From assembly GCA_028285495.1 (NCBI GenBank), contig JANQPB010000006.1, positions 124,001-188,000 of the forward strand: a stretch of 64,000 nt of DNA, given 5' to 3'. The position numbers were made by a program, and so were the translations under genes. The number at the start of each line of letters is the position of its first letter. The stretch's first letter is position 1. The stretch comes from Acidimicrobiales bacterium (lineage in GTDB: Bacteria; Actinomycetota; Acidimicrobiia; Acidimicrobiales; SZUA-35). Under the pieces are notes generated by a model. It did no database searches and had not been told where the DNA came from. It saw only the letters and a list, made by a program, of their open reading frames with translations. Shown one piece after another: positions 1 to 64,000 of this stretch.

Positions 1-2601
1 GACGAGGCCCTGTCGACCTTCGAGGTCCGCTGGGCCCCGGCCCTCGTCGACCCGGACGAGCACAACGAGCTGAGCCAGGCCCTGCCCGGCGCGGTCAGCG
101 TGCTCGAGAACCGCCCGGACGGTCGAGCGATGACAACGGCCGTGCTCTCCGACCTGGTCACCGCCATCTTCTCCGAGGCCGCCGGTCGCCTCGAGGTCCC
201 GGCCGCACCGCCGGACCCGTCGTCGAAGAGCGACGTGGCCGAGTGCTTCCTGACCCGCCTCGACGGCGAGCCGTTCGACGCCCCCGCCCGACTCGGCTCG
301 GAGCTGGCCCGCCGGGTCGACCAGTGGACGCGGTCGGTCAGCGGCACGAAGAAGTTCAAGCTGGTCATCCAGCTCGACCCGCCCGACGACGCCAACGCCT
401 GGTACCTCGCCGTGCTGGCCCCCAACAACGACAACCGGCTCCTCCCGGTCGAGCAGGTCATCGTCAACTCGTCGAACACCCGCCGCAAGGAGGTCGAGGA
501 GGAGCTGGTCCGCCTCGAGCGACTGTTCCCCGAGCTGCTCCGCCCGGGGGCCCGCCGTCGTGGCGAGGTCATCCTCAGCCAGGACGAGGCCTGGAAGCTG
601 ATGTCCAGGGACGGCCTGGTGCTGACGGCCGCCGGCTACGAGGTCCGGGCCCCGACGCTGTCGCGCCGCAAGCCGACCCCAACCCTGCGCCTGACCTCCG
701 AGGAGGCCCAGGAGTCGGTCGTCGGAGCGCAGCAGCTGGCCAACGTCCGATGGAGCGTCACGTTCGACGACATCGAGCTGACGGCGGCCGAGATCGCCGA
801 GCTGGCGTCGCAGGCCCGGCCGCTGGTCGAGTCGCACGGCCGCTGGGTCGAGCTCGATCAGGCCGACCTGGCCCAGGCCGCGGCCGCACTGGCCGAGCGG
901 GCCGACAAGACCCGCCTGAGCGGGGCCGACATGCTCCGTCACGCCCTCGGCCTCGAGGGCAACCCGCTGGCCGGTGGGGTCGCCATCGCCGGCGACGGCT
1001 GGGCGGCCGAGCTGTTGCGCAGCGCCGAGGAGCTCCCGGAGGACCCACCGACCACGCTCGAGGGGTTCGACGGGGAGCTGCGGTCGTACCAGGCCGACGC
1101 CAGGATGTGGCTGTCGTTCCTCGACCAGGCCGGCCTCGGCGGCTGTCTCGCCCTCGACATGGGCCTCGGCAAGACCCCGACGATGCTGGCCCATGTCCGG
1201 GCCACCCGTGACAACGGCCCGACGCTGGTCATCGCGCCACCGGCCGTGGTCGGCAACTGGTACAACGAGGCCCGCAAGTTCGTGCCCGACGTGACCGCCC
1301 GGGTCCACCACGGCCCCAACCGGGCCGAGGCGTCCCGCATCCCGGCGATGGCCGAGTCGTCCGAGCTGATCATCACCACCTACGGCACGGCGATCCGCGA
1401 CATCGCCTCGCTCGAGAAGATCGAGTGGGACAAGGTGATCCTCGACGAGGCCCAGGCCATCAAGAACCCGGCCTCGGAGACCGCCCAGCAGCTGCGACGG
1501 CTCCAGGCCAGGACCCGGGTCGCCCTCACCGGCACCCCGATCGAGAACGGGCTCGGCGACCTGTGGGCGATCATGGACTTCACGAACCCCGGGCTGGTCG
1601 GCGGTCGGACGTCGTTCATCTCCCAGCTGTCCGGCGAGGGTCGGACGTCGACCAAGGACTCGGCCGAGTCGGCCCTGCGGGCCCTCAACGGCATCCTCGT
1701 GTTCCGTCGGACCAAGTCCGAGCCGCAGATCGCAGCCGAGCTGCCCGACCGGATCGACGAGCTCGACCACTGCGCCATGACCCCCGAGCAGATCGGGCTG
1801 TACCAGGCCGTCCTCGACGACCTCGTGGCCCAGACCAGCGAGGAGGAGGCCGGGACCAAGCGCAAGGGTGCGGTGCTGGCCGCCATCACCGCCCTCAAGC
1901 AGATCTGCAACCACCCGTCGGCCTACCGCAAGGACGACGAGCCGCTCGACGGTCGCTCGGGCAAGCTGGCCCGGCTCAACGAGATCGTCGACAACGTGTT
2001 CGCGGCCGACGAGCGGGTGCTGATCTTCACCCACTTCGCCAGCTGGGGCGAGCGCCTGGCCGAGTACCTGACCGAGCGCACCGGCAAGCCGATCGCCTGC
2101 TACCACGGCGGGCTCAGTCGGGGCGTTCGCGACAAGCTGGTCAAGGACTTCCAGGCCACCACCGGAGCGGGGGCGATGGTGCTGTCGCTCAAGGCCGGCG
2201 GCACCGGCCTCAACCTGACCGCGGCGAGCCACGTCGTGCTCTACGACCGCTGGTGGAACCCGGCGGTCGAGGATCAGGCCCGTGACCGGGTCTGGCGCAT
2301 CGGCCAGACCAGCACGGTCATCTGCCATCGCCTGGTGTGCCCGGGCACGGTCGACGAGCGGGTCGAGGAGGTGGTGGCCGGGAAGCGGCAGATCGCCGAC
2401 ATGGTCCTGCCGAAGTCGAGCTCGGTCGGCGATCTCGACGCCGACCAGCTCCGGGTTGCGCTCGGCATCGACCCCGACCTGCTCATCGCCGAGGAGGTCG
2501 AGGACCACACGGCGTCGTCGGCCGACGCGCCGACCGACGACGCATGGGACGGCCCGGGTGACGAGTCGACGCTGGTCGGCGCCAACGAGGTGACCTCATG
2601 A
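1..2601 (+). CDS. SNF2-family helicase (HelZ/HepA-like), 5' truncated by window
   Basis: The frame is open from base 1, so the GTG at 100 in the ORF track is probably internal and the gene begins outside the window. The 866 visible codons carry the SNF2 ATPase motifs: Walker A DMGLGKTPT (about codon 386), DEAQ box LDEAQAIKN (about 481), LTGTPIENGLGDLW, and the C-terminal helicase motif QARDRVWRIGQT (about 760). The part before Walker A fits the SNF2 helicase-associated domain of actinobacterial HelZ-type proteins of about 1,000 residues. Such proteins translocate on double-stranded DNA or remodel nucleoprotein; the substrate here is unknown. The last 45 residues are acidic and low in complexity. 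The stop overlaps the next start (ATGA). Confidence 0.93.
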   Translation, partial: DEALSTFEVRWAPALVDPDEHNELSQALPGAVSVLENRPDGRAMTTAVLSDLVTAIFSEAAGRLEVPAAPPDPSSKSDVAECFLTRLDGEPFDAPARLGSELARRVDQWTRSVSGTKKFKLVIQLDPPDDANAWYLAVLAPNNDNRLLPVEQVIVNSSNTRRKEVEEELVRLERLFPELLRPGARRRGEVILSQDEAWKLMSRDGLVLTAAGYEVRAPTLSRRKPTPTLRLTSEEAQESVVGAQQLANVRWSVTFDDIELTAAEIAELASQARPLVESHGRWVELDQADLAQAAAALAERADKTRLSGADMLRHALGLEGNPLAGGVAIAGDGWAAELLRSAEELPEDPPTTLEGFDGELRSYQADARMWLSFLDQAGLGGCLALDMGLGKTPTMLAHVRATRDNGPTLVIAPPAVVGNWYNEARKFVPDVTARVHHGPNRAEASRIPAMAESSELIITTYGTAIRDIASLEKIEWDKVILDEAQAIKNPASETAQQLRRLQARTRVALTGTPIENGLGDLWAIMDFTNPGLVGGRTSFISQLSGEGRTSTKDSAESALRALNGILVFRRTKSEPQIAAELPDRIDELDHCAMTPEQIGLYQAVLDDLVAQTSEEEAGTKRKGAVLAAITALKQICNHPSAYRKDDEPLDGRSGKLARLNEIVDNVFAADERVLIFTHFASWGERLAEYLTERTGKPIACYHGGLSRGVRDKLVKDFQATTGAGAMVLSLKAGGTGLNLTAASHVVLYDRWWNPAVEDQARDRVWRIGQTSTVICHRLVCPGTVDERVEEVVAGKRQIADMVLPKSSSVGDLDADQLRVALGIDPDLLIAEEVEDHTASSADAPTDDAWDGPGDESTLVGANEVTS

Positions 2602-2951
2602 GTGGCAATTCGGGCAAGCAGAACGGCAAGGGCCAGAGCTCCGGCCGCGGCGGCGACGACAAGTCGAGGCGCCGGCGCAAGAGCACCAGGAAGAAGAAGG
2701 TCGACCCCCAGGTCTTCTGGGGCGATCCGGCCAAGCTGGCCGAGCACACCCCGGGCAGGGCCCTGGTCACGACCGAGCCGTCCGCGGTCATCGGGTCGCT
2801 CGGCCGTCCCCCGCTCTCCGGTCAGCAGCACGCAGCCGAGCACTACTTCGTGGCGGTCTATGACCGGGCGGTCAACCTGGCCGGGGCGCTGGCCGCGGCC
2901 GGCCAGCTGATCGATCCCGAGGAGCTGCTCGACGGCGACCGCTCGTACTGA
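2598..2951 (+). CDS. Small protein with basic N-terminus, unknown function
   Basis: 117 residues, not recognised. The ATG overlaps the helicase stop by 4 bp, so it is translationally coupled to the helicase and probably acts with it. The first 40 residues are Gly/Ser/Lys/Arg-rich and probably disordered (SRRRRKSTRKKK), suitable for nucleic-acid or acidic-protein contact. The rest (from VDPQVFWGDP) looks folded, with a predicted helix YFVAVYDRAVNLAGALAAAG. There is no signal peptide or membrane segment. Role as a helicase partner is inferred only from the overlap. Confidence 0.75.
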   Translation: MSGNSGKQNGKGQSSGRGGDDKSRRRRKSTRKKKVDPQVFWGDPAKLAEHTPGRALVTTEPSAVIGSLGRPPLSGQQHAAEHYFVAVYDRAVNLAGALAAAGQLIDPEELLDGDRSY

Positions 2952-3069
2952 GACCGGGCCCGACCGGCCGGGTGACCGGGCCGGGCAACGATTCGATCGC
3001 TCCCGAGCCGGCCGGTAGCGTTGGCCGACGTCGAGCGGGGATCGGGCTCCGGTCGTCGACGAAGGGACC

Positions 3070-4002
3070 GTGACGAGCATGGATTTCGGCGTTCACCTGC
3101 CGCAGTTGGGACGATCGGCCAACCGGGCCAACCTGATCGAATGGGCGACCGAGGCCGATCGCCTCGGCCTGCACAGCGCCTGGGTCAGCGATCACGTCGC
3201 CTGGCCCCGTGACATCGAGTCGTCGTATCCCTACACCGACGACGGCAGCTTCCCCGGCGGGTTCGACATGCCGTGGCTCGATCCGCTCGGCACCCTCACC
3301 TTCGTCGCCGCCGTGACCGAGCGGATCCGGCTCGGCACGACGGTCCTCATCCTCGGCTACCGGCCGCCGGTGCTGACCGCCAAGTGGTACTCGACCATCG
3401 ACGTGCTGTCGGACGGGCGGGCCATACTCGGCGTCGGCGTCGGCTGGATGCGGGAGGAATTCGAGGTGCTCGGCATGCCGTTCGACAACCGGGGGGCCAG
3501 GGCCGACGAGCAGCTCGAGATCTTCGACCGGCTCTTCACCGAGGAGACCCCGAGCTACGACGGCACCTACTACTCGTTCCCCGAGGTCGGCTTCAGCCCG
3601 AAACCGCCCGGCGGACGGATCCCCATCTGGGTCGGCGGTTCGTCTGAGGCGGCATTCCGGCGGACGGCCCGACACGGCGACGCCTTCCACGCCGCCTTCG
3701 AGCCGATCGAGCGGGTCGGCGACGAGTGGGCCGCCATCGGCCGGGCCTGCGAGGACATCGGCCGCGACCGGTCGGAGCTGACGCTGTCGGTCCGGGCCTA
3801 CCTCGACCCCGGTGCGGCGATGGAGCCGGAGAAGTCGATCCAGGGCAGCCCCGAGCAGATGGCCGAAACGGTCGGTCGTTGGCGCGAGATCGGCGTCGAC
3901 CACCTGGCCCTCGACGTCGTGGCCGGCGGAGGCGCGTCGGGTCGGCTCGATGCGCTGCGCTCGTTCATGGCCGACGTCGCTCCCGGATTCGCGTCGAGCT
4001 GA
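3070..4002 (+). CDS. LLM-class (luciferase-like) F420-type oxidoreductase
   Basis: About 310 residues, the usual size for a TIM-barrel luciferase-like monooxygenase. The N-terminus MDFGVHLPQLG, the SDHVAWP segment, and PIWVGGSSEAAFRRTARHGD are hallmarks of the actinobacterial subgroup that uses reduced coenzyme F420; an FbiC gene at the window end supports this cofactor. The substrate is not predictable. GTG 3070 is the longest start; ATG 3079 (starting MDFGVHLP) matches the family N-terminus better, and an AAGGGA lies upstream. A TAGCGT hexamer near 3016 is a possible -10. It is not coupled to the helicase genes. Confidence 0.85.
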   Translation: MTSMDFGVHLPQLGRSANRANLIEWATEADRLGLHSAWVSDHVAWPRDIESSYPYTDDGSFPGGFDMPWLDPLGTLTFVAAVTERIRLGTTVLILGYRPPVLTAKWYSTIDVLSDGRAILGVGVGWMREEFEVLGMPFDNRGARADEQLEIFDRLFTEETPSYDGTYYSFPEVGFSPKPPGGRIPIWVGGSSEAAFRRTARHGDAFHAAFEPIERVGDEWAAIGRACEDIGRDRSELTLSVRAYLDPGAAMEPEKSIQGSPEQMAETVGRWREIGVDHLALDVVAGGGASGRLDALRSFMADVAPGFASS

Positions 4003-4039
4003 TCCCGGCGACGACGGGCCGAGCCGATCGCCGTGCCGA

Positions 4040-5446
4040 TCAGGCGTCGGCCCTGGCGGCCGGGCGGTCCAGCTGGGGCCAGAGGTCGGCCTCGGCCAGC
4101 GGCTCGGACACCGCGTAGCCCTGCACCTGGTCGACCCCGAGCTCGCCGATCAGGGCCAGCTCCTCGGCCGTCTCGACCTGGCAGGCGGTCACCGCGATGC
4201 CCCGGTCGTTGGCGAAGCCGCAGATGAGGCGGACCAGGTCGCGGCGCCCGCCGTCGGTGCGGAGCGATCGCACGACCTCGCGGTCGAGGTTGACGACGTT
4301 GACCGGCAGCCGCTGGATGCGACCGAGCGAGAGGCTGGCGGGCCGCAGGTTGTCGAGGGCGAGCTGGACCTCGAGCTCCTCGAGGGCCTCGAACACCGGT
4401 GCGAACACCGCCTCCTCGAGGACGGGGGCGTCGGTGAGCTCGATCCCGATCGTGACCTCGCCGCCGTTGCTGGCCAGCGCCTCGATCTCGTCGAGGAAGC
4501 GGCGGTCGAGCAGCTCGATCGGGGCGAGGTCGAACCAGAGGCGGCGGGGGCCGAGCGTGCCCTCGCTGGCCCAGCGGCGGGCCATGGCCATGGCATCGCC
4601 GCGAACCTGACGCCCGAGCTGGCCGAGGAGGCCGTCGCGCTCGGCCACCCGGAGGAACTCGACGGTCGGGATCGGCCCGAGCTGGGGATGACGCCAGCGG
4701 GGGAACACCTCGAGCCCGACCGGCACGAGTCCGGCGACGCCGACCCTGGGCTGGAACTCGAGCGTGATCTGTCGCTCCGAGAGGGCCCTGGTGAGTTCGA
4801 CCCCGATGTCGTCGTGCCGCCGGCTACGGCGGACGATGTAGTCGTTGTGGACCAGGTACGGCGTCTCGTCGGTCGTCTCGGCGATCGTCCGCCCGACCGC
4901 GTCGACGGCATCGGCGACAGCGATGGCCAGCTCGGACGGGGCGGCGGCCGATCCCTCGACGGCGGCAACGCCGAGGCGTGACGCCAGGCCGACGACCGGC
5001 GACGAGTCGCCGTGGACGACGACGAGGGCCGCCGCGAGCGCACCCCCGAGGCGCTCGGCCTCCTCGCGGTCGCATGGCCGGCTGGCGAAGCCGAGCACGT
5101 CGCTGCCCCGCCGCAGGAGAACCAGTGCCGGGTCGACGGCGAGCAGCTGGTCCTCGATCGCCTCGTCGAGCTCGGTGGCCGACGGGCCGCCCGGCTCGCT
5201 CCACTTGTGGAGATGCACCGCCCGGGCCCTGGCCCGGAACACCAGGATGCGGGCCCCCGCTGCGCCGGCGGTGGCGATGGCGTGGCCGAGCGAGGTGAGG
5301 AACGCGTGCTCGGTGGTCGCCCGACCGCCGCTGAGGACGGGGTCGAAGCGCGCAGGCCGTGGCGGCGGCAGCTCACCGGTTCGGAGGTGGCGCATCCGCT
5401 GGCGGCGGCCGGTTGTCAGGAGGGGAGGAGAGTCGGTCATCAGCAC
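4040..5446 (-). CDS. Degenerate GGDEF-EAL domain protein
   Basis: 468 residues. The C-terminal half (about 220-460) aligns by eye with EAL c-di-GMP phosphodiesterases: LEVFPRWRHP in place of ExLxRW, IELTDAP, LDNLRPASLSLGRIQRLPVNVVNLDREVV and VETAEELALIGELGVDQVQGY. The catalytic DDFG is DNLR and the KxD lysine is Asn, so two metal or catalytic positions are lost. The N-terminal half ends in a remnant of GGDEF: LLRRGSDVLGF (about 109-119) stands where RxGGDEF would be. No membrane segment. Most likely a non-catalytic c-di-GMP binder or protein-interaction module. The annotated start is GTG; ATG 5440 two codons in is an alternative, and neither has a clear RBS. Confidence 0.8.
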   Translation of the reverse strand: MLMTDSPPLLTTGRRQRMRHLRTGELPPPRPARFDPVLSGGRATTEHAFLTSLGHAIATAGAAGARILVFRARARAVHLHKWSEPGGPSATELDEAIEDQLLAVDPALVLLRRGSDVLGFASRPCDREEAERLGGALAAALVVVHGDSSPVVGLASRLGVAAVEGSAAAPSELAIAVADAVDAVGRTIAETTDETPYLVHNDYIVRRSRRHDDIGVELTRALSERQITLEFQPRVGVAGLVPVGLEVFPRWRHPQLGPIPTVEFLRVAERDGLLGQLGRQVRGDAMAMARRWASEGTLGPRRLWFDLAPIELLDRRFLDEIEALASNGGEVTIGIELTDAPVLEEAVFAPVFEALEELEVQLALDNLRPASLSLGRIQRLPVNVVNLDREVVRSLRTDGGRRDLVRLICGFANDRGIAVTACQVETAEELALIGELGVDQVQGYAVSEPLAEADLWPQLDRPAARADA

Positions 5447-5566
5447 GAGCGGCGGTGGACGGTGGAACCCCGCGACCAGGTCATCGGCCTGCCGACGCAG
5501 CCCGTTGAGGGGCCGTTCGGCCCTGTTGGGGTGGGCGCCCGGACCAACGGGCCCCGGTCGCCGACG

Positions 5567-6742
5567 TCAGCCGGAACCGAGCCGACGTCGCCCGGCCGCA
5601 ACCAGGTGGCGCCGGTCGAGCACGGGGTGCTGGACGATCGTGGCGGCGTCGCGCACGAGCCGCTGCAGCGGACTGGCGTGCAGCACGGCGGCGGCTCCAC
5701 CGAGGCGGTAGCAGCGCCAGACGACGTCGACCGCCCGATCGACGACGTCGATCGCCGCCACCATGGGCGCCGGACCCGGTCCACGGTCGCCCGGGCCGCC
5801 ATCGGCCCCGGCGACGGCGGCCAGCAGGTGGGCCCGAGCTCCGGCGACCTCGGCCTCGACCAGACCGAGCTCGGTCAGACCCGCCTCGCCGAGTGCGAGC
5901 GATCCGGCACGATCGGCTGCGGCGACCGGGCCGAGGGCTGCGACCTCGTCGACGGCCCGGGCCGCCAGGCCGATGGCGACCGCGGCGAGCGCGGCCGGGG
6001 CGAGGTCGCCCAACGTCGATCGGTCCACCGCCCGGTCGTCGCCCAGGGGCAGCCAGCGGCCCTCGGGCACGAAGGCCTCGGTCACCTGGTAGTCGGTCGA
6101 GCCCGAGCCTCGCAGCCCGACGGCGTGCCACGTGTCGAGGACGACGACCTGGTCGCGGCGGAAGTAGGCGTAGACCCGTTGGCCGCCGCTGTGGGTCGCG
6201 GCCCGTCTCGGCCCACCGTCGGCCGCGTCCCCGCCATCGGGGCCGTCGAGCCCGTTCGCCGTCCCGCCGTCGGTGCCGTCGAGGAGCCGGACCCCGCCCC
6301 CGATCCACGTGCAGTTGGCCACGCCGGTGCCCCAGCCCCAGCGGCCGGAGACGACCAGATCGCCGTCGTCGGTGAGACGACCGCTGCCACCGAGGGCCCG
6401 GGACCCGCCGAGCACGACCCTGGCGTCGCCGAGGATCGTGTCCGCGTGATGTCGGGGCAGGTGCTGGGCGTCGACGGCGGCGAGGATCCCGGCCGCGACA
6501 ACCAGGCCGGTCGACCCGTCGCGCCGGGCGCAGCGCTCGATGGCATCGAGGACGGTGGCGTGGTCGGCGCCGAACCCCGAGCGCTCGTCCGGCACGGCCA
6601 GGCGGAAGACGCCCCCGCCGATCAGCGCCTCGACGAGGTCCCGGGGGAGCGACCGTGCGGCCTCGATCTCGGCCGATCGGGCGCCGGCATCGAGCGCGAC
6701 CCGATCCAGATGGGCCAGCACCGACTGGACGGCACCGCTCAT
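5567..6742 (-). CDS. Acyl-CoA dehydrogenase-like flavoprotein
   Basis: 391 residues, near the family length. An N-terminal helical domain (ARSLPRDLVEALIGGGVFRLAVPD) is followed by a beta domain with SGRWGWGTGVANCTW and WHAVGLRGSGSTDYQV, then the C-terminal four-helix bundle. This pattern occurs in acyl-CoA dehydrogenases and in the HsaA-like two-component flavin monooxygenases; I cannot decide which. A Gly/Asp-rich stretch of about 35 residues (GTDGGTANGLDGPDGGDAA) interrupts the beta domain and looks like a loop expansion. The ATG overlaps the stop of the upstream methyltransferase (ATGA), so it is the third gene of a coupled operon with 6739-7425 and 7422-8168. Confidence 0.8.
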   Translation of the reverse strand: MSGAVQSVLAHLDRVALDAGARSAEIEAARSLPRDLVEALIGGGVFRLAVPDERSGFGADHATVLDAIERCARRDGSTGLVVAAGILAAVDAQHLPRHHADTILGDARVVLGGSRALGGSGRLTDDGDLVVSGRWGWGTGVANCTWIGGGVRLLDGTDGGTANGLDGPDGGDAADGGPRRAATHSGGQRVYAYFRRDQVVVLDTWHAVGLRGSGSTDYQVTEAFVPEGRWLPLGDDRAVDRSTLGDLAPAALAAVAIGLAARAVDEVAALGPVAAADRAGSLALGEAGLTELGLVEAEVAGARAHLLAAVAGADGGPGDRGPGPAPMVAAIDVVDRAVDVVWRCYRLGGAAAVLHASPLQRLVRDAATIVQHPVLDRRHLVAAGRRRLGSG

Positions 6743-7425
6743 CGGGCCTCCACCACCAGCTCGGCGTGATGCCGGTCGTCGCTCCAGCCCTGCCGCCGGT
6801 GCAGCACCCGCAGGCGGTCCGAACCCGGCCCGGCGACGAGGTCGAACAGCTCGCCTCGGCGGAGCAGGAACCGGGCCGACGGGCGAGGGTTGCGCTCGAG
6901 GTTGGTCGTGGTGGCGATCGACGCCAGGAACCGACTCCCGCCCGGCAGGTCGGCCGCCACCGACGCCAGCAGGTCACGATCGAGGAAGCTGACACAGGTC
7001 ACGACCGCCGGGCGGGGCCGACCGACCGCATCGAGCACCTCGCCGAGGCGACGCCCGGCCAGATCGAGACGGACCGTCGTCAGCGGGAGCTCCCGCCGGT
7101 CGGCGAACGCCGACGCCCGGTCGAGCGCCACCGCCGACCCGTCGACGAGCACGGCATCGAGGCCGCGGGCGGCCAGCGCCAGCACGTCGCCGCCGTCACC
7201 TCCGGCCAGATCGATGGCCTGTCCGCTGGCCGGCACCATCGACGACAGGCGCTGCAGCGCCCTCGATGGACCGGGGATGAGCTCGGTGGTGGCGGCCGGC
7301 TCGGCCAGCTCCCGGGCGCGGTAGCGCTCGTCCCAGATGGCCTGCCGCCCGCCCGTCTCCCCGTCCCCGGGGGCCGGCGCGCCGGGAGCGGCCGAGGCGG
7401 CAGCGCCCGGTCGACCGCTGCTCAA
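6739..7425 (-). CDS. Class I SAM-dependent methyltransferase
   Basis: 228 residues from a TTG start chosen here. The ORF track extends far upstream through the DsbA-like gene, but the family N-terminus [13 protein letters not shown] lies about 22 codons inside, and TTG 7425 (TTGA overlap with the DsbA-like stop) is the only start codon between that stop and IWDERY. The SAM motif I is [19 protein letters not shown] with acidic motif [21 protein letters not shown] fits motif IV. It resembles small-molecule methyltransferases of the thiopurine/tellurite-resistance shape; the substrate is unknown. Overlaps on both sides indicate coupled translation. Confidence 0.8.
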
Positions 7426-8168
7426 CCCTCGTCCGATCCCTCCGGACCGAAGCCGACGACCTTGCCCCGGTTGATCGAGACCCAGTCCCGAGCCTCGAGG
7501 TACGGCCGGAACGTGTCGGCGATCGCCTGATGGTCGGTCGGGGTCTTCGGTCGCTGCAGCTCGTACAGGTGGGGGAACTCGACCCAGGCGGTCACCGCCT
7601 GCCAGAGCCGGAGGGCGGCATCGCCACGGGGTGGGTCGAGCAGGACCGGGCCGAACAGCGCCTGGTCGTCGAAGAACAGGGTCGGCACGCCGAAGCCACC
7701 CGAGTCGATCACGCGGGCGTGCTCGGCCTTGATCTCGTCGTGGGTCGTCTGGTCGGCCATGGCCTCGTCGACGACGGCAGGGTCGAGCCCGATCTCCTCG
7801 AGCAGGTGCCTGGCCACGTCGGGCTCGTGCGGCTTGTGGCCCTCGACGTGGAGGGCGGCACCGGCCCTGGCATACCAGGCATCGAGGTCGTCCATGCTGG
7901 AGCGGCGGAGGATGGCCCCGATCCGCATCATCGACCAGCCGTAGGACCAGTCCCGCTCCCAGGGGTGCTTCTTGCCCTCGCGACGGTTGACCTCTTCGAG
8001 GCTGAAGAACCGCCAGTTGACCGTTACCCCGAGCTGGTCCCGCACGTCGCGCATCCACAACGACGTCTGGTAGGCCCACGGACACATGACGTCGAAGTGG
8101 AAGTCGACGGTCCCGAGATCGGGCCCGGTCGCCGGCGCAGCGGACGTGGTTGCGGTCGTGTCATCCAT
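7422..8168 (-). CDS. DsbA-family thioredoxin-fold oxidoreductase
   Basis: 248 residues. The start [11 protein letters not shown] at ATG 8168 gives the correct family N-terminus [19 protein letters not shown], a DsbA/FrnE-type fold in which the second redox Cys is absent (CPWA rather than CPWC). The helical insert and the cis-Pro loop [10 protein letters not shown] are present. No signal peptide, so it is cytoplasmic. Single-Cys members in actinobacteria are thought to use low-molecular-weight thiols; that is family knowledge, not shown here. First gene of a three-gene coupled operon. A perfect inverted repeat lies 52-110 bp upstream. Confidence 0.85.
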
Positions 8169-8219
8169 GGCGCAAGCATCCCCTGCCCGTCGGTCGACCG
8201 GCAAGCGGAGCCGAGACGC

Positions 8220-8278
8220 GGTCTGAGCCAACCCCAGCGACCACCGCCGACGGAATGCCGCTGGAATTGGCTCAGACC
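8220..8278. repeat. Perfect 12-bp inverted repeat upstream of the DsbA-like operon
   Basis: GGTCTGAGCCAA at 8220-8231 is matched exactly by TTGGCTCAGACC at 8267-8278, with a 35-nt spacer. It lies in the 188-bp gap between the stop of the SARP-type regulator and the DsbA-like start, both on the minus strand. It could be an operator with two half-sites or a loose terminator stem. No T-run follows, so an operator is slightly preferred. Confidence 0.6.
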
Positions 8279-8356
8279 AAGATGACCGCACCGACAGCCC
8301 GGAGGTGCCCGAATCGGTCGTGTCGATCGGCCCCATCTGGAGGTCGGTCGACACGT

Positions 8357-11300
8357 TCAGTTTGCACCGGCCGGTTTGAGGTTCGGTTGAAGCTCGATTG
8401 GAAGATCGTCGGCCGCGAGCAGCGGGGCCACCAGGCTGGCGGGCACGGTCCCGCCGAGCAGGCGGACCGCGTCGAGGCCGTTCTCGAGCAACCGTTGCGC
8501 CTTGCGCCGCCGCCCGGCCCCGTGGGCCGCCACGGCCGCCCACAGCGTGGCCGGTCCATAGATGGCCGAGCCGTCGTGGCGGACGATCAGGCGATCGCCG
8601 GCCTCGACCAGTCGCTGGTGGACGAGCTCGGCGCCGACCCGGTGGGACACGGTGGTGGCGGCCACCCCGAGCAGCGCCAGCTCGGCCAGATCGAGGCGGT
8701 CGAGGCGGTCCGGCGAGGCCAGGCGGGCCAGGTGCTCGGCCGCCCGGTCCCGCTGACCGAGATGGGCCAGGCGGAACACCGCCTCGGCCGGTCCGACCCG
8801 GTCGCCGGCCAGCAGACCGACCGGGGCCCGCCCGAGGCCGGGGACCGAGGCCCCGGGGACGTCGTCGCCGGACAGGCCGCGGAGGCTGCGCAGGACCCGG
8901 CGCTGGCGACCGACGGGGAGCGGCTCGGGCAGGCCGACGGCCGCCAGCTCGGCCACGGCCTCGTCGAGCGTCCGCTCGGCCTGGTCGAGCTCGCCGACCC
9001 ACAGGAGGTGGCGAACGAGGAGGAACCGGGCCTCGGCCCGCTGCAACGCATCGCCGCCGACCTCGGCGGAACCGACCGCGTCCTCGACCCGACCGGTGGC
9101 GGCATCGAGACGTCCGCTGGCCAGCAGCGCCGGGTACCCGTACCGGGCCCACAGCAGATCGGAGGCCGGTCCGGGCGCGGCGGCGGCGTGCTGGTCAAGC
9201 AGGTCCTCGAGCTGGGCCGGGGTCAGCTCGGTGGCGAAGCGGGCCACGAGCGTGGCCACGGCGGGGGCGGACGAGGCGCCGTCGCCCTCTCGGCGGGCGG
9301 CGGTGATCAGCTTCGTCGCGTCGCGCAACGCAGCGGCCAGCCCGGCGGTTTCGGCCTCGGTCGCCAGCAGGTGGACGCAGCCGGCGAGGCGGGCCGGGCT
9401 GGTCGCCGGTAGTCGCTCGATGGCGCCCCGGACCTCGTCGAGCAGTTGGGGGTCGGTGGCCACGAAGTCGACCGGATCGCCCGGCCCGGCCGGGAGCGTC
9501 GGCTGGCCGATCAGATTGAGGATGCTGCGCTCCAGGCGGTCGAGCGGGCGGTGTCGCGGCTCGTCGCCGCCGACCCCACGCAGCGGGGTCGCCGGTGTCG
9601 ACCGCGACCACGTCTCCCGGTCGGGGGCGGCCCCGCCGGCCAGCTCGTCGATGGCGGCACGGAGGTTCCGCCTCGCGTTGTCGGCCCAGTCGACGGGGCG
9701 GTCCTCGACCCGGGCCCGCCAGCTCAGGTAGCCGAGGATGTCGGTGACGAGGTCGTCGCAGTCGTCCCTCTGCTGCCCGTCCCGCTGACCGGCACGCTTG
9801 AGCGCCTCCGCCGCGGTCAACCCGTTGCGGATCCGCCCGTCGAGCTCGGGGAACGGCACCGTGCGGGCGCCCCGATGGAGGACGTCGAGTGCGACCCGGG
9901 CCGCCAGCGCCCGGTCGCCCGGCTCCGGCGACCACGACAGGTGGTACGAGGCCTCGACCTCGTCGGTGTCGAGCAGGTGGCCACCGATCACCCGGTGACG
10001 GTGGCGGAGGCTGCCCGGCTCCAGGTCGCCGGCGAGCACCTCCTGGACGACCGGGTGGCGGAAGCGACAGGTCCCGAGCGACGGGTCGTCCTCGGCCAGG
10101 ACCCCGGCCCGCAGTGCGGCGGCGATCACCCGCTCGGTCGGCTCGGTGCCGCCGGGATGCAGCGGTGCCACGTCGTCGGCGGCGAAGGGACCACGGAACA
10201 GCGCTGCGCCCCGCAGCACGGTCAGGGCGAGGGGATGCACCTGTTCGACCCGGTCGACGACGAGCGCCCGCAATGCGGGCGAGACCGGGAAGCGGTCGTC
10301 CTCCATCGCCGCAACCAGCTCGATGGCGAAGCGGGGGTTGCCGCCGCTCCGCCGCCGGATCGCCGTGGTCTGCTGGGGGGTGAGGTCGTGCCCGCCGGCG
10401 GCCGCCAGCTCGCCGATCTCGGCCGCGTCGAGCGGCGCCAGGTCGATCCGGTGCAGGTCGGGGAGGCGGCCGAGGGCCCGGAGGGCGGAGGGAACCGGGC
10501 CGCTCTCGGCCTCGAGCCCGCGCCAGGTGGCGACGATCCCGACCGGTTCGTCGGTCATGGCCGACACGAGGTACTCCAGCATGGTGATCGAAGCCCGGTC
10601 GGCCCGGTCGAGGTCCTCGAGCACGAGCACGACCGGGGCGTGGCGGGCCGACCGGGCCACGAGCCCCGACACCGCCAGGATCGTGTCGGCCGCCGTCGCC
10701 GGCCTGGCATCCTCGGGACGGCCGAGGGCGGTCGCCACCGACAGGCCGAGACCGCCGATGGCGTCGAGGCCACGGGTCAGCTCGGCGACCGGCCGAGGGT
10801 CGCCATCGAGCAGGTCGAGCACGATCTGGGCCCACGGCCACAGCGGGGCCAGGCTCTCGGCCAGGGTGCGGGCTCGGGCGATGTGGAGTCCCTGCCCGCC
10901 GAGACGGTCGGTCAGCTCCCGAACCAGCGTCGTCTTGCCGCTGCCGGCATCGCCGACCACGGCAACGGCCCCCAGCCGCCCCCTTTCGAGCGCTCGGTCG
11001 ATCTCGGACAGCTGGCGCCTGGCCGCCCGCCGGCCGACCGGCCCGGCCGGCCGGGACCCGACAGGCGCAGCAGCGCCGGCCGAGCTCGCCGGCTCGTCCC
11101 GTCCCGCTCGGTTCGGAGCGGGCGGCCAGACGTCGAGCGACCGGTCGTGGTTGAGGATCCGCAGCTCCATCTGCTCGATGGCGGGACTCGGGTCGATCCC
11201 GAGCCCGTCACGCAGCCGCTCCCGCAGCCGCCGACCGAGCGCAAGCGCCTCCGACTGCCGCCCGGTGCGGTAGAGGGTCAGCATCCCCAGCTCGGTGAGA

Positions 11301-11923
11301 CGCTCCCGCAGCGGATCGGCGACGATGGCGGCCTCGATCTCGGTGGCCACGGCGTCGTGTCGGCCCTGGTTGAGCAGCGACTCGTACAGCAGCTCGACCG
11401 CGGTCTGGCGCAACGCCGTCAGGCGGACCCGGTGGGCCTCGAACACCTCCGAGGCGGGCAGCCCGGCGCAGGCCTCACCCCGCCACAAGCCGAGGGCCCG
11501 ACGGAGCACGACGACGGCCCCTTCGTCGTCGCGGTCGGCGGCCAGGACGCGTGCCTCGTCGAGCAGGCGCTGGAACCGGACCCAGTCGATCGCCGTCGGC
11601 TCGACCACCAGGCGGTAGCCGGGGGGCGAGCTGGCCAGGCAGCTGTCGGCGGCCCGCCGGCGACGGTTCGGCTCGAGGGCTCGCCGCAGGTTGGACACGT
11701 AGCTGCGGACGGTGACGTGGGGCCGGGCCGGCTCGCCGCCATCCCACACGCTGTCGATCAGCTGCTCCATCGACACGACCTGCCCGGGGGTGACCATCAG
11801 GCGGGCCAGGACGGCCATCTGCCGGGGCCCGCCGAGCGACACCTCGCTGCCGCCGGCCGAGACCCGCAGGGGGCCGAGGAGGCACAGATCGAGATCGGAC
11901 CGGGCGGCGGAGGTGGTCACCAT
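8357..11923 (-). CDS. AfsR/SARP-type transcriptional regulator with AAA ATPase and TPR-like region
   Basis: 1,188 residues from ATG 11923 ([21 protein letters not shown]); the track start at 12007 adds 28 residues with no family similarity. Order: winged helix (about 10-95), bacterial transcriptional activator domain (about 100-250, [34 protein letters not shown]), a linker, an AAA ATPase with Walker [12 protein letters not shown] (about 324) and Walker [13 protein letters not shown] (about 430), then a long helical repeat region. SARPs activate secondary-metabolite or stress genes by binding direct repeats near -35. No biosynthetic cluster is adjacent, so its target is unknown. AAGGA lies 11 nt before the ATG. 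Confidence 0.9.
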
Positions 11924-12174
11924 GGGTTGGGTCGTCCTTGACGGGTGTGAACACCGGACCCGGGACCCGAGGCCCCGGCGCAGGTGCGTGCGGCGGTACT
12001 GGTTCACCCACGTGATGCGCCCATCGACAATGTAGCCGCCGGGCCGGAGTCCTGCTCACGGACGGTGGCCCGACCGGTCGACCGGGTTGGTGGCCGAGCG
12101 CTCCGACGCAGGATGGTGCGGCCGGGCGGCCGGCACTACCCTCCGGGCACCGACGCGACGGGAGGACACCATCG
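11924..12174. promoter_or_regulatory. Divergent promoter region, SARP regulator / M20 peptidase
   Basis: 251 bp between divergent genes. On the plus strand TACCCT (12137-12142) is a candidate -10, followed by a leader with GGGAGG 9 nt before the peptidase ATG. On the minus strand TACATT (12034-12029) is a candidate -10 for the regulator, giving a leader of about 100 nt. No convincing -35 boxes or repeats were seen. Confidence 0.35.
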
Positions 12175-13527
12175 ATGGCCGACGACCACGTTGACGGGCT
12201 GACGGCGCAGACGGTCGAGCTGCTGCAGACCATGATCCGCAACCGGTGCGTCAACGACGGCACGCCGACGTCGGGCGAGGAGGTCCGCAACGCCGACGCC
12301 CTCACCGGGTACCTCGAGGGGGCCGGGCTCGAGGTCGAGCGGTTCGAGCCGACCCCTGGCCGGGTGTCGGTCGTCTCCCGCCTGGCGGGGCGCGACCCGG
12401 GGGCGCCGAGCCTGTGCCTGATGGGCCACACCGACGTCGTGCCCGTCAACCCGGACGGCTGGTCCCGCGACCCGTTCGGGGGTGAGCTCGTCGACGGCGA
12501 GGTCTGGGGGCGAGGTGCCGTCGACATGCTGAACATCACGTCGTCGATGGCGGTCGCCTTCCGGCACCTGGCCGAGACCGGCTTCCGGCCGGCGGGTGAC
12601 CTCATCTACTTCGGCGTCGCCGACGAGGAGGCGGGCTCGGCTCACGGCGCCCAGTGGTTCGCCGACAACGAGCCCGATGTCATCCGGGCCGACTACTGCC
12701 TGACCGAGAACGGTGGCCTGCACGGCGGCTCGTCCGACCGACCGGCCGTCGGCGTCAACATCGGCGAGAAGGGTGTCGCGTGGCGCCGGCTGCGGGTGAA
12801 GGGCCGGCCGGGACACGGATCGATGCCGTTCCGCTCCGACAATGCGCTCGTGCTGGCCGCGGCGGTGGTCGATCGCCTCGCCAACTATCGCCCGCCGGCC
12901 CGCTTCACCGAGCTGTGGACCGAACGGGTCGAGGCCCTCGGGCTCGACGACGAGACCAAGGCGACCATGCTCGACGCCGACCGGCTCGACGAGTTCCTGG
13001 CCACGATGCCGAACCGGGGCTCGGCCGCCTACCTCTATTCCTGCACCCACACCACGTTCTCGCCCAACCTGCTCGACGGCGGCGACATGAAGGCCAACGT
13101 GATCCCCGACGCCGTCGAGCTGCAGGTCGACATCCGGACCCTGCCGGGCGAGGACGGCGACGCCGTGGCCGCCCACCTCGACGCCGCCCTCGGCGACCTG
13201 ACCGACAAGGTCGAGGTCGAGATCATCATGAACGACCCGGCCTCGATCAGCCGGACCGACAACCCGCTCTGGGAGAGCCTGCAGCGGGCGGTCAACCGCC
13301 CGTTCCCCTCGGCCAGGCTGAGCCCCCAGATGACCGTCGGGTTCACCGACGCCCGGGTCTACCGGCAGATGGGGTCGATCGCCTACGGCGCCGGCCTGTT
13401 CAGCCCCGACCTCGACGCCGGCGACTTCTCGTCGAGGTTCCACGGCAACGACGAGCGGATCGACGTCGAATCGCTCCGGCTGACCACCCAGCTCTGGCTC
13501 GATGTGGCCACCGATCTGTTGCGTTGA
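12175..13527 (+). CDS. M20-family metallopeptidase (ArgE/DapE type)
   Basis: 450 residues. Di-zinc site residues are visible in order: GHTDVVPV (about 83), GRGAVDM, DEEAGS with the general-base Glu (about 150), ENGG, and a C-terminal FHGNDERI His. The dimerisation lid domain begins at GEKGVAWRRLRVKGRPGHGS. Cytoplasmic hydrolase of an N-acyl amino acid or peptide; the exact substrate is not predictable (members include ArgE, DapE and carnosinase-like enzymes). ATG start with GGGAGG nine nucleotides upstream. The stop overlaps an ATG for the next small protein frame (TGATG). Confidence 0.9.
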   Translation: MADDHVDGLTAQTVELLQTMIRNRCVNDGTPTSGEEVRNADALTGYLEGAGLEVERFEPTPGRVSVVSRLAGRDPGAPSLCLMGHTDVVPVNPDGWSRDPFGGELVDGEVWGRGAVDMLNITSSMAVAFRHLAETGFRPAGDLIYFGVADEEAGSAHGAQWFADNEPDVIRADYCLTENGGLHGGSSDRPAVGVNIGEKGVAWRRLRVKGRPGHGSMPFRSDNALVLAAAVVDRLANYRPPARFTELWTERVEALGLDDETKATMLDADRLDEFLATMPNRGSAAYLYSCTHTTFSPNLLDGGDMKANVIPDAVELQVDIRTLPGEDGDAVAAHLDAALGDLTDKVEVEIIMNDPASISRTDNPLWESLQRAVNRPFPSARLSPQMTVGFTDARVYRQMGSIAYGAGLFSPDLDAGDFSSRFHGNDERIDVESLRLTTQLWLDVATDLLR

Positions 13528-13539
13528 TGGCGGGAATAG

Positions 13540-13607
13540 CCGCAACCGAGCGACGGTTCAGGGGCCCGATGAGCAAAAGAACGAAGATCTCCGCAACCGA
13601 GCGACGG
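13540..13607 (+). repeat. 17-bp direct repeat around a small gene start
   Basis: CCGCAACCGAGCGACGG occurs at 13540-13556 and 13591-13607, 51 bp apart and in the same reading frame, so both copies encode ATERR. It looks like a local duplication of the N-terminal coding region of the small membrane protein. Confidence 0.7.
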
Positions 13608-13748
13608 CGCCACGACCGCTCGGCCACCCTGCAGTGGGTCGGCATCGGCCTGGTCGTGGCCCTCGGCCTGGCCGCAGCACTGTTGCTCACCGACGGCAGC
13701 GGCGGCACCCACGTCAACGCCCCGGCGGTCGAGGGCGTCGCCGCCTAG
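13569..13748 (+). CDS. Small single-pass membrane protein
   Basis: 59 residues (MSKRTKISATERRRHDRS...), hidden in the track as the tail of the 12654-13748 ORF. A basic N-terminus is followed by one membrane helix, WVGIGLVVALGLAAALLL, and a short outside tail. The start is uncertain: ATG 13569 has AGGGG close upstream, while in-frame ATG 13527 overlaps the peptidase stop (TGATG) and would add 14 residues containing a duplicated ATERR. Function not recognised; coupling to the peptidase is possible. Confidence 0.6.
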   Translation: MSKRTKISATERRRHDRSATLQWVGIGLVVALGLAAALLLTDGSGGTHVNAPAVEGVAA

Positions 13749-13862
13749 GCACCCGCCCGCCGCGCCGCCCGGTCGCAAGGTGGTATCCCCGGGCGGGTAG
13801 GATTCCGGTTGTCGACGAGAGGGCGCGTGCGGGTTGCGCCGACGATCGGCGGTGGAGGTGAC

Positions 13863-14477
13863 GTGCCCAGACGGAGTCATCCGGCCAGACAAGCGAGACG
13901 GGCTGCCGCCGCCATCGGCGCCGGCGGCTTCGTGGTCGCCACGGTCGCCGTGGCCGAAGGCTCGACCGAGGTCATCGCCCTCGACCTGACCACCGACGGC
14001 GTCCCCTTCGCCGGGTCGGCGCAGCTGGCGATGAACGGCTCGGCCCTCGCCGGTCAGGCCGCCTCGACCGCCGGAGCGGCACCGGCCGCTTCCGACGACC
14101 GGGCGCTCGGCGATCCCGCTGACGCCGCCGGCCAGGGTGGGGGAGCGACGCCCGGCGCCGCCACCGCCACGTCGGCGGCCGCCGGCATCGAGTCGTCGAC
14201 CACGGCCGCCGCCCCGTCGTCCTCGACGACCGTGGCATCGACGGCGACCTCGGCCACCGACGCACCGACGACGGCGGCACCGACCACCGCTCCGCCGACC
14301 ACGGCCCCACCGGCCAGCGAAACGGCCCCATCGAGCACCGCAGCCCCATCGAGCACCGCAGCCCCGTCGACCACGGCGCCGGCGGCGACCCCGTCGACCA
14401 CGGTCACCACCGTGCCCCCGACCAGCGAGACGACCACCACCACGAGGCCACCCGACACGACCAGCCGCGGGAGCTAG
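13863..14477 (+). CDS. Exported or membrane-anchored Ser/Thr/Ala/Pro-rich protein
   Basis: 204 residues from GTG 13863, chosen over the track start 13809 because GGAGGTGAC directly precedes it. A basic segment (RRSHPARQARRA) and one hydrophobic helix (AIGAGGFVVATVAVAEG) form a signal anchor. About 40 ordinary residues follow (STEVIALDLTTDGVPFAGSAQ), then about 130 residues of Thr/Ser/Ala/Pro repeats such as TTAAPTTAPPTTAPP, typical of a cell-wall-spanning or glycosylated stalk. The stop lies 2 bp before apbE, which suggests a joint exported redox role. No FMN-binding domain or flavinylation motif is visible. Confidence 0.75.
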   Translation: MPRRSHPARQARRAAAAIGAGGFVVATVAVAEGSTEVIALDLTTDGVPFAGSAQLAMNGSALAGQAASTAGAAPAASDDRALGDPADAAGQGGGATPGAATATSAAAGIESSTTAAAPSSSTTVASTATSATDAPTTAAPTTAPPTTAPPASETAPSSTAAPSSTAAPSTTAPAATPSTTVTTVPPTSETTTTTRPPDTTSRGS

Positions 14478-14479
14478 CG

Positions 14480-15433
14480 GTGGCCGACCACGTCGCCCGA
14501 TTCCGGGTCATGGGCTCGGAGGCCCACGTCGCCATCGTCGGCGGTCGAGCCGGCCTGCTCGACCGGGCCCTGGCCCGGCTCGACGAGCTCGAGCGCCGCT
14601 GGAGCCGCTTCCTGCCGGACTCGGAGATCTCGCAGCTCAACCGATCCGCCGGCCGACCGATCGTCGTCGATCGCACGACCTACGGCGTGGTGGCGGCGGC
14701 CGTCGAGGCCTGGCGCTGGAGCGGCGGTCGCTACGACCCGACGGTCGGCGGCACCATGGCCAGGGCCGGCTACGACCGTTCCTTCGACGAGCTCGACGCC
14801 CGCAGCTCCGCCGGCCCCGTCGACCACGTCGCCTGCCCGACGCCGATCGAGATCGACCTCGACCCCTATCCCGGCTCGATCGCCGTCCCGGACGGCATCG
14901 AGCTCGACCTCGGGGGCATCGGCAAGGGGGCGGCGGCCGACCTCGTCGCCGACGAGCTGCTGGCGGGTGGCGCCGACGGCTGCTGCGTCAACATCGGCGG
15001 CGACCTCCGCGTCGCCGGCTCCCCGCCCCGACCGAGCGGGTGGCTGGTCGAGATCGAGCCTGGTCCCGGCATCGAGCCTCGGATGATCGGCGTCGCCGAG
15101 GGGGCGGTCTGCACCTCGACCAGGAGCCGTCGGGCCTGGGTCGGATCGCTCGGCCCCGAGCACCACCTGCGCGATCCGGCCACCGGGCGGCCGCTGTCGA
15201 CGGGCCTGACGACGGTGAGCGTCGTCGGAGCCAGGGCGCTCCAGAGCGAGGTCCTCACCAAGTGCGCGTTCGCCGCCGGGGCCGACGAGGCGGGCCGGAT
15301 CATCGCCGGCGCCGACGCCACCGGGCTGCTGGTGACCGACGAGGGCCGGGTGGTCGAGCTCGACGGCCTCGCACCGTTCCGGGCCGCAGCCGCGCTCGAG
15401 CCGATCCCCGCTGCGGTCGGTCGAACCGCCTGA
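14480..15433 (+). CDS. apbE: ApbE-family FAD:protein FMN transferase
   Basis: 317 residues. The conserved core is present: FRVMGSEAHVAI at the N-terminus, LDELERRWSRFLPDSEISQLNR, LDLGGIGKGAAADLVADEL (about 143-161), VNIGGDLRVAG and HHLRDPATGRPL. ApbE enzymes attach FMN to a Thr/Ser of partner proteins outside the cytoplasmic membrane, with magnesium. This copy has no evident signal peptide or lipobox. GTG start with GGGAG upstream, 2 bp after the Ser/Thr-rich gene; its stop overlaps the next start (TGATG). The context implies flavin transfer to a respiratory or exported electron carrier, but no obvious acceptor domain is encoded next to it. Confidence 0.9.
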   Translation: MADHVARFRVMGSEAHVAIVGGRAGLLDRALARLDELERRWSRFLPDSEISQLNRSAGRPIVVDRTTYGVVAAAVEAWRWSGGRYDPTVGGTMARAGYDRSFDELDARSSAGPVDHVACPTPIEIDLDPYPGSIAVPDGIELDLGGIGKGAAADLVADELLAGGADGCCVNIGGDLRVAGSPPRPSGWLVEIEPGPGIEPRMIGVAEGAVCTSTRSRRAWVGSLGPEHHLRDPATGRPLSTGLTTVSVVGARALQSEVLTKCAFAAGADEAGRIIAGADATGLLVTDEGRVVELDGLAPFRAAAALEPIPAAVGRTA

Positions 15434-16146
15434 TGGCCGACCAGATCTTCTGGTACATCTCCCGCTCGGCCGGGCTGGTGTCGTGGCTGGCGGCCGCCGG
15501 GTCGATCCTGGTCGGCACGCTGATCCCGTCCCGCATCCTGGGGCGCCGGCCGACGATCCCGTGGCTGACCGACCTGCATCGAATGCTGGGCGCGCTCGCC
15601 TCGGTGTTCCTGCTGATCCATCTCGCCGCCCTGTGGTTCGACCACTTCGTGCAGCTCCGCTTCGACGACCTCCTGATCCCCTGGGTGGCCGACATCCCTG
15701 GGCTCAGCCGCACGTCGATCGCCCTCGGCGTCCTGGCGGCCTGGATGATGGCCGCCGTCGAGCTCACCAGCCTGATCCGGGACCGCATCCCGCCCGACTG
15801 GTGGCGCACGATCCATCTCAGCGCCTACGCCAGCCTGGTCCTCGGCACGGCCCACGCGTTCCTGGCCGGTTCCGACATCACCAACCCGATCGTCGCCGCC
15901 CTCGGCACGTCCGCCATCACGGCGGTGCTGCTCGCCCTGGTGGTCCGCATCCGGCGCCGCCAGCGGGCGAAGCGCCGGCGCGACGAGCCGCCACCGACCA
16001 CTCGCCCCGAGCCTCCGATCGTCACCACGAGCCCCGTCATCGGCGACCACGGCGGGCTGCTCAATCCCAGGCCAAGCGAAACCACGCCCGGGCCGTCTCC
16101 CCGGCCGCCAGCGTCGGGGCACCACCCGCCGCCGACCCGCGGTTGA
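15433..16146 (+). CDS. Ferric-reductase-like haem membrane protein
   Basis: 237 residues with about five or six membrane helices (WYISRSAGLVSWLAAAGSILVG at the start, AITAVLLALVV at the end). Two His pairs spaced like bis-haem ligands are visible: HRMLGALASVFLLIH and HLSAYASLVLGTAH. This is the ferric reductase-like transmembrane domain also found in MsrQ/YedZ. The tail after RRRQRAKRRRDE is Pro-rich, cytoplasmic and probably disordered. It overlaps apbE (TGATG), so the pair probably works together in transmembrane electron transfer. Its last 86 bp overlap the converging aldose epimerase gene. Confidence 0.85.
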   Translation: MADQIFWYISRSAGLVSWLAAAGSILVGTLIPSRILGRRPTIPWLTDLHRMLGALASVFLLIHLAALWFDHFVQLRFDDLLIPWVADIPGLSRTSIALGVLAAWMMAAVELTSLIRDRIPPDWWRTIHLSAYASLVLGTAHAFLAGSDITNPIVAALGTSAITAVLLALVVRIRRRQRAKRRRDEPPPTTRPEPPIVTTSPVIGDHGGLLNPRPSETTPGPSPRPPASGHHPPPTRG

Positions 16147-16894
16147 AGGCATCCGGCGCGACCGTCTGGGGCTCGACGCAGAGCGCGTGACCGGGCCGGT
16201 CGAAGACGACCCAGTGGTCACACGACGAGGTGAGCGTCAGCCCGATCAGCCCGGGCCAGCGCAGGGTCGGGCCGTCCTCGACGCCGGTGAAGCAGTTGTC
16301 CCACGGCCGCGGCGACGGCTCGACCAGGCGACCGGTCGGGATCGCCCGGCGATCGAGCTCGTACATCGACCGGGCCAGGAACGTCAGCTCGGCCTCGACG
16401 GTCGATCCGTCCGCTCGCCCGAGGTGACGGTTGAACCACGGGTGCCAGCCGAGCATCACCGGCATGTCGACCTCGGCGGTGACCGCCAGCTCGATGGTCA
16501 GGGCCTCGTCGGTCAGCTCGAAGCGCTGCACGGCCCGGCCCCCGAACGGCCACGGCGCCGGCAGGTCGAGGGCGATCGTGGTGCCCCGGGCCCGGTCGCC
16601 GAGCCCGGCGGCCCCGCCGTCGACGACCGTCCACGGTGCGGTGAAACCGACGCCGTGGATCGCATGGGGCGGCATGTTCAGCGGTAGCTGATGGGTCGAG
16701 CCCGCGAAGTCGAAGCGGCCGTCGGCGATCCGGCCCGCCCACGGCACCATGGGGTAGGAACCCCATTGCACCGACACCGACGGGGCGGTAAACAGCAGTG
16801 GGAGGCCTTCGACGATCAGGGCTGACAACCGGCCTCCCGCCGTGGCGTCGACGCGCACCGACGCCGGGCCGGACTCGAGCGACAGTTGCGACAC
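16061..16894 (-). CDS. Aldose 1-epimerase (mutarotase) family protein
   Basis: 277 residues from GTG 16894, preferred over the track GTG 16921 because GGAGG sits 5 nt before it and the family usually begins near this point (VSQLSLESGPASVRVDATAGGRL). Motifs: GSYPMVPWAGRIADGRF, the catalytic His in HAIHGVGF, GWHPWFNR, and the C-terminal CVEPQT whose Glu is the family general base. Likely interconverts anomers of a hexose or hexose phosphate in the cytoplasm. Only 57 bp separate it from the divergent DUF4153-type gene. The 3' end overlaps the haem protein gene. Confidence 0.88.
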   Translation of the reverse strand: MSQLSLESGPASVRVDATAGGRLSALIVEGLPLLFTAPSVSVQWGSYPMVPWAGRIADGRFDFAGSTHQLPLNMPPHAIHGVGFTAPWTVVDGGAAGLGDRARGTTIALDLPAPWPFGGRAVQRFELTDEALTIELAVTAEVDMPVMLGWHPWFNRHLGRADGSTVEAELTFLARSMYELDRRAIPTGRLVEPSPRPWDNCFTGVEDGPTLRWPGLIGLTLTSSCDHWVVFDRPGHALCVEPQTVAPDAFNRGSAAGGAPTLAAGETARAWFRLAWD

Positions 16895-16951
16895 CTCGAC
16901 CTCCGAATGACCGACGAGCACCTGCGACCCTACCGTGCCGGGAGATCAGCG

Positions 16952-18616
16952 ATGACCGCAGCCGACCGCCCCGAACCGCCCGAACCGATCGGGGGTCCGG
17001 CCGGGCTCGACGGTCCACGGTCCGTCGACGACGTCGGGGCCGGTGACGGCATCGCCAGCGGGGCCGATCGCTCGGTCGGGGTGATCGACGACGGTCCGTC
17101 GATGCCACCGCCGCCGCACCCCGACGACAGGCTCCGTGACCCGACCGATCCCGAACTGGTCGAGCTCCGGCAGCCGACACCGCTCGACCGGCGCTGGATC
17201 GTGGCTGCGATCCTCGCCGCCGTGGCCGCCGACCTGGCCCTCCGCCGCCCGCCATGGACCAACGTGGCCGGCACCATCCTCGTCGCGGTGCTCGCCGCCG
17301 GGCTCGTCGGCTCCGGCTTCCTGATCACCCGCACGTCGAGGATCCTGGCCGCCGCCGCCGTGTTCTTCGGGCTCTTCCTGTCGATCCGCACCGACCCGAC
17401 GCTCCTCGCCTTCGACCTGCTGGCCGCCTCCGGGCTGCTCGTCCTCGCCGCCGTCCACGGTCGAGGCCGCTCGTTCTGGGAGCTGCGGCCGCTGCGGCTC
17501 CTGGCCGACGTGGTGACCGTCGTCGCCGAGACCGTCGAAGGCCTGGTCGAGGTGCCGGCCGAGCTCGGCGCCCGATGGCGGGTCGCCCGCGAGCAGGCGG
17601 CGGCCGGGCAGAACCAGGCGCTCGTCGCCGTGGCCAGGGGCCTCGTGCTCACCGTTCCGATCGTCCTGGTCCTCGGACTGCTGCTGGCCTCGGCCGACGC
17701 CGTGTTCTCGTCGTTCTTCTCCGGCATCGGCATCGTCGACGTGCCGGCGCTGCTCGGCCACCTCCTGCTCATGGCGCTGGGGGCCTACGCGGTCATGGTC
17801 CTGCTCCGGATCGCCAACGACCAGGGGTCGCTCGAGGCCCCGCGTAGCACCAGGAGCCTCGGCGCCATCGAGACCGGGGTCCTGTTGGTGTCGATCAACG
17901 TGCTGTTCGGTGCCTTCGCCGTCGCTCAGCTGATGACCGTGGTCGGCGGGGCCGACGCCGCCCTGGAGCGGGCCGGGCTCGACCCGAAGCAGTTCGCCAG
18001 GCAGGGCTTCTTCCAGCTGCTGTGGGTGGCCGGTCTGACCCTCGGGCTGGTGATGGTGGTCAACGTGGCGACCTCGGAGGAGGTCGGGGCTCGGCGCATC
18101 ACCCGTCTGCTGGCACCGGTCACCGTCGTCCTCACCGTGCTGATCGTCGGGGTCGCCTTCACCAGGATCCGGTACTACATCGACGACGGGGGTCTGACCC
18201 CGCTCCGCCTCTACAGCTCCGTGTTCGCCGTCTGGGTGGCGATCGCCTTCGTGATCACCGCCGTCCGCATCAGCGGCTGGCGGGCCAACCGGGCCTGGTT
18301 GCTGCCGGCGCTGCTCGTGTCCGGCCTGGTCGTGCTGGCCGCCCTGAACCTGGCCGGCATCGAGCGTCGCATCGCGCTCGACAACGTCGGGCGGCCGACG
18401 GGCTCCCTGCCCTACCACGTCGAGGCCGGTCAGTTCAGCGGCGACGGCATCGCCGTGCTGGTCGACGGGCTCGACCGGCTCGATCCGGAGCAGGCCGAGC
18501 GCATCGAGGCCGAGCTGTGCGACGACCATGCCGGCCGCACCCCGTCGAGCGGCTGGCTCGACGCCAACCGCGGTCGGGCCGAGGCCGACCGTGCCCTCGA
18601 CCGGCTCTGCGGCTGA
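16952..18616 (+). CDS. Polytopic membrane protein, DUF4153/DUF4173 type
   Basis: 554 residues from ATG 16952 (GGGAG 8-9 nt upstream); in-frame ATGs at 16886 and 16907 lack an RBS and overlap the epimerase start region. A charged 75-residue N-terminus (Asp/Pro-rich) is followed by about ten membrane helices. The segment FARQGFFQLLWVAGLTLGLVM together with ETGVLLVSINVLFGAFAVAQL is characteristic of the DUF4153/DUF4173 family, whose function is unknown. The C-terminal about 90 residues, from YHVEAGQFSGDGIAVL, are soluble. No enzymatic role can be assigned. Confidence 0.8.
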   Translation: MTAADRPEPPEPIGGPAGLDGPRSVDDVGAGDGIASGADRSVGVIDDGPSMPPPPHPDDRLRDPTDPELVELRQPTPLDRRWIVAAILAAVAADLALRRPPWTNVAGTILVAVLAAGLVGSGFLITRTSRILAAAAVFFGLFLSIRTDPTLLAFDLLAASGLLVLAAVHGRGRSFWELRPLRLLADVVTVVAETVEGLVEVPAELGARWRVAREQAAAGQNQALVAVARGLVLTVPIVLVLGLLLASADAVFSSFFSGIGIVDVPALLGHLLLMALGAYAVMVLLRIANDQGSLEAPRSTRSLGAIETGVLLVSINVLFGAFAVAQLMTVVGGADAALERAGLDPKQFARQGFFQLLWVAGLTLGLVMVVNVATSEEVGARRITRLLAPVTVVLTVLIVGVAFTRIRYYIDDGGLTPLRLYSSVFAVWVAIAFVITAVRISGWRANRAWLLPALLVSGLVVLAALNLAGIERRIALDNVGRPTGSLPYHVEAGQFSGDGIAVLVDGLDRLDPEQAERIEAELCDDHAGRTPSSGWLDANRGRAEADRALDRLCG

Positions 18617-18637
18617 GCGACCGCCCCCGGCGGGCGA

Positions 18638-19276
18638 TCACATCGAGGCGCGGCGGGCCCAGACGCCGTGCAGCGGGTCGCCCCGGCGATCCGGCGGCCC
18701 GTCGTAGCCGTGGTCGGGCTGGTCCCAGGGGCCGGACCCGGCGAAGTAGGAGGCGACGATGGCGACGTGGGTCCGGTCGTCGGTCTGGGCCCAACCCTGG
18801 ATGACCTTGGTCGGGAAGCATCGGTTGGAGAACGTCACACAGAACAGACCGCCCGGTCGCAGCACCCGGGCGACCTCGTCGAACACCTCGAGCGGCGACG
18901 TCAGGTAGTCGACCGAGACACAGCACGTCGCAGCATCGAAGCTGGCGTCGGCGAACGGCAGCCCGGGATGGTCGTTGAGGTCGACGACCACCCCGCCACG
19001 AGCCTGCGGGTTTGCGGCCAGCTCAGCACCGTTGCGACCGGCGACGACCAGCGCTTCGGGGGGCTCGTCGAAGTGGGAGATCCACGAGCTCATGAGGTCG
19101 AGGACCCGGCCAGACAGGCCGAGGCGCCGGTAGAGCCGGCCGACGGCGCCGATGGCCCGATCGTCGATGTGGGCCACCAGCCGGGGGTGCCGGTAGAAGG
19201 CGCCGTCGGCCGCGCCGTCCATCCGGGCGAAGAAGCCGGGCGGGTACCGCTCGTAGCGGGGATCGTCTGGAGGCAT
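18638..19276 (-). CDS. Class I SAM-dependent methyltransferase
   Basis: 212 residues from ATG 19276 (MPPDDPRYERYPPGFFARMD); the track ORF runs on upstream as a shadow of the acyl-CoA ligase. Motif I is VLDLMSSWISHFDEP, an unusual glycine-poor version. FDAATCCVSVDYLTSPLEVFDEVARVLRPGGLF is the typical motif IV-V stretch of methyltransferase domain 11, and VVDLNDHPGLPFADASFD is motif II/III. The N-terminal FYRHPRLVAHID segment is shared with a set of actinobacterial proteins of unknown substrate. It lies 71 bp downstream of the ligase on the same strand, so it is possibly co-transcribed. Confidence 0.82.
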   Translation of the reverse strand: MPPDDPRYERYPPGFFARMDGAADGAFYRHPRLVAHIDDRAIGAVGRLYRRLGLSGRVLDLMSSWISHFDEPPEALVVAGRNGAELAANPQARGGVVVDLNDHPGLPFADASFDAATCCVSVDYLTSPLEVFDEVARVLRPGGLFCVTFSNRCFPTKVIQGWAQTDDRTHVAIVASYFAGSGPWDQPDHGYDGPPDRRGDPLHGVWARRASM

Positions 19277-19347
19277 CGTGGTCCATTCGCCGGGTGATCG
19301 GTCTTCGGCGGTCGGACCGGCGGCGGACCGGAGCGCCGACCGGCGGC

Positions 19348-20955
19348 TCAGAGATCGATCGTGTCGAGCTCGCCGTCGGCGTAGCGCTGGCGCAGGACCT
19401 TCTTGTCGAACTTGCCGACCGAGGTCTTCGGCACCTCGGCGATCGTCGCCCAGCGCTCGGGCAACCACCACTTGGCCACCCGCTCGGCCAGGTAGTCGCG
19501 CAGCTCGCCGGCGTCGACCGGCCGGCCTTCGGCCGGCACGATGCAGGCGAGCGGCCGCTCGTCCCACCGGTCGTCCGGCACGCCGACCACCGCGGCCTCG
19601 AGCACATCGGGGTGGCCCATCAGGGTGTTCTCCAGGTCGACCGACGAGATCCACTCGCCGCCGGACTTGATCACGTCCTTGGCCCGGTCCGAGATCTGGA
19701 TGAAGCCGTTCGGCTCCATCGAACCGACATCGCCGGTGCGGAGCCAGCCGTCGTTGAACTTCTCGTCGGAGGGGTCGAGGTGGTAGCTGCCGGTGATCCA
19801 GGGCCCGCGGATCTCGATCTCGCCCTGGGCCTCGCCGTCCCATGGCAGGGGGTTGCCGTCGTCGTCGCAGATCCGGATCTGGACGCCGGGCAGCGGCCGC
19901 CCGGTCCTGGCCCGCCAGGCCATGGCGTCGTCCGGGTCGGCGCCGTTCGGGACCTTGGCGATCGCTGCGAGCGGGCTGGTCTCGGTCATGCCCCAAGCCT
20001 GGACGACGGGAACGTCATAGGTCGTCTCGAACGCCTCGATCAGGCTGCGGGGGACGGCGGAGCCGCCGCAGACGATCTCCCGCAGCGACGAGAGATCCGC
20101 GTCCGGGCGGGTGTGGAGGATGTCGTTGAGCACGGTCGGCACGGCGCCGGAGTAGGTCGGCCGGGTGGCTTCGATGATCTCGGCCAGGGGCGCCCCCTGG
20201 AGGAACTGCTGGGGCATCACGAGGTCGGCCCCGACCGACCAGCCGGCGTAGGGCATGCCCCAGGCGTTGGCGTGGAACATCGGCACGATCAGCAGGAGCC
20301 GGTCGTACTGGGAGAAGGCCATGGCCTGGGCCGACACGATGCCGAACGTGTGCAGGTAGGTCGACCGGTGGGAGTAGGTGACGCCCTTCGGGTTCCCGGT
20401 GGTACCGCTCGTGTAGCACATCGCCGCCGCCGACCGCTCGGGCATGGCCGGGTACTCGAAGCCCGGCCGCTCGGATGCGAGCAACGTCTCGTAGTCGAGG
20501 GTCTGACCGAGCAGGCCGTCGGCGTCGGCGCCGGACACGACGATGTGCTCGACGGTGGTCAGCTGGTCGCGGACCTTGGCCAGCAGGGGAGCGAGCGAGC
20601 CGTCCACGATGATGACCTTGTCGGCTGCGTGGTTGATCACGTAGGCCAACTGCTCGGGGAACAGCCGGATGTTGAGGGTGTGGAGCACCGCCCCCATGGA
20701 CGGCACGGCGAGGTAGGCCTCCAGGTGGGTCTGGTTGTTCCAGCAGAAGGTGCCGACACGGTCGCCTTGGCCGACGCCGAGGCGGGTGAGTGCGGCCGCC
20801 AGGCGGTCGGCCCGGTCGCCGACCTCGGCGAAGGTCGACGTCATCGGGCCGTCGTCGGTCCAGGTGATGACCGACGAGTCGGCGTGGATCCGCCTCCCGT
20901 GCTCGAACAGCGAGGTGATGGCGAGCGGGACGTCCTGCATGGTGCTCTCGATCAT
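19348..20955 (-). CDS. Fatty-acid / acyl-CoA ligase (AMP-forming)
   Basis: 535 residues from ATG 20955 ([20 protein letters not shown]), preferred because actinobacterial relatives begin with a similar STMQD stretch. Adenylation motifs: P-loop [38 protein letters not shown], and the C-terminal lysine region [14 protein letters not shown]. Activates a carboxylic acid, probably medium or long chain (long-chain subgroup feature PMFHANAWG), to acyl-AMP and then acyl-CoA, feeding beta-oxidation; the chain length is inferred. Two crotonases occur elsewhere in the window but are not linked. Divergent from the DUF4397 gene. Confidence 0.92.
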
Positions 20956-21163
20956 CGGATCATGGTGGCCGACGGCTTCGACGAGCTCCAACCCGGGCAA
21001 TGACAAGCATGGCTTCGTCCGGAGCCGCCGCATGGATGCGTGACTTTCGACCATCAGATTGCTGCATCCGATCCCACGTCCGTCTCGGAGTAGCTGGCAA
21101 TCCCCCTACACCGACGGCGGTCCATGTGGATCCGCCTCCGACCCAACGAAAGGCGGCCCTCCG

Positions 21164-21973
21164 ATGCGCAAGGCGCTTCAGTTTGTCGCGGCCATCACCC
21201 TGGCCATCACCCTGCCCATGCTCTTCCTGGCTCCGGCCGATGCCCAGGATGGTGCCCGGATCCACCTGATCCACGGCATCCCCGGCGTCGACGTCGACGT
21301 CGAGGCCGGCGGCGAGAACGTCTTCGAGGGCTTCTCCTTCGGTGACACCCAGGACCTGTCCGGCCTCGCCGGCGCCACCCTCGAAGGCGTCCGGGTCAAG
21401 GCCGCCGGGACCGACACCGTGGCCATCGACGCCGGCGACATCGAGCTGCCGGCCAGCGGCAACTTCACCGTGATCGCCCACCTCGGCGCCGACGGCACCC
21501 CGACGCTCGGCGTGTTCGAGAACGACGTCTCGACCATCGCCGCCGGTGAGGGTCGCCTGACCGTCCGTCACACCGCCGCCGCTCCCGAGGTCGACATCCT
21601 GGCCAACGGCGAGGCCGCCTTCAGCGGCGTGGCCAACGGCGCCGGTGGTACCGTCGACCTGCCCGCCGGCACCATCTCGGCCTCGGTCGTGCCCGCCGGT
21701 GAGACCGAGCCCGTCGTGATCGGCCCGGCCGATCTGCCCATCGCCGAGGGTCAGCACCTGCTGGTCTACGCCGTCGGCTCGCTCGACGACGACACCCTGA
21801 CCGTGCTCACCGAGACGATCGACGGGCTGCACAGCAACCCGGACCGCATCGACACCGGCAACAGCGTGCCCCAGACCGGCTCGAACGCCGCTCTGATGCT
21901 GCTGGTGGCCGGCGTGGCCGCCGCCGCTGGCGCCGGCACCCTGGTCGTCGCTCGCAACCGGGCCCAGGCCTGA
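21164..21973 (+). CDS. Surface DUF4397 protein with sortase signal
   Basis: 269 residues from ATG 21164 (MRKALQFVAAITLAITLPML); the track start at 21059 is too long. A cleavable signal peptide ends near APADAQD. Two DUF4397 beta-sandwich repeats follow, starting at ARIHLIHGIPGVDVDVEAGG and at GRLTVRHTAAAPEVDILANG. The C-terminus is a cell-wall sorting signal: VPQTG, a hydrophobic helix (AALMLLVAGVAAAAGAGTLVV) and RNRAQA. The next gene is a sortase, 13 bp away, so this protein is very probably its substrate. The function of DUF4397 on the surface is unknown. AAAGG lies about 10 nt before the start. Confidence 0.9.
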   Translation: MRKALQFVAAITLAITLPMLFLAPADAQDGARIHLIHGIPGVDVDVEAGGENVFEGFSFGDTQDLSGLAGATLEGVRVKAAGTDTVAIDAGDIELPASGNFTVIAHLGADGTPTLGVFENDVSTIAAGEGRLTVRHTAAAPEVDILANGEAAFSGVANGAGGTVDLPAGTISASVVPAGETEPVVIGPADLPIAEGQHLLVYAVGSLDDDTLTVLTETIDGLHSNPDRIDTGNSVPQTGSNAALMLLVAGVAAAAGAGTLVVARNRAQA

Positions 21974-21986
21974 TCAACAGCGGACC

Positions 21987-22745
21987 GTGAGCCTCTCTCT
22001 CCCTCTCGGCTCCGTGTTCCGCTCCCGACCGACCCGACTGGTGGCACTGGCTCTCGCCGTGCTGCTGGTCGGGTCGGCGTGTTCTTCGGCGACGACCGAC
22101 CCGTCGACCGCCGCCGAGGCCGGAGCCGATCAGGACGCCGCCACCACCGCCGAGCAGGCACCAGCGACGGATCCGGCCGATGACGGGCCGGCGGCCGGGC
22201 CGGACTCCGGCCAGGCGACGCCCGGCTCGGACCTCTCGGAGCTGGTCTCCGAGCTGCCGCCCGCCCCGGTCGGCTTCCCCATGGCCGACGACGGCCCCCA
22301 GCCGACCCGGCTGACCATCGAGTCGCTCGGCATCGACCGGGCCCCGGTCATCAGCGTCGGGGTCGAGACCGACGGGGCCATGGAGGTCCCACCGGCCGAC
22401 CAGGTCGGCTGGTACCGGTACAGCCCCCTGCCGGGCCAGGCCGGCTCGTCGATCCTCGCCGCCCACATCGCCTTCGACGGCGAGAACGGCGTCTTCGTCC
22501 GCCTCGCCGACGTCGAGCTCGGTGCGGTTGTCGAGGTGACCGACGAGGACGGCCTCACCCGGTCCTACCGGGTCGAGACCGTGGACCGCTATGCCAAGGA
22601 GCAGCTGCCCGAGGACATCGTCTTCGCCCGCTCGGGCGAGGAACGGCTCGTGCTCGTCACCTGCGGCGGACGGTTCGATCCGGAGCTGCGCAGCTACGAC
22701 GACAACGTCGTGGTCGTGGCCACCCCGCTCGACCAGGCCAGCTGA
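21987..22745 (+). CDS. Class F-type sortase with lipoprotein-like signal
   Basis: 252 residues. N-terminal signal ends with a lipobox VGSAC, then a 65-residue Ala/Asp/Pro linker, then a sortase domain from PTRLTIESLGIDRAPV. The catalytic set is visible: His in LAAHIAF (about 159), Cys in LVLVTCGG (about 226) and Arg in FDPELRSYDDN (about 235). Sortases cleave the sorting motif of exported substrates and link them to the wall. The neighbour with VPQTG is the natural substrate. Lipid anchoring of a sortase (if the Cys is used) would fix it outside the membrane. GTG start with no clear RBS. Confidence 0.9.
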   Translation: MSLSLPLGSVFRSRPTRLVALALAVLLVGSACSSATTDPSTAAEAGADQDAATTAEQAPATDPADDGPAAGPDSGQATPGSDLSELVSELPPAPVGFPMADDGPQPTRLTIESLGIDRAPVISVGVETDGAMEVPPADQVGWYRYSPLPGQAGSSILAAHIAFDGENGVFVRLADVELGAVVEVTDEDGLTRSYRVETVDRYAKEQLPEDIVFARSGEERLVLVTCGGRFDPELRSYDDNVVVVATPLDQAS

Positions 22746-22760
22746 GCCGGACCGACACGT

Positions 22761-22855
22761 CGTCGTCGGTCAGGCCGAAGGTCCTTCGTCGTCGGTCAGG
22801 CCGAAGGTCCGTCGTCGTCGGTCAGGCCGAAGGTCCTTCGTCGTCGGTCAGGCCG
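22761..22855. repeat. 26-bp tandem repeat array between convergent genes
   Basis: Three full units CGTCGTCGGTCAGGCCGAAGG(TCCTT) at 22761-22786, 22787-22812 and 22813-22838 plus a 17-bp partial unit. One base differs (CCGT for CCTT in copy 2). Each unit holds CGAAGGTCCTTCG, a near palindrome. The last partial unit contains the stop codon of the minus-strand methyltransferase gene. It may act as a bidirectional terminator region or simply mark slippage. Confidence 0.85.
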
Positions 22856-23681
22856 GGCGCCCGCTGCTGGCCCTGGCCTGACCGACGGCGTAGAACGCCA
22901 CGGCGGCGGCCGAGCCGACGTTGATCGAGTCGACGAGCCCCGCCATCGGGATCCGGACCCGGCGGTCGGCGGCGGCCAGCGTGTCGGCGGTCAGGCCGGG
23001 CCCCTCGGCCCCGAGCAGGAGCGCCACCCGGTCGTCCGGTCCGTAACGAAGCTCGTCGATCGGTGCCGCCGATGGGTCCGGGGTCAGCGCCACCACCTCG
23101 AAGCCGGCGTCCCGCAGCGGCGCCAGTCCGTCGGGGAGTCGCTCCAATCGGGCGTACGGGGTGGCGAACGCCTCGCCCATCGAGACCCGCCCGCAGCGGC
23201 GGTACAGCGGATCGCAGCAGGTGGGATCGAGGTAGAACGAGTCGATCCCGAGGCCGACGGCGCAACGGAGGATCACCCCGAGGTTGGTCGGGTTGTTGAT
23301 GGCCTCCATGACCGCGACCGTGGTCGAGCCGATCAGCGCCTCGTCGATGCTCGGCAGTGGGCGGCGGGCGAAGCAGGCGAGGCACCCCCGATGGAGGTGG
23401 TAGCCGGTGATCCGCTGCAGCACCTCCGGCCCGGCCGCGTAGACCGGGATCTCGGGGTCGACCACATCGGGGAGCGGCCTGGTCCGCTTGCCATCGATCA
23501 GGACGGCCGTCAGCCGGTAGCCGGCGCGGAGCGCCCGCTCGACGACGATGTCGCCCTCGGCCACGAACACGCCAGCCATGTCGCCGCCGGGCAGCTCCCG
23601 GCGACGACGCAGGACGTGGTCACGCAGACCCTGGAACACGGCGATGCGCGGATCGTCGGGGTCGTCGACCTCGATCCTCAT
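22848..23681 (-). CDS. TrmH/SpoU-family RNA 2'-O-methyltransferase
   Basis: 277 residues. The SPOUT trefoil-knot motifs are all present: motif 1 NNPTNLGVILRCAVGLG with the catalytic Arg, motif 2 ALLLGAEGPGL and motif 3 RIPMAGLVDSINVGSAAAVAFY. The N-terminal part (FVAEGDIVVERALRAGYRLTAVL) is the substrate-binding domain seen in rRNA-targeting members. Methylates a ribose 2'-OH in tRNA or rRNA; the target base is unknown. It lies 46 bp downstream of the SelW-like gene on the same strand. The stop codon is inside the 26-bp repeat array, so array length changes could alter its C-terminus. Confidence 0.92.
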   Translation of the reverse strand: MRIEVDDPDDPRIAVFQGLRDHVLRRRRELPGGDMAGVFVAEGDIVVERALRAGYRLTAVLIDGKRTRPLPDVVDPEIPVYAAGPEVLQRITGYHLHRGCLACFARRPLPSIDEALIGSTTVAVMEAINNPTNLGVILRCAVGLGIDSFYLDPTCCDPLYRRCGRVSMGEAFATPYARLERLPDGLAPLRDAGFEVVALTPDPSAAPIDELRYGPDDRVALLLGAEGPGLTADTLAAADRRVRIPMAGLVDSINVGSAAAVAFYAVGQARASSGRPA

Positions 23682-23727
23682 CCGGTGGTCGTCCGCCGCC
23701 GCTCGCCGACGCCGATCGGGCGTGCGC

Positions 23728-23994
23728 TCAGGTGCCGTAGCGCCGGACGTCGGGGCCGACCAACTCGCTGAAGAGCTTCAACACCTCGCCATCGTCGGCG
23801 TGGCGACCGGTGTCGTGCTTGGAGTAGAGCAGCTCGCCGTCGACCGTCACGTCGAAGACGCCCTTCGAGCCCATGACGAGCCTCAGATCGGCGATGACGT
23901 GCTGGTAGTTGCTGAGCAGATCGTCGACCGCGCGCACGGCGCGGGCTGAGTAGTCTCAGGGGACGCAGTAGGTGATGTCGACGTGGTGGGCCAT
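23728..23994 (-). CDS. SelW/SelT/SelH (Rdx) family selenoprotein, in-frame TGA = Sec
   Basis: 88 residues if TGA at 23958-23956 is read as selenocysteine. The track splits it: MAHHVDITYCVP ends the 24825-23956 ORF and VRAVDDLLSNYQHV starts the 23937-23728 ORF, both in the same frame. The joined protein reads ITYCVP-U-DYSARAVRAVDDL, with Cys10-x-x-Sec13 exactly where Rdx proteins carry CxxC or CxxU, then GVFDVTVDGELLYSKHDTGRHADDGEV, the family hallmark. A thioredoxin-like redox role is known for the family; the partner is unknown. ATG 23994 has TATCCT 6 nt upstream (leaderless). Alternative: a Cys TGC to TGA mutation or sequencing error. No Sec machinery genes are in the window. Confidence 0.85.
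23928..23944 (-). promoter_or_regulatory. Candidate bacterial SECIS hairpin
   Basis: On the mRNA strand the 17 nt CCGCGC-CGTGC-GCGCGG form a perfect 6-bp GC stem with a 5-nt loop. The stem starts 11 nt after the TGA and the loop begins at nucleotide 18 after it, with G as its second base. This fits the known bacterial SECIS rule (apical loop about 16-37 nt from UGA, G among the first two loop bases). In GC-rich DNA short hairpins are common, so this supports but does not prove Sec insertion. Confidence 0.5.
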
Positions 23995-24000
23995 GACCCC

Positions 24001-24006
24001 AGGATA
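24001..24006 (-). promoter_or_regulatory. -10 hexamer TATCCT of leaderless selenoprotein gene
   Basis: TATCCT lies 6 nt before ATG 23994, the spacing used by leaderless actinobacterial transcripts. It fixes the start codon upstream of the TGA and so argues that both ORF pieces are one gene. Confidence 0.6.
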
Positions 24007-24093
24007 CCGATCGGCGGTCGTCGCCGTGAGGTCCCCGGCGAGAGGCCGGGCCGTTGTGTTGGGACCGGGCGCCGTTGGGTAAGGTCTGTGACC

Positions 24094-24528
24094 ATGAAAG
24101 CGACCGTCGTCTACGAGAGCATGACCGGCAACACCGCCACCGCCGGCCACCTGATCGCCGCCGGGCTGACGGCCGCCGGGGTCGAGGCGGTGGCGTGCCC
24201 GATCACGCAGGTCGACCTCCAGAGCCTGTCCGAGTCGGAGCTCGTCGTGGTCGGCAGCTGGACCGACGGGTTCTTCTTCTTCGGCCAGCGGCCGGGCCGT
24301 GGCGCCCGTCTGGCCCAACTGCCCGTGATCGACGGCAAGAAGGCGGCGGTGTTCTGCACCTACGCCGTCAATGCCGGCAAGACGCTGCCGAAGTTGAGCC
24401 GGATCGTGACCCGCCGTGGCGGCGAGGTCATCGGTGGGTTCGCCATCCACCGCAAGCGCATGGAGGAGGAGGCGGCGGAATTCGTCGATCGCCTGCTCGG
24501 CGCCCTCGACCTGCCGATCGACGCCTGA
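24094..24528 (+). CDS. Flavodoxin-like protein
   Basis: 144 residues from ATG 24094 (MKATVVYESMTGNTATAGHLI). The phosphate-binding loop of flavodoxins, (T/S)xTGNT, is visible as ESMTGNT. The later FMN-contacting region reads VVGSWTDGFFFFGQRP, and AVFCTYAVNAGKTLPKLS is typical of flavodoxin-domain proteins rather than long-chain electron carriers. The family is an FMN electron carrier or a small oxidoreductase. TAAGGT (24080-24085) lies 8 nt before the ATG and suggests a nearly leaderless transcript. Divergent from the selenoprotein gene with a 99-bp gap, so a shared redox regulon is possible but unproven. Confidence 0.85.
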   Translation: MKATVVYESMTGNTATAGHLIAAGLTAAGVEAVACPITQVDLQSLSESELVVVGSWTDGFFFFGQRPGRGARLAQLPVIDGKKAAVFCTYAVNAGKTLPKLSRIVTRRGGEVIGGFAIHRKRMEEEAAEFVDRLLGALDLPIDA

Positions 24529-24557
24529 CGGCCGACCGGCGGACCGGAGCCCGCAGC

Positions 24558-25460
24558 TCAGAGCGCCTTGGCGAACCAGTGGTGGGCGAAGGGCTCGGCG
24601 TTGAAGGGCTCGACCTCCTCGTAGCCCATGGCCCGGTAGAGGGCGATGGCCTCGACCAGGGCCCGATTGGTGTCGAGCCGTACCCGCTCGAAGCCGCGGC
24701 TCGCCGCCTCGCGCTCGAGGGCCTCGACGAGCCGCCGGCCGAGCCCGAGGCCCCGGGCCGACGGGCTGACCCACATGCGCTTGATGTCTGCCGTGGTGTC
24801 GTCGATCCGCTTCAACGCTCCGCACCCGACCGGCTCGCCGCCGCGCCGGGCCACCAGCATCGCCCCGGCGTCACCGGTGACCTCGTCCGGGTCGGCCGTT
24901 CCGGTGATGGTCGAGTCGAAGCCGGACTCGAAGCGACGGTCGAGCTCGGCGAAGTACTGGGCGAGGCAGAAGCGGGCATCGGCGCTGGTCGGATCCTCGA
25001 TGGCGATCTCGACGAGGCCGGTGCCGAGGAGCGAGCGGACGATCTCCATGGCCGCGAGCAGCCGGCGGCGATCGCTCGGCTCCAGCGGGGCCAGCATCGA
25101 GTCGGCCAGGCTGTCGCTGGCCGCGTCGAGCGCCGCCCACTCGGTTCGGCCGGCGGGGGTGAGCCGGGCGACCCGCACCCGACGATCGTCGGCTGCGGGT
25201 TCGACCGAGACAACACCCTCACCCTCGAGCGATCGGAGCAGCCGGCTCAGGTAACCGGAATCGAGCCCGAGGCGGGACCGGAGGGCCCGCACGTCGTCGT
25301 GCCCGGCGCCGATCTCCCAGAGCAGCCGCGAGGCCCCGAGCGGGCGCCCACGATCGAGGTAGTGGTCGTCCAGGGCCCCGACCCGCTCGGTGACCAGGCG
25401 GTTGAACCGTCGCACGGTGGCGATCTCGTCTCGGCTCGTCGTGACGTTCGCTGTCGGCAT
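24558..25460 (-). CDS. MarR regulator - GNAT acetyltransferase fusion
   Basis: 300 residues. Residues about 10-140 form a MarR winged helix (RLLWEIGAGHDDVRALRSRLGLDSGYLSRLLRSLEGEGVV, then the wing PAADDRRVRVARLTPAG). Residues about 150-300 are a GNAT fold with the acetyl-CoA loop RGLGLGRRLVEALE and the GYEEVEPFN end. This bifunctional arrangement is known in bacteria: a DNA-binding domain senses a ligand and the GNAT domain acetylates an unknown amine. The start ATG 25460 sits 2 bp from a 16-bp palindrome covering the -10, so it is probably autorepressed. Confidence 0.92.
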   Translation of the reverse strand: MPTANVTTSRDEIATVRRFNRLVTERVGALDDHYLDRGRPLGASRLLWEIGAGHDDVRALRSRLGLDSGYLSRLLRSLEGEGVVSVEPAADDRRVRVARLTPAGRTEWAALDAASDSLADSMLAPLEPSDRRRLLAAMEIVRSLLGTGLVEIAIEDPTSADARFCLAQYFAELDRRFESGFDSTITGTADPDEVTGDAGAMLVARRGGEPVGCGALKRIDDTTADIKRMWVSPSARGLGLGRRLVEALEREAASRGFERVRLDTNRALVEAIALYRAMGYEEVEPFNAEPFAHHWFAKAL

Positions 25461-25462
25461 TC

Positions 25463-25478
25463 TCTGACTCTAGTCAGA
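25463..25478. promoter_or_regulatory. MarR-type operator over a leaderless -10
   Basis: TCTGACT-CT-AGTCAGA is a perfect 7-bp inverted repeat just before ATG 25460. On the minus strand its core contains TAGAGT (25472-25467), 6 nt before the ATG, a good leaderless -10 hexamer. Binding of the MarR dimer here would block RNA polymerase. MarR sites are usually 16-20 bp palindromes, which fits. Confidence 0.75.
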
Positions 25479-25499
25479 TAATTCGACTCCGGCCACCGA

Positions 25500-26981
25500 T
25501 CACCAGCCGGGCGGGGCGACGAAACCGCCGGTGAGCTCCTCGATCAGCCGGGCGACGCCGAGCGTCGTCCGGTCCTCCAGGAACGGGCCGACCGCCTGCA
25601 GCCCGATCGGCAGGCCCGTCGAGTGCAGGCCGATCGGGACCGCCGTCGCCGGCAGGTAGACGACCCCGAACAGACCCATCCAGCGCATCTGGTCCGTGTA
25701 GGCCCTCGTCTCCCCGGCCACCTCGATCGTCCGCTCGGTCATCGGGTTGGAGTGGTCGTGGGCGATGGCCACCGTCGGCGAGATCGGGGCGAGCACGATG
25801 TCCCAGCGACCGAAGAACTCGCGCCACCTGGCCCGCATCTGGAGCCGGCGCTCGTTGGCGGTCAGCCACTCGCGGTGCCGGATCGTCGCTCCCTCGATGC
25901 CGAGGCCGCCTGGCAGGGCGCCGTCGGCCGCCAGCCTGGCCGCCATCTCCTCGATCTCCCCTCGGGTGTAGCCACCGCACATCGCCCCGCCGAGCAGGGT
26001 GAGGAAGGTGGCGTCGGCCTTGGCGAAGTCGAACCCGTCCGGCCTGGCGTCGGTGTCGACGACGGCGCCCCGGTCGGCCAGGCCATCGGCGACGCCGAGG
26101 ATGGCCCGCTCGATCTCGGGGTCGACCGGGCAGTAGGGGTCGGTCGCCAACACCGCCACCCGCAGCCCGTCGGCCCGCCCGCTCGGCAGCTGGGCCCGGG
26201 CCGGCGGCAGCTCGAGCGCCCAGGCGCCAGCGTGCCAGTCGTCCGGGCCGGCGAGGAGGTCGAGTCCGAGCTCGCAGTCGTCGACGGTCCGAGCCATCGG
26301 GCCGATGACGGCGATGTCGGCCTGGGTCAGCGTGCCCGGCGGGCCGGGGATCTGGCCCCGGCCCGAGACCACGCCGTAGCTCGGCTTGTGACCGACCACG
26401 CCACACATCGCCGCCGGGTTCCGGATCGAGCCGGCGATGTCGCTGCCGATCTCGATCGGGCTGAACCCGGCGGCCAGGGACCCGGCGGAGCCACCCGAGC
26501 TACCGCCGACGCTGCGGCCGGTGTCCCACGGGTTGTTGGACGTGCCGAAGACCTCGTTGAAGCTCTGGACGTCACCGGCGTACAGGGGGAGGTTCGTCTT
26601 GGCGTAGATCACGGCCCCGGCCGCCCGCAGCCGGGCCACCGACACGGCGTCGACGGGGGCGACGAAGTCGGACAGCTCCGGGGCACCGGAGGTGGTGCGA
26701 ACCCCCTCGACCATCAGGGAGTCCTTGATCGTGACCGGAACGCCGGCCAGGGGACCGGGGTCGGGGGCAGACGGGTCGTCGAGCGCGTCGTCGATCGCCG
26801 ATGCCGTTGCCCGAGCCCGCTCGACGTCGAGCGTCACCACCACGTTGATCTCGGGGTTGCGGCGCTCGACCCGGGCGACGGCGGCGTCGAGCGCCTCGAC
26901 GGCCGAGACCCGGCGGTCGCGGATGGCGGCGGCCACCTCCGTGGTGGAGCGATAGGCGAGGTCGGTCAACTCGTCGGCCAT
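25500..26981 (-). CDS. Amidase-signature hydrolase
   Basis: 493 residues from ATG 26981 (MADELTDLAYRSTTEVAAAI); the longer track ORF runs through the opposite strand of psuG. The amidase-signature triad is present: Lys in VTIKDSLM, Ser in GGSSGGSAGSLAAGF, and the nucleophile Ser in IGSDIAGSIRNPA. Hydrolyses an amide, such as an aryl or acyl amide or a glutamyl-tRNA-type substrate; no GatB or GatC is adjacent, so a stand-alone amidase is inferred. TAGGGT (26995-26990) lies 8 nt before the ATG. Same strand as, and 40 bp upstream of, the MarR-GNAT gene, with the operator in between. Confidence 0.9.
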   Translation of the reverse strand: MADELTDLAYRSTTEVAAAIRDRRVSAVEALDAAVARVERRNPEINVVVTLDVERARATASAIDDALDDPSAPDPGPLAGVPVTIKDSLMVEGVRTTSGAPELSDFVAPVDAVSVARLRAAGAVIYAKTNLPLYAGDVQSFNEVFGTSNNPWDTGRSVGGSSGGSAGSLAAGFSPIEIGSDIAGSIRNPAAMCGVVGHKPSYGVVSGRGQIPGPPGTLTQADIAVIGPMARTVDDCELGLDLLAGPDDWHAGAWALELPPARAQLPSGRADGLRVAVLATDPYCPVDPEIERAILGVADGLADRGAVVDTDARPDGFDFAKADATFLTLLGGAMCGGYTRGEIEEMAARLAADGALPGGLGIEGATIRHREWLTANERRLQMRARWREFFGRWDIVLAPISPTVAIAHDHSNPMTERTIEVAGETRAYTDQMRWMGLFGVVYLPATAVPIGLHSTGLPIGLQAVGPFLEDRTTLGVARLIEELTGGFVAPPGW

Positions 26982-27084
26982 GGTCGCCGACCCTAGCGCC
27001 GGCGGGAAACGGGGGGCGAGCGCCGTCCCGGGCCGGGCCGGCCCGGGGCCGCTCCGGGTCGCACCGACGGGCGCCGAACACCGA

Positions 27085-27090
27085 TAGGGT
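27085..27090 (+). promoter_or_regulatory. Candidate -10 hexamer TAGGGT
   Basis: TAGGGT on the plus strand, 80 nt before the lipoprotein ATG; the opposite TAGGGT at 26995-26990 serves the amidase gene. The pair defines a divergent promoter region of about 95 bp. No -35 was recognised. Confidence 0.35.
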
Positions 27091-27170
27091 CGGCTGACAT
27101 CGTTGGCCACCCGGGGGAGGGGTGGACCGGCGGGCGACACCGGCCCGTCCTCGTGCCCCAAGGAGAACCC

Positions 27171-27479
27171 ATGTTGCGACAATGGCTCGTACCGGTGCTT
27201 GCCGGGCTCCTGCTGCTGGTCGGCTGTGCCGACCGGCCGTCGCCCGACGCCCTGGCCGATGCCATCGCCAACGCCGCCGCCGCCGACCCGACGGTCGACC
27301 TGACGCCCGAGCAGGCGTCGTGCATTGCCAACCGCCTGCTCGACAGCGGCCTCTCCGACACGACCCTCGAGGGCCTGACCGAGGACTTCGACAACCCCGA
27401 GGTGCTCTCGGCCGAGGTCGACCAGGTCGAGCCGACGGTGGCCGAGGCGGCCGCCGCCTGCGTCGTCGCCGATGAGTGA
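27171..27479 (+). CDS. Small putative lipoprotein
   Basis: 102 residues from ATG 27171 with AAGGAG upstream. The signal peptide LVPVLAGLLLLVGC ends in a lipobox (LVGC), so the mature protein should be lipid-anchored outside the membrane. The mature part is acidic with two Cys (QASCIANRL and AAACVVADE) that could form a disulphide. The helical pattern resembles small actinobacterial DUF lipoproteins, but I do not recognise the family. Its stop overlaps the psuG start by 8 bp (ATGAGTGA). Confidence 0.8.
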   Translation: MLRQWLVPVLAGLLLLVGCADRPSPDALADAIANAAAADPTVDLTPEQASCIANRLLDSGLSDTTLEGLTEDFDNPEVLSAEVDQVEPTVAEAAAACVVADE

Positions 27480-28539
27480 CACCGGCCCGGGCCCGACACA
27501 CAGCCCGGCCTCAGGCCGGGGCCCGGGATACAGCCCGGCCTCAGGCCGGGGCCCGGGATACAGCCCGGCCTCAGGCCGGGGCCCGAGATACAGCCCGGCC
27601 TCAGGCCGGGGCCCGAGATACAGCCCGGCCTCAGGCCGGGGCCCGAGATACAGCCAGGCCGTCGCCGAGGCCACGAGCGCCGGGACCCCCGTCGTCGCCC
27701 TCGAGACCACGATCTTCTCCGAGCTGGGTCTGCCCGGCCCGTCGAACCGCGAGGCCCTCGACCGGGTCACGGCGGCCATCGAGGCCGGCGGGGCGGTACC
27801 GGCCCTGACCGCCGTGCTCGACGGGCAGCTCCGCATCGGGCTCGACGTGGCCGAGCACGCTCGCATCTGCGGGCCGGCCCGCAAGGTGGCGGCTCGCGAT
27901 CTGCCCGTGGCCATGGCCGGAGGCTGGGACTACGGGGCCACGACCGTGTCGGCGTCGGTCACCCTGGCCGCCGCCGCCGGGATCCCGGTGTTCGCCACCG
28001 GCGGCATCGGCGGCGTCCACCGGGGCTGGGCCACGACCGGCGACGTCAGCGCCGACCTCCCGGCCCTGGCCCGCCACCCGGTGATCACCGTGACCGCCGG
28101 GGCCAAGGTCTTCCTCGACCTGGCGGCCACCGTCGAGTACCTCGAGACGGCCTCGGTCCCGGTGCTCGGCTGGCGCTGCGATCGCTTCCCCGCCTTCCAT
28201 GCCCCCACCTCCGATGTGGCGCTCACCACCAGAGTCGAGTCGGCCGAGGAGGTTGCGGGCATCGCCCGGGCCCACTGGGCGATCGGCGGCGGCGGGATCG
28301 TCGTCGCCGCCCCGGTGCCCGAGGCCGACGCCATCCCGCTCGACGAGCTCACCGACCTGGTCGACCGGGCGCTGGCCGAGGTCGGCGAGGTCTCGGGACC
28401 GGCGGTCACCCCCGAGGTCCTCGGCCGGCTCGGCGCGCTCAGCGGCGGCCGGACCGTCGCCGCCAACCTGGCCCTGGCCGAGCACAACGCAGCCGTGGCG
28501 GCCGAGATCGCCGGGGCGCTGGCCTCCGTCGGCCCGTGA
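27472..28539 (+). CDS. psuG: Pseudouridine-5'-phosphate glycosidase with N-terminal repeat extension
   Basis: 355 residues, about 50 longer than usual. The catalytic domain begins at SQAVAEATSAGTPVVALETTIFSELGLPGPSN, followed by GATTVSASVTLAAAAGIPVFATGGIGGVHRG and PVLGWRCDRFPAF, all diagnostic for the PsuG/IndA family. It reversibly splits pseudouridine 5'-phosphate into uracil and ribose 5-phosphate; no kinase PsuK is adjacent. Before it are five copies of a 10-residue unit (YSPASGRGP[GR]) encoded by 30-bp tandem repeats. No start codon exists between the repeats and the domain, so the repeats are translated or the start lies within them. Overlaps the lipoprotein and the next gene. Confidence 0.9.
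   Translation: MSDTGPGPTHSPASGRGPGYSPASGRGPGYSPASGRGPRYSPASGRGPRYSPASGRGPRYSQAVAEATSAGTPVVALETTIFSELGLPGPSNREALDRVTAAIEAGGAVPALTAVLDGQLRIGLDVAEHARICGPARKVAARDLPVAMAGGWDYGATTVSASVTLAAAAGIPVFATGGIGGVHRGWATTGDVSADLPALARHPVITVTAGAKVFLDLAATVEYLETASVPVLGWRCDRFPAFHAPTSDVALTTRVESAEEVAGIARAHWAIGGGGIVVAAPVPEADAIPLDELTDLVDRALAEVGEVSGPAVTPEVLGRLGALSGGRTVAANLALAEHNAAVAAEIAGALASVGP
27501..27650 (+). repeat. Five 30-bp tandem repeats inside psuG
   Basis: Unit CAGCCCGGCCTCAGGCCGGGGCCCGRGATA, five copies in exact 30-bp register from 27501 to 27650 and a partial unit after. Each holds the palindrome CCCGGCCT-C-AGGCCGGG (8-bp arms). Only G/A at one position and the last bases vary, indicating recent expansion. 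The unit is a multiple of three, so copy change keeps the frame. Confidence 0.95.
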
Positions 28540-29132
28540 CCCGGTTCGGGCGGCCGACGGTCGGCGACGTCGCGCTCGGGGCGTGGGATCGCTGGCAGCG
28601 GGTGGCGGCGATCCGAAGCGGCTCGCGCCGGGCCGCCCGATTCGCCGCCTTCGGGCCCGGCTCGGTCGTCTGCTTCCCCCCGGCCGCGCTCTACGGCGAG
28701 CGAGCCATCCACGTCGGTCGGGACGTGCTGATCGGGCCCCGGGTGGCGCTGTCGGCCGGCATGGAGCCGTCGCAGCAGCTGATCAGCGACGAGATCGTCC
28801 GCATCGGCGACCGCTGCCTGATCGGTCGTGGCTCGAGCATCGTCGCCCACTTCAGCGTGACGATCGGCCAGGACGTGTTCTTCGGGCCGAACGTCTACGT
28901 CACCGACCAGAACCACGCCGTCGAGCGGGCGGACGTGCCGATCGGCCTGCAGGCCGAGCCCGAGCGGCCGGTGGTGATCGGCGACGGGTCCTGGCTCGGG
29001 ACCAACGTCGTGGTGCTGCCCGGGGTCACGATCGGTCGGCAGGTGGCCGTCGGGGCCGGGTCGGTCGTGACCGCCGACCTCCCGGACCACACCGTGGCGG
29101 CCGGCGCCCCCGCCCGCGCCCTTCGACGCTGA
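28536..29132 (+). CDS. Left-handed beta-helix (hexapeptide) acyltransferase
   Basis: 198 residues. Hexapeptide repeats are visible along the C-terminal half (IGDRCLIGRGSSIVAHFSVTIGQDVFFGPN, VIGDGSWLGTNVVVLPGVTIGRQVAVGAGSVV), with the catalytic-type His in TDQNHAV and an end APARALR typical of maltose/galactoside acetyltransferase relatives. The acceptor is unknown; a sugar or cell-surface substrate is plausible. GTG start overlaps the psuG stop (GTGA), so it is coupled to psuG. Confidence 0.88.
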   Translation: MTRFGRPTVGDVALGAWDRWQRVAAIRSGSRRAARFAAFGPGSVVCFPPAALYGERAIHVGRDVLIGPRVALSAGMEPSQQLISDEIVRIGDRCLIGRGSSIVAHFSVTIGQDVFFGPNVYVTDQNHAVERADVPIGLQAEPERPVVIGDGSWLGTNVVVLPGVTIGRQVAVGAGSVVTADLPDHTVAAGAPARALRR

Positions 29133-29161
29133 CCGGACCCCCGCCGGCCGAGGCCCGTCAC

Positions 29162-29221
29162 GATCGTCACCCGGCGGTCGACCCCGGGTCATGATCGTCA
29201 CCCGGCGGTTGACCCCGGTGG
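29162..29221. repeat. 31-bp tandem duplication between convergent genes
   Basis: GATCGTCACCCGGCGGT is repeated at 29162 and 29193 as part of a 31-bp unit, with a few changes in the second copy (GGTTGACCCCGGTGG). It lies between the acyltransferase stop and the zinc peptidase stop. No coding frame is likely. Confidence 0.75.
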
Positions 29222-29250
29222 GCCGAGGCACCGGCCGGGCTCGACGTCGA

Positions 29251-30234
29251 TCAGGGGTTGTCGACCGCGAACGGGTCGCACTGCTCGGGGTCGCCGGTCT
29301 CGAAGCCGAGGGTGAACCACCGCTGACGCTGCTCGGAGGTGCCGTGGGTGAACTTGTGGGGCTCGACCCGAGCGCCGACGGACTCGGCGATCCGGTCGTC
29401 GCCGACCGATGCGGCGGCGGCGAGGCCCTCGCGGATGTCGCCGGCCTCGATGATCGGCACCCCGCTCACCCGGGTCAGCCGCTGGCTGGCCGAGAAGCCC
29501 CACACGCCGGCCAGGCAGTCGGCCTGGAGCTCCTGGCGGACCGAGTACTCGTTCCGGTTGCCGGGATCCTGGGCCTGGGCCTGACGGACGGCCTCGCTGA
29601 TCCCGGTGATCGACTGGATGTGGTGCCCGATCTCGTGGGCGATCACGTAGGCCTGGGCGAAGTCGCCGGGGGCGCCGAAGCGGCGAGCGAGCTCGTCGTA
29701 GAAGCCGAGGTCGATGTAGACCTGATTGTCACCGGGGGCCGGGCAGTAGAACGGGCCAACGGCGGAGCTGGCCTGACCGCAGCCGGTGTTGACGACGTCT
29801 TCGAAGATGACGAGGGTCGTCGGCTCGTACAGCTGCCCGGCCTCCTCGAAGTAGCGGTCCCACGTGTCCTGGATGTCGAACATCAGGAACTCGAGGCACT
29901 CGACGACGTCGTCGTCGCAGCTCGCCAGGCCGGTCGCCTGCTCGGCCCCGAGGTCCGCCTCCTGCTCGGCGGGATCGACTGCGGCGACCGAGCCGTCGAA
30001 TGGGGTCTGCTGGGTGTCGAGGCCGAAGCCGCTGCCGTCGCCGGTCAGCGCCGGGACCCCGCAGAAGGCTGCGAGCAGTGCGAGCAGCAGCGCACCACCA
30101 CCGCCGACGGCGACGCCGCCACCGCGACGACCGCCACTGCGTCGACCGCCGCCGGTCCGACGGCGGCGGGAGCCGCGCCGGTCGTCGACGTATTTCGCGC
30201 CGCGCTGCGCCGTTTCCCGATCGTACCGGACCAT
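29251..30234 (-). CDS. Neutral zinc metallopeptidase (YpfJ-like), membrane anchored
   Basis: 327 residues from ATG 30234 (AGGGAG 5 nt upstream; GTG 30240 is two codons earlier). An Arg/Gly-rich cytoplasmic head (SRRRRTGGGRRSGGRRGG) is followed by one membrane helix GGALLLALLAAFCGVP and an outer domain. Zinc site HEIGHHIQ with the third ligand in RQELQADCLAGVW identifies the neutral zinc metallopeptidase family (DUF457/YpfJ). The Gly and Arg-rich head is typical. Substrate unknown. No signal of an operon partner; 133 bp upstream is the Glu-dehydrogenase-like stop. Confidence 0.9.
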   Translation of the reverse strand: MVRYDRETAQRGAKYVDDRRGSRRRRTGGGRRSGGRRGGGVAVGGGGALLLALLAAFCGVPALTGDGSGFGLDTQQTPFDGSVAAVDPAEQEADLGAEQATGLASCDDDVVECLEFLMFDIQDTWDRYFEEAGQLYEPTTLVIFEDVVNTGCGQASSAVGPFYCPAPGDNQVYIDLGFYDELARRFGAPGDFAQAYVIAHEIGHHIQSITGISEAVRQAQAQDPGNRNEYSVRQELQADCLAGVWGFSASQRLTRVSGVPIIEAGDIREGLAAAASVGDDRIAESVGARVEPHKFTHGTSEQRQRWFTLGFETGDPEQCDPFAVDNP

Positions 30235-30367
30235 CGCCACTCCCTGTTCGTCCGGCGATCCATGCTACCGGGTGGCATCGGACCCGTCCGCTTCGACCGC
30301 GAGTCGCACACCACCGCCGACGGCCACGAGCGACGGTTGCCCGGCGCCGCCCAGGGGCCGGATGCGC

Positions 30368-31288
30368 TCAGGCCGCCAGGGGACGGCCGAAGGGCAGCTT
30401 CGGCTGCCAGCCGGCCATGAAGGCCTCGGCCCGGTAGCACGCGCCGAGCAGGGGACCGTCGTCGTGGCCGCCGACGTCGGCCAGGATCTGCACGACCCGA
30501 TCGACGATCTCGGCCAGCACCGCCGACTCGTCGCCCGGCAGGTAGCCGGCGACGAGTGCGCCGCCGGCGGAGACGAAGTCGGGGATCACGACGACGTCGT
30601 CCCGCTTGAGCAGGGTTGCCACCGCCTTGGTGGTGAACGGGATCGGCCCCCAGGGCACCAGGGCGCCGGCCCGGACGTGGTCAGCCCCCTGATGGGTCAG
30701 AGTGCCTGGCTTGGAGCCGGCGACGATCACGTCGGCGTCGGCGCCCCAGATCATCCAGGGCTTGGTGTCGAGATCGGGGACCTCGACCAGTTCGCCCCCG
30801 GCATCGATCACCGCCGAGGCGAGACCGGAGGGGGCCGGTCCTGCGGCGGTCTGCTCGATCGCCACCCGCTTGCCGGCAAGCGAGCCGCCGACGGCCCAGC
30901 TGGCGGCGGCGACGATCCCGGCGACCAGCGCCCGATCGGAGCCGGCGAGCGGCCCTGCGTCCGCAGCCTCCAGCAGCGGGGCGAGCTCGTCGGCGCCGAC
31001 CCCCTTGCCAGGGTAGAGGTGGAGCTCACCCGAGGTCGCCAGCGGCTCCAGCTCGGCCATGGCCGCCTCGAGGGCGGGGCCGGTGGCGTCGCCCTCGGCG
31101 TTGACCCCGGCCGATGCCCCCGACCGCTCGAGCTCGTGGATGGCGAAGGTGTAGGTGGCCGATCGGGCCAGGTCGCCGGCGCTGCTCTGCAGGATCTTGC
31201 GGGCCCGCCGGACGACACCGGCGGCCGGAGCGTCGGCGAAGTCACGCACGACGAAGGCATCGGTCGACTCGAGTTTGATCAGGGCCAT
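30368..31288 (-). CDS. Glu/Leu/Phe/Val dehydrogenase-like protein, degenerate
   Basis: 306 residues from ATG 31288 (MALIKLESTDAFVVRDFADAPAAG), with GAGG about 10 nt upstream. The C-terminal half matches the NAD-domain end of ELFV dehydrogenases: ADVIVAGSKPGTLTHQGADHVRAGALVPWGPIPFTTKAVA and VVVIPDFVSAGGALVAGYL. The nucleotide-binding glycine motif is altered (VAIEQTAAGPAPSGL rather than GxGxxG), and the catalytic Lys region of the N-terminal half is not evident; length is about 100 residues short. So it may bind a ligand or be a diverged enzyme. Downstream of hppA behind a strong terminator. Confidence 0.55.
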   Translation of the reverse strand: MALIKLESTDAFVVRDFADAPAAGVVRRARKILQSSAGDLARSATYTFAIHELERSGASAGVNAEGDATGPALEAAMAELEPLATSGELHLYPGKGVGADELAPLLEAADAGPLAGSDRALVAGIVAAASWAVGGSLAGKRVAIEQTAAGPAPSGLASAVIDAGGELVEVPDLDTKPWMIWGADADVIVAGSKPGTLTHQGADHVRAGALVPWGPIPFTTKAVATLLKRDDVVVIPDFVSAGGALVAGYLPGDESAVLAEIVDRVVQILADVGGHDDGPLLGACYRAEAFMAGWQPKLPFGRPLAA

Positions 31289-31380
31289 CGGTGCTCGACC
31301 TCGCTTCGTTGCTGACTCGCTGGCGGCGCCCGCAGCTCGCAGGCGCCGGCGACGTGGTGGCGCCAGTGTGGCAAAGCGGC

Positions 31381-31406
31381 GGGGCCGGAGCGAGTGCTCC
31401 GGCCCC
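31381..31406. terminator. Strong hairpin terminator after hppA
   Basis: GGGGCCGGAGC-GAGT-GCTCCGGCCCC is a perfect 11-bp stem with a 4-nt loop, placed 23 bp past the hppA stop on the minus strand and before the downstream dehydrogenase-like gene. A short T-containing run (GCCGCTTTGCC) follows on that strand. Confidence 0.85.
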
Positions 31407-31428
31407 GTGCAGTCGTCTCGCTCGCTTC

Positions 31429-33576
<2,148 letters not shown>

Positions 33577-33647
33577 GGGAATTCCTCCACTCTCGTGTCG
33601 ACCGTGCTGTCTAGCCCGCGCCTGAGCGGTGAAACGGCGACCGTGAG

Positions 33648-33676
33648 ACGGTAGTTGCCCCCTCAGCCGACAGCAA
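33648..33676 (-). promoter_or_regulatory. Candidate hppA promoter
   Basis: On the minus strand TTGCTG (33676-33671), 17-nt spacer and TACCGT (33653-33648) lie about 70 nt before the hppA GTG. The match to -35 is weak. Confidence 0.35.
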
Positions 33677-33771
33677 CAACCGTCGACCTATTGCCACGAA
33701 TTGCCCAACGGCCGTCCCCGGCGCCCCTGGGCCGCCCGAATCAGGCGGTGGCGGCCTGGGGCCGGCGGCCC

Positions 33772-35136
33772 TCAGTCCGCGGCCTGCCAGGCGGCCCCGA
33801 GCGCCCGGCCGAGGTGGGTGATGTCGGCCACACCGGCGGTCTCGCGGGCGCTGTGCATGGCCAGCTGGGGGGCACCGAGGTCGACCGTCGACACCCCGAG
33901 CCTGGCGGCGGTGATCGGCCCGATCGTGGAGCCGCATGGCAGGTCGTTCCGGTGGATGTAGTACTGCAGGGGCACGCCGGCGTCGTGGCAGGCGGCGACG
34001 ACGAAGGCCTCGCTCTCGGCGTCGGTGGCGTAGCGCTGGTTGGCGTTGCGCTTGATGACCACGCCCCGATTGAGGGCGATGCGGTGCGACGGCTCGTGGC
34101 GGTCCGGATAGTTGGGATGGGTGGCGTGGGCCCCGTCGGCCGAGACGACGATCGAGCGGTGGAGTGCGGCGAGGAACTCGGACCGGGAGGCCGATTCGGC
34201 GGCGGCGATGCGCTCCATGGTCGACACCAGGAGGCTGCCGGCGGCCCCGGTCGCGGTCGACGAGCCGATCTCCTCGTGGTCGTAGAGGGCGAGCAGCGGC
34301 GTGCGGGCGAGGTCGGCGCCACCGGTGGCCACGTCGGCCAGCGCCCGGACCCCGCAGAACGTCGACAGGAGGTTGTCGATGCGGCCGGAGGAGAAGAGGT
34401 CGCCGTCGAGCCCGATCACCGACGGGGGTTGGGTGTCGAAGGCCATGAGATCCCAGGCCAGGACCCGGTCGGGCTCGACCCCGAGCAGGCCGGCGACGTG
34501 GGAGCGGACCCGGCCGGCCTCATCGGCTCCGTCGGCTGTGGCGCCGGCATCGTCGCCGTCCGGTCCGGCCAGCGCCCACATCGGGGCGAGATGGCGTTGC
34601 GGGTCGAGCTTCAGCCCCGACGTGACGACCTCGCGATCGAGGTGGATCGCCAGCTGGGGCACGAGCAGGATCGGTCTGTCGTCGAGCACGAGCCTCGTCT
34701 CGACACCACCGTCGCCCCGGACCGACACCCGGCCGGCCAGGCCGAGGCCCCGATCGAGCCACGAGTTGAGGAGGACGCCGCCGTAGATCTCGACGCCGAC
34801 CTGGTGGACGCCGGCCGACGTCACGTCCGGCCTGGTCTTGACCCGGAGGTTCGGACTGTCGGTGTGGGCCCCGACGACGCAGAAGCCGCGGTGCTCGGGC
34901 TGCTGGATCCAGGCCAGGAGCATCCCGCCCCGGACGAGCATCCTCGGCCCGGGGGTGCCGGGCAGCTCGCCGGCGCCGTCGACCTCCTGGAAGCCGGCTT
35001 CGGCCAGGAGCGTGCGGCTCCGCTCGACGGCGTGGTAGGGGGTCGGTGAGGCACCGAGGTCGGCCAGCACGTCGGCCGCCAGGGTCGGGAGGGGCGGGTG
35101 ATCGGGCGCCATCGACTCGGTCATGGCGCCCATCAT
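33772..35136 (-). CDS. M18-family aminopeptidase
   Basis: 454 residues. Metal-site stretches: VVGAHTDSPNLRVK, FSSGRIDNLLS, LALYDHEEIGSST, and the C-terminal DLPCGSTIGPITAARLGVSTVDLGAPQLAMHSARE. These identify the tetrahedral M18 aminopeptidases (acidic-residue or broad N-terminal cleavage, Zn or Co), acting in the cytoplasm on peptides. Two ATG starts are near: 35136 (MMGAMTESM) and 35124 (MTESM). No clear RBS for either. Transcribed away from gltB. The C-terminus is separated from the hppA start by 195 bp. Confidence 0.92.
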   Translation of the reverse strand: MMGAMTESMAPDHPPLPTLAADVLADLGASPTPYHAVERSRTLLAEAGFQEVDGAGELPGTPGPRMLVRGGMLLAWIQQPEHRGFCVVGAHTDSPNLRVKTRPDVTSAGVHQVGVEIYGGVLLNSWLDRGLGLAGRVSVRGDGGVETRLVLDDRPILLVPQLAIHLDREVVTSGLKLDPQRHLAPMWALAGPDGDDAGATADGADEAGRVRSHVAGLLGVEPDRVLAWDLMAFDTQPPSVIGLDGDLFSSGRIDNLLSTFCGVRALADVATGGADLARTPLLALYDHEEIGSSTATGAAGSLLVSTMERIAAAESASRSEFLAALHRSIVVSADGAHATHPNYPDRHEPSHRIALNRGVVIKRNANQRYATDAESEAFVVAACHDAGVPLQYYIHRNDLPCGSTIGPITAARLGVSTVDLGAPQLAMHSARETAGVADITHLGRALGAAWQAAD

Positions 35137-35516
35137 GCCCCGACCGGACCGCCGTCACCGCCCCCGGTCGGCACGAGGCCGCCGTGGGCTGACGCACCGT
35201 TCGTCTCACCGTGGGTGGTGCCACAACCGCGGAGACATCGGCTCGCGGGGGGTTGACTCGCCTGATCATCGTTCCGAGCGATTCGATTGGATCAGCAACC
35301 GCTAGCTCAGATATGGTTGAGCCTTCAGCTCGTGGGGCTGTCGACCCACCCGCGGTACGGGGTCCCTTCGAGCGTCGTGAACGCAGTAGGCGCGGACAAC
35401 GTCGTCCCGACCCTTGGTCCGCGAGTTCGCGCCCGACCGACCGGGTTCGGGCGACCTCACGTGGCCAACGGGCCATCCCAGCCGACTCGGCGGGATCGAG
35501 CGACATTGGAGCACAC
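35137..35516 (+). promoter_or_regulatory. 380-bp gltB upstream region with structured leader
   Basis: No convincing gene; the 77-residue ORF at 35287 overlaps the real gltB start and lacks family features. It holds a lower-GC patch (35270-35330) with TTGGAT (35287), a 17-nt spacer and GATATG (35310), a weak promoter candidate. Further on, CGCGGAC (35391) pairs exactly with GTCCGCG (35417-35423), and within its loop GTCG-TCC-CGAC forms a nested hairpin. This could be a regulatory leader, but no known riboswitch class was recognised. Confidence 0.4.
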
Positions 35517-40053
<4,537 letters not shown>

Positions 40054-40061
<8 letters not shown>

Positions 40062-41544
40062 TCCCCGAGGGTTCCTGACCCACGACCGCCAGACCCCGAG
40101 CATGCGGCCGGTCCCGGTCCGCCTGCTCGACTGGAAGGAGGCCTACCCGGCCTTCGGCGACTCCGACGAGGAGCGGCTCTCCGTCCAGGTCCAGGCCTCG
40201 CGGTGCATGGACTGCGGCATCCCTTTCTGCAACCAGGGCTGCCCGCTCGGCAACCTGATACCGGACTGGAACGACCTCGTCTACCGCGACGACTGGCGCC
40301 AGGCCATCGAGGCCCTGCACGCAACCAACAACTTCCCGGAGTTCACCGGGCGGCTGTGCCCGGCGCCGTGCGAGGGGGCCTGCGTCGCCGGGATCAACAC
40401 CGACGCGGTGACGATCAAGAACATCGAGCTGACGATCATCGAGAAGGCGTGGGCCGAGGGCTGGGTGACCCCGGTCGTCCCGTCGAAGAAGACGGGCAAG
40501 TCGGTCGCCGTGGTCGGGTCCGGGCCGGCCGGACTGGCGGCGGCCCAGCAGCTGACCAGGGCCGGCCACGACGTCGCCGTCTACGAGCGGGCGCCCCGGA
40601 TCGGCGGCCTGCTGCGCTACGGCATCCCCGAGTTCAAGATGGAGAAGCACTACCTGGACCGCCGGCTCGAGCAGATGGAGGCCGAGGGCACCCGTTTCGT
40701 GACCAACGCCTACGTCGGCGGTCCAGACGACCATCCCGACCGGGTGTCGGCCGAGCAGCTGGCCGCCGACCACGATGCGGTGGTCATGGCCGGCGGGGCG
40801 ACGAACTGGCGGGACATGCCGTTGCCGGGGCGGGAGCTCGACGGCATCCACCAGGCCATGGAGTACCTGCCGCCGGCCAACGCCGTGCAGATGGGCGATC
40901 TCGACGACTGGCCGATCACGGCCGAGGGCAAGGCGGTCGTCATCATCGGCGGCGGCGACACCGGGGCCGACTGCCTCGGCACCGCCAATCGGCAGGGGGC
41001 CCGATCCGTCCACCAGTTCGAGATCATGCCCCGCCCGCCCCAGGAGCGCTCCGAGACCAACCCGTGGCCGACGTGGCCGGTGGTCTTCCGCACCGCCTCG
41101 GCCCACGAGGAGGGCGTCGAGCGCGTCTACTCCGTGTCGACCACCGAGTTCGTCGGGCGCGACGGGCGGGTCACCCAGCTGAAGGGCCACAGGGTCGACG
41201 TCAGCTTCGACGATGGTCGGCCGAGCTTCGAGAAGGTCGACGGCTCCGAGTTCACCCTCGACGCCGACCTGGTGCTGCTGGCCCTCGGCTTCGTCGGCCC
41301 CGAGGCCGACACCGCCGTCGGCGAGCTGGGTCTGGAGCTCGACGGCCGGGGCAACGTCGTCCGCGACATGGACTGGCGCAGCTCCCGCGACGGCATCTAC
41401 GTCTGTGGCGACATGGGCCGCGGTCAGAGCCTGATCGTGTGGGCCATCGCCGAGGGTCGGGCCTGCGCCGCCTCGGTCGACGCCGACCTGATGGGCGAGA
41501 CGCTGCTCCCGTCTCCGGTCAAGCCGACCGACAAGCCGCTCTAG
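40054..41544 (+). CDS. gltD: Glutamate synthase small subunit
   Basis: 496 residues. The N-terminal iron-sulphur region has [18 protein letters not shown] and [12 protein letters not shown]. An FAD-binding Rossmann [21 protein letters not shown] and an NADPH-binding [17 protein letters not shown] follow, and the end has [22 protein letters not shown]. It passes NADPH electrons to the large subunit. The ATG overlaps the gltB stop, so gltBD form one operon. Three stacked hairpins follow the stop. Confidence 0.97.
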
Positions 41545-41617
41545 CGGCTTGTCTCCGATCGTGTGCGACCGGGGCTTCGCCCCGGATCGCCTCGAGTTTC
41601 GCCGCAGGCGAAACTCG
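41531..41617. terminator. Three tandem hairpins after gltD
   Basis: ACAAGCCGCT-CT-AGCGGCTTGT (41531-41552, covering the stop), CCGGGGC-TTC-GCCCCGG (41569-41585) and CGAGTTTCGCC-GCA-GGCGAAACTCG (41593-41617) follow each other between the convergent gltD and DUF4388 genes. No T-tract is present, as is usual in GC-rich actinobacteria. They should end transcription from both sides. Confidence 0.8.
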
Positions 41618-41624
41618 CACGGCG

Positions 41625-42332
41625 CTAGGACTCTTCGATCAAACCTTCGAGGAGGAGGCGGTAGAGGGTCGAGCAGACCCGGAATGCGCTCTCGCCGGTT
41701 GCGGTGATGACCTCGGCCACCGAGGTCCGACCGTCGAGGTGGGCCAGGTACTGCCACTCGTCCGCGGTGACGACCCGTTCGAAGCGGAAGTCGGGCATGG
41801 CCGGGGCCAACCGGAACGTGGTGCTGGTCGAGGGGATCCGACCGGCGATCATCCGCCAGATCTCGATCCGGTGCTCGGCCTGGGCCAGCAGCGTGCCGGT
41901 GTCGCTGGCCAGACGGTCCCCGAGCCGGTGGCTGCGGCCCGACTCGAAGCTGAAGCCGGCCTCGGAGGGCACCAGCAGTTCGAAGAGGCTATTGAGGTTG
42001 TACTCGTGGAGGAGCCGGCGCAGCAGCGTCTCGCGCTCGGGCCGGGCCGACAGGACCTGGTCGAGCACCGGCTCGTGATCGTCCGACTCGGCGAACAGTC
42101 GCTCGATCTCGTCGAGGTTGCCGATCTCGGCGCCGTAGAGCACCGCACTGAGCGGTGAGCCCTCGCGGTTGGTGGCGAGGTAGACCTGTCCGTCGGAGAA
42201 CCAGATCTCGCCGCCGTCGGCGAGGCTGAGCGCCCCGGTCCGCCTGCGACTCTCGAGCGACCGCATCAGGGCAGCCAAGGGGAAATCGCCAAGGCTGCCG
42301 TTGAGCGCTTCCTCGGAGACGGTGGTACTCAC
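41625..42332 (-). CDS. DUF4388 domain protein
   Basis: 235 residues from GTG 42332. The N-terminus NGSLGDFPLAALMRSLESRRRTGALSLADGGEIWFSDGQVYLA is the DUF4388 (PATAN-type) pattern. The middle is a helical segment (LLRRLLHEYNLNSLFELLV) and the end is a winged-helix-like part (FRVCSTLYRLLLEGLIEES). DUF4388 proteins often accompany Roadblock and MglA-type GTPase systems; here it is divergent from exactly such a cluster, which suggests a link. No membrane segment. Function unknown. Confidence 0.8.
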   Translation of the reverse strand: MSTTVSEEALNGSLGDFPLAALMRSLESRRRTGALSLADGGEIWFSDGQVYLATNREGSPLSAVLYGAEIGNLDEIERLFAESDDHEPVLDQVLSARPERETLLRRLLHEYNLNSLFELLVPSEAGFSFESGRSHRLGDRLASDTGTLLAQAEHRIEIWRMIAGRIPSTSTTFRLAPAMPDFRFERVVTADEWQYLAHLDGRTSVAEVITATGESAFRVCSTLYRLLLEGLIEES

Positions 42333-42458
42333 CCCGCTCCATCGTCAGGAGCGTCCCGATCTTGAGGACTCGGGACGGCCGGCGGAGATCGGGCGGTCGA
42401 CTCATGTCGCAACGGGGCGGTCCGATAGGGACGGTGCCGACGAACAGGTGAGAGGACC

Positions 42459-44543
42459 ATGCTCCGTCAACGCAAACTCCGTGACCGTCTGGTGGCGATG
42501 GCCGCCCCGCCGATCGTCGTCGCCGCAGCTGTCGCCGCCACCAGCGCCGTGTTGCTCGATGGCGAGAGCGGCCAGCGAGTGGCCCTGGTCGGCCTGGCGG
42601 CGACGTTGCTCGTCACCCTCTGGAGCGTCATCGTCGGTGGTGCGGTGCTCCGCTCGCTGTCGGCCCTGGCCATCGAGGCGTCCGGCATGGCCGACGCCCA
42701 ACGGCGGGTCGCCGACGGCGACCTGGCCATCGAGGAGCTCCCGCCGCTCGGCTACGTCGGGCCGGCCGACGAGCTCGGGCGGGTGGCCGATGCCATCGAT
42801 GCGATGGCCCGGACGTCGGTCGAGGTGGCCGAGTCGCAGCGCCGATCGATCCGCGAGGGGCTGGCCACGATCGTGATCAACCTGGCCCGCCGCAACCAGA
42901 GCCTGCTCGACCGTCAGGTCGAGTACCTCGACGCCCTCGAGCAGAGCGAGGAGGATCCCGACCGGCTGGCCGAGCTGTTCCGGGTCGACCACCTGGCCAC
43001 CAGGATGCGGCGCAACGCCGAGAGCCTCCTGGTGCTGGCCGGGGCCGAGCCGGGGAAGCGTCGCGGTAACCCGGTGACGGTCTCCGACGTGCTGCGGGTC
43101 GCCATCGGTGAGGTCGAGAACTACCAGCACATCGAGCTCGGGGCGATCGACGACGGCGAGGTCCCGGCCGGGGTCGCCGTCGACCTGGCCCACCTGACCG
43201 CCGAGCTGATGGAGAACGCCACCCAGTTCTCGCCACCGTCTGCCCCCGTCGAGGTGTCGGCGATCCGCCACGCCCCGTCCGGGACGTACCGAGTCTCGAT
43301 CACCGACCAGGGCATGGGGCTCGGGGAGCGCCTCGACCACGCCAACCAGACCCTGGCCAACCCGCCCGAGCTCGGGCTCGGCATGGGCCGCTCGCTCGGC
43401 TTCATGGTCGTGGGGCGGCTGGCCCAGCGACTGCGGGCGACCGTCCGCCTCGACAGCAACGAGGGCGGAGGCACGATCGCCGAGGTCGAGCTACCGCTCG
43501 CCGTCCTGCAGGGTCACGAGCCTCCGGCCACCTCGGCGCCGCCCCCGTCCGCCCCGAGCCCGACGTCGGCCGGCGCCGAGCCGGCGCCGGACCCGGCCAC
43601 GAGCGCAGCGGCGACCCCGGATCCAGCCGCCGACGAGGCTCCCGTCGCCTCGACCACGCTCGAGAAGCTCCTCGGCATCACGCCGGGCGGGCCCACCCCA
43701 TCGCCTGACGTGGCCGGCCCCGTCGGTCCGGCGCCGATCGCCGCCAGTACGCCGGGCGCCTCCGGTCCCGTGGCCTCACCCGGACCGGCCGTGGAGCCGG
43801 GCGGACCCGACTCGCCCGAGTGGCAGCACCAATCGCCCTTCGCCCCGGGCGCCACCTCGGTCGACCGCCACCCGTCGTCGGCACCGATTCCTCCGGACGG
43901 GCCCGCCACGACCTGGGGCGACCTGCAGGACGATCGACCGGCGGGCCCCGAAGCGAGCGACGGCGGTTGGACCCAACCACCGGTCACCCCGCCCCCGGCG
44001 ACCCAGCATCCGGCGACCCGGCAGTCGGCGAGCGACCACCCGGCAACCGGGTATCCGACCAGCGACGATCCGGCGACCCAGCATCCGGCGACCCAGCATC
44101 CGGTGACCGGGTATCCGGCGACCCAGCTTCCGGCGACCGGGTATCCGGTGGCCCAGTCTCCGTCCGGCCCGGCTACGACCCCTGCGAGCGCCGGGCACGC
44201 ACCGCCCGGCGACCCGTCGCCGCCGACGCGATTCGACGAGGCGGTGCCGAGCGGCGACGCCTTCGAGAGCGGCGTCAACTCGCTGCTGCACCCGCCGGCG
44301 CCCACCGAGGACGCCACGTCCTCCGGCCTGCGCAGGCGGCAACGCGGTGCCTCGAACGTGCCGATCGGCGAGGGTCGCCCGGTCGCGGCCCCCTCCAGGA
44401 GCCCGGAGGAGGTCCGGGCCATGCTCGCCCGCTACCGCGACGGACTGAAGGACGGTCGCCGGCGCCCGCCGGCCACCGATCCGGGCGGTGGCACGCCGCA
44501 CGACCGGCAGCCGACCGATCAGCCAGACGACAGGAACGGATGA
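42459..44543 (+). CDS. Conservon-type sensor kinase (CvnA-like)
   Basis: 694 residues, start ATG with GAGAGGACC upstream. Two membrane helices near the N-terminus (APPIVVAAAVAATSAVLLD and VALVGLAATLLVTLWSVIVGG) enclose almost no outer domain, then a HAMP region, a dimerisation helix (NLARRNQSLLDRQVEYLDALE) with a possible phospho-His in FRVDHLATRMRR, and an ATPase domain with N-box AELMENATQFSPP and G-box DQGMGLGERLDH. About 320 C-terminal residues are Pro/Ala/Thr-rich and disordered, with 5-residue repeats. First gene of a four-gene cluster with Roadblock, DUF742 and GTPase, the streptomycete conservon layout. Confidence 0.92.
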   Translation: MLRQRKLRDRLVAMAAPPIVVAAAVAATSAVLLDGESGQRVALVGLAATLLVTLWSVIVGGAVLRSLSALAIEASGMADAQRRVADGDLAIEELPPLGYVGPADELGRVADAIDAMARTSVEVAESQRRSIREGLATIVINLARRNQSLLDRQVEYLDALEQSEEDPDRLAELFRVDHLATRMRRNAESLLVLAGAEPGKRRGNPVTVSDVLRVAIGEVENYQHIELGAIDDGEVPAGVAVDLAHLTAELMENATQFSPPSAPVEVSAIRHAPSGTYRVSITDQGMGLGERLDHANQTLANPPELGLGMGRSLGFMVVGRLAQRLRATVRLDSNEGGGTIAEVELPLAVLQGHEPPATSAPPPSAPSPTSAGAEPAPDPATSAAATPDPAADEAPVASTTLEKLLGITPGGPTPSPDVAGPVGPAPIAASTPGASGPVASPGPAVEPGGPDSPEWQHQSPFAPGATSVDRHPSSAPIPPDGPATTWGDLQDDRPAGPEASDGGWTQPPVTPPPATQHPATRQSASDHPATGYPTSDDPATQHPATQHPVTGYPATQLPATGYPVAQSPSGPATTPASAGHAPPGDPSPPTRFDEAVPSGDAFESGVNSLLHPPAPTEDATSSGLRRRQRGASNVPIGEGRPVAAPSRSPEEVRAMLARYRDGLKDGRRRPPATDPGGGTPHDRQPTDQPDDRNG
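43996..44165 (+). repeat. 15-bp repeat in the kinase tail
   Basis: Codons for PAT-x-x units (PATQH, PATRQ, PATGY, PVTGY) are repeated about eleven times in the unstructured tail of the kinase, with the DNA unit CCGGCGACCCAGCAT varying. The frame is kept because the unit is 15 bp. Confidence 0.8.
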
Positions 44544-44547
44544 GCCG

Positions 44548-44970
44548 ATGAGCCAACTGAGCACCGAGGCCAGCAACGTCAACTGGCTGGTCAACAACTT
44601 CGTCAACCAGGTCCCGGGCGTCTCCGACGCCGTCGTCGTCTCCTCGGACGGCCTGCCCATCGCCTCCTCGGCCGGCCTCGACCGGGACTCGATCGACCGG
44701 TTCTCGGCCGTCGCCTCCGGACTGATCGGCCTGAGCTACGGCGCCGCCGGCCGGTTCGGCGGGGGTGCGGTCACCGAGGTGATCGTCGAGATGGAGCACG
44801 CCTTCCTGTTCGTCACCGGCATCAGCGACGGCTCCCTGCTGGCGGTCATGGCCGAGGCCTCGGCCGACGTCGGCCTGGTCGGCTACGAGATGGCGGTACT
44901 GGTCGAGAAGGCCGGTGCATCGTTGACCCCCGAGCTCCGGGCCGAGCTGCAGGCGGCGCTGCCCCGATGA
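44548..44970 (+). CDS. Roadblock/LC7-domain protein (CvnB-like)
   Basis: 140 residues from ATG 44548, 4 bp after the kinase stop. The whole protein is one Roadblock/LC7 fold: NVNWLVNNFVNQVPGVSDAVVVSSDGLPIASSAGLDRD, then VIVEMEHAFLFVTGISDGSLLAVM. In conservons this domain is thought to act as an adaptor between the kinase and the GTPase, working as a GTPase regulator. The stop overlaps the DUF742 start (ATGA). Confidence 0.92.
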   Translation: MSQLSTEASNVNWLVNNFVNQVPGVSDAVVVSSDGLPIASSAGLDRDSIDRFSAVASGLIGLSYGAAGRFGGGAVTEVIVEMEHAFLFVTGISDGSLLAVMAEASADVGLVGYEMAVLVEKAGASLTPELRAELQAALPR

Positions 44971-45332
44971 CCGACATGGACGACGAGGGTCCACCGCCGA
45001 CCCTCCGGGTCCGGCCCTACACGATGACCAGGGGCCGGACCGACACCGACGTCGAGCTGACGATCGAGACCATGATCCGGGCCACCCCCGAGCGGGCCAC
45101 CCGCCCGGCGACCGTCGCCGAGGCCGGCGCCATCGTCGAGCTGTGCGCCGACCCGCAGTCGATCGCCGAGATCTCGGCCCACCTGGTACTGCCGTTGCAG
45201 GTGGTCAAGGTGCTGGTCGGCGACCTGGTGATGAGTCAGGCGGTCAGCACCCATCGCGGCGGGTTCCAGGCCGACGGGCGGCCGGACCTGGCCCTTCTGG
45301 AACGAGTCCTCGACGGGCTCCAGAGCCTGTGA
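44967..45332 (+). CDS. DUF742 protein (CvnC-like)
   Basis: 121 residues. The DUF742 pattern is seen: LRVRPYTMTRGRTDTDVELTIETMI and AGAIVELCADPQSIAEISAHLVLPLQVVKVLVGDLV, the second being a winged-helix-like segment. Third component of the conservon; partner binding only, no catalytic motif. Ends 7 bp before the GTPase start. Confidence 0.92.
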   Translation: MTDMDDEGPPPTLRVRPYTMTRGRTDTDVELTIETMIRATPERATRPATVAEAGAIVELCADPQSIAEISAHLVLPLQVVKVLVGDLVMSQAVSTHRGGFQADGRPDLALLERVLDGLQSL

Positions 45333-45339
45333 GGTCGAC

Positions 45340-45903
45340 GTGAGCAATCCGATACCAGTCAAGATCGTCGTCGCCGGCGGGTTCGCCGTCGGCAAGACCA
45401 CCTTCGTCGGGTCGATCTCCGACATCGACCCCCTCACCACCGAGGCCAACATGACCGCGGTCAGCGAGGGCGTCGACGACCTCGGCGACGCGGCGACGAC
45501 CAAGCGGGGCACCACGGTCGCCATGGACTTCGGCCGGGTCGCGCTGAGCGACGACCTCGTGCTGTACGTGTTCGGTACGCCGGGACAGGACCGCTTCCAC
45601 TTCATGTGGGACGAGCTGGTCCGCGGCGCCATCGGCGCCGTCGTGCTGGTCGACACCGACCGGCTCGACGCCTGCTTCCCGGCCGTCGACTACATGGAGC
45701 AGACCGGCGTTCCCTTCGTCGTCGCCATCAACGCCTTCGACGGCGTGCTGCACCACCACCCGGACGACGTCCGGGAGGCGCTCGACGTCCCGTCGCACGT
45801 ACCGGTCGTCGTCACCGATGCCCGCCACAAGGCGGCGGTCCGGGACTCGATCGTCGCCCTGGTCCGCCACGCCATGGCGATGGCGACGGCCCGGACCGGC
45901 TGA
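45340..45903 (+). CDS. Small Ras-like GTPase (CvnD/MglA-like)
   Basis: 187 residues, GTG start. P-loop VVAGGFAVGKTTFVGSIS, G3 region YVFGTPGQDRF, and a relaxed G4 NAFD (in place of NKxD). The prenylation tail of eukaryotic Ras is absent, as usual. It probably switches between GTP and GDP forms under control of the Roadblock partner and relays the kinase signal. Fourth and last gene of the conservon. Confidence 0.92.
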   Translation: MSNPIPVKIVVAGGFAVGKTTFVGSISDIDPLTTEANMTAVSEGVDDLGDAATTKRGTTVAMDFGRVALSDDLVLYVFGTPGQDRFHFMWDELVRGAIGAVVLVDTDRLDACFPAVDYMEQTGVPFVVAINAFDGVLHHHPDDVREALDVPSHVPVVVTDARHKAAVRDSIVALVRHAMAMATARTG

Positions 45904-46005
45904 TCGCGGCACCGCGGCCGCCCACCGACGGTGGGCCGGCAGCCGGCGAGCGACCGGTCGACGGCACCGCCGGGCTCCAACGGGCCCGGCGGCGCAGCGG
46001 TCCGC

Positions 46006-46011
46006 TACGGT
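46006..46011 (+). promoter_or_regulatory. -10 hexamer TACGGT of a leaderless gene
   Basis: TACGGT lies 7 nt before ATG 46019. The same hexamer and spacing occur at the GDPD gene (49877-49872), and equivalent TANNNT hexamers occur before several other genes here. Confidence 0.55.
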
Positions 46012-46018
46012 CGGCCGG

Positions 46019-46762
46019 ATGGACGACCAGGGCATGACGGCGACCGACGACGTCGAGCCGGCGACGGCGGCGACGCCGACCGGGATCGACCTGCTCGACG
46101 GCCTGGCCACCACCCGGGCGATCCGCCGCTACCGAAGCGAGCCGATCCCCGATGACGACCTGGCAACGATCCTGTTCAGCGCCACCCGGGCCCCGACCGG
46201 TTCCAACCGTCAGGGCTTCCGCTTCCTCGTGCTGCGGGACGGGCATCGGGCGGTCGAGGCAAAGGCACTGCTCGGGGAGACGTTCCGTCGCGGCTGGAAC
46301 GAGAAGCGGTCCACCGACGGGTACACCGAGGGCAGCGGCGCCGACGACGACTCGCCGAAGGCCAGGATGGCGAGGGCCATGCAGCACTTCGTCGACCACT
46401 TCGAGTCGACCCCGGTGGTGATCCTGGCCTGCGTCAGGGCCCGGCACGACGGCATCCTCGATGGGGCGTCGGTCTACCCGGCGTGCCAGAACATCCTGCT
46501 CGCGGCCAGGGCGCTCGGCTACGGCGGCGTGCTGACCGGTTGGCATCGACTGGTCGAGGACGAGCTGCGGGCGCTGCTCGCCATCCCGGACGAGTTCCGG
46601 CTGGCGGCCACGATCCCGCTCGGTCGGCCCGAGGGGCGGCACGGTCCGGTGCGTCGCCGGCCGATGGGTGAGCTGGTGTTCGACGACGTGTGGGACGGTG
46701 AGGCGGCCTGGGCCGTCGACCCGCCCGGCACCCGCTTCACCCAGGCCGGACCACCACGCTGA
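46019..46762 (+). CDS. Nitroreductase-family protein
   Basis: 247 residues from ATG 46019. The N-terminal FMN-phosphate motif is TTRAIRRYRSEPIPDDDL, APTGSNRQGFRFLVL contributes the second contact, and SVYPACQNILLAARALGYGGVLTGW is the family C-terminal region. An FMN oxidoreductase acting on nitro, quinone or similar compounds; the physiological substrate is unknown. The 115-bp gap after the conservon and its own -10 suggest independent transcription. Confidence 0.88.
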   Translation: MDDQGMTATDDVEPATAATPTGIDLLDGLATTRAIRRYRSEPIPDDDLATILFSATRAPTGSNRQGFRFLVLRDGHRAVEAKALLGETFRRGWNEKRSTDGYTEGSGADDDSPKARMARAMQHFVDHFESTPVVILACVRARHDGILDGASVYPACQNILLAARALGYGGVLTGWHRLVEDELRALLAIPDEFRLAATIPLGRPEGRHGPVRRRPMGELVFDDVWDGEAAWAVDPPGTRFTQAGPPR

Positions 46763-46776
46763 GCGATCTCGCCGTT

Positions 46777-47472
46777 TCAGCCCATCGGGTCGGCGCCGAT
46801 GAACTGCAGGGCTCGCTCGAGGAACGGAAACGCCTTCGGCAGCCCGAAGTGGTCGACCCGGGGCAGGGTCAGCAGCTCGCCGTTGGGCAGCGCCTCGGCC
46901 AGCGGCTCGCCCGGTCCGGCGAAGTCCTGGTCGCCGAGGACCACCAGGACCGGGTTGGTCACGGCGGCCAGCACCTCCGGCGTGAGCGTCGGCCTCGCCC
47001 GCTGGATGAACGCGGCAAGCGCCTTCGGATCGTTGCCGTCCGACTCGGCCAGGCTCTTGAAGTGCTGGTTGACCAGGTGGTCCGGATCGCCCCGGCCCTC
47101 CAGTGCGTCGAGGATGGGGTTGCCGTCGCGCTCGGCGAACAGCCCACCGCCGACCCCGCCGACCACGATCCGCTCGAACCGGTCGGGGTCCTCGACCGCG
47201 AGCGCCAGGACGATGGCCGCACCGGCCGAGTAACCGATGGCGTCGACCGGCCCGTCGTCCGGCAGCTCGGCGGCCACCAGCTCCTCGACGGCGCCGTAGG
47301 CCTCGACGTCGTGTGGCTTCGGAGCGTCGCCGTGGCCGAGCAGATCGGGGGCGATGACCGGCCGGCCGGCATCGGTCAACAGGTCGATCCAACCGGGCTC
47401 CCGCCAGGTCCGTTCGGCCGACGTGGTGAAGCCGTGGACGAGCAGGACGGGCCGCGAGGTGTCGCCAGACAT
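46777..47472 (-). CDS. Alpha/beta hydrolase
   Basis: 231 residues from ATG 47472; the track start at 47757 overlaps the next gene. Oxyanion strand VLLVHGFTTSAERTW, nucleophile elbow GYSAGAAIVLAL, acid VLGDQDFAG and His in LPRVDHFGLP complete the Ser-Asp-His triad. No signal peptide. Substrate unknown (ester, lactone or haloalkane hydrolases share the fold). The leaderless -10 TACGTT lies 7 nt before the start. Confidence 0.88.
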   Translation of the reverse strand: MSGDTSRPVLLVHGFTTSAERTWREPGWIDLLTDAGRPVIAPDLLGHGDAPKPHDVEAYGAVEELVAAELPDDGPVDAIGYSAGAAIVLALAVEDPDRFERIVVGGVGGGLFAERDGNPILDALEGRGDPDHLVNQHFKSLAESDGNDPKALAAFIQRARPTLTPEVLAAVTNPVLVVLGDQDFAGPGEPLAEALPNGELLTLPRVDHFGLPKAFPFLERALQFIGADPMG

Positions 47473-47479
47473 GGCCGCC

Positions 47480-47485
47480 AACGTA
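47480..47485 (-). promoter_or_regulatory. -10 hexamer TACGTT of a leaderless gene
   Basis: TACGTT (47485-47480) sits 7 nt before ATG 47472 on the minus strand, supporting that start codon over the longer track ORF. Confidence 0.5.
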
Positions 47486-47578
47486 TCGCCCGGTGCCGAC
47501 CCGGTGCCAGGGCGGCCGACCCGGCGTGCCGTCGGCGTCGGGTGACGGGCGAGTCGGCCCGACCCGGCTCGGCAGGGC

Positions 47579-47815
47579 CTAGGCGACCGCTCGCTCGTCG
47601 TCGAGGTCGATCGGAGCCGGCTCGACCGCGCTGCGGCGGATGGCGCAGATGTCGGCCGTTCGATAGCTGGCGAGGCGAACGCTCCACGAGTCGATGACCT
47701 GGCGGTCGCCGCAGAACGAGAAGAACGTGGTGAGGGGGCCTTCCTGCTGGTAGGCATCGGCCCCGTCGACGAAGTCGGTGGTCTGGTCGGTCAGGGTCAC
47801 GGCGAACAGGGCCAT
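47579..47815 (-). CDS. Small conserved-looking protein, unknown function
   Basis: 78 residues (MALFAVTLTDQTTDFVDGADAYQQEG). ATG 47815 has GAGAGGAG 7 nt upstream, a strong RBS, which argues for a real gene. Pattern of beta-strands with two Cys (FFSFCGDRQVIDSW and ADICAIRRS). No signal or membrane helix. The family is not recognised. Divergent from the DUF5522 gene, with the paired DnaA-box-like sites between. Confidence 0.7.
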   Translation of the reverse strand: MALFAVTLTDQTTDFVDGADAYQQEGPLTTFFSFCGDRQVIDSWSVRLASYRTADICAIRRSAVEPAPIDLDDERAVA

Positions 47816-47926
47816 GGCGTCGCTCCTCTCCAGGCGATCGCGGGGTGGGTGCCGGGGGTGGTTGGTCCGGTGTGCTGTCTGCTCTCAACGTACGACGAAG
47901 CAGTTGTGCGGTTCCAGAGGGGTAAC

Positions 47927-47954
47927 CCTGTGGATTTCGACAGTTGTCCACAGG
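47927..47954. promoter_or_regulatory. Inverted pair of DnaA-box-like sites
   Basis: CCTGTGGA (47927-47934) and TCCACAGG (47947-47954) form a perfect 8-bp inverted repeat with a 12-nt spacer. The right half is part of TTGTCCACA (47944-47952), the preferred actinobacterial DnaA box. It lies between two divergent small genes. It may be a DnaA-controlled regulatory site rather than an origin, as only two boxes are present and no AT-rich stretch is near. Confidence 0.5.
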
Positions 47955-47995
47955 CTTGTCGCCGGTCCGGACCGACCTCGGGCCGACGTCGCCGG

Positions 47996-48001
47996 TAGCC
48001 T
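47996..48001 (+). promoter_or_regulatory. -10 hexamer TAGCCT of a leaderless gene
   Basis: TAGCCT lies 6 nt before GTG 48008, which has no RBS. This supports the GTG as start of the DUF5522 gene. Confidence 0.5.
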
Positions 48002-48007
48002 GGATCG

Positions 48008-48304
48008 GTGACCGACGGCGCACCGGAGACGGGCGGGGAGGCGCCGATCCGGGCGACGAGACCGGGGTGGCGGGACACCCCACACCCGAGCCGCCTCGAC
48101 CGGACGAGACCGGATCACGACCGGGTCCTGGATGCCCACCGCGCCGCGGTCGAGCGGGGCGATGCCGGCTACCTCGACCCGTCGAGCGGGCTGTTCGTCA
48201 TGACCGCCGTCCACTTGCGCCGACGGGGCTGGTGCTGTGATCGTGGTTGTCGACACTGCCCCTACATCGGGGCCCAGACAGCGACCGAGGGACCGTCACG
48301 ATGA
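48008..48304 (+). CDS. DUF5522 protein with Cys motif
   Basis: 98 residues. The C-terminal RRGWCCDRGCRHCPY is the DUF5522 signature (four Cys that may bind metal). The N-terminus is Pro/Arg/Asp-rich and probably disordered, with SGLFVMTAVHL in between. Function unknown. Its stop overlaps the crotonase ATG (ATGA), so the two are translationally coupled. Confidence 0.85.
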   Translation: MTDGAPETGGEAPIRATRPGWRDTPHPSRLDRTRPDHDRVLDAHRAAVERGDAGYLDPSSGLFVMTAVHLRRRGWCCDRGCRHCPYIGAQTATEGPSR

Positions 48305-49122
48305 GCGACCGCATCCAGATCACCCGCGACGGCGGGGTGGCCGACGTCCGGCTCAACCGGCCCGAGAAGATGAACGCACTCGATCCGGACATGTTCGAGG
48401 CGCTCAACCGGAGCGCCGAGGAGTTGGCCGATGACCCGACGCTGCGCTGCGTGGTGCTGTCCGGCGAGGGCAGATCGTTCTGCGCCGGCCTCGACTTCTC
48501 CAGCTTCCAGGCCATGGGCTCCGGCGACCGGCCGGCCCGGTCCGATGACGAGCGCACCGATCCGATCGCCGACACCGGTGGTCGCATCACCCACCGGGGC
48601 CAGCAGGCCGTCTACGGCTGGACCGAGCTGCCGGTCCCGGTCATCGCCGCGGTCCACGGCCACGCCCTCGGCGGCGGCATCCAGCTCGCCCTCGGCGCCG
48701 ACATCCGCTTCGTCCACCCCGAGGCAAAGCTCTCGGTCCTCGAGATCCGCTGGGGCCTGATCCCGGACATGACGGGCACCCAGGCCCTGGTCAACCTGGT
48801 CGGGCTCGACGTGGCCAAGGAGCTGACGTTCACCGGCCGGATGGTGTCGGGCGCCGAGGCCGTCGAGCTCGGGCTCTGCACCCACCTGTCCGACGACCCG
48901 AGGGCCGACGCCCTCGCCCTGGCCACCGAGATCGCCGCCAAGTCGCCCCATGCGGTCCGGGCGGCCAAGCGACTGTTCAACGCCGCGCCGAAGCAGTCGA
49001 CCGCCGAGGGCTTCGCCAGCGAGCGCCGGGAGATCGGCGCCCTGATCGGCTCACCGAATCAGGTCGAGCAGGTCACGGCGTTCTTCGAGAAACGCGAGCC
49101 GAGCTTCATCGACCCGGCGTAG
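48301..49122 (+). CDS. Crotonase-family protein (enoyl-CoA hydratase/isomerase)
   Basis: 273 residues from ATG 48301 (track start 48247 is too early). Oxyanion-hole segments GRSFCAGLDFSS and HGHALGGGIQLALGADIRF are present, as is EIRWGLIPDMTGTQAL whose Asp/Glu region carries the catalytic acid in hydratases. Acts on acyl-CoA, with hydratase or isomerase activity uncertain. Coupled to the DUF5522 gene. Its last 17 bp overlap the converging GDPD gene. Confidence 0.88.
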   Translation: MSDRIQITRDGGVADVRLNRPEKMNALDPDMFEALNRSAEELADDPTLRCVVLSGEGRSFCAGLDFSSFQAMGSGDRPARSDDERTDPIADTGGRITHRGQQAVYGWTELPVPVIAAVHGHALGGGIQLALGADIRFVHPEAKLSVLEIRWGLIPDMTGTQALVNLVGLDVAKELTFTGRMVSGAEAVELGLCTHLSDDPRADALALATEIAAKSPHAVRAAKRLFNAAPKQSTAEGFASERREIGALIGSPNQVEQVTAFFEKREPSFIDPA

Positions 49123-49864
49123 CGCCCCGCTCGGCCAGCACCTCGGCCAGCAGCTCGATCTCGTCGCTGATGATGGCGTCGGCCCCGGCGTCGAGCAGCC
49201 GCACCATCTCGGCCCGGTCGTTGACCGTCCAGTAGTGGACCTGGAGGCCCATCGCCTGCAGCCGGCGGATGAGCCACGCCGACGACAACGACACGGGCCC
49301 GAGCCGGGGCGGGATCTGGACACAGCCGTAGGGCGCCCGCAGCTCCCGCCCGGTCACCGCCGCCAGCAGCACCCGCCCGACCCCCGTCGGGCCCGGTGAC
49401 GTGCAGAGCCCGGGGCCGAGGGCCTCCCGGACCCGGGCCACCCGACGCTCGGAGAAGGCGCCGATGCACACCCGACCGACCGCATCGTGCGACCGCAGCA
49501 CCTCGACGAGGGGCTCGACGGCGTCGTCGGCCTTCGGGTCGATGTTGAAGCGGGCGTCCGGGAAGGCGTCGAGCAGATCGACGAGGCGTGGGATGTGGTG
49601 CCCGTCGCCGAGGTCGATCTCGCACAGCTCGGCCCAGGTCAGATCGGCGATCCGGCCGCGTCGCTCGGCGACCCGGCCGAGGTCGCCGTCGTGGAACGCC
49701 ACCAGCTCACCGTCTGCGGTTCGGTGGACGTCGGTCTCGAGGTGGGCGTAGCCGAGCTCCGCGGCCCGGGCGAACGCAGCGATGGTGTTCTCGGGGGCGG
49801 CTCCCCGGCCTCCCCGGTGGGCCAGGCCGAACGGGGTCTCCACGTCGAGAAACGACCAACCCAT
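49106..49864 (-). CDS. Glycerophosphodiester phosphodiesterase family protein
   Basis: 252 residues from ATG 49864 (MGWSFLDVETPFGLAHRGGRG); the longer track ORF from 50233 is spurious upstream. GDPD motifs: LAHRGGRGAAPENTIAAF, HLETDVHRTADGELVAFHD (metal-binding ExD and HD) and a C-terminal DGADAIISDEIELL. Releases glycerol 3-phosphate from phosphodiesters; no signal peptide, so cytoplasmic. The leaderless -10 TACGGT lies 7 nt before the ATG. Confidence 0.9.
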   Translation of the reverse strand: MGWSFLDVETPFGLAHRGGRGAAPENTIAAFARAAELGYAHLETDVHRTADGELVAFHDGDLGRVAERRGRIADLTWAELCEIDLGDGHHIPRLVDLLDAFPDARFNIDPKADDAVEPLVEVLRSHDAVGRVCIGAFSERRVARVREALGPGLCTSPGPTGVGRVLLAAVTGRELRAPYGCVQIPPRLGPVSLSSAWLIRRLQAMGLQVHYWTVNDRAEMVRLLDAGADAIISDEIELLAEVLAERGATPGR

Positions 49865-49871
49865 CGGCCAG

Positions 49872-49877
49872 ACCGTA
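49872..49877 (-). promoter_or_regulatory. -10 hexamer TACGGT of a leaderless gene
   Basis: TACGGT (49877-49872) is 7 nt before ATG 49864. Same sequence and spacing as at 46006-46011. Confidence 0.6.
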
Positions 49878-50033
49878 GCAGGGGGCTGCCGACCCGGGCC
49901 GCGGCGGCGCAAGGGTGGAGCCGTCGCCCCGGTCTGGGTAGCGTCGAAGGACCAGCCACCACCACGAGCTGGCGACCCGTGAGGAGAGCCCGGTGAGGAA
50001 TCCCCGTGACGACAATCCCGTGAGTCGAGCGAC

Positions 50034-50810
50034 GTGAGCGGGACGGTCCGGTTGGAGCGGCGGGGCCACGTCGGCACCGTGCTGTTCGACCACCAGGCCA
50101 GGCGCAACGCCATCACGGTCGACATGTGGGAGGCGGTTCCCGAGGTCTGCGCCCGGCTCGACGCCGACGACGACGTCCACGTCGTCGTGCTCAGGGGAGC
50201 CGGCACGACGGCGTTCGTCGCCGGGGCCGACATCTCACAATTCGAGCAGCGGCGGCCAGGAGGCGACGGCTACGACACGATCACGGCCAGGGCCCTCGAG
50301 GCCATCGAGCACCTCGCGAAGCCGGTGGTGGCGATGATCCACGGCTACTGCATCGGTGGTGGCCTGGCCATCGCCGCTGCGGCCGACATCCGGTACGCGG
50401 CCGACGACGCCTTCTTCGGCCTGCCCCCGGCCCGGCTCGGCATCGGCTACAGCCCGGCCGGGATCGGCAAGCTCGTCGATCTCCTCGGCCCGTCGGTCAC
50501 CAAGGAGATCATCTACACCGCCGAGTGGTACGACGCAGCCACGGCGCTCCGGTGGGGACTCGTCAACAAGGTCCTGCCGGCCGACGAGCTGGAGGACTTC
50601 GTCAACGACCAGGCGGCGATCATGGCCACTCGGGCCCCGCTCAGCCAGCGGGCGGCCAAGCTGGCGGTGGCCGACCACCTGCGCCGGCCCGAGCACCGCC
50701 GGCCGGACGAGGTGGCGGCGGCGGTCGCCGCCTGCGCCCGCTCGGACGACTACGCCGAGGGCGTCCGTGCCTTCATGGAGAAGCGACCCCCGGTGTTCCG
50801 GGGCCGCTAG
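50034..50810 (+). CDS. Crotonase-family protein (enoyl-CoA hydratase/isomerase)
   Basis: 258 residues, GTG 50034. Oxyanion-hole parts TAFVAGADISQFE and HGYCIGGGLAIAAAADIRY; the catalytic region reads FGLPPARLGIGYSPAGIGKLVDLLG, in which the Glu of true hydratases is replaced by Pro/Ala, so another crotonase reaction is possible. The upstream sequence has several GTGAG stretches and no strong RBS. Ends 20 bp before the SirB1-like gene. Confidence 0.85.
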   Translation: MSGTVRLERRGHVGTVLFDHQARRNAITVDMWEAVPEVCARLDADDDVHVVVLRGAGTTAFVAGADISQFEQRRPGGDGYDTITARALEAIEHLAKPVVAMIHGYCIGGGLAIAAAADIRYAADDAFFGLPPARLGIGYSPAGIGKLVDLLGPSVTKEIIYTAEWYDAATALRWGLVNKVLPADELEDFVNDQAAIMATRAPLSQRAAKLAVADHLRRPEHRRPDEVAAAVAACARSDDYAEGVRAFMEKRPPVFRGR

Positions 50811-50830
50811 CCGGTGGTGGGGCGCCAGCG

Positions 50831-51610
50831 ATGAGCGACCGGGCCGACCGTCTCGACCGCCTCCTGCGGGACCCGCAGGCGACCCTCGATCGGGTCCTGG
50901 CCGTGGTGGCGTCGGTCGACGAGGACGAGCCGCCGACCGAGGAATCGGTCGTCGCCGCCATCGACGAGCTGGCCGCTGGCTGCCCGACCGGCGACGGGGC
51001 GCCCGGCGTCCTCGCCCACCTCTTCGAGCACCTCGGCTTCGTGGCCAACCGCAACGACTACTACGACCCGTCGAACTCCCTGATCCACCGGGTCGTCGAG
51101 CGACGTCGCGGCATCCCGCTCAGCCTGGCTGCGGTGGCGGCCGAGGTCGCCCGCCGCCACGGCATCAAGCTGCAGCCGGTCGGCATGCCCGGTCACGTCC
51201 TCCTCGGTGACGGTGGCGCCGACTGGTGGTACGACCCGTTCGCCGGCGGCGCCCCCGTCGACCTCGACGGGTGCAGGCGGATCCTGGCCGGGCTCGACCC
51301 GACGGCGACGCTCGACCCGACGATGCTGGCCCCGATGAGCAACGCCGCGGTGGCCGTGAGGACCCTCAACAACCTGCGCGTTGCCTACGCCAGCCGGGGC
51401 ATGGCCAACCGGCTGGTTCCGGTGATGGAGCTGCGGGCCAGCCTGCCGAGCGGGACCCTGGCCGACCGCCACGAGCTGGCCCGCCTGCTGGCCGGGCTCG
51501 GCCGGGTCGAGCAGGCGGCGTCCGCCTTCGACCAGCTGGCCGAGCTCGACCCGGACCAGCAGGCGGCCCACCGGGCCAGGGCCCGAGCGCTCCGCGCCCG
51601 CCTCAACTGA
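50831..51610 (+). CDS. SirB1-family transglutaminase-like / TPR protein
   Basis: 259 residues from ATG 50831 (MSDRADRLDRLLRDPQ). The segment NSLIHRVVERRRGIPLSLAAVAAEVARRHGIKLQPVGMPGHVLL is the SirB1-family core, a transglutaminase-like fold whose catalytic Cys is usually lost. The C-terminal RHELARLLAGLGRVEQAASAFDQLAELDPDQQAA is a TPR-like pair. Function in actinobacteria is unknown; in other bacteria the family is linked to secretion or modification of partner proteins. Confidence 0.85.
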   Translation: MSDRADRLDRLLRDPQATLDRVLAVVASVDEDEPPTEESVVAAIDELAAGCPTGDGAPGVLAHLFEHLGFVANRNDYYDPSNSLIHRVVERRRGIPLSLAAVAAEVARRHGIKLQPVGMPGHVLLGDGGADWWYDPFAGGAPVDLDGCRRILAGLDPTATLDPTMLAPMSNAAVAVRTLNNLRVAYASRGMANRLVPVMELRASLPSGTLADRHELARLLAGLGRVEQAASAFDQLAELDPDQQAAHRARARALRARLN

Positions 51611-51722
51611 CCCGGATCGCCGGACCCGCCCGGCCCGACCGGCGGTCGATGCGGGTGGCGACACTACCCTGACCGGTGCCGGGCCAGCCCGGCGCCGAGC
51701 GAGCCGACAGGACGGAGCAACG

Positions 51723-52322
51723 GTGATCGACCGCGAGATCAAGCGCAGCCTGGGTCAGATGATCAAGGGGGTGCAGGTGGTGGCGGCCCACCACGACGGC
51801 CAGACCCGGGCCTACACGTCCCACTGGGTCTCCCAGATCTCGTTCGACGAACCGATCGTGATGGCCTCGGTCAGCCCGAAGCACGACACCTACCCGCTGA
51901 TGGTGGCCTCGGGCCGGTTCACCGTGTCGCTGCTGGCCGCCGACCAGATCCGGGAGGGCCAGTACTTCTCCTACCCGGGCCGCAAGTTCAAGTACGTCGC
52001 CCCCGAGTTCGTCGAGCTCGACGAGCAGAACCGGCCGATCGTGCCGAACTCGATCGCCTGGTTGTTCTGCGAGACCTTCGACCGCATCGAGCGCTTCGAC
52101 CACGACCTGTTCCTGGCCACGGTGACCGAGGTCCGTGAGGGCCGGCTCGGCGAACCGCCTCTGCTGTACTCGGCCAGGCACGGCTGGCGGGTCACCGGCG
52201 ACAACGCCAGGGAGAAGGGGAAGTCGGTTCGCGACGAGCTCCTGGCCCGGGTGGCCGAAGCGGAGGAGGCGGGCGACGTGCCGGTCGAATCGGCCGTCGA
52301 GGTCGCCGGCGCCGACGAGTGA
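51723..52322 (+). CDS. Flavin reductase family protein (FMN-binding split barrel)
   Basis: 199 residues from GTG 51723 with GGAG 5-6 nt upstream. MIDREIKRSLGQMIKGVQVVAAHHDGQTRAYTSHWVSQISFDEPIVMASV and YPLMVASGRFTVSLLA follow the split-barrel flavin reductase fold. Such proteins supply reduced FMN to monooxygenases or act on small substrates. An LLM oxidoreductase and an acyl-CoA-dehydrogenase-like protein exist in the window but are not adjacent. C-terminus is acidic and disordered. Confidence 0.85.
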   Translation: MIDREIKRSLGQMIKGVQVVAAHHDGQTRAYTSHWVSQISFDEPIVMASVSPKHDTYPLMVASGRFTVSLLAADQIREGQYFSYPGRKFKYVAPEFVELDEQNRPIVPNSIAWLFCETFDRIERFDHDLFLATVTEVREGRLGEPPLLYSARHGWRVTGDNAREKGKSVRDELLARVAEAEEAGDVPVESAVEVAGADE

Positions 52323-52349
52323 GCCGATCGGCCGGAAGCCGATCGTCGA

Positions 52350-52937
52350 TCAGGCCCCGTCGATGGCCCGCAGGTGGGCCACCTCGTTGAGGCTCACCAC
52401 CGACCGCTCACCGGACGAGGCGGCCATGAAGCGGTGGATCGAGGTGTAGATCGGCTCGAAGAACATCTCCGGCGCGAGGCCGAGCACCCTGCAGGCCCAC
52501 ATGTTGATCACCCCGCCGTGGCAGACGACGGCGATGCGGTGACCCCGGTGATCGGCGATCAACGCCTCCAGGCTGTCGACCACGGTCGAGGCGAACGCCG
52601 ATCGGTCCTCGGCCAGCTCGCCCTGCAGGTAGCGACGCCACCGCTCCTTGTCGGCCTTCAGGTCCTCCATCGGGATGTAGTGGTCGGCGTCGGCGTCGAA
52701 CTCCTGCACGCCGTCGACGACGCCAGCGGTGAGGCCGAGGCGGGACTCGAGCGGAGCCGAGGTCTGGCGGGCCCGAGCCATCGGGCTGGTGTAGACCGCG
52801 TCGAAGGTCTCGGCGGCCAGCCACTCGGCCATCAGGTCGGCCTGCCGGTGACCGAGATCGGTCAGATCGGGATCGGCCGGTCGTCCGGCGTCTTCGATGC
52901 GTTCGGGGCGGGCGTGGCGAATCAGGACGAGCTCCAT
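52350..52937 (-). CDS. Histidine phosphatase family protein
   Basis: 195 residues. Catalytic RHAR in MELVLIRHARPERIEDAGRP and the second His in IAVVCHGGVINMWACRVLG, with DLTDLGHRQADLMAEWL and VYTSPMARARQTS between. Phosphoglycerate-mutase-like phosphatase; substrate unknown. TAGGGT (52952-52947) lies 9 nt before the ATG and may be the -10. Confidence 0.9.
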   Translation of the reverse strand: MELVLIRHARPERIEDAGRPADPDLTDLGHRQADLMAEWLAAETFDAVYTSPMARARQTSAPLESRLGLTAGVVDGVQEFDADADHYIPMEDLKADKERWRRYLQGELAEDRSAFASTVVDSLEALIADHRGHRIAVVCHGGVINMWACRVLGLAPEMFFEPIYTSIHRFMAASSGERSVVSLNEVAHLRAIDGA

Positions 52938-53129
52938 CGACCGCCGACCCTACCGTCTCGGGCCGGCCCGACCGGAATCGTCGCAACCGTCCTGGCCTGG
53001 GGTTTCTCGCCCGCAGCCGGCGACCCGCCCTTGACCGTGCCGGGCGGCGGCCGATGGGAGGGGCGGAGGTGTCACGATGTTCCTGCCGATCACGCCGACG
53101 AACGGCCGTCCGCGGACCCGCCCGCTGGC

Positions 53130-53135
53130 TAGCAT
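53130..53135 (+). promoter_or_regulatory. -10 hexamer TAGCAT of leaderless pyk
   Basis: TAGCAT lies 7 nt before GTG 53143. It sets the start at VKRRTKIIATIGP rather than the upstream ATGs in the track. Confidence 0.6.
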
Positions 53136-53142
53136 GAGGTCC

Positions 53143-54579
53143 GTGAAGCGTCGTACGAAGATCATCGCCACCATCGGCCCGTCGTGTGCCGACGAGTCCA
53201 CCATGAAGGCCATGGTCGAGGCCGGCATGGACGTCGCCCGCCTCAACCTGTCCCACGGCGTGCTCGAGGAGCACATCGAGCGTCTCGGCCATCTGCGCCG
53301 CATCGCCGATGCGGTCGGCCGTCCCGTCGGCGTGATGGCCGATCTGCCCGGTCCGAAGGTCCGCCTCGGGAGCTTCCAGGAGCCGATCAACCTCCACATC
53401 AACGACGAGATCCTGCTGCAGCCCGGCGACACGGCCGCCGAGTTCAGCCAGGCCGGACGGTTCATCGTCGGCTACGAGTCGCTGCTGACCGACATCTACA
53501 AGGGTGACCGCCTGGCCATCGGTGACGGCTCGATCGTGCTCGAGGTGATCGACCACGCCGGCGATGCGCTCCAGGCCAAGGTCCTGTTCGGCGGGGCCGT
53601 CCAGGGCCGTCCCGGCTTCCACATCCCGTCTGACCGCCTCAAGCTCACCACGCCGACGACCGAGGACCTGCGGCTGCTCGACGCCATGGTCGAGGCCGAC
53701 ATCGACATGGTCGCCCTGTCGTTCGTCCGCTCCGCCCACGACGTCCGCCGCATCGGCCTCGAACCGGCGCCCCGGGGCCCGCTCGTCGTGGCCAAGATCG
53801 AGACCAGGGCTGCGGTCGAGAACCTGGACGGCATCATCGCCGAGGCCGGCGCGGTCATGGTCGCCCGTGGCGATCTCGGCACCGAGTGCAGCATCCAGGA
53901 CCTGCCCCACCTGCAGAAGTCGATCATCGCCCGCTGCATCGCCCTCGGCCGGCCGGCGATCACCGCAACCCAGATGCTCGAGTCGATGATCTCGGCCCCC
54001 CAGCCGACGCGGGCCGAGGCATCCGACGTCGCCAACGCCGTGTTCGACGGCACGAGCGCGGTGATGCTGTCGGCCGAGACCGCCATCGGGCGTGATCCCG
54101 CCCACGTCGTCGCCACGATGGCCAGCATCGCCCACAAGGCCGACCAGGAGTTCGACTACGAGCGTTGGGGCCACCAGATCCGCCGCGACCACCTGTCCGA
54201 GCGCCAGGCCGGCGATCTGGCGGTGACCGACACGATGACGCTGGCCACCTGGCAGGCGTCGCAGCAGATCGAGCCGACGGCCATCTGCTGCATCTCCCGG
54301 TCCGGCTTCACCGTCCGGGCGATCGCCCGGTTCCGACCCGAGGCCCCGATCCTCGGCTTCAGCCCTGAAGACCGCACCGTCCGTCAGCTGACGATGAGCT
54401 GGGGGGCGATGCCGATCAAGATCGATCGGATCGACGACAACCTGACGACGGTGCACAACGTGCTCGAGCTGGCCAAGGCCCAGGGCCACATCCGGTCGGG
54501 CGACATCGTCGCCGTGCTCGGCGGCAGCACGGGCAGCGTCGCCGCCACCGACACGTTGCGCATGGTTCGGTGCCCGTGA
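53143..54579 (+). CDS. pyk: Pyruvate kinase
   Basis: 478 residues from GTG 53143 (VKRRTKIIATIGPSC), giving the usual length. Signature parts: GMDVARLNLSHG, ADLPGPKVRLG, the catalytic Lys stretch VVAKIETRAAVENLD, VARGDLGTE and ITATQMLESMI; the C-terminal allosteric domain ends HIRSGDIVAVLGG. Transfers phosphate from PEP to ADP. The gene is solitary and leaderless, with no glycolytic neighbour. Confidence 0.96.
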   Translation: MKRRTKIIATIGPSCADESTMKAMVEAGMDVARLNLSHGVLEEHIERLGHLRRIADAVGRPVGVMADLPGPKVRLGSFQEPINLHINDEILLQPGDTAAEFSQAGRFIVGYESLLTDIYKGDRLAIGDGSIVLEVIDHAGDALQAKVLFGGAVQGRPGFHIPSDRLKLTTPTTEDLRLLDAMVEADIDMVALSFVRSAHDVRRIGLEPAPRGPLVVAKIETRAAVENLDGIIAEAGAVMVARGDLGTECSIQDLPHLQKSIIARCIALGRPAITATQMLESMISAPQPTRAEASDVANAVFDGTSAVMLSAETAIGRDPAHVVATMASIAHKADQEFDYERWGHQIRRDHLSERQAGDLAVTDTMTLATWQASQQIEPTAICCISRSGFTVRAIARFRPEAPILGFSPEDRTVRQLTMSWGAMPIKIDRIDDNLTTVHNVLELAKAQGHIRSGDIVAVLGGSTGSVAATDTLRMVRCP

Positions 54580-54631
54580 CTCAACCCGCTCCGGTCGGCC
54601 GACCCGGTCGGCCCGTTCGCTGAGGTCGGCG

Positions 54632-55696
54632 GTGGCGCCGACCAACGGTGGGGGAGCGGTGAACGGCCTCTGGTCGACCTCCGTCGCCCGGGTGCGGCGC
54701 CGGCTCGGTCGCAACCGGGTGGCGTTCGTGCTGTCCGGAGGCGGCAACCTCGGGGCCGTGCAGGTCGGCATGCTGCGGGCCCTGGCCGAGGCCGGGGTCG
54801 TGCCCGACCTGATCGTCGGCTGCTCGGTCGGGGCCATCAACGGCGCCGCCTTCGCCGCCGAGCCGAACCTGGCCGGCGTCGAGCGCCTCGATCGGATCTG
54901 GCGCCGGATCGCCGACGGTGATCCGGACCTGATGCCGTCCCGCCGCCTGCCGGTGCTGGCCCAGATGGCCAGGCGGGGACCCTCGCTCCACGATCCGGGC
55001 CCGCTGGTCGAGCTGCTCGACGAGGAGCTGCCAACCCGGACCTTCTCGGGCCTCCGGGTGCCGTTCACCTGCGTGGCCACCGACATCGACACGGCAAGCG
55101 AGCACTGGTTCGACTCGGGCCGGCTCCTGCCTGCGCTGCTGGCCTCGGCCGCCCTCCCGGTCGTCTACCCGGCCGTCGAGCACGGTCCCCGCACGCTCAT
55201 CGATGGCGGGGTGCTCAACGAGATCCACGCCGTCCGAGCCTTCGAGCTCGGGGCGACCGAGATCTACGTGCTGCACGTCGGCCACCTCGAGAGCCGCGAG
55301 TTCGACATCCAGCGCCCGGTCGACGGCGCGGTCCGGGCCTACTGGACCGCTCGCCGCTACCGGATGGAGGACGACCTCCGTCGGATCGCAGCCCGGTGCA
55401 CCGTGCACCGGCTCCCCGCGGGCAGCAATCCTCGCCTGCGGTTCGACGACTTCTCGCAGGCCGGCGAGCTGGCCGACCGGGCCTACCGGGCGTGCACCCA
55501 GTACCTCCGCACCGGCCTGTCGCCGGTCCCGGTCTCCGGTCCGATCTCCGAGCCGGCAGCCGAGCCGTCGTGGTCCGACGATGCGGTCGCACTCGGCGCC
55601 GCCGCGCTCGATCTCGGCTCCGACGATCCGCCGGAGACGCCGTCGTCGGGTCGCCGCGACGCCCGAGCGGTGCTTCGCCGACGCAGCGATTCGTGA
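54632..55696 (+). CDS. Patatin-like phospholipase
   Basis: 354 residues from GTG 54632 with GAGG 6 nt upstream (GTG 54659 is an alternative). The oxyanion loop FVLSGGGNLGAVQVGML, nucleophile elbow GCSVGAINGAAF and the Asp of the dyad in LIDGGVLNEI are clear. Acyl hydrolase of membrane or storage lipids, cytoplasmic or membrane peripheral. The last 60 residues are disordered and Ser/Asp-rich. 50 bp after pyk on the same strand. Confidence 0.9.
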   Translation: MAPTNGGGAVNGLWSTSVARVRRRLGRNRVAFVLSGGGNLGAVQVGMLRALAEAGVVPDLIVGCSVGAINGAAFAAEPNLAGVERLDRIWRRIADGDPDLMPSRRLPVLAQMARRGPSLHDPGPLVELLDEELPTRTFSGLRVPFTCVATDIDTASEHWFDSGRLLPALLASAALPVVYPAVEHGPRTLIDGGVLNEIHAVRAFELGATEIYVLHVGHLESREFDIQRPVDGAVRAYWTARRYRMEDDLRRIAARCTVHRLPAGSNPRLRFDDFSQAGELADRAYRACTQYLRTGLSPVPVSGPISEPAAEPSWSDDAVALGAAALDLGSDDPPETPSSGRRDARAVLRRRSDS

Positions 55697-55778
55697 CCGG
55701 CGCCGGGGTTTCGGGCCGTGTGACGGCCGGGCCACAATGGGGCCTCGGACGGGTGAGCTGCAAGCGGCCCGATCACCG

Positions 55779-55855
55779 CCGGCCCCCCGGCCGGCCAGAC
55801 AATCTCCGGCCCCCGGCCGGCCAGACGATCTCCGGCCCCCGGCCGGCCAGACAAT
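55779..55855 (+). repeat. 26-bp tandem repeat before the DUF3151 gene
   Basis: Three units of CCGGCCCCCGGCCGGCCAGAC plus RATCT at 55779-55805 (27 bp), 55806-55831 and 55832-55855. Each holds CCGGCCGG-type palindromes. The last unit ends 9 bp before the DUF3151 ATG, so it lies in the 5' leader or the promoter. Confidence 0.9.
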
Positions 55856-55864
55856 GAGGTCCCG

Positions 55865-56308
55865 ATGTCGAACATCAACCTGACCGCAAGCGGCCCGCCC
55901 GAGACGGTGCTGGACGTCGAGCCGGCCGACGCCCTGGAACGGCTGGCCGCCGCCCTCGAGCTCACCGGTGACGCCCGCCGGGACGCGGTCGCCGCCGTCG
56001 TGGCCGACCACCCCCGCTTCCTCGACGGCTGGGCCCGGCTCGGTGACCTGGCCCGAGACCCCATCGAGGCGTACGCCGCCTACCGGGTCGGCTACCACCG
56101 GGGCCTCGACCGGCTCCGCCAGAACGGCTGGCGGGGGTCGGGGTACGTGCGGTGGAGCCACGCCCCCAATCAGGGGTTCCTCCGGGCCCTCGACGGGCTG
56201 CGGCGGATGGCGGCGGAGATCGGTGAGGAGGACGAGCGGGACCGGTGCCACGTGTTCCTGCACCAGCTCGATCCCGAGTGGGATCCCGCCAACGTCGGGC
56301 GGGGGTGA
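55865..56308 (+). CDS. DUF3151 protein
   Basis: 147 residues. GAGGTCCCG precedes the ATG. The body LDGWARLGDLARDPIEAYAAYRVGYHRGLDRLRQNGWRGSGYVRWSHAPNQGFLRAL is the DUF3151 pattern, a family confined largely to actinobacteria and of unknown function. Alpha-helical, soluble, acidic end. The stop overlaps the mobA GTG (GTGA), so they are coupled. The leader contains the 26-bp repeat array. Confidence 0.9.
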   Translation: MSNINLTASGPPETVLDVEPADALERLAAALELTGDARRDAVAAVVADHPRFLDGWARLGDLARDPIEAYAAYRVGYHRGLDRLRQNGWRGSGYVRWSHAPNQGFLRALDGLRRMAAEIGEEDERDRCHVFLHQLDPEWDPANVGRG

Positions 56309-56913
56309 CGGCGGCGACGCCATCCGCCGGCCGGCCGCCGCCGGCCTGGGGTGAGGCGCTGGTCGGCGCGGTGCTGTGTGGAGGCCGGTCGAGCCGGTTC
56401 GGCGCGGACAAGGCGTTGGCTCCGTTCGGCTCGTCCACGGTCGGCGACCGGGTGGTGACCGCGCTCCGCGACGCCGGTGTCGACCCCGTTGCCGCGATCG
56501 GCGGCACCGCCGGTGACGGGCTCGGTCTGCCGACGATCGCCGACCGGCGACCGGGGGAGGGGCCGCTCGCCGGCCTGGCCACCGCCCTGGTCTGGGCCAG
56601 GACGGGCTGGGTGGTGGTCGTGCCCTGCGACCTCCCGCTCCTCGACTCGGCCCACGTGGCCGCACTGCTGGCACCGGGGCCCGAATCGGACCGCCCGATC
56701 GTCGCCACCGTCGACGGCGTGCCGAAGGTCTCGCTGGCGGTCTGGCCGACCTCGTGCGCTCGGGTGGCCCTCCGGCTGCTCGACGACGACGAGCGCCGAT
56801 TCCGGGCCGTGCTCGACGAGGTCGCCTGGCGGGGCGTCGAGGTCCCGCCCGAGGCGGTGGCCGACGCCGACACCCCCGAGGAGCTGGCCCGGCTCGAGGC
56901 CGGCGGGCGCTGA
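56305..56913 (+). CDS. mobA: Molybdenum cofactor guanylyltransferase
   Basis: 202 residues from GTG 56305; the track start at 56245 reads back into the DUF3151 gene. GTP-binding loop AVLCGGRSSRFGADKALAPF, then PGEGPLAGLATAL and VPCDLPLLDSAHV with the Mg2+-binding Asp. Transfers GMP from GTP to molybdopterin (bis-MGD route). Coupled to the DUF3151 gene, whose link to molybdenum is unknown. No molybdoenzyme is in the window. Confidence 0.88.
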   Translation: MTAATPSAGRPPPAWGEALVGAVLCGGRSSRFGADKALAPFGSSTVGDRVVTALRDAGVDPVAAIGGTAGDGLGLPTIADRRPGEGPLAGLATALVWARTGWVVVVPCDLPLLDSAHVAALLAPGPESDRPIVATVDGVPKVSLAVWPTSCARVALRLLDDDERRFRAVLDEVAWRGVEVPPEAVADADTPEELARLEAGGR

Positions 56914-57050
56914 GGTGTTCTGGTAGTCTTGGTTCCTCGCGAACTCGGGCCCCGATCCGACCGGCCGTATCGCCGACCGGAGCACCGGTTGATCACGGGG
57001 ACCACCGAGCTACCCAGCCGGTCGCTTCCTCCGAGTTCCGCCCTTTTCAC

Positions 57051-58208
57051 GTGCACACTCTGGTCACCACGGACAACGAGCTGGATCGGGTCGTCGCCTC
57101 GGCCCTGCAGGCCGATCGCTATGCGATCGACACCGAGTTCCACCGCGAGCGCACGTACTACCCGCAGGTCGCCCTGGTCCAGATGGCGTGGGACGACGAG
57201 CTGGTGCTCATCGATCCGCTCGAGCTCGACCTCAAGCCGCTGGCGGCGTTGCTCGAGAGCGACGCGGTCTGCGTCGTCCACGCGGGCGTCCAGGATCTCG
57301 AGGTGCTGGAGCTGTCGTGCGGCTCGATTCCCCGCCGGCTGCTCGACACCCAGATCGCAGCCGGCTTCCTGGGTGTCTCGACCGGCTCGCTCGCCTCGCT
57401 CCTCGACCGGTTCCTCGGCATCAGCCTGCCGAAGGGCGATCGGCTGACCGACTGGCTCCGCCGGCCGCTGACCGACGATCAGCTCCGCTACGCCGCATCC
57501 GATGTCGAGCACCTCCTGCAGCTGACCGACGTGCTCGAGTCACAGCTGGCCGAGGAGGGCCGCACCGAGTGGGCGGCCGAAGAGTACGAGCTGCTGAAGG
57601 ACCGGCCACGCAACCGGCGGGTCCCCGAGGAGGCGATCACCCGGATCAAGGAGGCCAGGTCGCTCAAGGGCCAGGCCTACCAGGTGGCCACCGCACTCGG
57701 GGCCTGGCGTGAGGAGCGGGCGGCCAGCCGCAACGTCCCCGTCCGGCAGGTCCTGTCCGACCTCGGGATCGTGGCGATCGCCCAGCTCGCACCCCACTCG
57801 ACCGATCAGCTCCGCGGCCTCCGCGGCGTCGAGTCTCGCCACCTCCGCGACGGTGCGGATGCCGAGATCGTCGACGTGGTCGAGCAGGGCCGGGCGGCGA
57901 AGGCGACCGCCCGCCAGGCCAGACGGTCGCCCGAGCTGCCTCGTCACCTTCGGCCGGTGGTCACCCTGGTGACGACGTGGATCGCCCAGCTTGCCCGCGA
58001 CCACCGGCTCGACCCGGCGCTGCTGGCCACCCGGGCCGACGTCGAGAGCCTGCTCAAGGGTGAGCCGGACTGCCGGCTGAACCGCGGCTGGCGCCAGGAC
58101 CTGGTCGGTAAGCCCATCGCCCAGCTGGTTGGCGGAGATGCCGCCGTCGCCTTCGATGGAGATGGTAATCTCGTGCTGGAGGCGCGAAGCCACCGGTCGC
58201 TGCTGTGA
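57051..58208 (+). CDS. rnd: Ribonuclease D (DEDD exonuclease with HRDC)
   Basis: 385 residues from GTG 57051 (VHTLVTTDNELDRVV). Exo I AIDTEFHRERTYYPQ, Exo II VVHAGVQDLEVL and Exo III LRYAASDVEHLL with the DEDDy Tyr; an HRDC-like region (EEAITRIKEARSLKGQAYQVATALGAWREE) follows. 3'-5' exonuclease for tRNA and other small RNA maturation. No RBS was seen at the GTG, and in-frame codons run upstream, so the start is moderately uncertain. TAGTCT at about 56932 may be the -10. Confidence 0.88.
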   Translation: MHTLVTTDNELDRVVASALQADRYAIDTEFHRERTYYPQVALVQMAWDDELVLIDPLELDLKPLAALLESDAVCVVHAGVQDLEVLELSCGSIPRRLLDTQIAAGFLGVSTGSLASLLDRFLGISLPKGDRLTDWLRRPLTDDQLRYAASDVEHLLQLTDVLESQLAEEGRTEWAAEEYELLKDRPRNRRVPEEAITRIKEARSLKGQAYQVATALGAWREERAASRNVPVRQVLSDLGIVAIAQLAPHSTDQLRGLRGVESRHLRDGADAEIVDVVEQGRAAKATARQARRSPELPRHLRPVVTLVTTWIAQLARDHRLDPALLATRADVESLLKGEPDCRLNRGWRQDLVGKPIAQLVGGDAAVAFDGDGNLVLEARSHRSLL

Positions 58209-58215
58209 CCGGTGT

Positions 58216-58235
58216 CACCAGGCTTTGGACTGGTG
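58216..58235 (+). terminator. Hairpin after RNase D
   Basis: CACCAG-GCTTTGGA-CTGGTG, a 6-bp stem with an 8-nt loop shortly after the RNase D stop. Moderate stability and no T-run. Confidence 0.4.
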
Positions 58236-58312
58236 GCCGGGGCGGCCGCCGACACGGACAAACCGGGCTCTCGAAGGTGCTCACCATTTCGCTGAAAGAA
58301 CCCGAAGTGCCC

Positions 58313-58318
58313 TAGACT
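58313..58318 (+). promoter_or_regulatory. Candidate -10 hexamer TAGACT
   Basis: TAGACT lies 72 nt before the ATG of the 56-residue gene; the leader contains CCGAGGCCTCGG, a palindrome. Confidence 0.4.
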
Positions 58319-58390
58319 GAGCAGTGAACGAGTGTGCCGAGGCCTCGGTGGACCATCGTCCTCGGCCCCCAAGACGTGCAGGAGTGTCCC

Positions 58391-58561
58391 ATGAAGAAGG
58401 GGCGACATCGTCGGTACGAAGAGGCCCGGGCGCTGAAGCGCTCGCATGACGGGGATGACATCGAGTCGCTGATGGACCGGCTCGACGACGACCCCTTCGA
58501 TCTCCCGACCACTGCAGAGGCGGCGCAGGTGAACGACCCGGAGCAGGCCGAGGTCGACTGA
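58391..58561 (+). CDS. Small charged protein, unknown function
   Basis: 56 residues from ATG 58391 with AGGAG 7 nt upstream; the track start at 58334 is too early. Basic N-terminus MKKGRHRRYEEARALKRSHDG, then an acidic second half DIESLMDRLDDDPFDLPTTAEAAQVNDPEQAEVD. Possibly a small regulatory or DNA/RNA-associated protein; no family recognised. Own promoter likely. Confidence 0.7.
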   Translation: MKKGRHRRYEEARALKRSHDGDDIESLMDRLDDDPFDLPTTAEAAQVNDPEQAEVD

Positions 58562-58648
58562 GTCGCGGCTCGGCTCGCCGCTCGCGGGCTGATCGCTGAC
58601 CGACATCCTCCCAGGCCACTTCGTTCGGGCTGCCCTGGCTCGGCGGGG

Positions 58649-60337
58649 TCAACCGTCGCTGCCCTCGGTCTCCTCGAGGATCTCGCTCAGCTTGACGATC
58701 TCCGACTCGTAGACGACACCGGCGAAGTTGCCGGCCTCGTCGAGCACGGCGATGACGTCGTCACCCGAGTGGTCCATGGCCGCCAGCGCGTCGCGCAGCG
58801 TCCACGAGGGGCGGGCCACCGGGGCGTTCTCGGCCACGATCGAACCGATCGTGGTCCGTTCCCAGTCGTCTCGGTCGACGCCGGAGGCGGCGTCGAGCGA
58901 GCACAAGCCGAGATAGGTCGACCCGTCGACGACCGGGACGACCCGCTGCCGGCGGCCCATGGCGTGAACCCACACGAACTCCGAGACGGTGGCGTCCGGA
59001 GGCACGGTCAGCACGTCGGTGGTGAGGGCCGAGGCCAGGGGGAGGGTGACCCGCTCCTCCAGATGGCCGAGGCGCTCGACCCGCTGACCGGCGGAGACCG
59101 AGGCCTTGCCCGTCACCAGCTGTGAGACCGCGGCTGCGATCAGCGCGGGGACGACCGCGGTGCCGGCGCTCGACTCGGCCACGAACATCACCGCGGCGAT
59201 CGGCGTGCGGTAGCCGGCGGCCAGGAAGGCCGCGAGCCCGAGGACGGTCCAGATGGCGTTGTCGGTGCTGTTGCCCCAACCGACGTACTCGAGGCCACGC
59301 CCGACCAGGCTGCCGAGCAGCACGCCCTGCACGGCCAGCGGGATGAACAGCCCGCCGACGCCGCCGGCCCCGATCGTGGTCAGGGTGGCGACGGCCCGGA
59401 AGCAGAACAGGGCCACGATGAGGCCGAGCGAGTGGGGCTCCTGGAGCCACTCGACGATCTCGTAGCCGGGGCCGAGGGTGAGCGGTTCCTCGAAGAGGGC
59501 GTCGGAGACGACGACCAGCACGCCGAGCACCACGCCACCGACCGTGGCCAGGCGCCACGGTGACCAGCGCCCGGCCGCCGTCTTGGCCCGGATCGTGGCC
59601 CAGGCGAACCCGCGGCCCCCGAGGCCGGCCCCGACCCCGATGGCCACCGCGCCGGCCAGCTCGCCCGGCCCGAGCTCGTCCCGGTAGGCGAAGCCCCACT
59701 CGGCCCCCGACTCGATGAACGGGAGCGAGGCGAAGGTCAGGAACCCGGCCGCCGACGCCAACAGCGACGGCAGGAGGGCGCGGTGGGCCACGTCGTCGCG
59801 GTACGGCGACTCGAGGGCGAAGATCAGCCCGGTGGCCGGTGTCTGGAACAACGCCGAGACGCCGGCCGCTGCTCCGGCGGTCAGCAGCAGCTTGGCGCCG
59901 TCGCGACCGAGCGACCGCTCGAATCGCTCCTGGACCCGCAAGCCGATGGCCGAGCCGAGGTAGATCGACGGGCCCTCGAGGCCGAGCGCGCCACCGGAGC
60001 CGATCGTGGCCATGCCGGCCAGCAGTCGGGCCCGGAGCGGCCGGTTCTCCATCACCGGGTGGCGGGAGTGGAAGGCGTTGATGTACTCCTCCGACGTCGA
60101 TGGCGAGCATCCGCCGCCGATCGTCTGGAGGATCAGGACCGTCAGCAGGAGGCCGACGAGCGGGGCGACGGCGAGCAACCAGATCGGCAGGTGCAGGATC
60201 GGGTGGAACAGCAGCTCGACGACGATGTAGTCGAGGACTCCGACGGCGAGCCCGACGGCGATGCCGACCCCGATCGAGGCCAGCAGCAGCCGGCTGGTCC
60301 TGGCCTCGGGGACGAGCGAGGTGAGGCGAGCGAGCAC
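58649..60337 (-). CDS. CLC-type chloride channel/antiporter with CBS domains
   Basis: 562 residues, GTG start. About ten membrane helices with the CLC signature GSGGALGLEGPSIYLGSA, where the gating Glu of GxEGP is kept but the usual Arg before it is Leu. The second signature reads TTIGAGGVGGLFIPLA. The C-terminal 130 residues contain two CBS repeats (ALTTDVLTVPPDATVSEFVWVHAMGRRQRVVPVVDG and a second from ENAPVARPSWTLRDALAAMDHS) that may sense nucleotides. Ion preference (chloride, fluoride) is not predictable. Starts 2 bp after the stop of the Cys-rich gene; one operon. Confidence 0.9.
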   Translation of the reverse strand: MLARLTSLVPEARTSRLLLASIGVGIAVGLAVGVLDYIVVELLFHPILHLPIWLLAVAPLVGLLLTVLILQTIGGGCSPSTSEEYINAFHSRHPVMENRPLRARLLAGMATIGSGGALGLEGPSIYLGSAIGLRVQERFERSLGRDGAKLLLTAGAAAGVSALFQTPATGLIFALESPYRDDVAHRALLPSLLASAAGFLTFASLPFIESGAEWGFAYRDELGPGELAGAVAIGVGAGLGGRGFAWATIRAKTAAGRWSPWRLATVGGVVLGVLVVVSDALFEEPLTLGPGYEIVEWLQEPHSLGLIVALFCFRAVATLTTIGAGGVGGLFIPLAVQGVLLGSLVGRGLEYVGWGNSTDNAIWTVLGLAAFLAAGYRTPIAAVMFVAESSAGTAVVPALIAAAVSQLVTGKASVSAGQRVERLGHLEERVTLPLASALTTDVLTVPPDATVSEFVWVHAMGRRQRVVPVVDGSTYLGLCSLDAASGVDRDDWERTTIGSIVAENAPVARPSWTLRDALAAMDHSGDDVIAVLDEAGNFAGVVYESEIVKLSEILEETEGSDG

Positions 60338-60339
60338 GG

Positions 60340-61056
60340 TCAGCCGAGGCTGACCGGTGTCTCGACCTGACGCCGGTCGAGCTCGGCGGCCAGCCGCTCG
60401 TAGATCCCCGGTCCCACCATCTCGATCAACTCATCACGCGACGTCCGGTACACCGGCGCCGCCGCCCGGTACGGCGCGTCGTCCTCGATGCACCACCAGT
60501 GGAAGTCCTCGCCGCCGGGGCCCCAGTCCCGCCGCTGCCACGCCCGGACCAGGATCGTCTCGTGGCCGTACTCGTCGGTGTGGATGTCGAGGTGCAGTGG
60601 CACCTGCCAGCACACGTCCGGCTTCCAGTCGAGCGGTCGCTCGCCGCGCCGGACGGCAGCCGCATGCAAGGCGCAGCCGGCGCCGCCGGGGAAACCCTCG
60701 CGGTTCAGGAAGATGCACGCCCCCTCGGCCCTGCGGGTGACCCAGTCGCCGTTGCCCTTGCGCTTGAACGGCCCGCCCTTGCGCATGGCCCGATCGTGGA
60801 ACTGCCACTCGTCCGGCGACAGCTCGGGCACCTTGGCCGCCACCGCCTTGCGGTCCTCGGCATCGACGAAGTGGGCACCGTGCAGGCAGCAACCGAGGAG
60901 GTCGCTCGTGTCGGGCGAGCGGTCGATGGACCGGCAGCCCTCGCCGTAGATGCAGCGGTAGTCGGACAGCAGGAACGTGACGTCGAACATCCACGTGGCG
61001 TCCTGCTCGGGATCCTCGATCGAGTACCACCGATGTCCGTCGTCTGGTGGGCGCAC
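60340..61056 (-). CDS. Cys-rich protein, unknown function
   Basis: 238 residues from GTG 61056. Cysteines occur in short motifs: RCIYGEGCRS, LLGCCLHGAHF, GACIFLNREGFPGGAGCALHAAA and DVCWQVPL, with many His and Asp (HLDIHTDEYGH). This recalls metal-chelating YkgJ/DUF3109-type Cys clusters, but I cannot confirm membership. Soluble. The leaderless -10 TAACCT (61068-61063) lies 6 nt before the GTG. Operon with the CLC gene. Confidence 0.7.
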   Translation of the reverse strand: MRPPDDGHRWYSIEDPEQDATWMFDVTFLLSDYRCIYGEGCRSIDRSPDTSDLLGCCLHGAHFVDAEDRKAVAAKVPELSPDEWQFHDRAMRKGGPFKRKGNGDWVTRRAEGACIFLNREGFPGGAGCALHAAAVRRGERPLDWKPDVCWQVPLHLDIHTDEYGHETILVRAWQRRDWGPGGEDFHWWCIEDDAPYRAAAPVYRTSRDELIEMVGPGIYERLAAELDRRQVETPVSLG

Positions 61057-61062
61057 CGAGGC

Positions 61063-61068
61063 AGGTTA
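61063..61068 (-). promoter_or_regulatory. -10 hexamer TAACCT of a leaderless gene
   Basis: TAACCT (61068-61063) is 6 nt before GTG 61056 on the minus strand, supporting the start of the Cys-rich gene. Confidence 0.5.
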
Positions 61069-61107
61069 CCCTGATCGACCAGCGAACCGAGATCGGATAC
61101 GGCAGCG

Positions 61108-61293
61108 ATGGACGACAGGATCGACGACATTCGCATCCGCCTCGAATCGATCGCCGAGGAGCTGACCGACGTCTCGGTCGACCTGCTCCGCGAGGCGGTC
61201 GAGGCCGGTGAGACGAAGCGACCGGAGATCGACAAGCGGCTGGCCCAGGCCCGCCGGGCGGTCGAGAAGGCCAGCCGGGCGCTCGAGACCTGA
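61108..61293 (+). CDS. Small coiled-coil protein
   Basis: 61 residues, almost entirely helical: MDDRIDDIRIRLESIAEELTDVSVDLLREAV and LAQARRAVEKASRALET, with a heptad pattern fitting a helical hairpin or dimer. Divergent from the Cys-rich gene across 51 bp. Function unknown; no RBS is obvious and leaderless start is possible. Confidence 0.65.
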   Translation: MDDRIDDIRIRLESIAEELTDVSVDLLREAVEAGETKRPEIDKRLAQARRAVEKASRALET

Positions 61294-61325
61294 CGGCCGG
61301 ACGACCCGACGACCGGACGGTCGGC

Positions 61326-62471
61326 TCAGGCGCCGTCGGCCCCGGCCTCGCCGTCGCCGTTGTCGCCCGGCTCGACGCTGGCCTGCGGGTCGACGTCGTG
61401 GACCAGGTCGGAGGCCACGGTGGCCGTGGTGCCGCCGCCGAGCTCGTTGATGCGGCAGATCATCTGGTGCAGGCGGGCATAGCCCCGCTGGTTGAAGTGG
61501 AGTGCGAGCCGGTGCAGGTCGAGGTGATCATCGTCGCGCTGCTCGGAGCGGGTGGCCTCGATCACCTCGATCTGACCCTTGACCACGATGTCGGCGAACT
61601 CGGCGTTGAGCGTGGCCAGCGACTCCTCCGACAGCGGTGCCCGCAGCCGCACGATCAGCCGCTTCCCCACGTACCGGATCGAGTGGTAGCAGGAGTAGTA
61701 GCGGCAGATGTAGTCGACCGCCTCGCCGGCGTCGTGGGTATGGAGGTAGAGCGAGGTGTCGTGCTCGGAGATCTTGCCACCGGCCAGCAGCTCGGAGTCG
61801 ATGAAGCGCTGCCAGTGGGCCCAGTAGGTCGACTCGGGGTGGTCGAGCAGCACGATCGGCACCGGGTAGCTCTTGCCGGTCTGGACCAGCGTCATCAGCT
61901 CGAACGCCTCGTCGAGGGTGCCGAACCCGCCCGGCACGAGCACGAAGGCGTCCGACTCCTTCATGAAGGTGAGCTTGCGGGTGAAGAAGTAGCGGAAGGT
62001 GGCCAGCTTGTCCTCGCCGATGGCCTGGTTGGCCGCCTGCTCGAACGGCAGCACGATGTTGACGCCGAAGGCGTTGTCGAGGCCGGCCCCCTCGAGCCCG
62101 GCGGTCATGATCCCCGGCCCGCCGCCGGTGATCGAGGCCCAACCCCGCTCGGCCAGGAGGCGTCCGGTCTCGTGGGCCAGCTGGTAGTCGGGATCGTCCG
62201 GCTCGGTCCTGGCCGACCCGAAGATCGTGGCCTTGGCCTGGTGGCCCCAGGGGGAGAACACCTCCCAGGCCCCGAGCATCTCGACCAGCGACTGGTTGGC
62301 GATCTTGAGCTCGAGGCGGTCGACGTCGGCTGCGTCCATGTCGAGGGCGGTCACGAGCAGTGAGCGAACGAGATCGTCGTTCCCGTCGCGGCCGACGGCG
62401 CCGATGAGCTGGCTGACCAGCCGGTCGACGTCCTCGTCGCCAAAGGTCGATCGAGCTCGGGGGGCTGACAT
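61326..62471 (-). CDS. LOG-family Rossmann-fold protein
   Basis: 381 residues from ATG 62471 with GAGG six nucleotides upstream. The middle (about 85-250) is a LOG/TIGR00730-type domain: ATIFGSARTEPDDPDY, SITGGGPGIMTAGLEGA, and VLVPGGFGTLDEAFELMTLVQTGK, the phosphoribohydrolase signature PGGxGTxxE. The N-terminal about 75 and C-terminal about 130 residues (LIVRLRAPLSEESLATLNAEF, HLDLHRLALHFNQRGYARLHQMICRIN) are extra. Enzymatic hydrolysis of nucleoside 5'-monophosphate is family knowledge; the long form may differ. Confidence 0.85.
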   Translation of the reverse strand: MSAPRARSTFGDEDVDRLVSQLIGAVGRDGNDDLVRSLLVTALDMDAADVDRLELKIANQSLVEMLGAWEVFSPWGHQAKATIFGSARTEPDDPDYQLAHETGRLLAERGWASITGGGPGIMTAGLEGAGLDNAFGVNIVLPFEQAANQAIGEDKLATFRYFFTRKLTFMKESDAFVLVPGGFGTLDEAFELMTLVQTGKSYPVPIVLLDHPESTYWAHWQRFIDSELLAGGKISEHDTSLYLHTHDAGEAVDYICRYYSCYHSIRYVGKRLIVRLRAPLSEESLATLNAEFADIVVKGQIEVIEATRSEQRDDDHLDLHRLALHFNQRGYARLHQMICRINELGGGTTATVASDLVHDVDPQASVEPGDNGDGEAGADGA

Positions 62472-62598
62472 CGTTCACCTCGGGGGGCAGGGGGTGGAGG
62501 GCCCGATGCTATCGATCGGGCCACGCTCTCCGTCGTGTCGGGTTGCGACCCCAGCCCTCACGAGCAGGGCGACGAGCGGCGCGCCGTCGCCGCTCGGC

Positions 62599-64000
62599 TC
62601 AGGCGTCGACGGCCGCTGCGGCGTCGACCGGTTGGTAGAGCGTCGTCCGCTGGGCCAGCGTCCGGCCGATCGAGTCGGTCACCGCCCGGAAGTCGTCCGG
62701 CGTCACCGCCGTGCCGTGGGCGGCGCCCGCGGCCCGGGAGATGTTCTCGTCCATCAGGGTGCCGCCGACGTCGTTGCAGCCGGCCTGGAGGAGCTGGCGA
62801 ACGCTGGCCAGCCCGATCTTGACCCAGCCGGACTGGATGTTGTCGATGTAGCCCCGATAGGCGATGCGGGCGACGGCGTGGACGAGCAGGTTCTCCCGGA
62901 ACGTCGGACCCCGCCTGGCCCGGCGGCGGAGGTAGACGGGCGAGGCCATGTGCACGAAAGGCAGGCCGACGAACTCGGTGAACCCGCCGGTCTCGGCCTG
63001 GAGGTCCCGGGTGACCAGGAGGTGGCGGGCCCACGACGCCGGGCTCTCGACGGCACCGAACATCATCGTCACGTTCGAGCGCAGCCCGACCGAGTGGGCG
63101 ATCCGGTGGGCCTCCAGCCACTCCTCGGAGTCGACCTTGTCCGGGCAGAGGATCTCGCGGATCGGATCGTCGAGGATCTCGGCCGCCGTGCCGGGGAGCG
63201 AGCGCAGCCCGGCCTCCATGCAGCGCTCGAGGTACTGGGCCAGGGGCTCGCCGAGACGCTTCGCCCCCTCGGTGACCTCGAGCGCCGTGAACCCGTGCAC
63301 GTGGATGTCGGGTGCCGCCTCCTTCACCGCCCGGCAGACGTCGAGGTAGTAGTCGCCGTCGAAGTCGGGGTGGATCCCGCCCTGCAGGCAGACCTCGGTC
63401 GCTCCGGCCTCCCAGGCCTCGACCACCCGCTCCTGCATGTCCTGCAGGGTCAGCAGGTACGGCTTGCCCCGCAGGTTGAGGCTGAGGGGGCCCTTGGAGA
63501 ACCCGCAGAAGGTGCATTTGAACGTGCAGACGTTGGTGTAGTTGATGTTGCGGTTGACGACGTAGGTCACCGTGTCGCCGACGATCTCGGCCCGCAGCTC
63601 GTCGGCCAGGGCGGCGACCGCCGAGACCTCGGGTCCACGGGCGGAGAACAGGGTCACGATCTCGTCGAAGCCGACCTGCTGGCCGGCCCGCACCCCGTCG
63701 ATCACCTCGCCGACGGCGCCGCCGGCCACGGCCTCGGGGTCGATCAGGTCGACCGGGTCGACCGGCGCGCCCGAGTACCACTGGGTCGACCGATCGCCGA
63801 TGAGGACGACGTCGGCCCCGTCGTCGGCCTTCTTCACGAACTCGGTCTTCTCGGGGAACACCGCACCGGGATCGTCGCGGGCCAGGCTCTCGGCATCGGA
63901 GCGGTCGAGCACATTGAAGCGGAGCCCCTCGTCGAGCCAGCGCTCGGGCCGGCTGGCGTACTCGGGGTAGATCGTGAGCCGGGGGGCCAGCACGTGGCCT
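62599..64000 (-). CDS. fbiC: FbiC (F420 FO synthase), 5' truncated by window
   Basis: 467 visible codons; the frame continues past base 64000, so GTG 63993 is not the real start. The first visible part, APRLTIYPEYASRPERWLDE, matches the end of the CofG half, so this is the fused CofG-CofH form. The CofH half has the radical-SAM cluster CTFKCTFCGFSKG, then LQGGIHPDFDGDYYL, MMFGAVESPASWARHL and ARIAYRGYIDNIQSGWVKIG. It condenses tyrosine-derived and ribityl intermediates into FO, the precursor of F420. This agrees with the LLM oxidoreductase at 3.1-4 kb. Confidence 0.93.
   Translation of the reverse strand, partial: GHVLAPRLTIYPEYASRPERWLDEGLRFNVLDRSDAESLARDDPGAVFPEKTEFVKKADDGADVVLIGDRSTQWYSGAPVDPVDLIDPEAVAGGAVGEVIDGVRAGQQVGFDEIVTLFSARGPEVSAVAALADELRAEIVGDTVTYVVNRNINYTNVCTFKCTFCGFSKGPLSLNLRGKPYLLTLQDMQERVVEAWEAGATEVCLQGGIHPDFDGDYYLDVCRAVKEAAPDIHVHGFTALEVTEGAKRLGEPLAQYLERCMEAGLRSLPGTAAEILDDPIREILCPDKVDSEEWLEAHRIAHSVGLRSNVTMMFGAVESPASWARHLLVTRDLQAETGGFTEFVGLPFVHMASPVYLRRRARRGPTFRENLLVHAVARIAYRGYIDNIQSGWVKIGLASVRQLLQAGCNDVGGTLMDENISRAAGAAHGTAVTPDDFRAVTDSIGRTLAQRTTLYQPVDAAAAVDA

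Follow-up and report, generated by a model that had tools for sequence, protein, structure and literature searches.

A conserved non-LPXTG tail element associates DUF4397 proteins with adjacent class-F-like sortases and is a likely sorting signal

The window (the whole 64,000-nucleotide stretch of Acidimicrobiales DNA that was analysed) encodes a tandem-DUF4397 protein directly upstream of a class-F-like sortase, and a dedicated pairing of the two is well supported. The tail of the DUF4397 protein carries a conserved element, PDRIDTGNS, that is likely, judged from its conservation, to be the recognition tag of the sortase. In the model that we favour, and which as a whole we hold with good confidence, the pair is a dedicated unit in which PDRIDTGNS is recognised, the ectodomain is moved to a cell-wall precursor and the adjoining VPQTG is a chance look-alike. 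After export by way of its signal peptide, the DUF4397 protein would stay anchored in the membrane through the helix and basic residues at its C-terminus, and a lipid on Cys32 together with a flexible linker of about 70 residues would tether the sortase on the outer side of the membrane. Recognition of the pattern P-x2-[VI]-x-[TSA]-G-x-[SGA] would be followed by cleavage between Thr231 and Gly232 and by transfer of the ectodomain to the precursor, and the module of two beta-sandwiches would then be displayed on the wall, where it may meet a putative binding partner.

The genome of the window has a G+C content of 70-75%. Both genes lie on the plus strand with a gap of 13 bp between the substrate stop and the sortase start, in agreement with the coordinates, strand and spacing of the original prediction, and the pair is flanked by genes for an AMP-binding enzyme and a SpoU methylase (Table 1). 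In L044-L046, the three closest relatives, one or both of these genes are again neighbours of the pair. A 26-bp tandem repeat (3.7 copies) was found immediately 3' of the sortase gene at window positions 22760-22855, and a 30-bp tandem repeat (5.9 copies) at 27484-27660, at the start of an open frame, encodes SPASGRGPGY repeats.

Table 1. Features of the DUF4397-sortase locus (positions in the window).
Feature	Position	Strand	Evidence
Substrate gene: secreted tandem-DUF4397 protein with C-terminal sorting region, 269 aa	21164..21973	+	PF14344 E 2.4e-24; Gram_pos_anchor E 3.3e-5
Signal peptide, aa 1-27, ends ADA	21164..21244	+	Read from sequence; unstructured in AlphaFold2 model
DUF4397 beta-sandwich domain 1, aa 31-119	21254..21520	+	Pfam; AlphaFold2
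DUF4397 beta-sandwich domain 2, aa 129-219	21548..21820	+	Pfam; AlphaFold2
Proposed sorting motif PDRIDTGNS, aa 226-234	21839..21865	+	Column conservation; motif/partner association
VPQTG, aa 235-239	21866..21880	+	Unconserved; chance frequency
C-terminal transmembrane helix and basic tail, aa 242-268	21887..21967	+	AlphaFold2 helix 242-268
Sortase gene, class-F-like, GTG start, 252 aa	21987..22745	+	PF04203 E 1.8e-19; NF033748 138.6 bits; sortase fold
Lipobox-like Cys32 (VGSA|C)	22080..22082	+	Kept in 24/26 sortases of the window's clade
Sortase catalytic domain, aa 106-247	22302..22727	+	pLDDT mostly 90-98; Foldseek to sortases from 7.8e-9
Catalytic His160	22464..22466	+	59/59 in alignment A3
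Catalytic Cys226	22662..22664	+	59/59 in alignment A3
Probable catalytic Arg235	22689..22691	+	Arg in 44/59 rows

Two stretches of the 269-aa protein were matched by DUF4397 (PF14344; E = 2.4e-24), and the protein has the layout of a sorting substrate, namely a signal peptide, a C-terminal helix and a basic tail. The hydrophobic C-terminal anchor proposed earlier was borne out by the Gram_pos_anchor match and the AlphaFold2 helix. Sequence searches against solved structures returned no match for either the DUF4397 protein or the sortase. In Foldseek the DUF4397 domains matched the PepT1/PepT2 ectodomain (E = 8e-7), a similarity that was put down to common beta-sandwich architecture and not to function.

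The second gene of the pair encodes a protein with the sortase superfamily domain (PF04203; E = 1.8e-19) and the sortase fold. AlphaFold2 gave a confident catalytic domain (residues 106-247) preceded by a flexible region, and Foldseek matched it to solved sortases from E = 7.8e-9, with pilus class C sortases among the top matches. Of the catalytic His, Cys and Arg set of the superfamily, His160 and Cys226 were invariant in the 59-row alignment, and Arg, probably Arg235 in the window sortase, was found in 44 rows. The best class model was class F (NF033748), which is in line with the class F-type sortase first proposed, but the score of 138.6 bits lies below the 166-bit cut-off and we therefore call the enzyme class-F-like only. 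In a quick, midpoint-rooted tree of 117 sortases, the rows over the class F cut-off fell in a clade of their own (26 rows; SH-aLRT 99) that also held some rows below the cut-off, and the DUF4397-paired sortases lay outside this clade with the single exception of L105, its only member with a DUF4397 neighbour.

Conservation of the pair was assessed in 61 genomes (the window's own and 60 relatives), with a sortase match at E <= 0.001 found in 54 and DUF4397 in 39. Neighbourhoods were read for about 118 sortases from the relatives, Micromonosporaceae, Microbacterium, a Nitriliruptorales MAG and Exiguobacterium. Among the 90 tree rows outside the class F clade (the long-branch outlier L126 left out), a DUF4397 gene lay directly upstream in 84. 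The other six comprised three loci cut by contig ends (L018, L042, L064), one with the DUF4397 gene about 6 kb from the sortase (L084) and two with a neighbour that was unflagged by the DUF4397 search but carried a matching tail (L096, L099). Many pairs overlap by 4 bp and nearly all others are within about 110 bp of each other. The gene pair is thus conserved beyond chance in dozens of genomes, and these counts support the view that the sortase has one adjacent substrate; the search for sortase orthologues without a sorting-signal neighbour yielded only the three contig-end loci and three with a matching tail nearby. The original prediction had considered a single adjacent substrate unusual, and such pairs are instead widespread across actinobacteria. 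At L090 (1-4701, minus strand) the DUF4397 protein and the sortase lie in one open frame without a stop; this contig contains a block of Ns and repeated sequence close to the sortase end, an assembly fault is possible, and the locus was left out of the counts.

The N-terminus of the sortase reads ...LVALALAVLLVGSAC (Cys32), which is a lipobox-like ending, and lipid anchoring of the enzyme is likely from this pattern, although Gly at -3 makes it a weak form judged by pattern alone. The N-terminal lipobox had been predicted, with a non-conserved Cys named as a refuting outcome, and within the window's own clade the Cys was kept, beyond chance, in 24 of 26 sortases. It was also found in all three sortases of a neighbouring set, 14 of 20 from Micromonosporaceae, all three from Microbacterium and 9 of 26 canonical class F sortases, and by pattern in none of the 31 of a sister group; all calls were pattern-based, with three corrected by eye. 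Since the Cys is absent from the sister group, lipid anchoring is not general to all such pairs. The genome encodes a signal peptidase II (PF01252; E = 1.9e-29).

Alignment of 45 homologues of the DUF4397 protein left only four invariant columns (G50, G196, P226 and G232), of which P226 and G232 lie inside PDRIDTGNS and none in VPQTG. Residue 229 was I or V and residue 231 T, S or A in 100% of the homologues. The motif had originally been placed at VPQTG; the conserved element is instead IDTGNS with an upstream Pro, just upstream of those letters. The pattern [VIA]x[TS]Gx[SGA][GPNLV] occurred in 78 of 85 sortase-adjacent DUF4397 tails compared to 5.6% expected by shuffling, an enrichment that the shuffles overstate because the pattern was derived from the same sequences. 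A profile built from 37 tails gave 50 matches, distributed over 37 genomes. For 46 of these, the gene immediately downstream in the same orientation encodes a class F sortase. Those 37 genomes contained 60 class F sortases, 14 of which had no profile match at the threshold, several of these with a visible tail.

A further set of 58 DUF4397 proteins, whose tails and neighbours were read, was drawn from 297 genomes across the phylum and from the relatives' DUF4397 genes away from sortases. It was mostly new, with L182 and the proteins of the relatives not fully independent. Related sequences had served to define the motif, and it was only after Ala had been seen in place of Thr, in three new tails and several earlier near-misses, that Ala was admitted at this position. 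An anchor plus the motif was present in 24 of the 58 proteins, including L192 (VNTGGE), which was assigned by eye, and 21 of these 24 had an adjacent sortase; the exceptions were two loci at contig ends (L206, L207) and one with the sortase 6 kb away (L204). In the same set, an adjacent sortase was found for none of the six anchored proteins with an LPXTG tail and none of the 28 proteins without a tail anchor. Loci L151-L155 and L205 encode DUF4397 proteins with true LPXTG-like tails and have no adjacent sortase in the stretch read, and these proteins are probably handled by a housekeeping sortase.

Two LPXTG models, TIGR01167 and Gram_pos_anchor, exceeded their cut-offs on the VPQTG stretch, and VPQTG directly precedes the helix in the AlphaFold2 model, as would be expected if either the neighbouring sortase or the fourth sortase of the genome, which is not class F, cut it at the Thr238-Gly239 bond. 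We nevertheless consider such cleavage quite unlikely. Columns 235-239 were unconserved in the alignment of 45 homologues and Thr238 was not common to them, and in the last 60 residues of the 85 sortase-adjacent DUF4397 proteins two LPXTG-like motifs were seen compared to 1.9 expected by shuffling, with no strict LPxT[GA] in any of the 85. The DUF4397 proteins that do have a true LPXTG were those without an adjacent sortase (0 of 6). The window protein therefore has no conserved LPXTG-like pentapeptide despite its TIGR01167 score, and VPQTG, the sorting motif of the original prediction, was rejected as such: its letters are present but, as judged from conservation and shuffles, they are a chance look-alike. 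As three close relatives retain [LV]P after GNS, a minor role for this stretch is possible.

A different reading of the tail is a membrane anchor with a conserved linker that is not cleaved, the sortase having other substrates or binding the DUF4397 protein as a regulator. This would fit with the lack of a visible phenotype in the Actinoplanes quadruple deletion, and the support for processing is sequence-based. It is unlikely, however, given that the motif tracks the sortase gene and not the anchor alone (LPXTG-anchored DUF4397 proteins occur without the neighbour), that the order of motif, helix and basic residues equals that of a sorting signal, and that the genome has no other protein with a strong tail-profile match. 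Pilus class C sortases, which have a C-terminal membrane helix, were among the top Foldseek matches, and the enzyme might in their manner link substrate copies to each other instead of to the wall. The model of the window sortase has no such helix, and the locus has a single substrate gene and no shaft and tip set, which makes linking of this kind very improbable even though SrtB of oral streptococci gives a ladder profile of AbpA (PMC4974636). Recognition of PDRIDTGNS and transfer of the ectodomain to the wall precursor remains the reading that we prefer.

Within the window's own genome the tail profile gave three strong matches (E <= 2e-6; next 0.009), one per class-F-type sortase, and the pairing is thus 1:1 for all three. 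All three partners are rows of the profile, and the informative part is therefore the lack of further matches. The fourth sortase of the genome (contig C38) had a weak class F match of 30 bits. On contig C14 (223307-224280; L009) the gene before the third class-F-type sortase encodes a protein that lacks DUF4397 and has a GGADTGAGG tail, an arrangement also found beside other canonical class F sortases.

The remaining pair, on contig C3 (L010, 3671-7140), consists of a paralogous DUF4397 gene followed by a sortase without a lipobox. Its substrate (933 aa from stop to stop) contains, in order, a kinase-like domain, a membrane helix, a Thr/Glu/Ala/Pro-rich stalk and two DUF4397 domains, followed by VPTGDSNLL, a second helix and a basic tail. 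The kinase-like part was common to this protein and 20 relatives, with the internal helix found by hydropathy in nearly all. A profile of 20 kinase-like parts matched the solved bacterial kinases PknA/PknB (E = 2e-12), and Pfam Pkinase was matched in 10 members of the set; the domain was not detected by Pfam on the single long C3 paralogue and was revealed only by the alignment profile. The aligned sequences lack both the HRD Asp and the DFG, and the domain is therefore a pseudokinase. In the sister group without the lipobox Cys, which includes the C3 paralogue, the sortase is paired with a pseudokinase that spans the membrane, has DUF4397 as its ectodomain and ends in the same tail, and this protein is possibly tied covalently to the wall.

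Cutibacterium acnes SrtF was the first class F member to be studied. The window sortase resembles class F sortases (NF033748) in its best-matching class, its fold and its His/Cys/Arg set, and canonical members in the same genomes likewise have a neighbour with a sorting-type tail, GGADTGAGG. It differs from them in its score below the cut-off, an apparently separate place in the tree, its DUF4397 partner and a lipobox where they have a plain N-terminal helix. For class F sortases the physiological role has been described as unknown, and Actinoplanes missouriensis with all four deleted had no visible phenotype (PMC13251363), which weighs against the favoured model. In that species SrtF1 and SrtF4 lie beside AMIS_11010 and AMIS_36440, secreted proteins that end in a helix and a basic tail and were suggested as possible substrates; the 2026 study set these two aside for want of a known pentapeptide (PMC13251363). 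The DUF4397-sortase pair is present at the Paractinoplanes loci L020, L024 and L033, and we would expect AMIS_11010 and AMIS_36440 to be of the same kind. The GVDTG sorting domain (NF058571) has the same layout and an xDTG-type motif, and differs from the DUF4397 tails, which have [VI]-[PND]-[TSA]-G-[NDT]-[SG]-[GP]. It matched 19 of the 37 tails at E <= 0.05 and was over its cut-off on the C14 partner, and on the window protein it scored 14.1 bits (whole) and 18.5 bits (tail alone), below the cut-off of 29. SrtB and AbpA of oral streptococci are likewise one accessory sortase and one adjacent substrate with its own non-LPXTG signal, but SrtB is a class B sortase, the signal is LPKTS cleaved T|S and the substrate is unrelated (PMC4974636). 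A search of the available literature on DUF4397 with sortase, lipoprotein sortases and GVDTG found nothing relevant. A one-substrate accessory sortase is already known from SrtB-AbpA, and the present variant is set apart by its DUF4397 family, a signal of its own and the lipobox.

The conserved signal makes it possible to predict whether a DUF4397 protein comes with a sortase of its own, and so provides concrete candidate substrates and a candidate cleavage site; the conserved element also corrects the automatic LPXTG annotation and may explain class-F-adjacent proteins without a known pentapeptide. More tentatively, and with more doubt than confidence, we suggest that actinobacterial class-F-like sortases work as private sortase-substrate pairs with a non-LPXTG signal, and that in one branch a membrane-crossing pseudokinase is fixed to the wall via its DUF4397 ectodomain, forming a cytoplasm-wall link that could sense wall tension or integrity. 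If true, processing of the pseudokinase would be a new way of coupling the cytoplasm to the wall.

Follow-up and report, generated by a model that had tools for sequence, protein, structure and literature searches.

The window analysed here, a stretch of 64,000 nucleotides from an Acidimicrobiales bacterium, carries on its minus strand a SelW-like (Rdx) selenoprotein gene of 88 codons (23731..23994), in which codon 13 is a TGA (23958-23956) and a further TGA (23728-23730) is the stop. Read from 23994 to 23728 with TGA translated as U, this strand gives MAHHVDITYCVP-TGA-DYSARAVRAVDDLLSNYQHVIADLRLVMGSKGVFDVTVDGELLYSKHDTGRHADDGEVLKLFSELVGPDVRRYGT-TGA, a joined product of 88 residues from the ATG at 23994, and the internal TGA falls within the motif CVPU. 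From the conservation of this TGA in the class, we predict that the codon (23956..23958, minus strand), which occupies the second motif position of CxxU, is read as selenocysteine. The open reading frame list made with translation table 11 gives the family part only as a 69-residue piece starting from a GTG after the TGA (23728-23937), in keeping with the preliminary description, which had expected ORF callers to miss the gene or to start after the TGA. The upstream frame stays open back to 24825; conservation begins only from the ATG at 23994, and the homologues align from this same ATG. It had also been proposed that two minus-strand pieces in one frame are joined through the TGA, and both the translation and the conservation among homologues bear this out: since the residues on both sides of the TGA are conserved jointly, with more than 40 distinct homologues having a TGA at the same codon, a chance joining of two pieces is excluded.

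The downstream neighbour encodes a SpoU-type RNA 2'-O-methyltransferase (22848..23681, minus strand; PF00588), which is not part of the system, and a flavodoxin-domain protein is encoded divergently (24094..24528, plus strand; PF00258). The methyltransferase gene directly follows the Rdx gene only in the window and in three other loci (L085, L088 and L093), and on account of this confined arrangement we claim no functional link with it; the flavodoxin-domain gene adjoins the Rdx gene in L085 and L088, a linkage kept in few relatives. As gene order is kept in few relatives, the context names no partner for the SelW-like protein. Elsewhere in the window, at 21155-22745 (plus strand), a gene whose DUF4397 product bears a VPQTG cell-wall anchor lies directly upstream of a sortase gene, and the two products are likely a sortase and its substrate. 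The opening part of an IndA/PsuG-like gene (27472-28539) includes a 30-bp tandem repeat (27484-27660; 5.9 copies, 95% match), read in frame as PASGRGP(G/R)YS repeats.

To place the joined protein in a family, we compared it with Rdx (SelT/W/H) profiles, a check that the preliminary description had suggested, and both the Pfam Rdx model PF10262 (63 bits against a cut-off of 22.6, E=3.1e-17) and the NCBIfam SelT/W/H model TIGR02174 (44.1 bits against 34.2) were matched above their cut-offs. The best-scoring NCBIfam model, NF041051 (SelTWH_Campy, SelT/SelW/SelH family (seleno)protein), aligned over nearly its full length with 73.9 bits, which is below its equivalog cut-off of 88, and membership in that equivalog was rejected. 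On these profile scores we regard the assignment to the Rdx (SelT/SelW/SelH) family as secure, outside the narrow Campylobacter-type equivalog. Among 47 aligned homologues, the invariant columns are Cys10, Sec13, Y15, V20, G45, S58 and K59, which include both positions of the CxxU motif (CVPU, residues 10-13) that follows the first strand.

We then examined the predicted structure. An AlphaFold model built with the 47-row alignment (pLDDT 96.7) has the thioredoxin-like SelW fold, with its elements in the order strand-helix-strand-strand-strand-helix. The top structural matches of this model in the PDB are all SelW-related (2fa8, 2obk, 2oka and 3dex, TM-score about 0.85, with 0.85 for 2fa8), followed by MIEN1 and mouse SelW, and the same set of structures was recovered by profile. 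SelW-related structures (2fa8, 2obk, 3dex and 2p0g) share the fold at TM-scores of about 0.8-0.9 with 18-32% identity; the CxxC of 2fa8 aligns with the CxxU found here, although 2fa8, with Cys at the Sec position, needs no recoding. Mammalian selenoprotein W (mouse SelW, 2npb) belongs to the same family by profile (E=5e-5), is distant in sequence, and relies on a eukaryotic SECIS in the 3' UTR. The position of CxxU within a thioredoxin-like SelW fold points to thiol/selenol redox chemistry. In the available portions of PMC1088965 and PMC13188914, the redox role of bacterial SelW-like proteins is presented as inferred and not demonstrated in bacteria, and our literature search found no mechanism for bacterial SelW function.

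To assess how widely the TGA is kept, we surveyed 198 genomes of the class Acidimicrobiia and found an Rdx gene in 77, of which 75 have one TGA within the gene. The two others are an uninterrupted form (G004) and a fragment at a contig end (G152). In every TGA locus that we read, the TGA stands at the second position of CxxU with the protein conserved on either side, and among the homologues read Cys replaces it in three (L021, L095 and L097), so that the in-frame UGA aligns with the Cys or Sec of homologues, as the preliminary description had supposed for this family position. In G004, the sole full-length cysteine form of the class survey, the codon is TGC, and no selA match was found in that genome. 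A tRNA-Sec scoring over the cut-off is present in 73 of the 75 TGA genomes vs 62 of the 123 others (Fisher p about 1e-13, a value inflated by shared ancestry); the two TGA genomes without one (G032 and G104) both carry selA, and the missing tRNAs are probably gaps or divergent tRNAs. The TGA-bearing Rdx gene of G032 (L061, 3863-4129, minus strand) combines a poor hairpin with the presence of selA and with no confident tRNA-Sec found in the genome; it may be that the tRNA-Sec has diverged or that the gene is decaying. The named relatives are metagenome-assembled genomes labelled Acidimicrobiaceae, Acidimicrobiales or Acidimicrobiia (54-80% identity), plus one labelled Anaerolineae (56%). On the contig of this last genome (L092, 3888-4163, plus strand), the Rdx gene is of the Acidimicrobiia type at 56% identity, with a TGA and six hairpin pairs, a case of horizontal transfer or mis-binning. 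Outside the class, Actinomycetota show both TGA-bearing and uninterrupted Rdx forms. By this comparison of genes, the survey shows the predicted Sec-type SelW to be the usual form of the Rdx gene across Acidimicrobiia.

We searched the 6.75-Mb assembly of the organism itself (45 contigs, 98.8% complete) for selA, selB, selD and tRNA-Sec, as had been recommended, and found all four. The tRNA-Sec has the anticodon TCA and scores 64.8 bits, where the gathering score is 47; selA (404 bits) and selB (272 bits) both exceed their cut-offs and overlap in their reading frames on contig C8, and selD scores 353 bits. Absence of selB and tRNA-Sec, which the preliminary description had named as speaking against a selenoprotein, is thus not what the assembly holds. 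Near-cut-off tRNA-Sec matches in the same genome were rejected as ordinary tRNAs, for instance that on C25, which ARAGORN types as tRNA-Gly. The selD frame (L019, G000:C34, 625-2565, minus strand) itself contains an in-frame TGA (FSHGAGUACK) and is predicted to encode a selenoprotein; we take this site to be the position at which selD proteins carry Cys or Sec.

Downstream of the internal TGA, a bSECIS hairpin is predicted at 23928..23944 (minus strand), with a 6-bp stem (23944-23939 / 23933-23928) and a 5-base loop, CGUGC (23938-23934). The hairpin begins 11 bases past the TGA, which puts 17 nt between UGA and loop, has a G at loop position 2 followed by a U, and has an energy of -10.3 kcal/mol. 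The bSECIS model set out in the available text of PMC13188914 calls for a stem of 4-16 bp, a loop of 3-9 nt, a distance of 16-37 nt from the UGA, an energy of at most -7.5 kcal/mol and a G within the first two positions of the loop, with G or U frequently coming next, and the window hairpin lies within all of these bounds as given there.

Homologues of the Acidimicrobiia type can be aligned without gaps in a single register, in which six pairs form the stem and five bases the loop. To separate conservation of the hairpin from that of the protein, we redrew codons from the same genes with the protein kept (2,000 trials): all six pairs are formed in 34 of 41 distinct homologues, against a mean of 2.9 and a maximum of 9 under this synonymous resampling (L032, for which the motif pick fell on a spurious upstream CxxC, was excluded from the hairpin statistics). 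A second set of 47 sequences, which overlaps the first, has 94.3% of its cells paired, and both partners have changed in five of the six pairs; its covariation score of 0.387 exceeds the 0.248 of shuffles and the values for slid registers, which reach at most 0.216. The fifth pair, for example, changes from G-C to A-U in L082-L084, where the protein at the same time goes from Ala to Thr. The window sequence taken alone reaches six pairs in about 7% of synonymous redraws, so the strength of the case rests on the comparison. Taken in isolation, the six-pair hairpin of many homologues does not reach -7.5 kcal/mol, and longer surrounding stems often lower the energy; for the window's 45-base stretch, the minimum free energy fold favours this GC-rich hairpin in a shifted register, and one TGA-bearing homologue (L061 of G032) has a poor hairpin. 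Judged from aligned sequences, the predicted hairpin is conserved beyond the demands of the protein, by compensatory changes.

The preliminary description had guessed, from one sequence, a leaderless ATG at 23994 with the -10 element TATCCT (24001..24006, minus strand), six bases before the ATG. We compared the upstream regions of 24 close homologues, and this guess gained support: TAnnnT lies 6-8 bases before the ATG in 16 of the 24, against a mean of 0.6 and a maximum of 4 in shuffled upstream sequences (2,000 trials), and at other offsets it occurs in 0-4 of the 24. A Shine-Dalgarno-like stretch is found in 5 of the 24, instead of or besides TAnnnT. Nearly all homologues have a start codon, mostly ATG, at a distance of 10-16 codons upstream of the TGA. 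For much of the subfamily, this upstream pattern supports a transcription start that coincides with the ATG or directly adjoins it. Counted from the AUG, the UGA takes up bases 37-39, and the bSECIS is complete by base 67. We consider it somewhat more probable than its opposite that this subfamily inserts selenocysteine on a leaderless mRNA starting at AUG, in which case SelB-dependent recoding and an initiation that uses no Shine-Dalgarno sequence would both fall within the first 70 bases.

Three other accounts of the internal TGA were weighed. A sequencing or assembly error for TGC or TGT, or decay of a Cys-type Rdx gene into a pseudogene, could be entertained given the existence of Cys-form Rdx genes in L021, L095 and L097 and of uninterrupted forms in several Actinomycetota outside the class. 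The same TGA in independent genomes excludes a base-call error or a pseudogene: 75 Acidimicrobiia genomes carry it inside the gene, which leaves no room for the TGC or TGT that the preliminary description had allowed for on resequencing. Frame and residues are moreover conserved past the TGA, the hairpin is kept beyond what the protein demands, and we regard this account as extremely improbable. It is just as hard to credit that the real gene is the 69-residue ORF from the GTG at 23937 and that the piece upstream of it arose by chance, even though this ORF is what a mechanical caller reports. Its product would be without the first strand and without CxxU, by which fold and family are defined. 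The stretch preceding the TGA is conserved as well, Cys10 being invariant, and nearly all homologues place their start codon before the TGA, at the distance given above, with the conserved TAnnnT just before it.

An in-frame UGA cannot by itself reveal the inserted residue, and the UGA might therefore be read as another amino acid, through a general change of code or through tryptophan readthrough. We hold this to be very unlikely. The stop codon of the gene is TGA, which also terminates 16 of 25 close homologues (TAA or TAG in the rest), so UGA is a normal stop and a general reassignment is excluded. The genome has the full Sec machinery, and those homologues read that lack the TGA carry Cys, none of them Trp. 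Decoding of the internal UGA as selenocysteine, to judge from the sequences compared, is almost certainly what takes place, and we are highly confident that the gene genuinely encodes a selenoprotein of the SelW-like (Rdx) family, its UGA being one that would be read through a SelB-bound hairpin.

In the mechanism that we propose, the mRNA would probably begin at or adjoining the ATG and the ribosome would reach the UGA at codon 13, where the hairpin 11 bases on would bind SelB, leading to delivery of selenocysteinyl-tRNA-Sec and keeping the release factor from acting; translation would end at the gene's terminal UGA. The product would be an 88-residue protein of thioredoxin-like fold with CVPU as its redox centre, most likely a thiol/selenol oxidoreductase that forms a transient selenenyl-sulfide between Cys10 and Sec13.

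Bacterial SelW-like (SELENOW-like) selenoproteins of PF10262 are treated in the available portions of four papers (PMC1088965, PMC1794560, PMC2398784 and PMC13188914). Their description goes back to 2005 or earlier, they rank with the most frequent selenoproteins of marine bacteria, and recent reviews, in the text available, give SelW-like as a predicted family. The novelty implied by the preliminary description was to this extent overstated. As those portions present them, these proteins share with the gene described here the family, the CxxU motif, the Sec position, a bSECIS directly after the UGA, a single small domain and an inferred redox role; the present gene differs in lineage and sequence subfamily only, being of an Acidimicrobiia type (YCVPU-[DN]Y...YQHVI...PGEVL.LF). 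The same portions do not name the class Acidimicrobiia for SelW-like selenoproteins. Among the open-licence papers searched, we found almost nothing on Acidimicrobiia and selenocysteine, with one text naming both, and for this reason the class-wide survey given here may be unreported.

That an actinobacterium of the Acidimicrobiia adds a new member to a known bacterial selenoprotein family is well supported. The gene has been rescued correctly where a standard ORF caller would truncate it, the covarying hairpin provides a lineage-specific bSECIS alignment for Acidimicrobiia, and with the conserved TAnnnT before the ATG the leaderless translation of a selenoprotein becomes testable.
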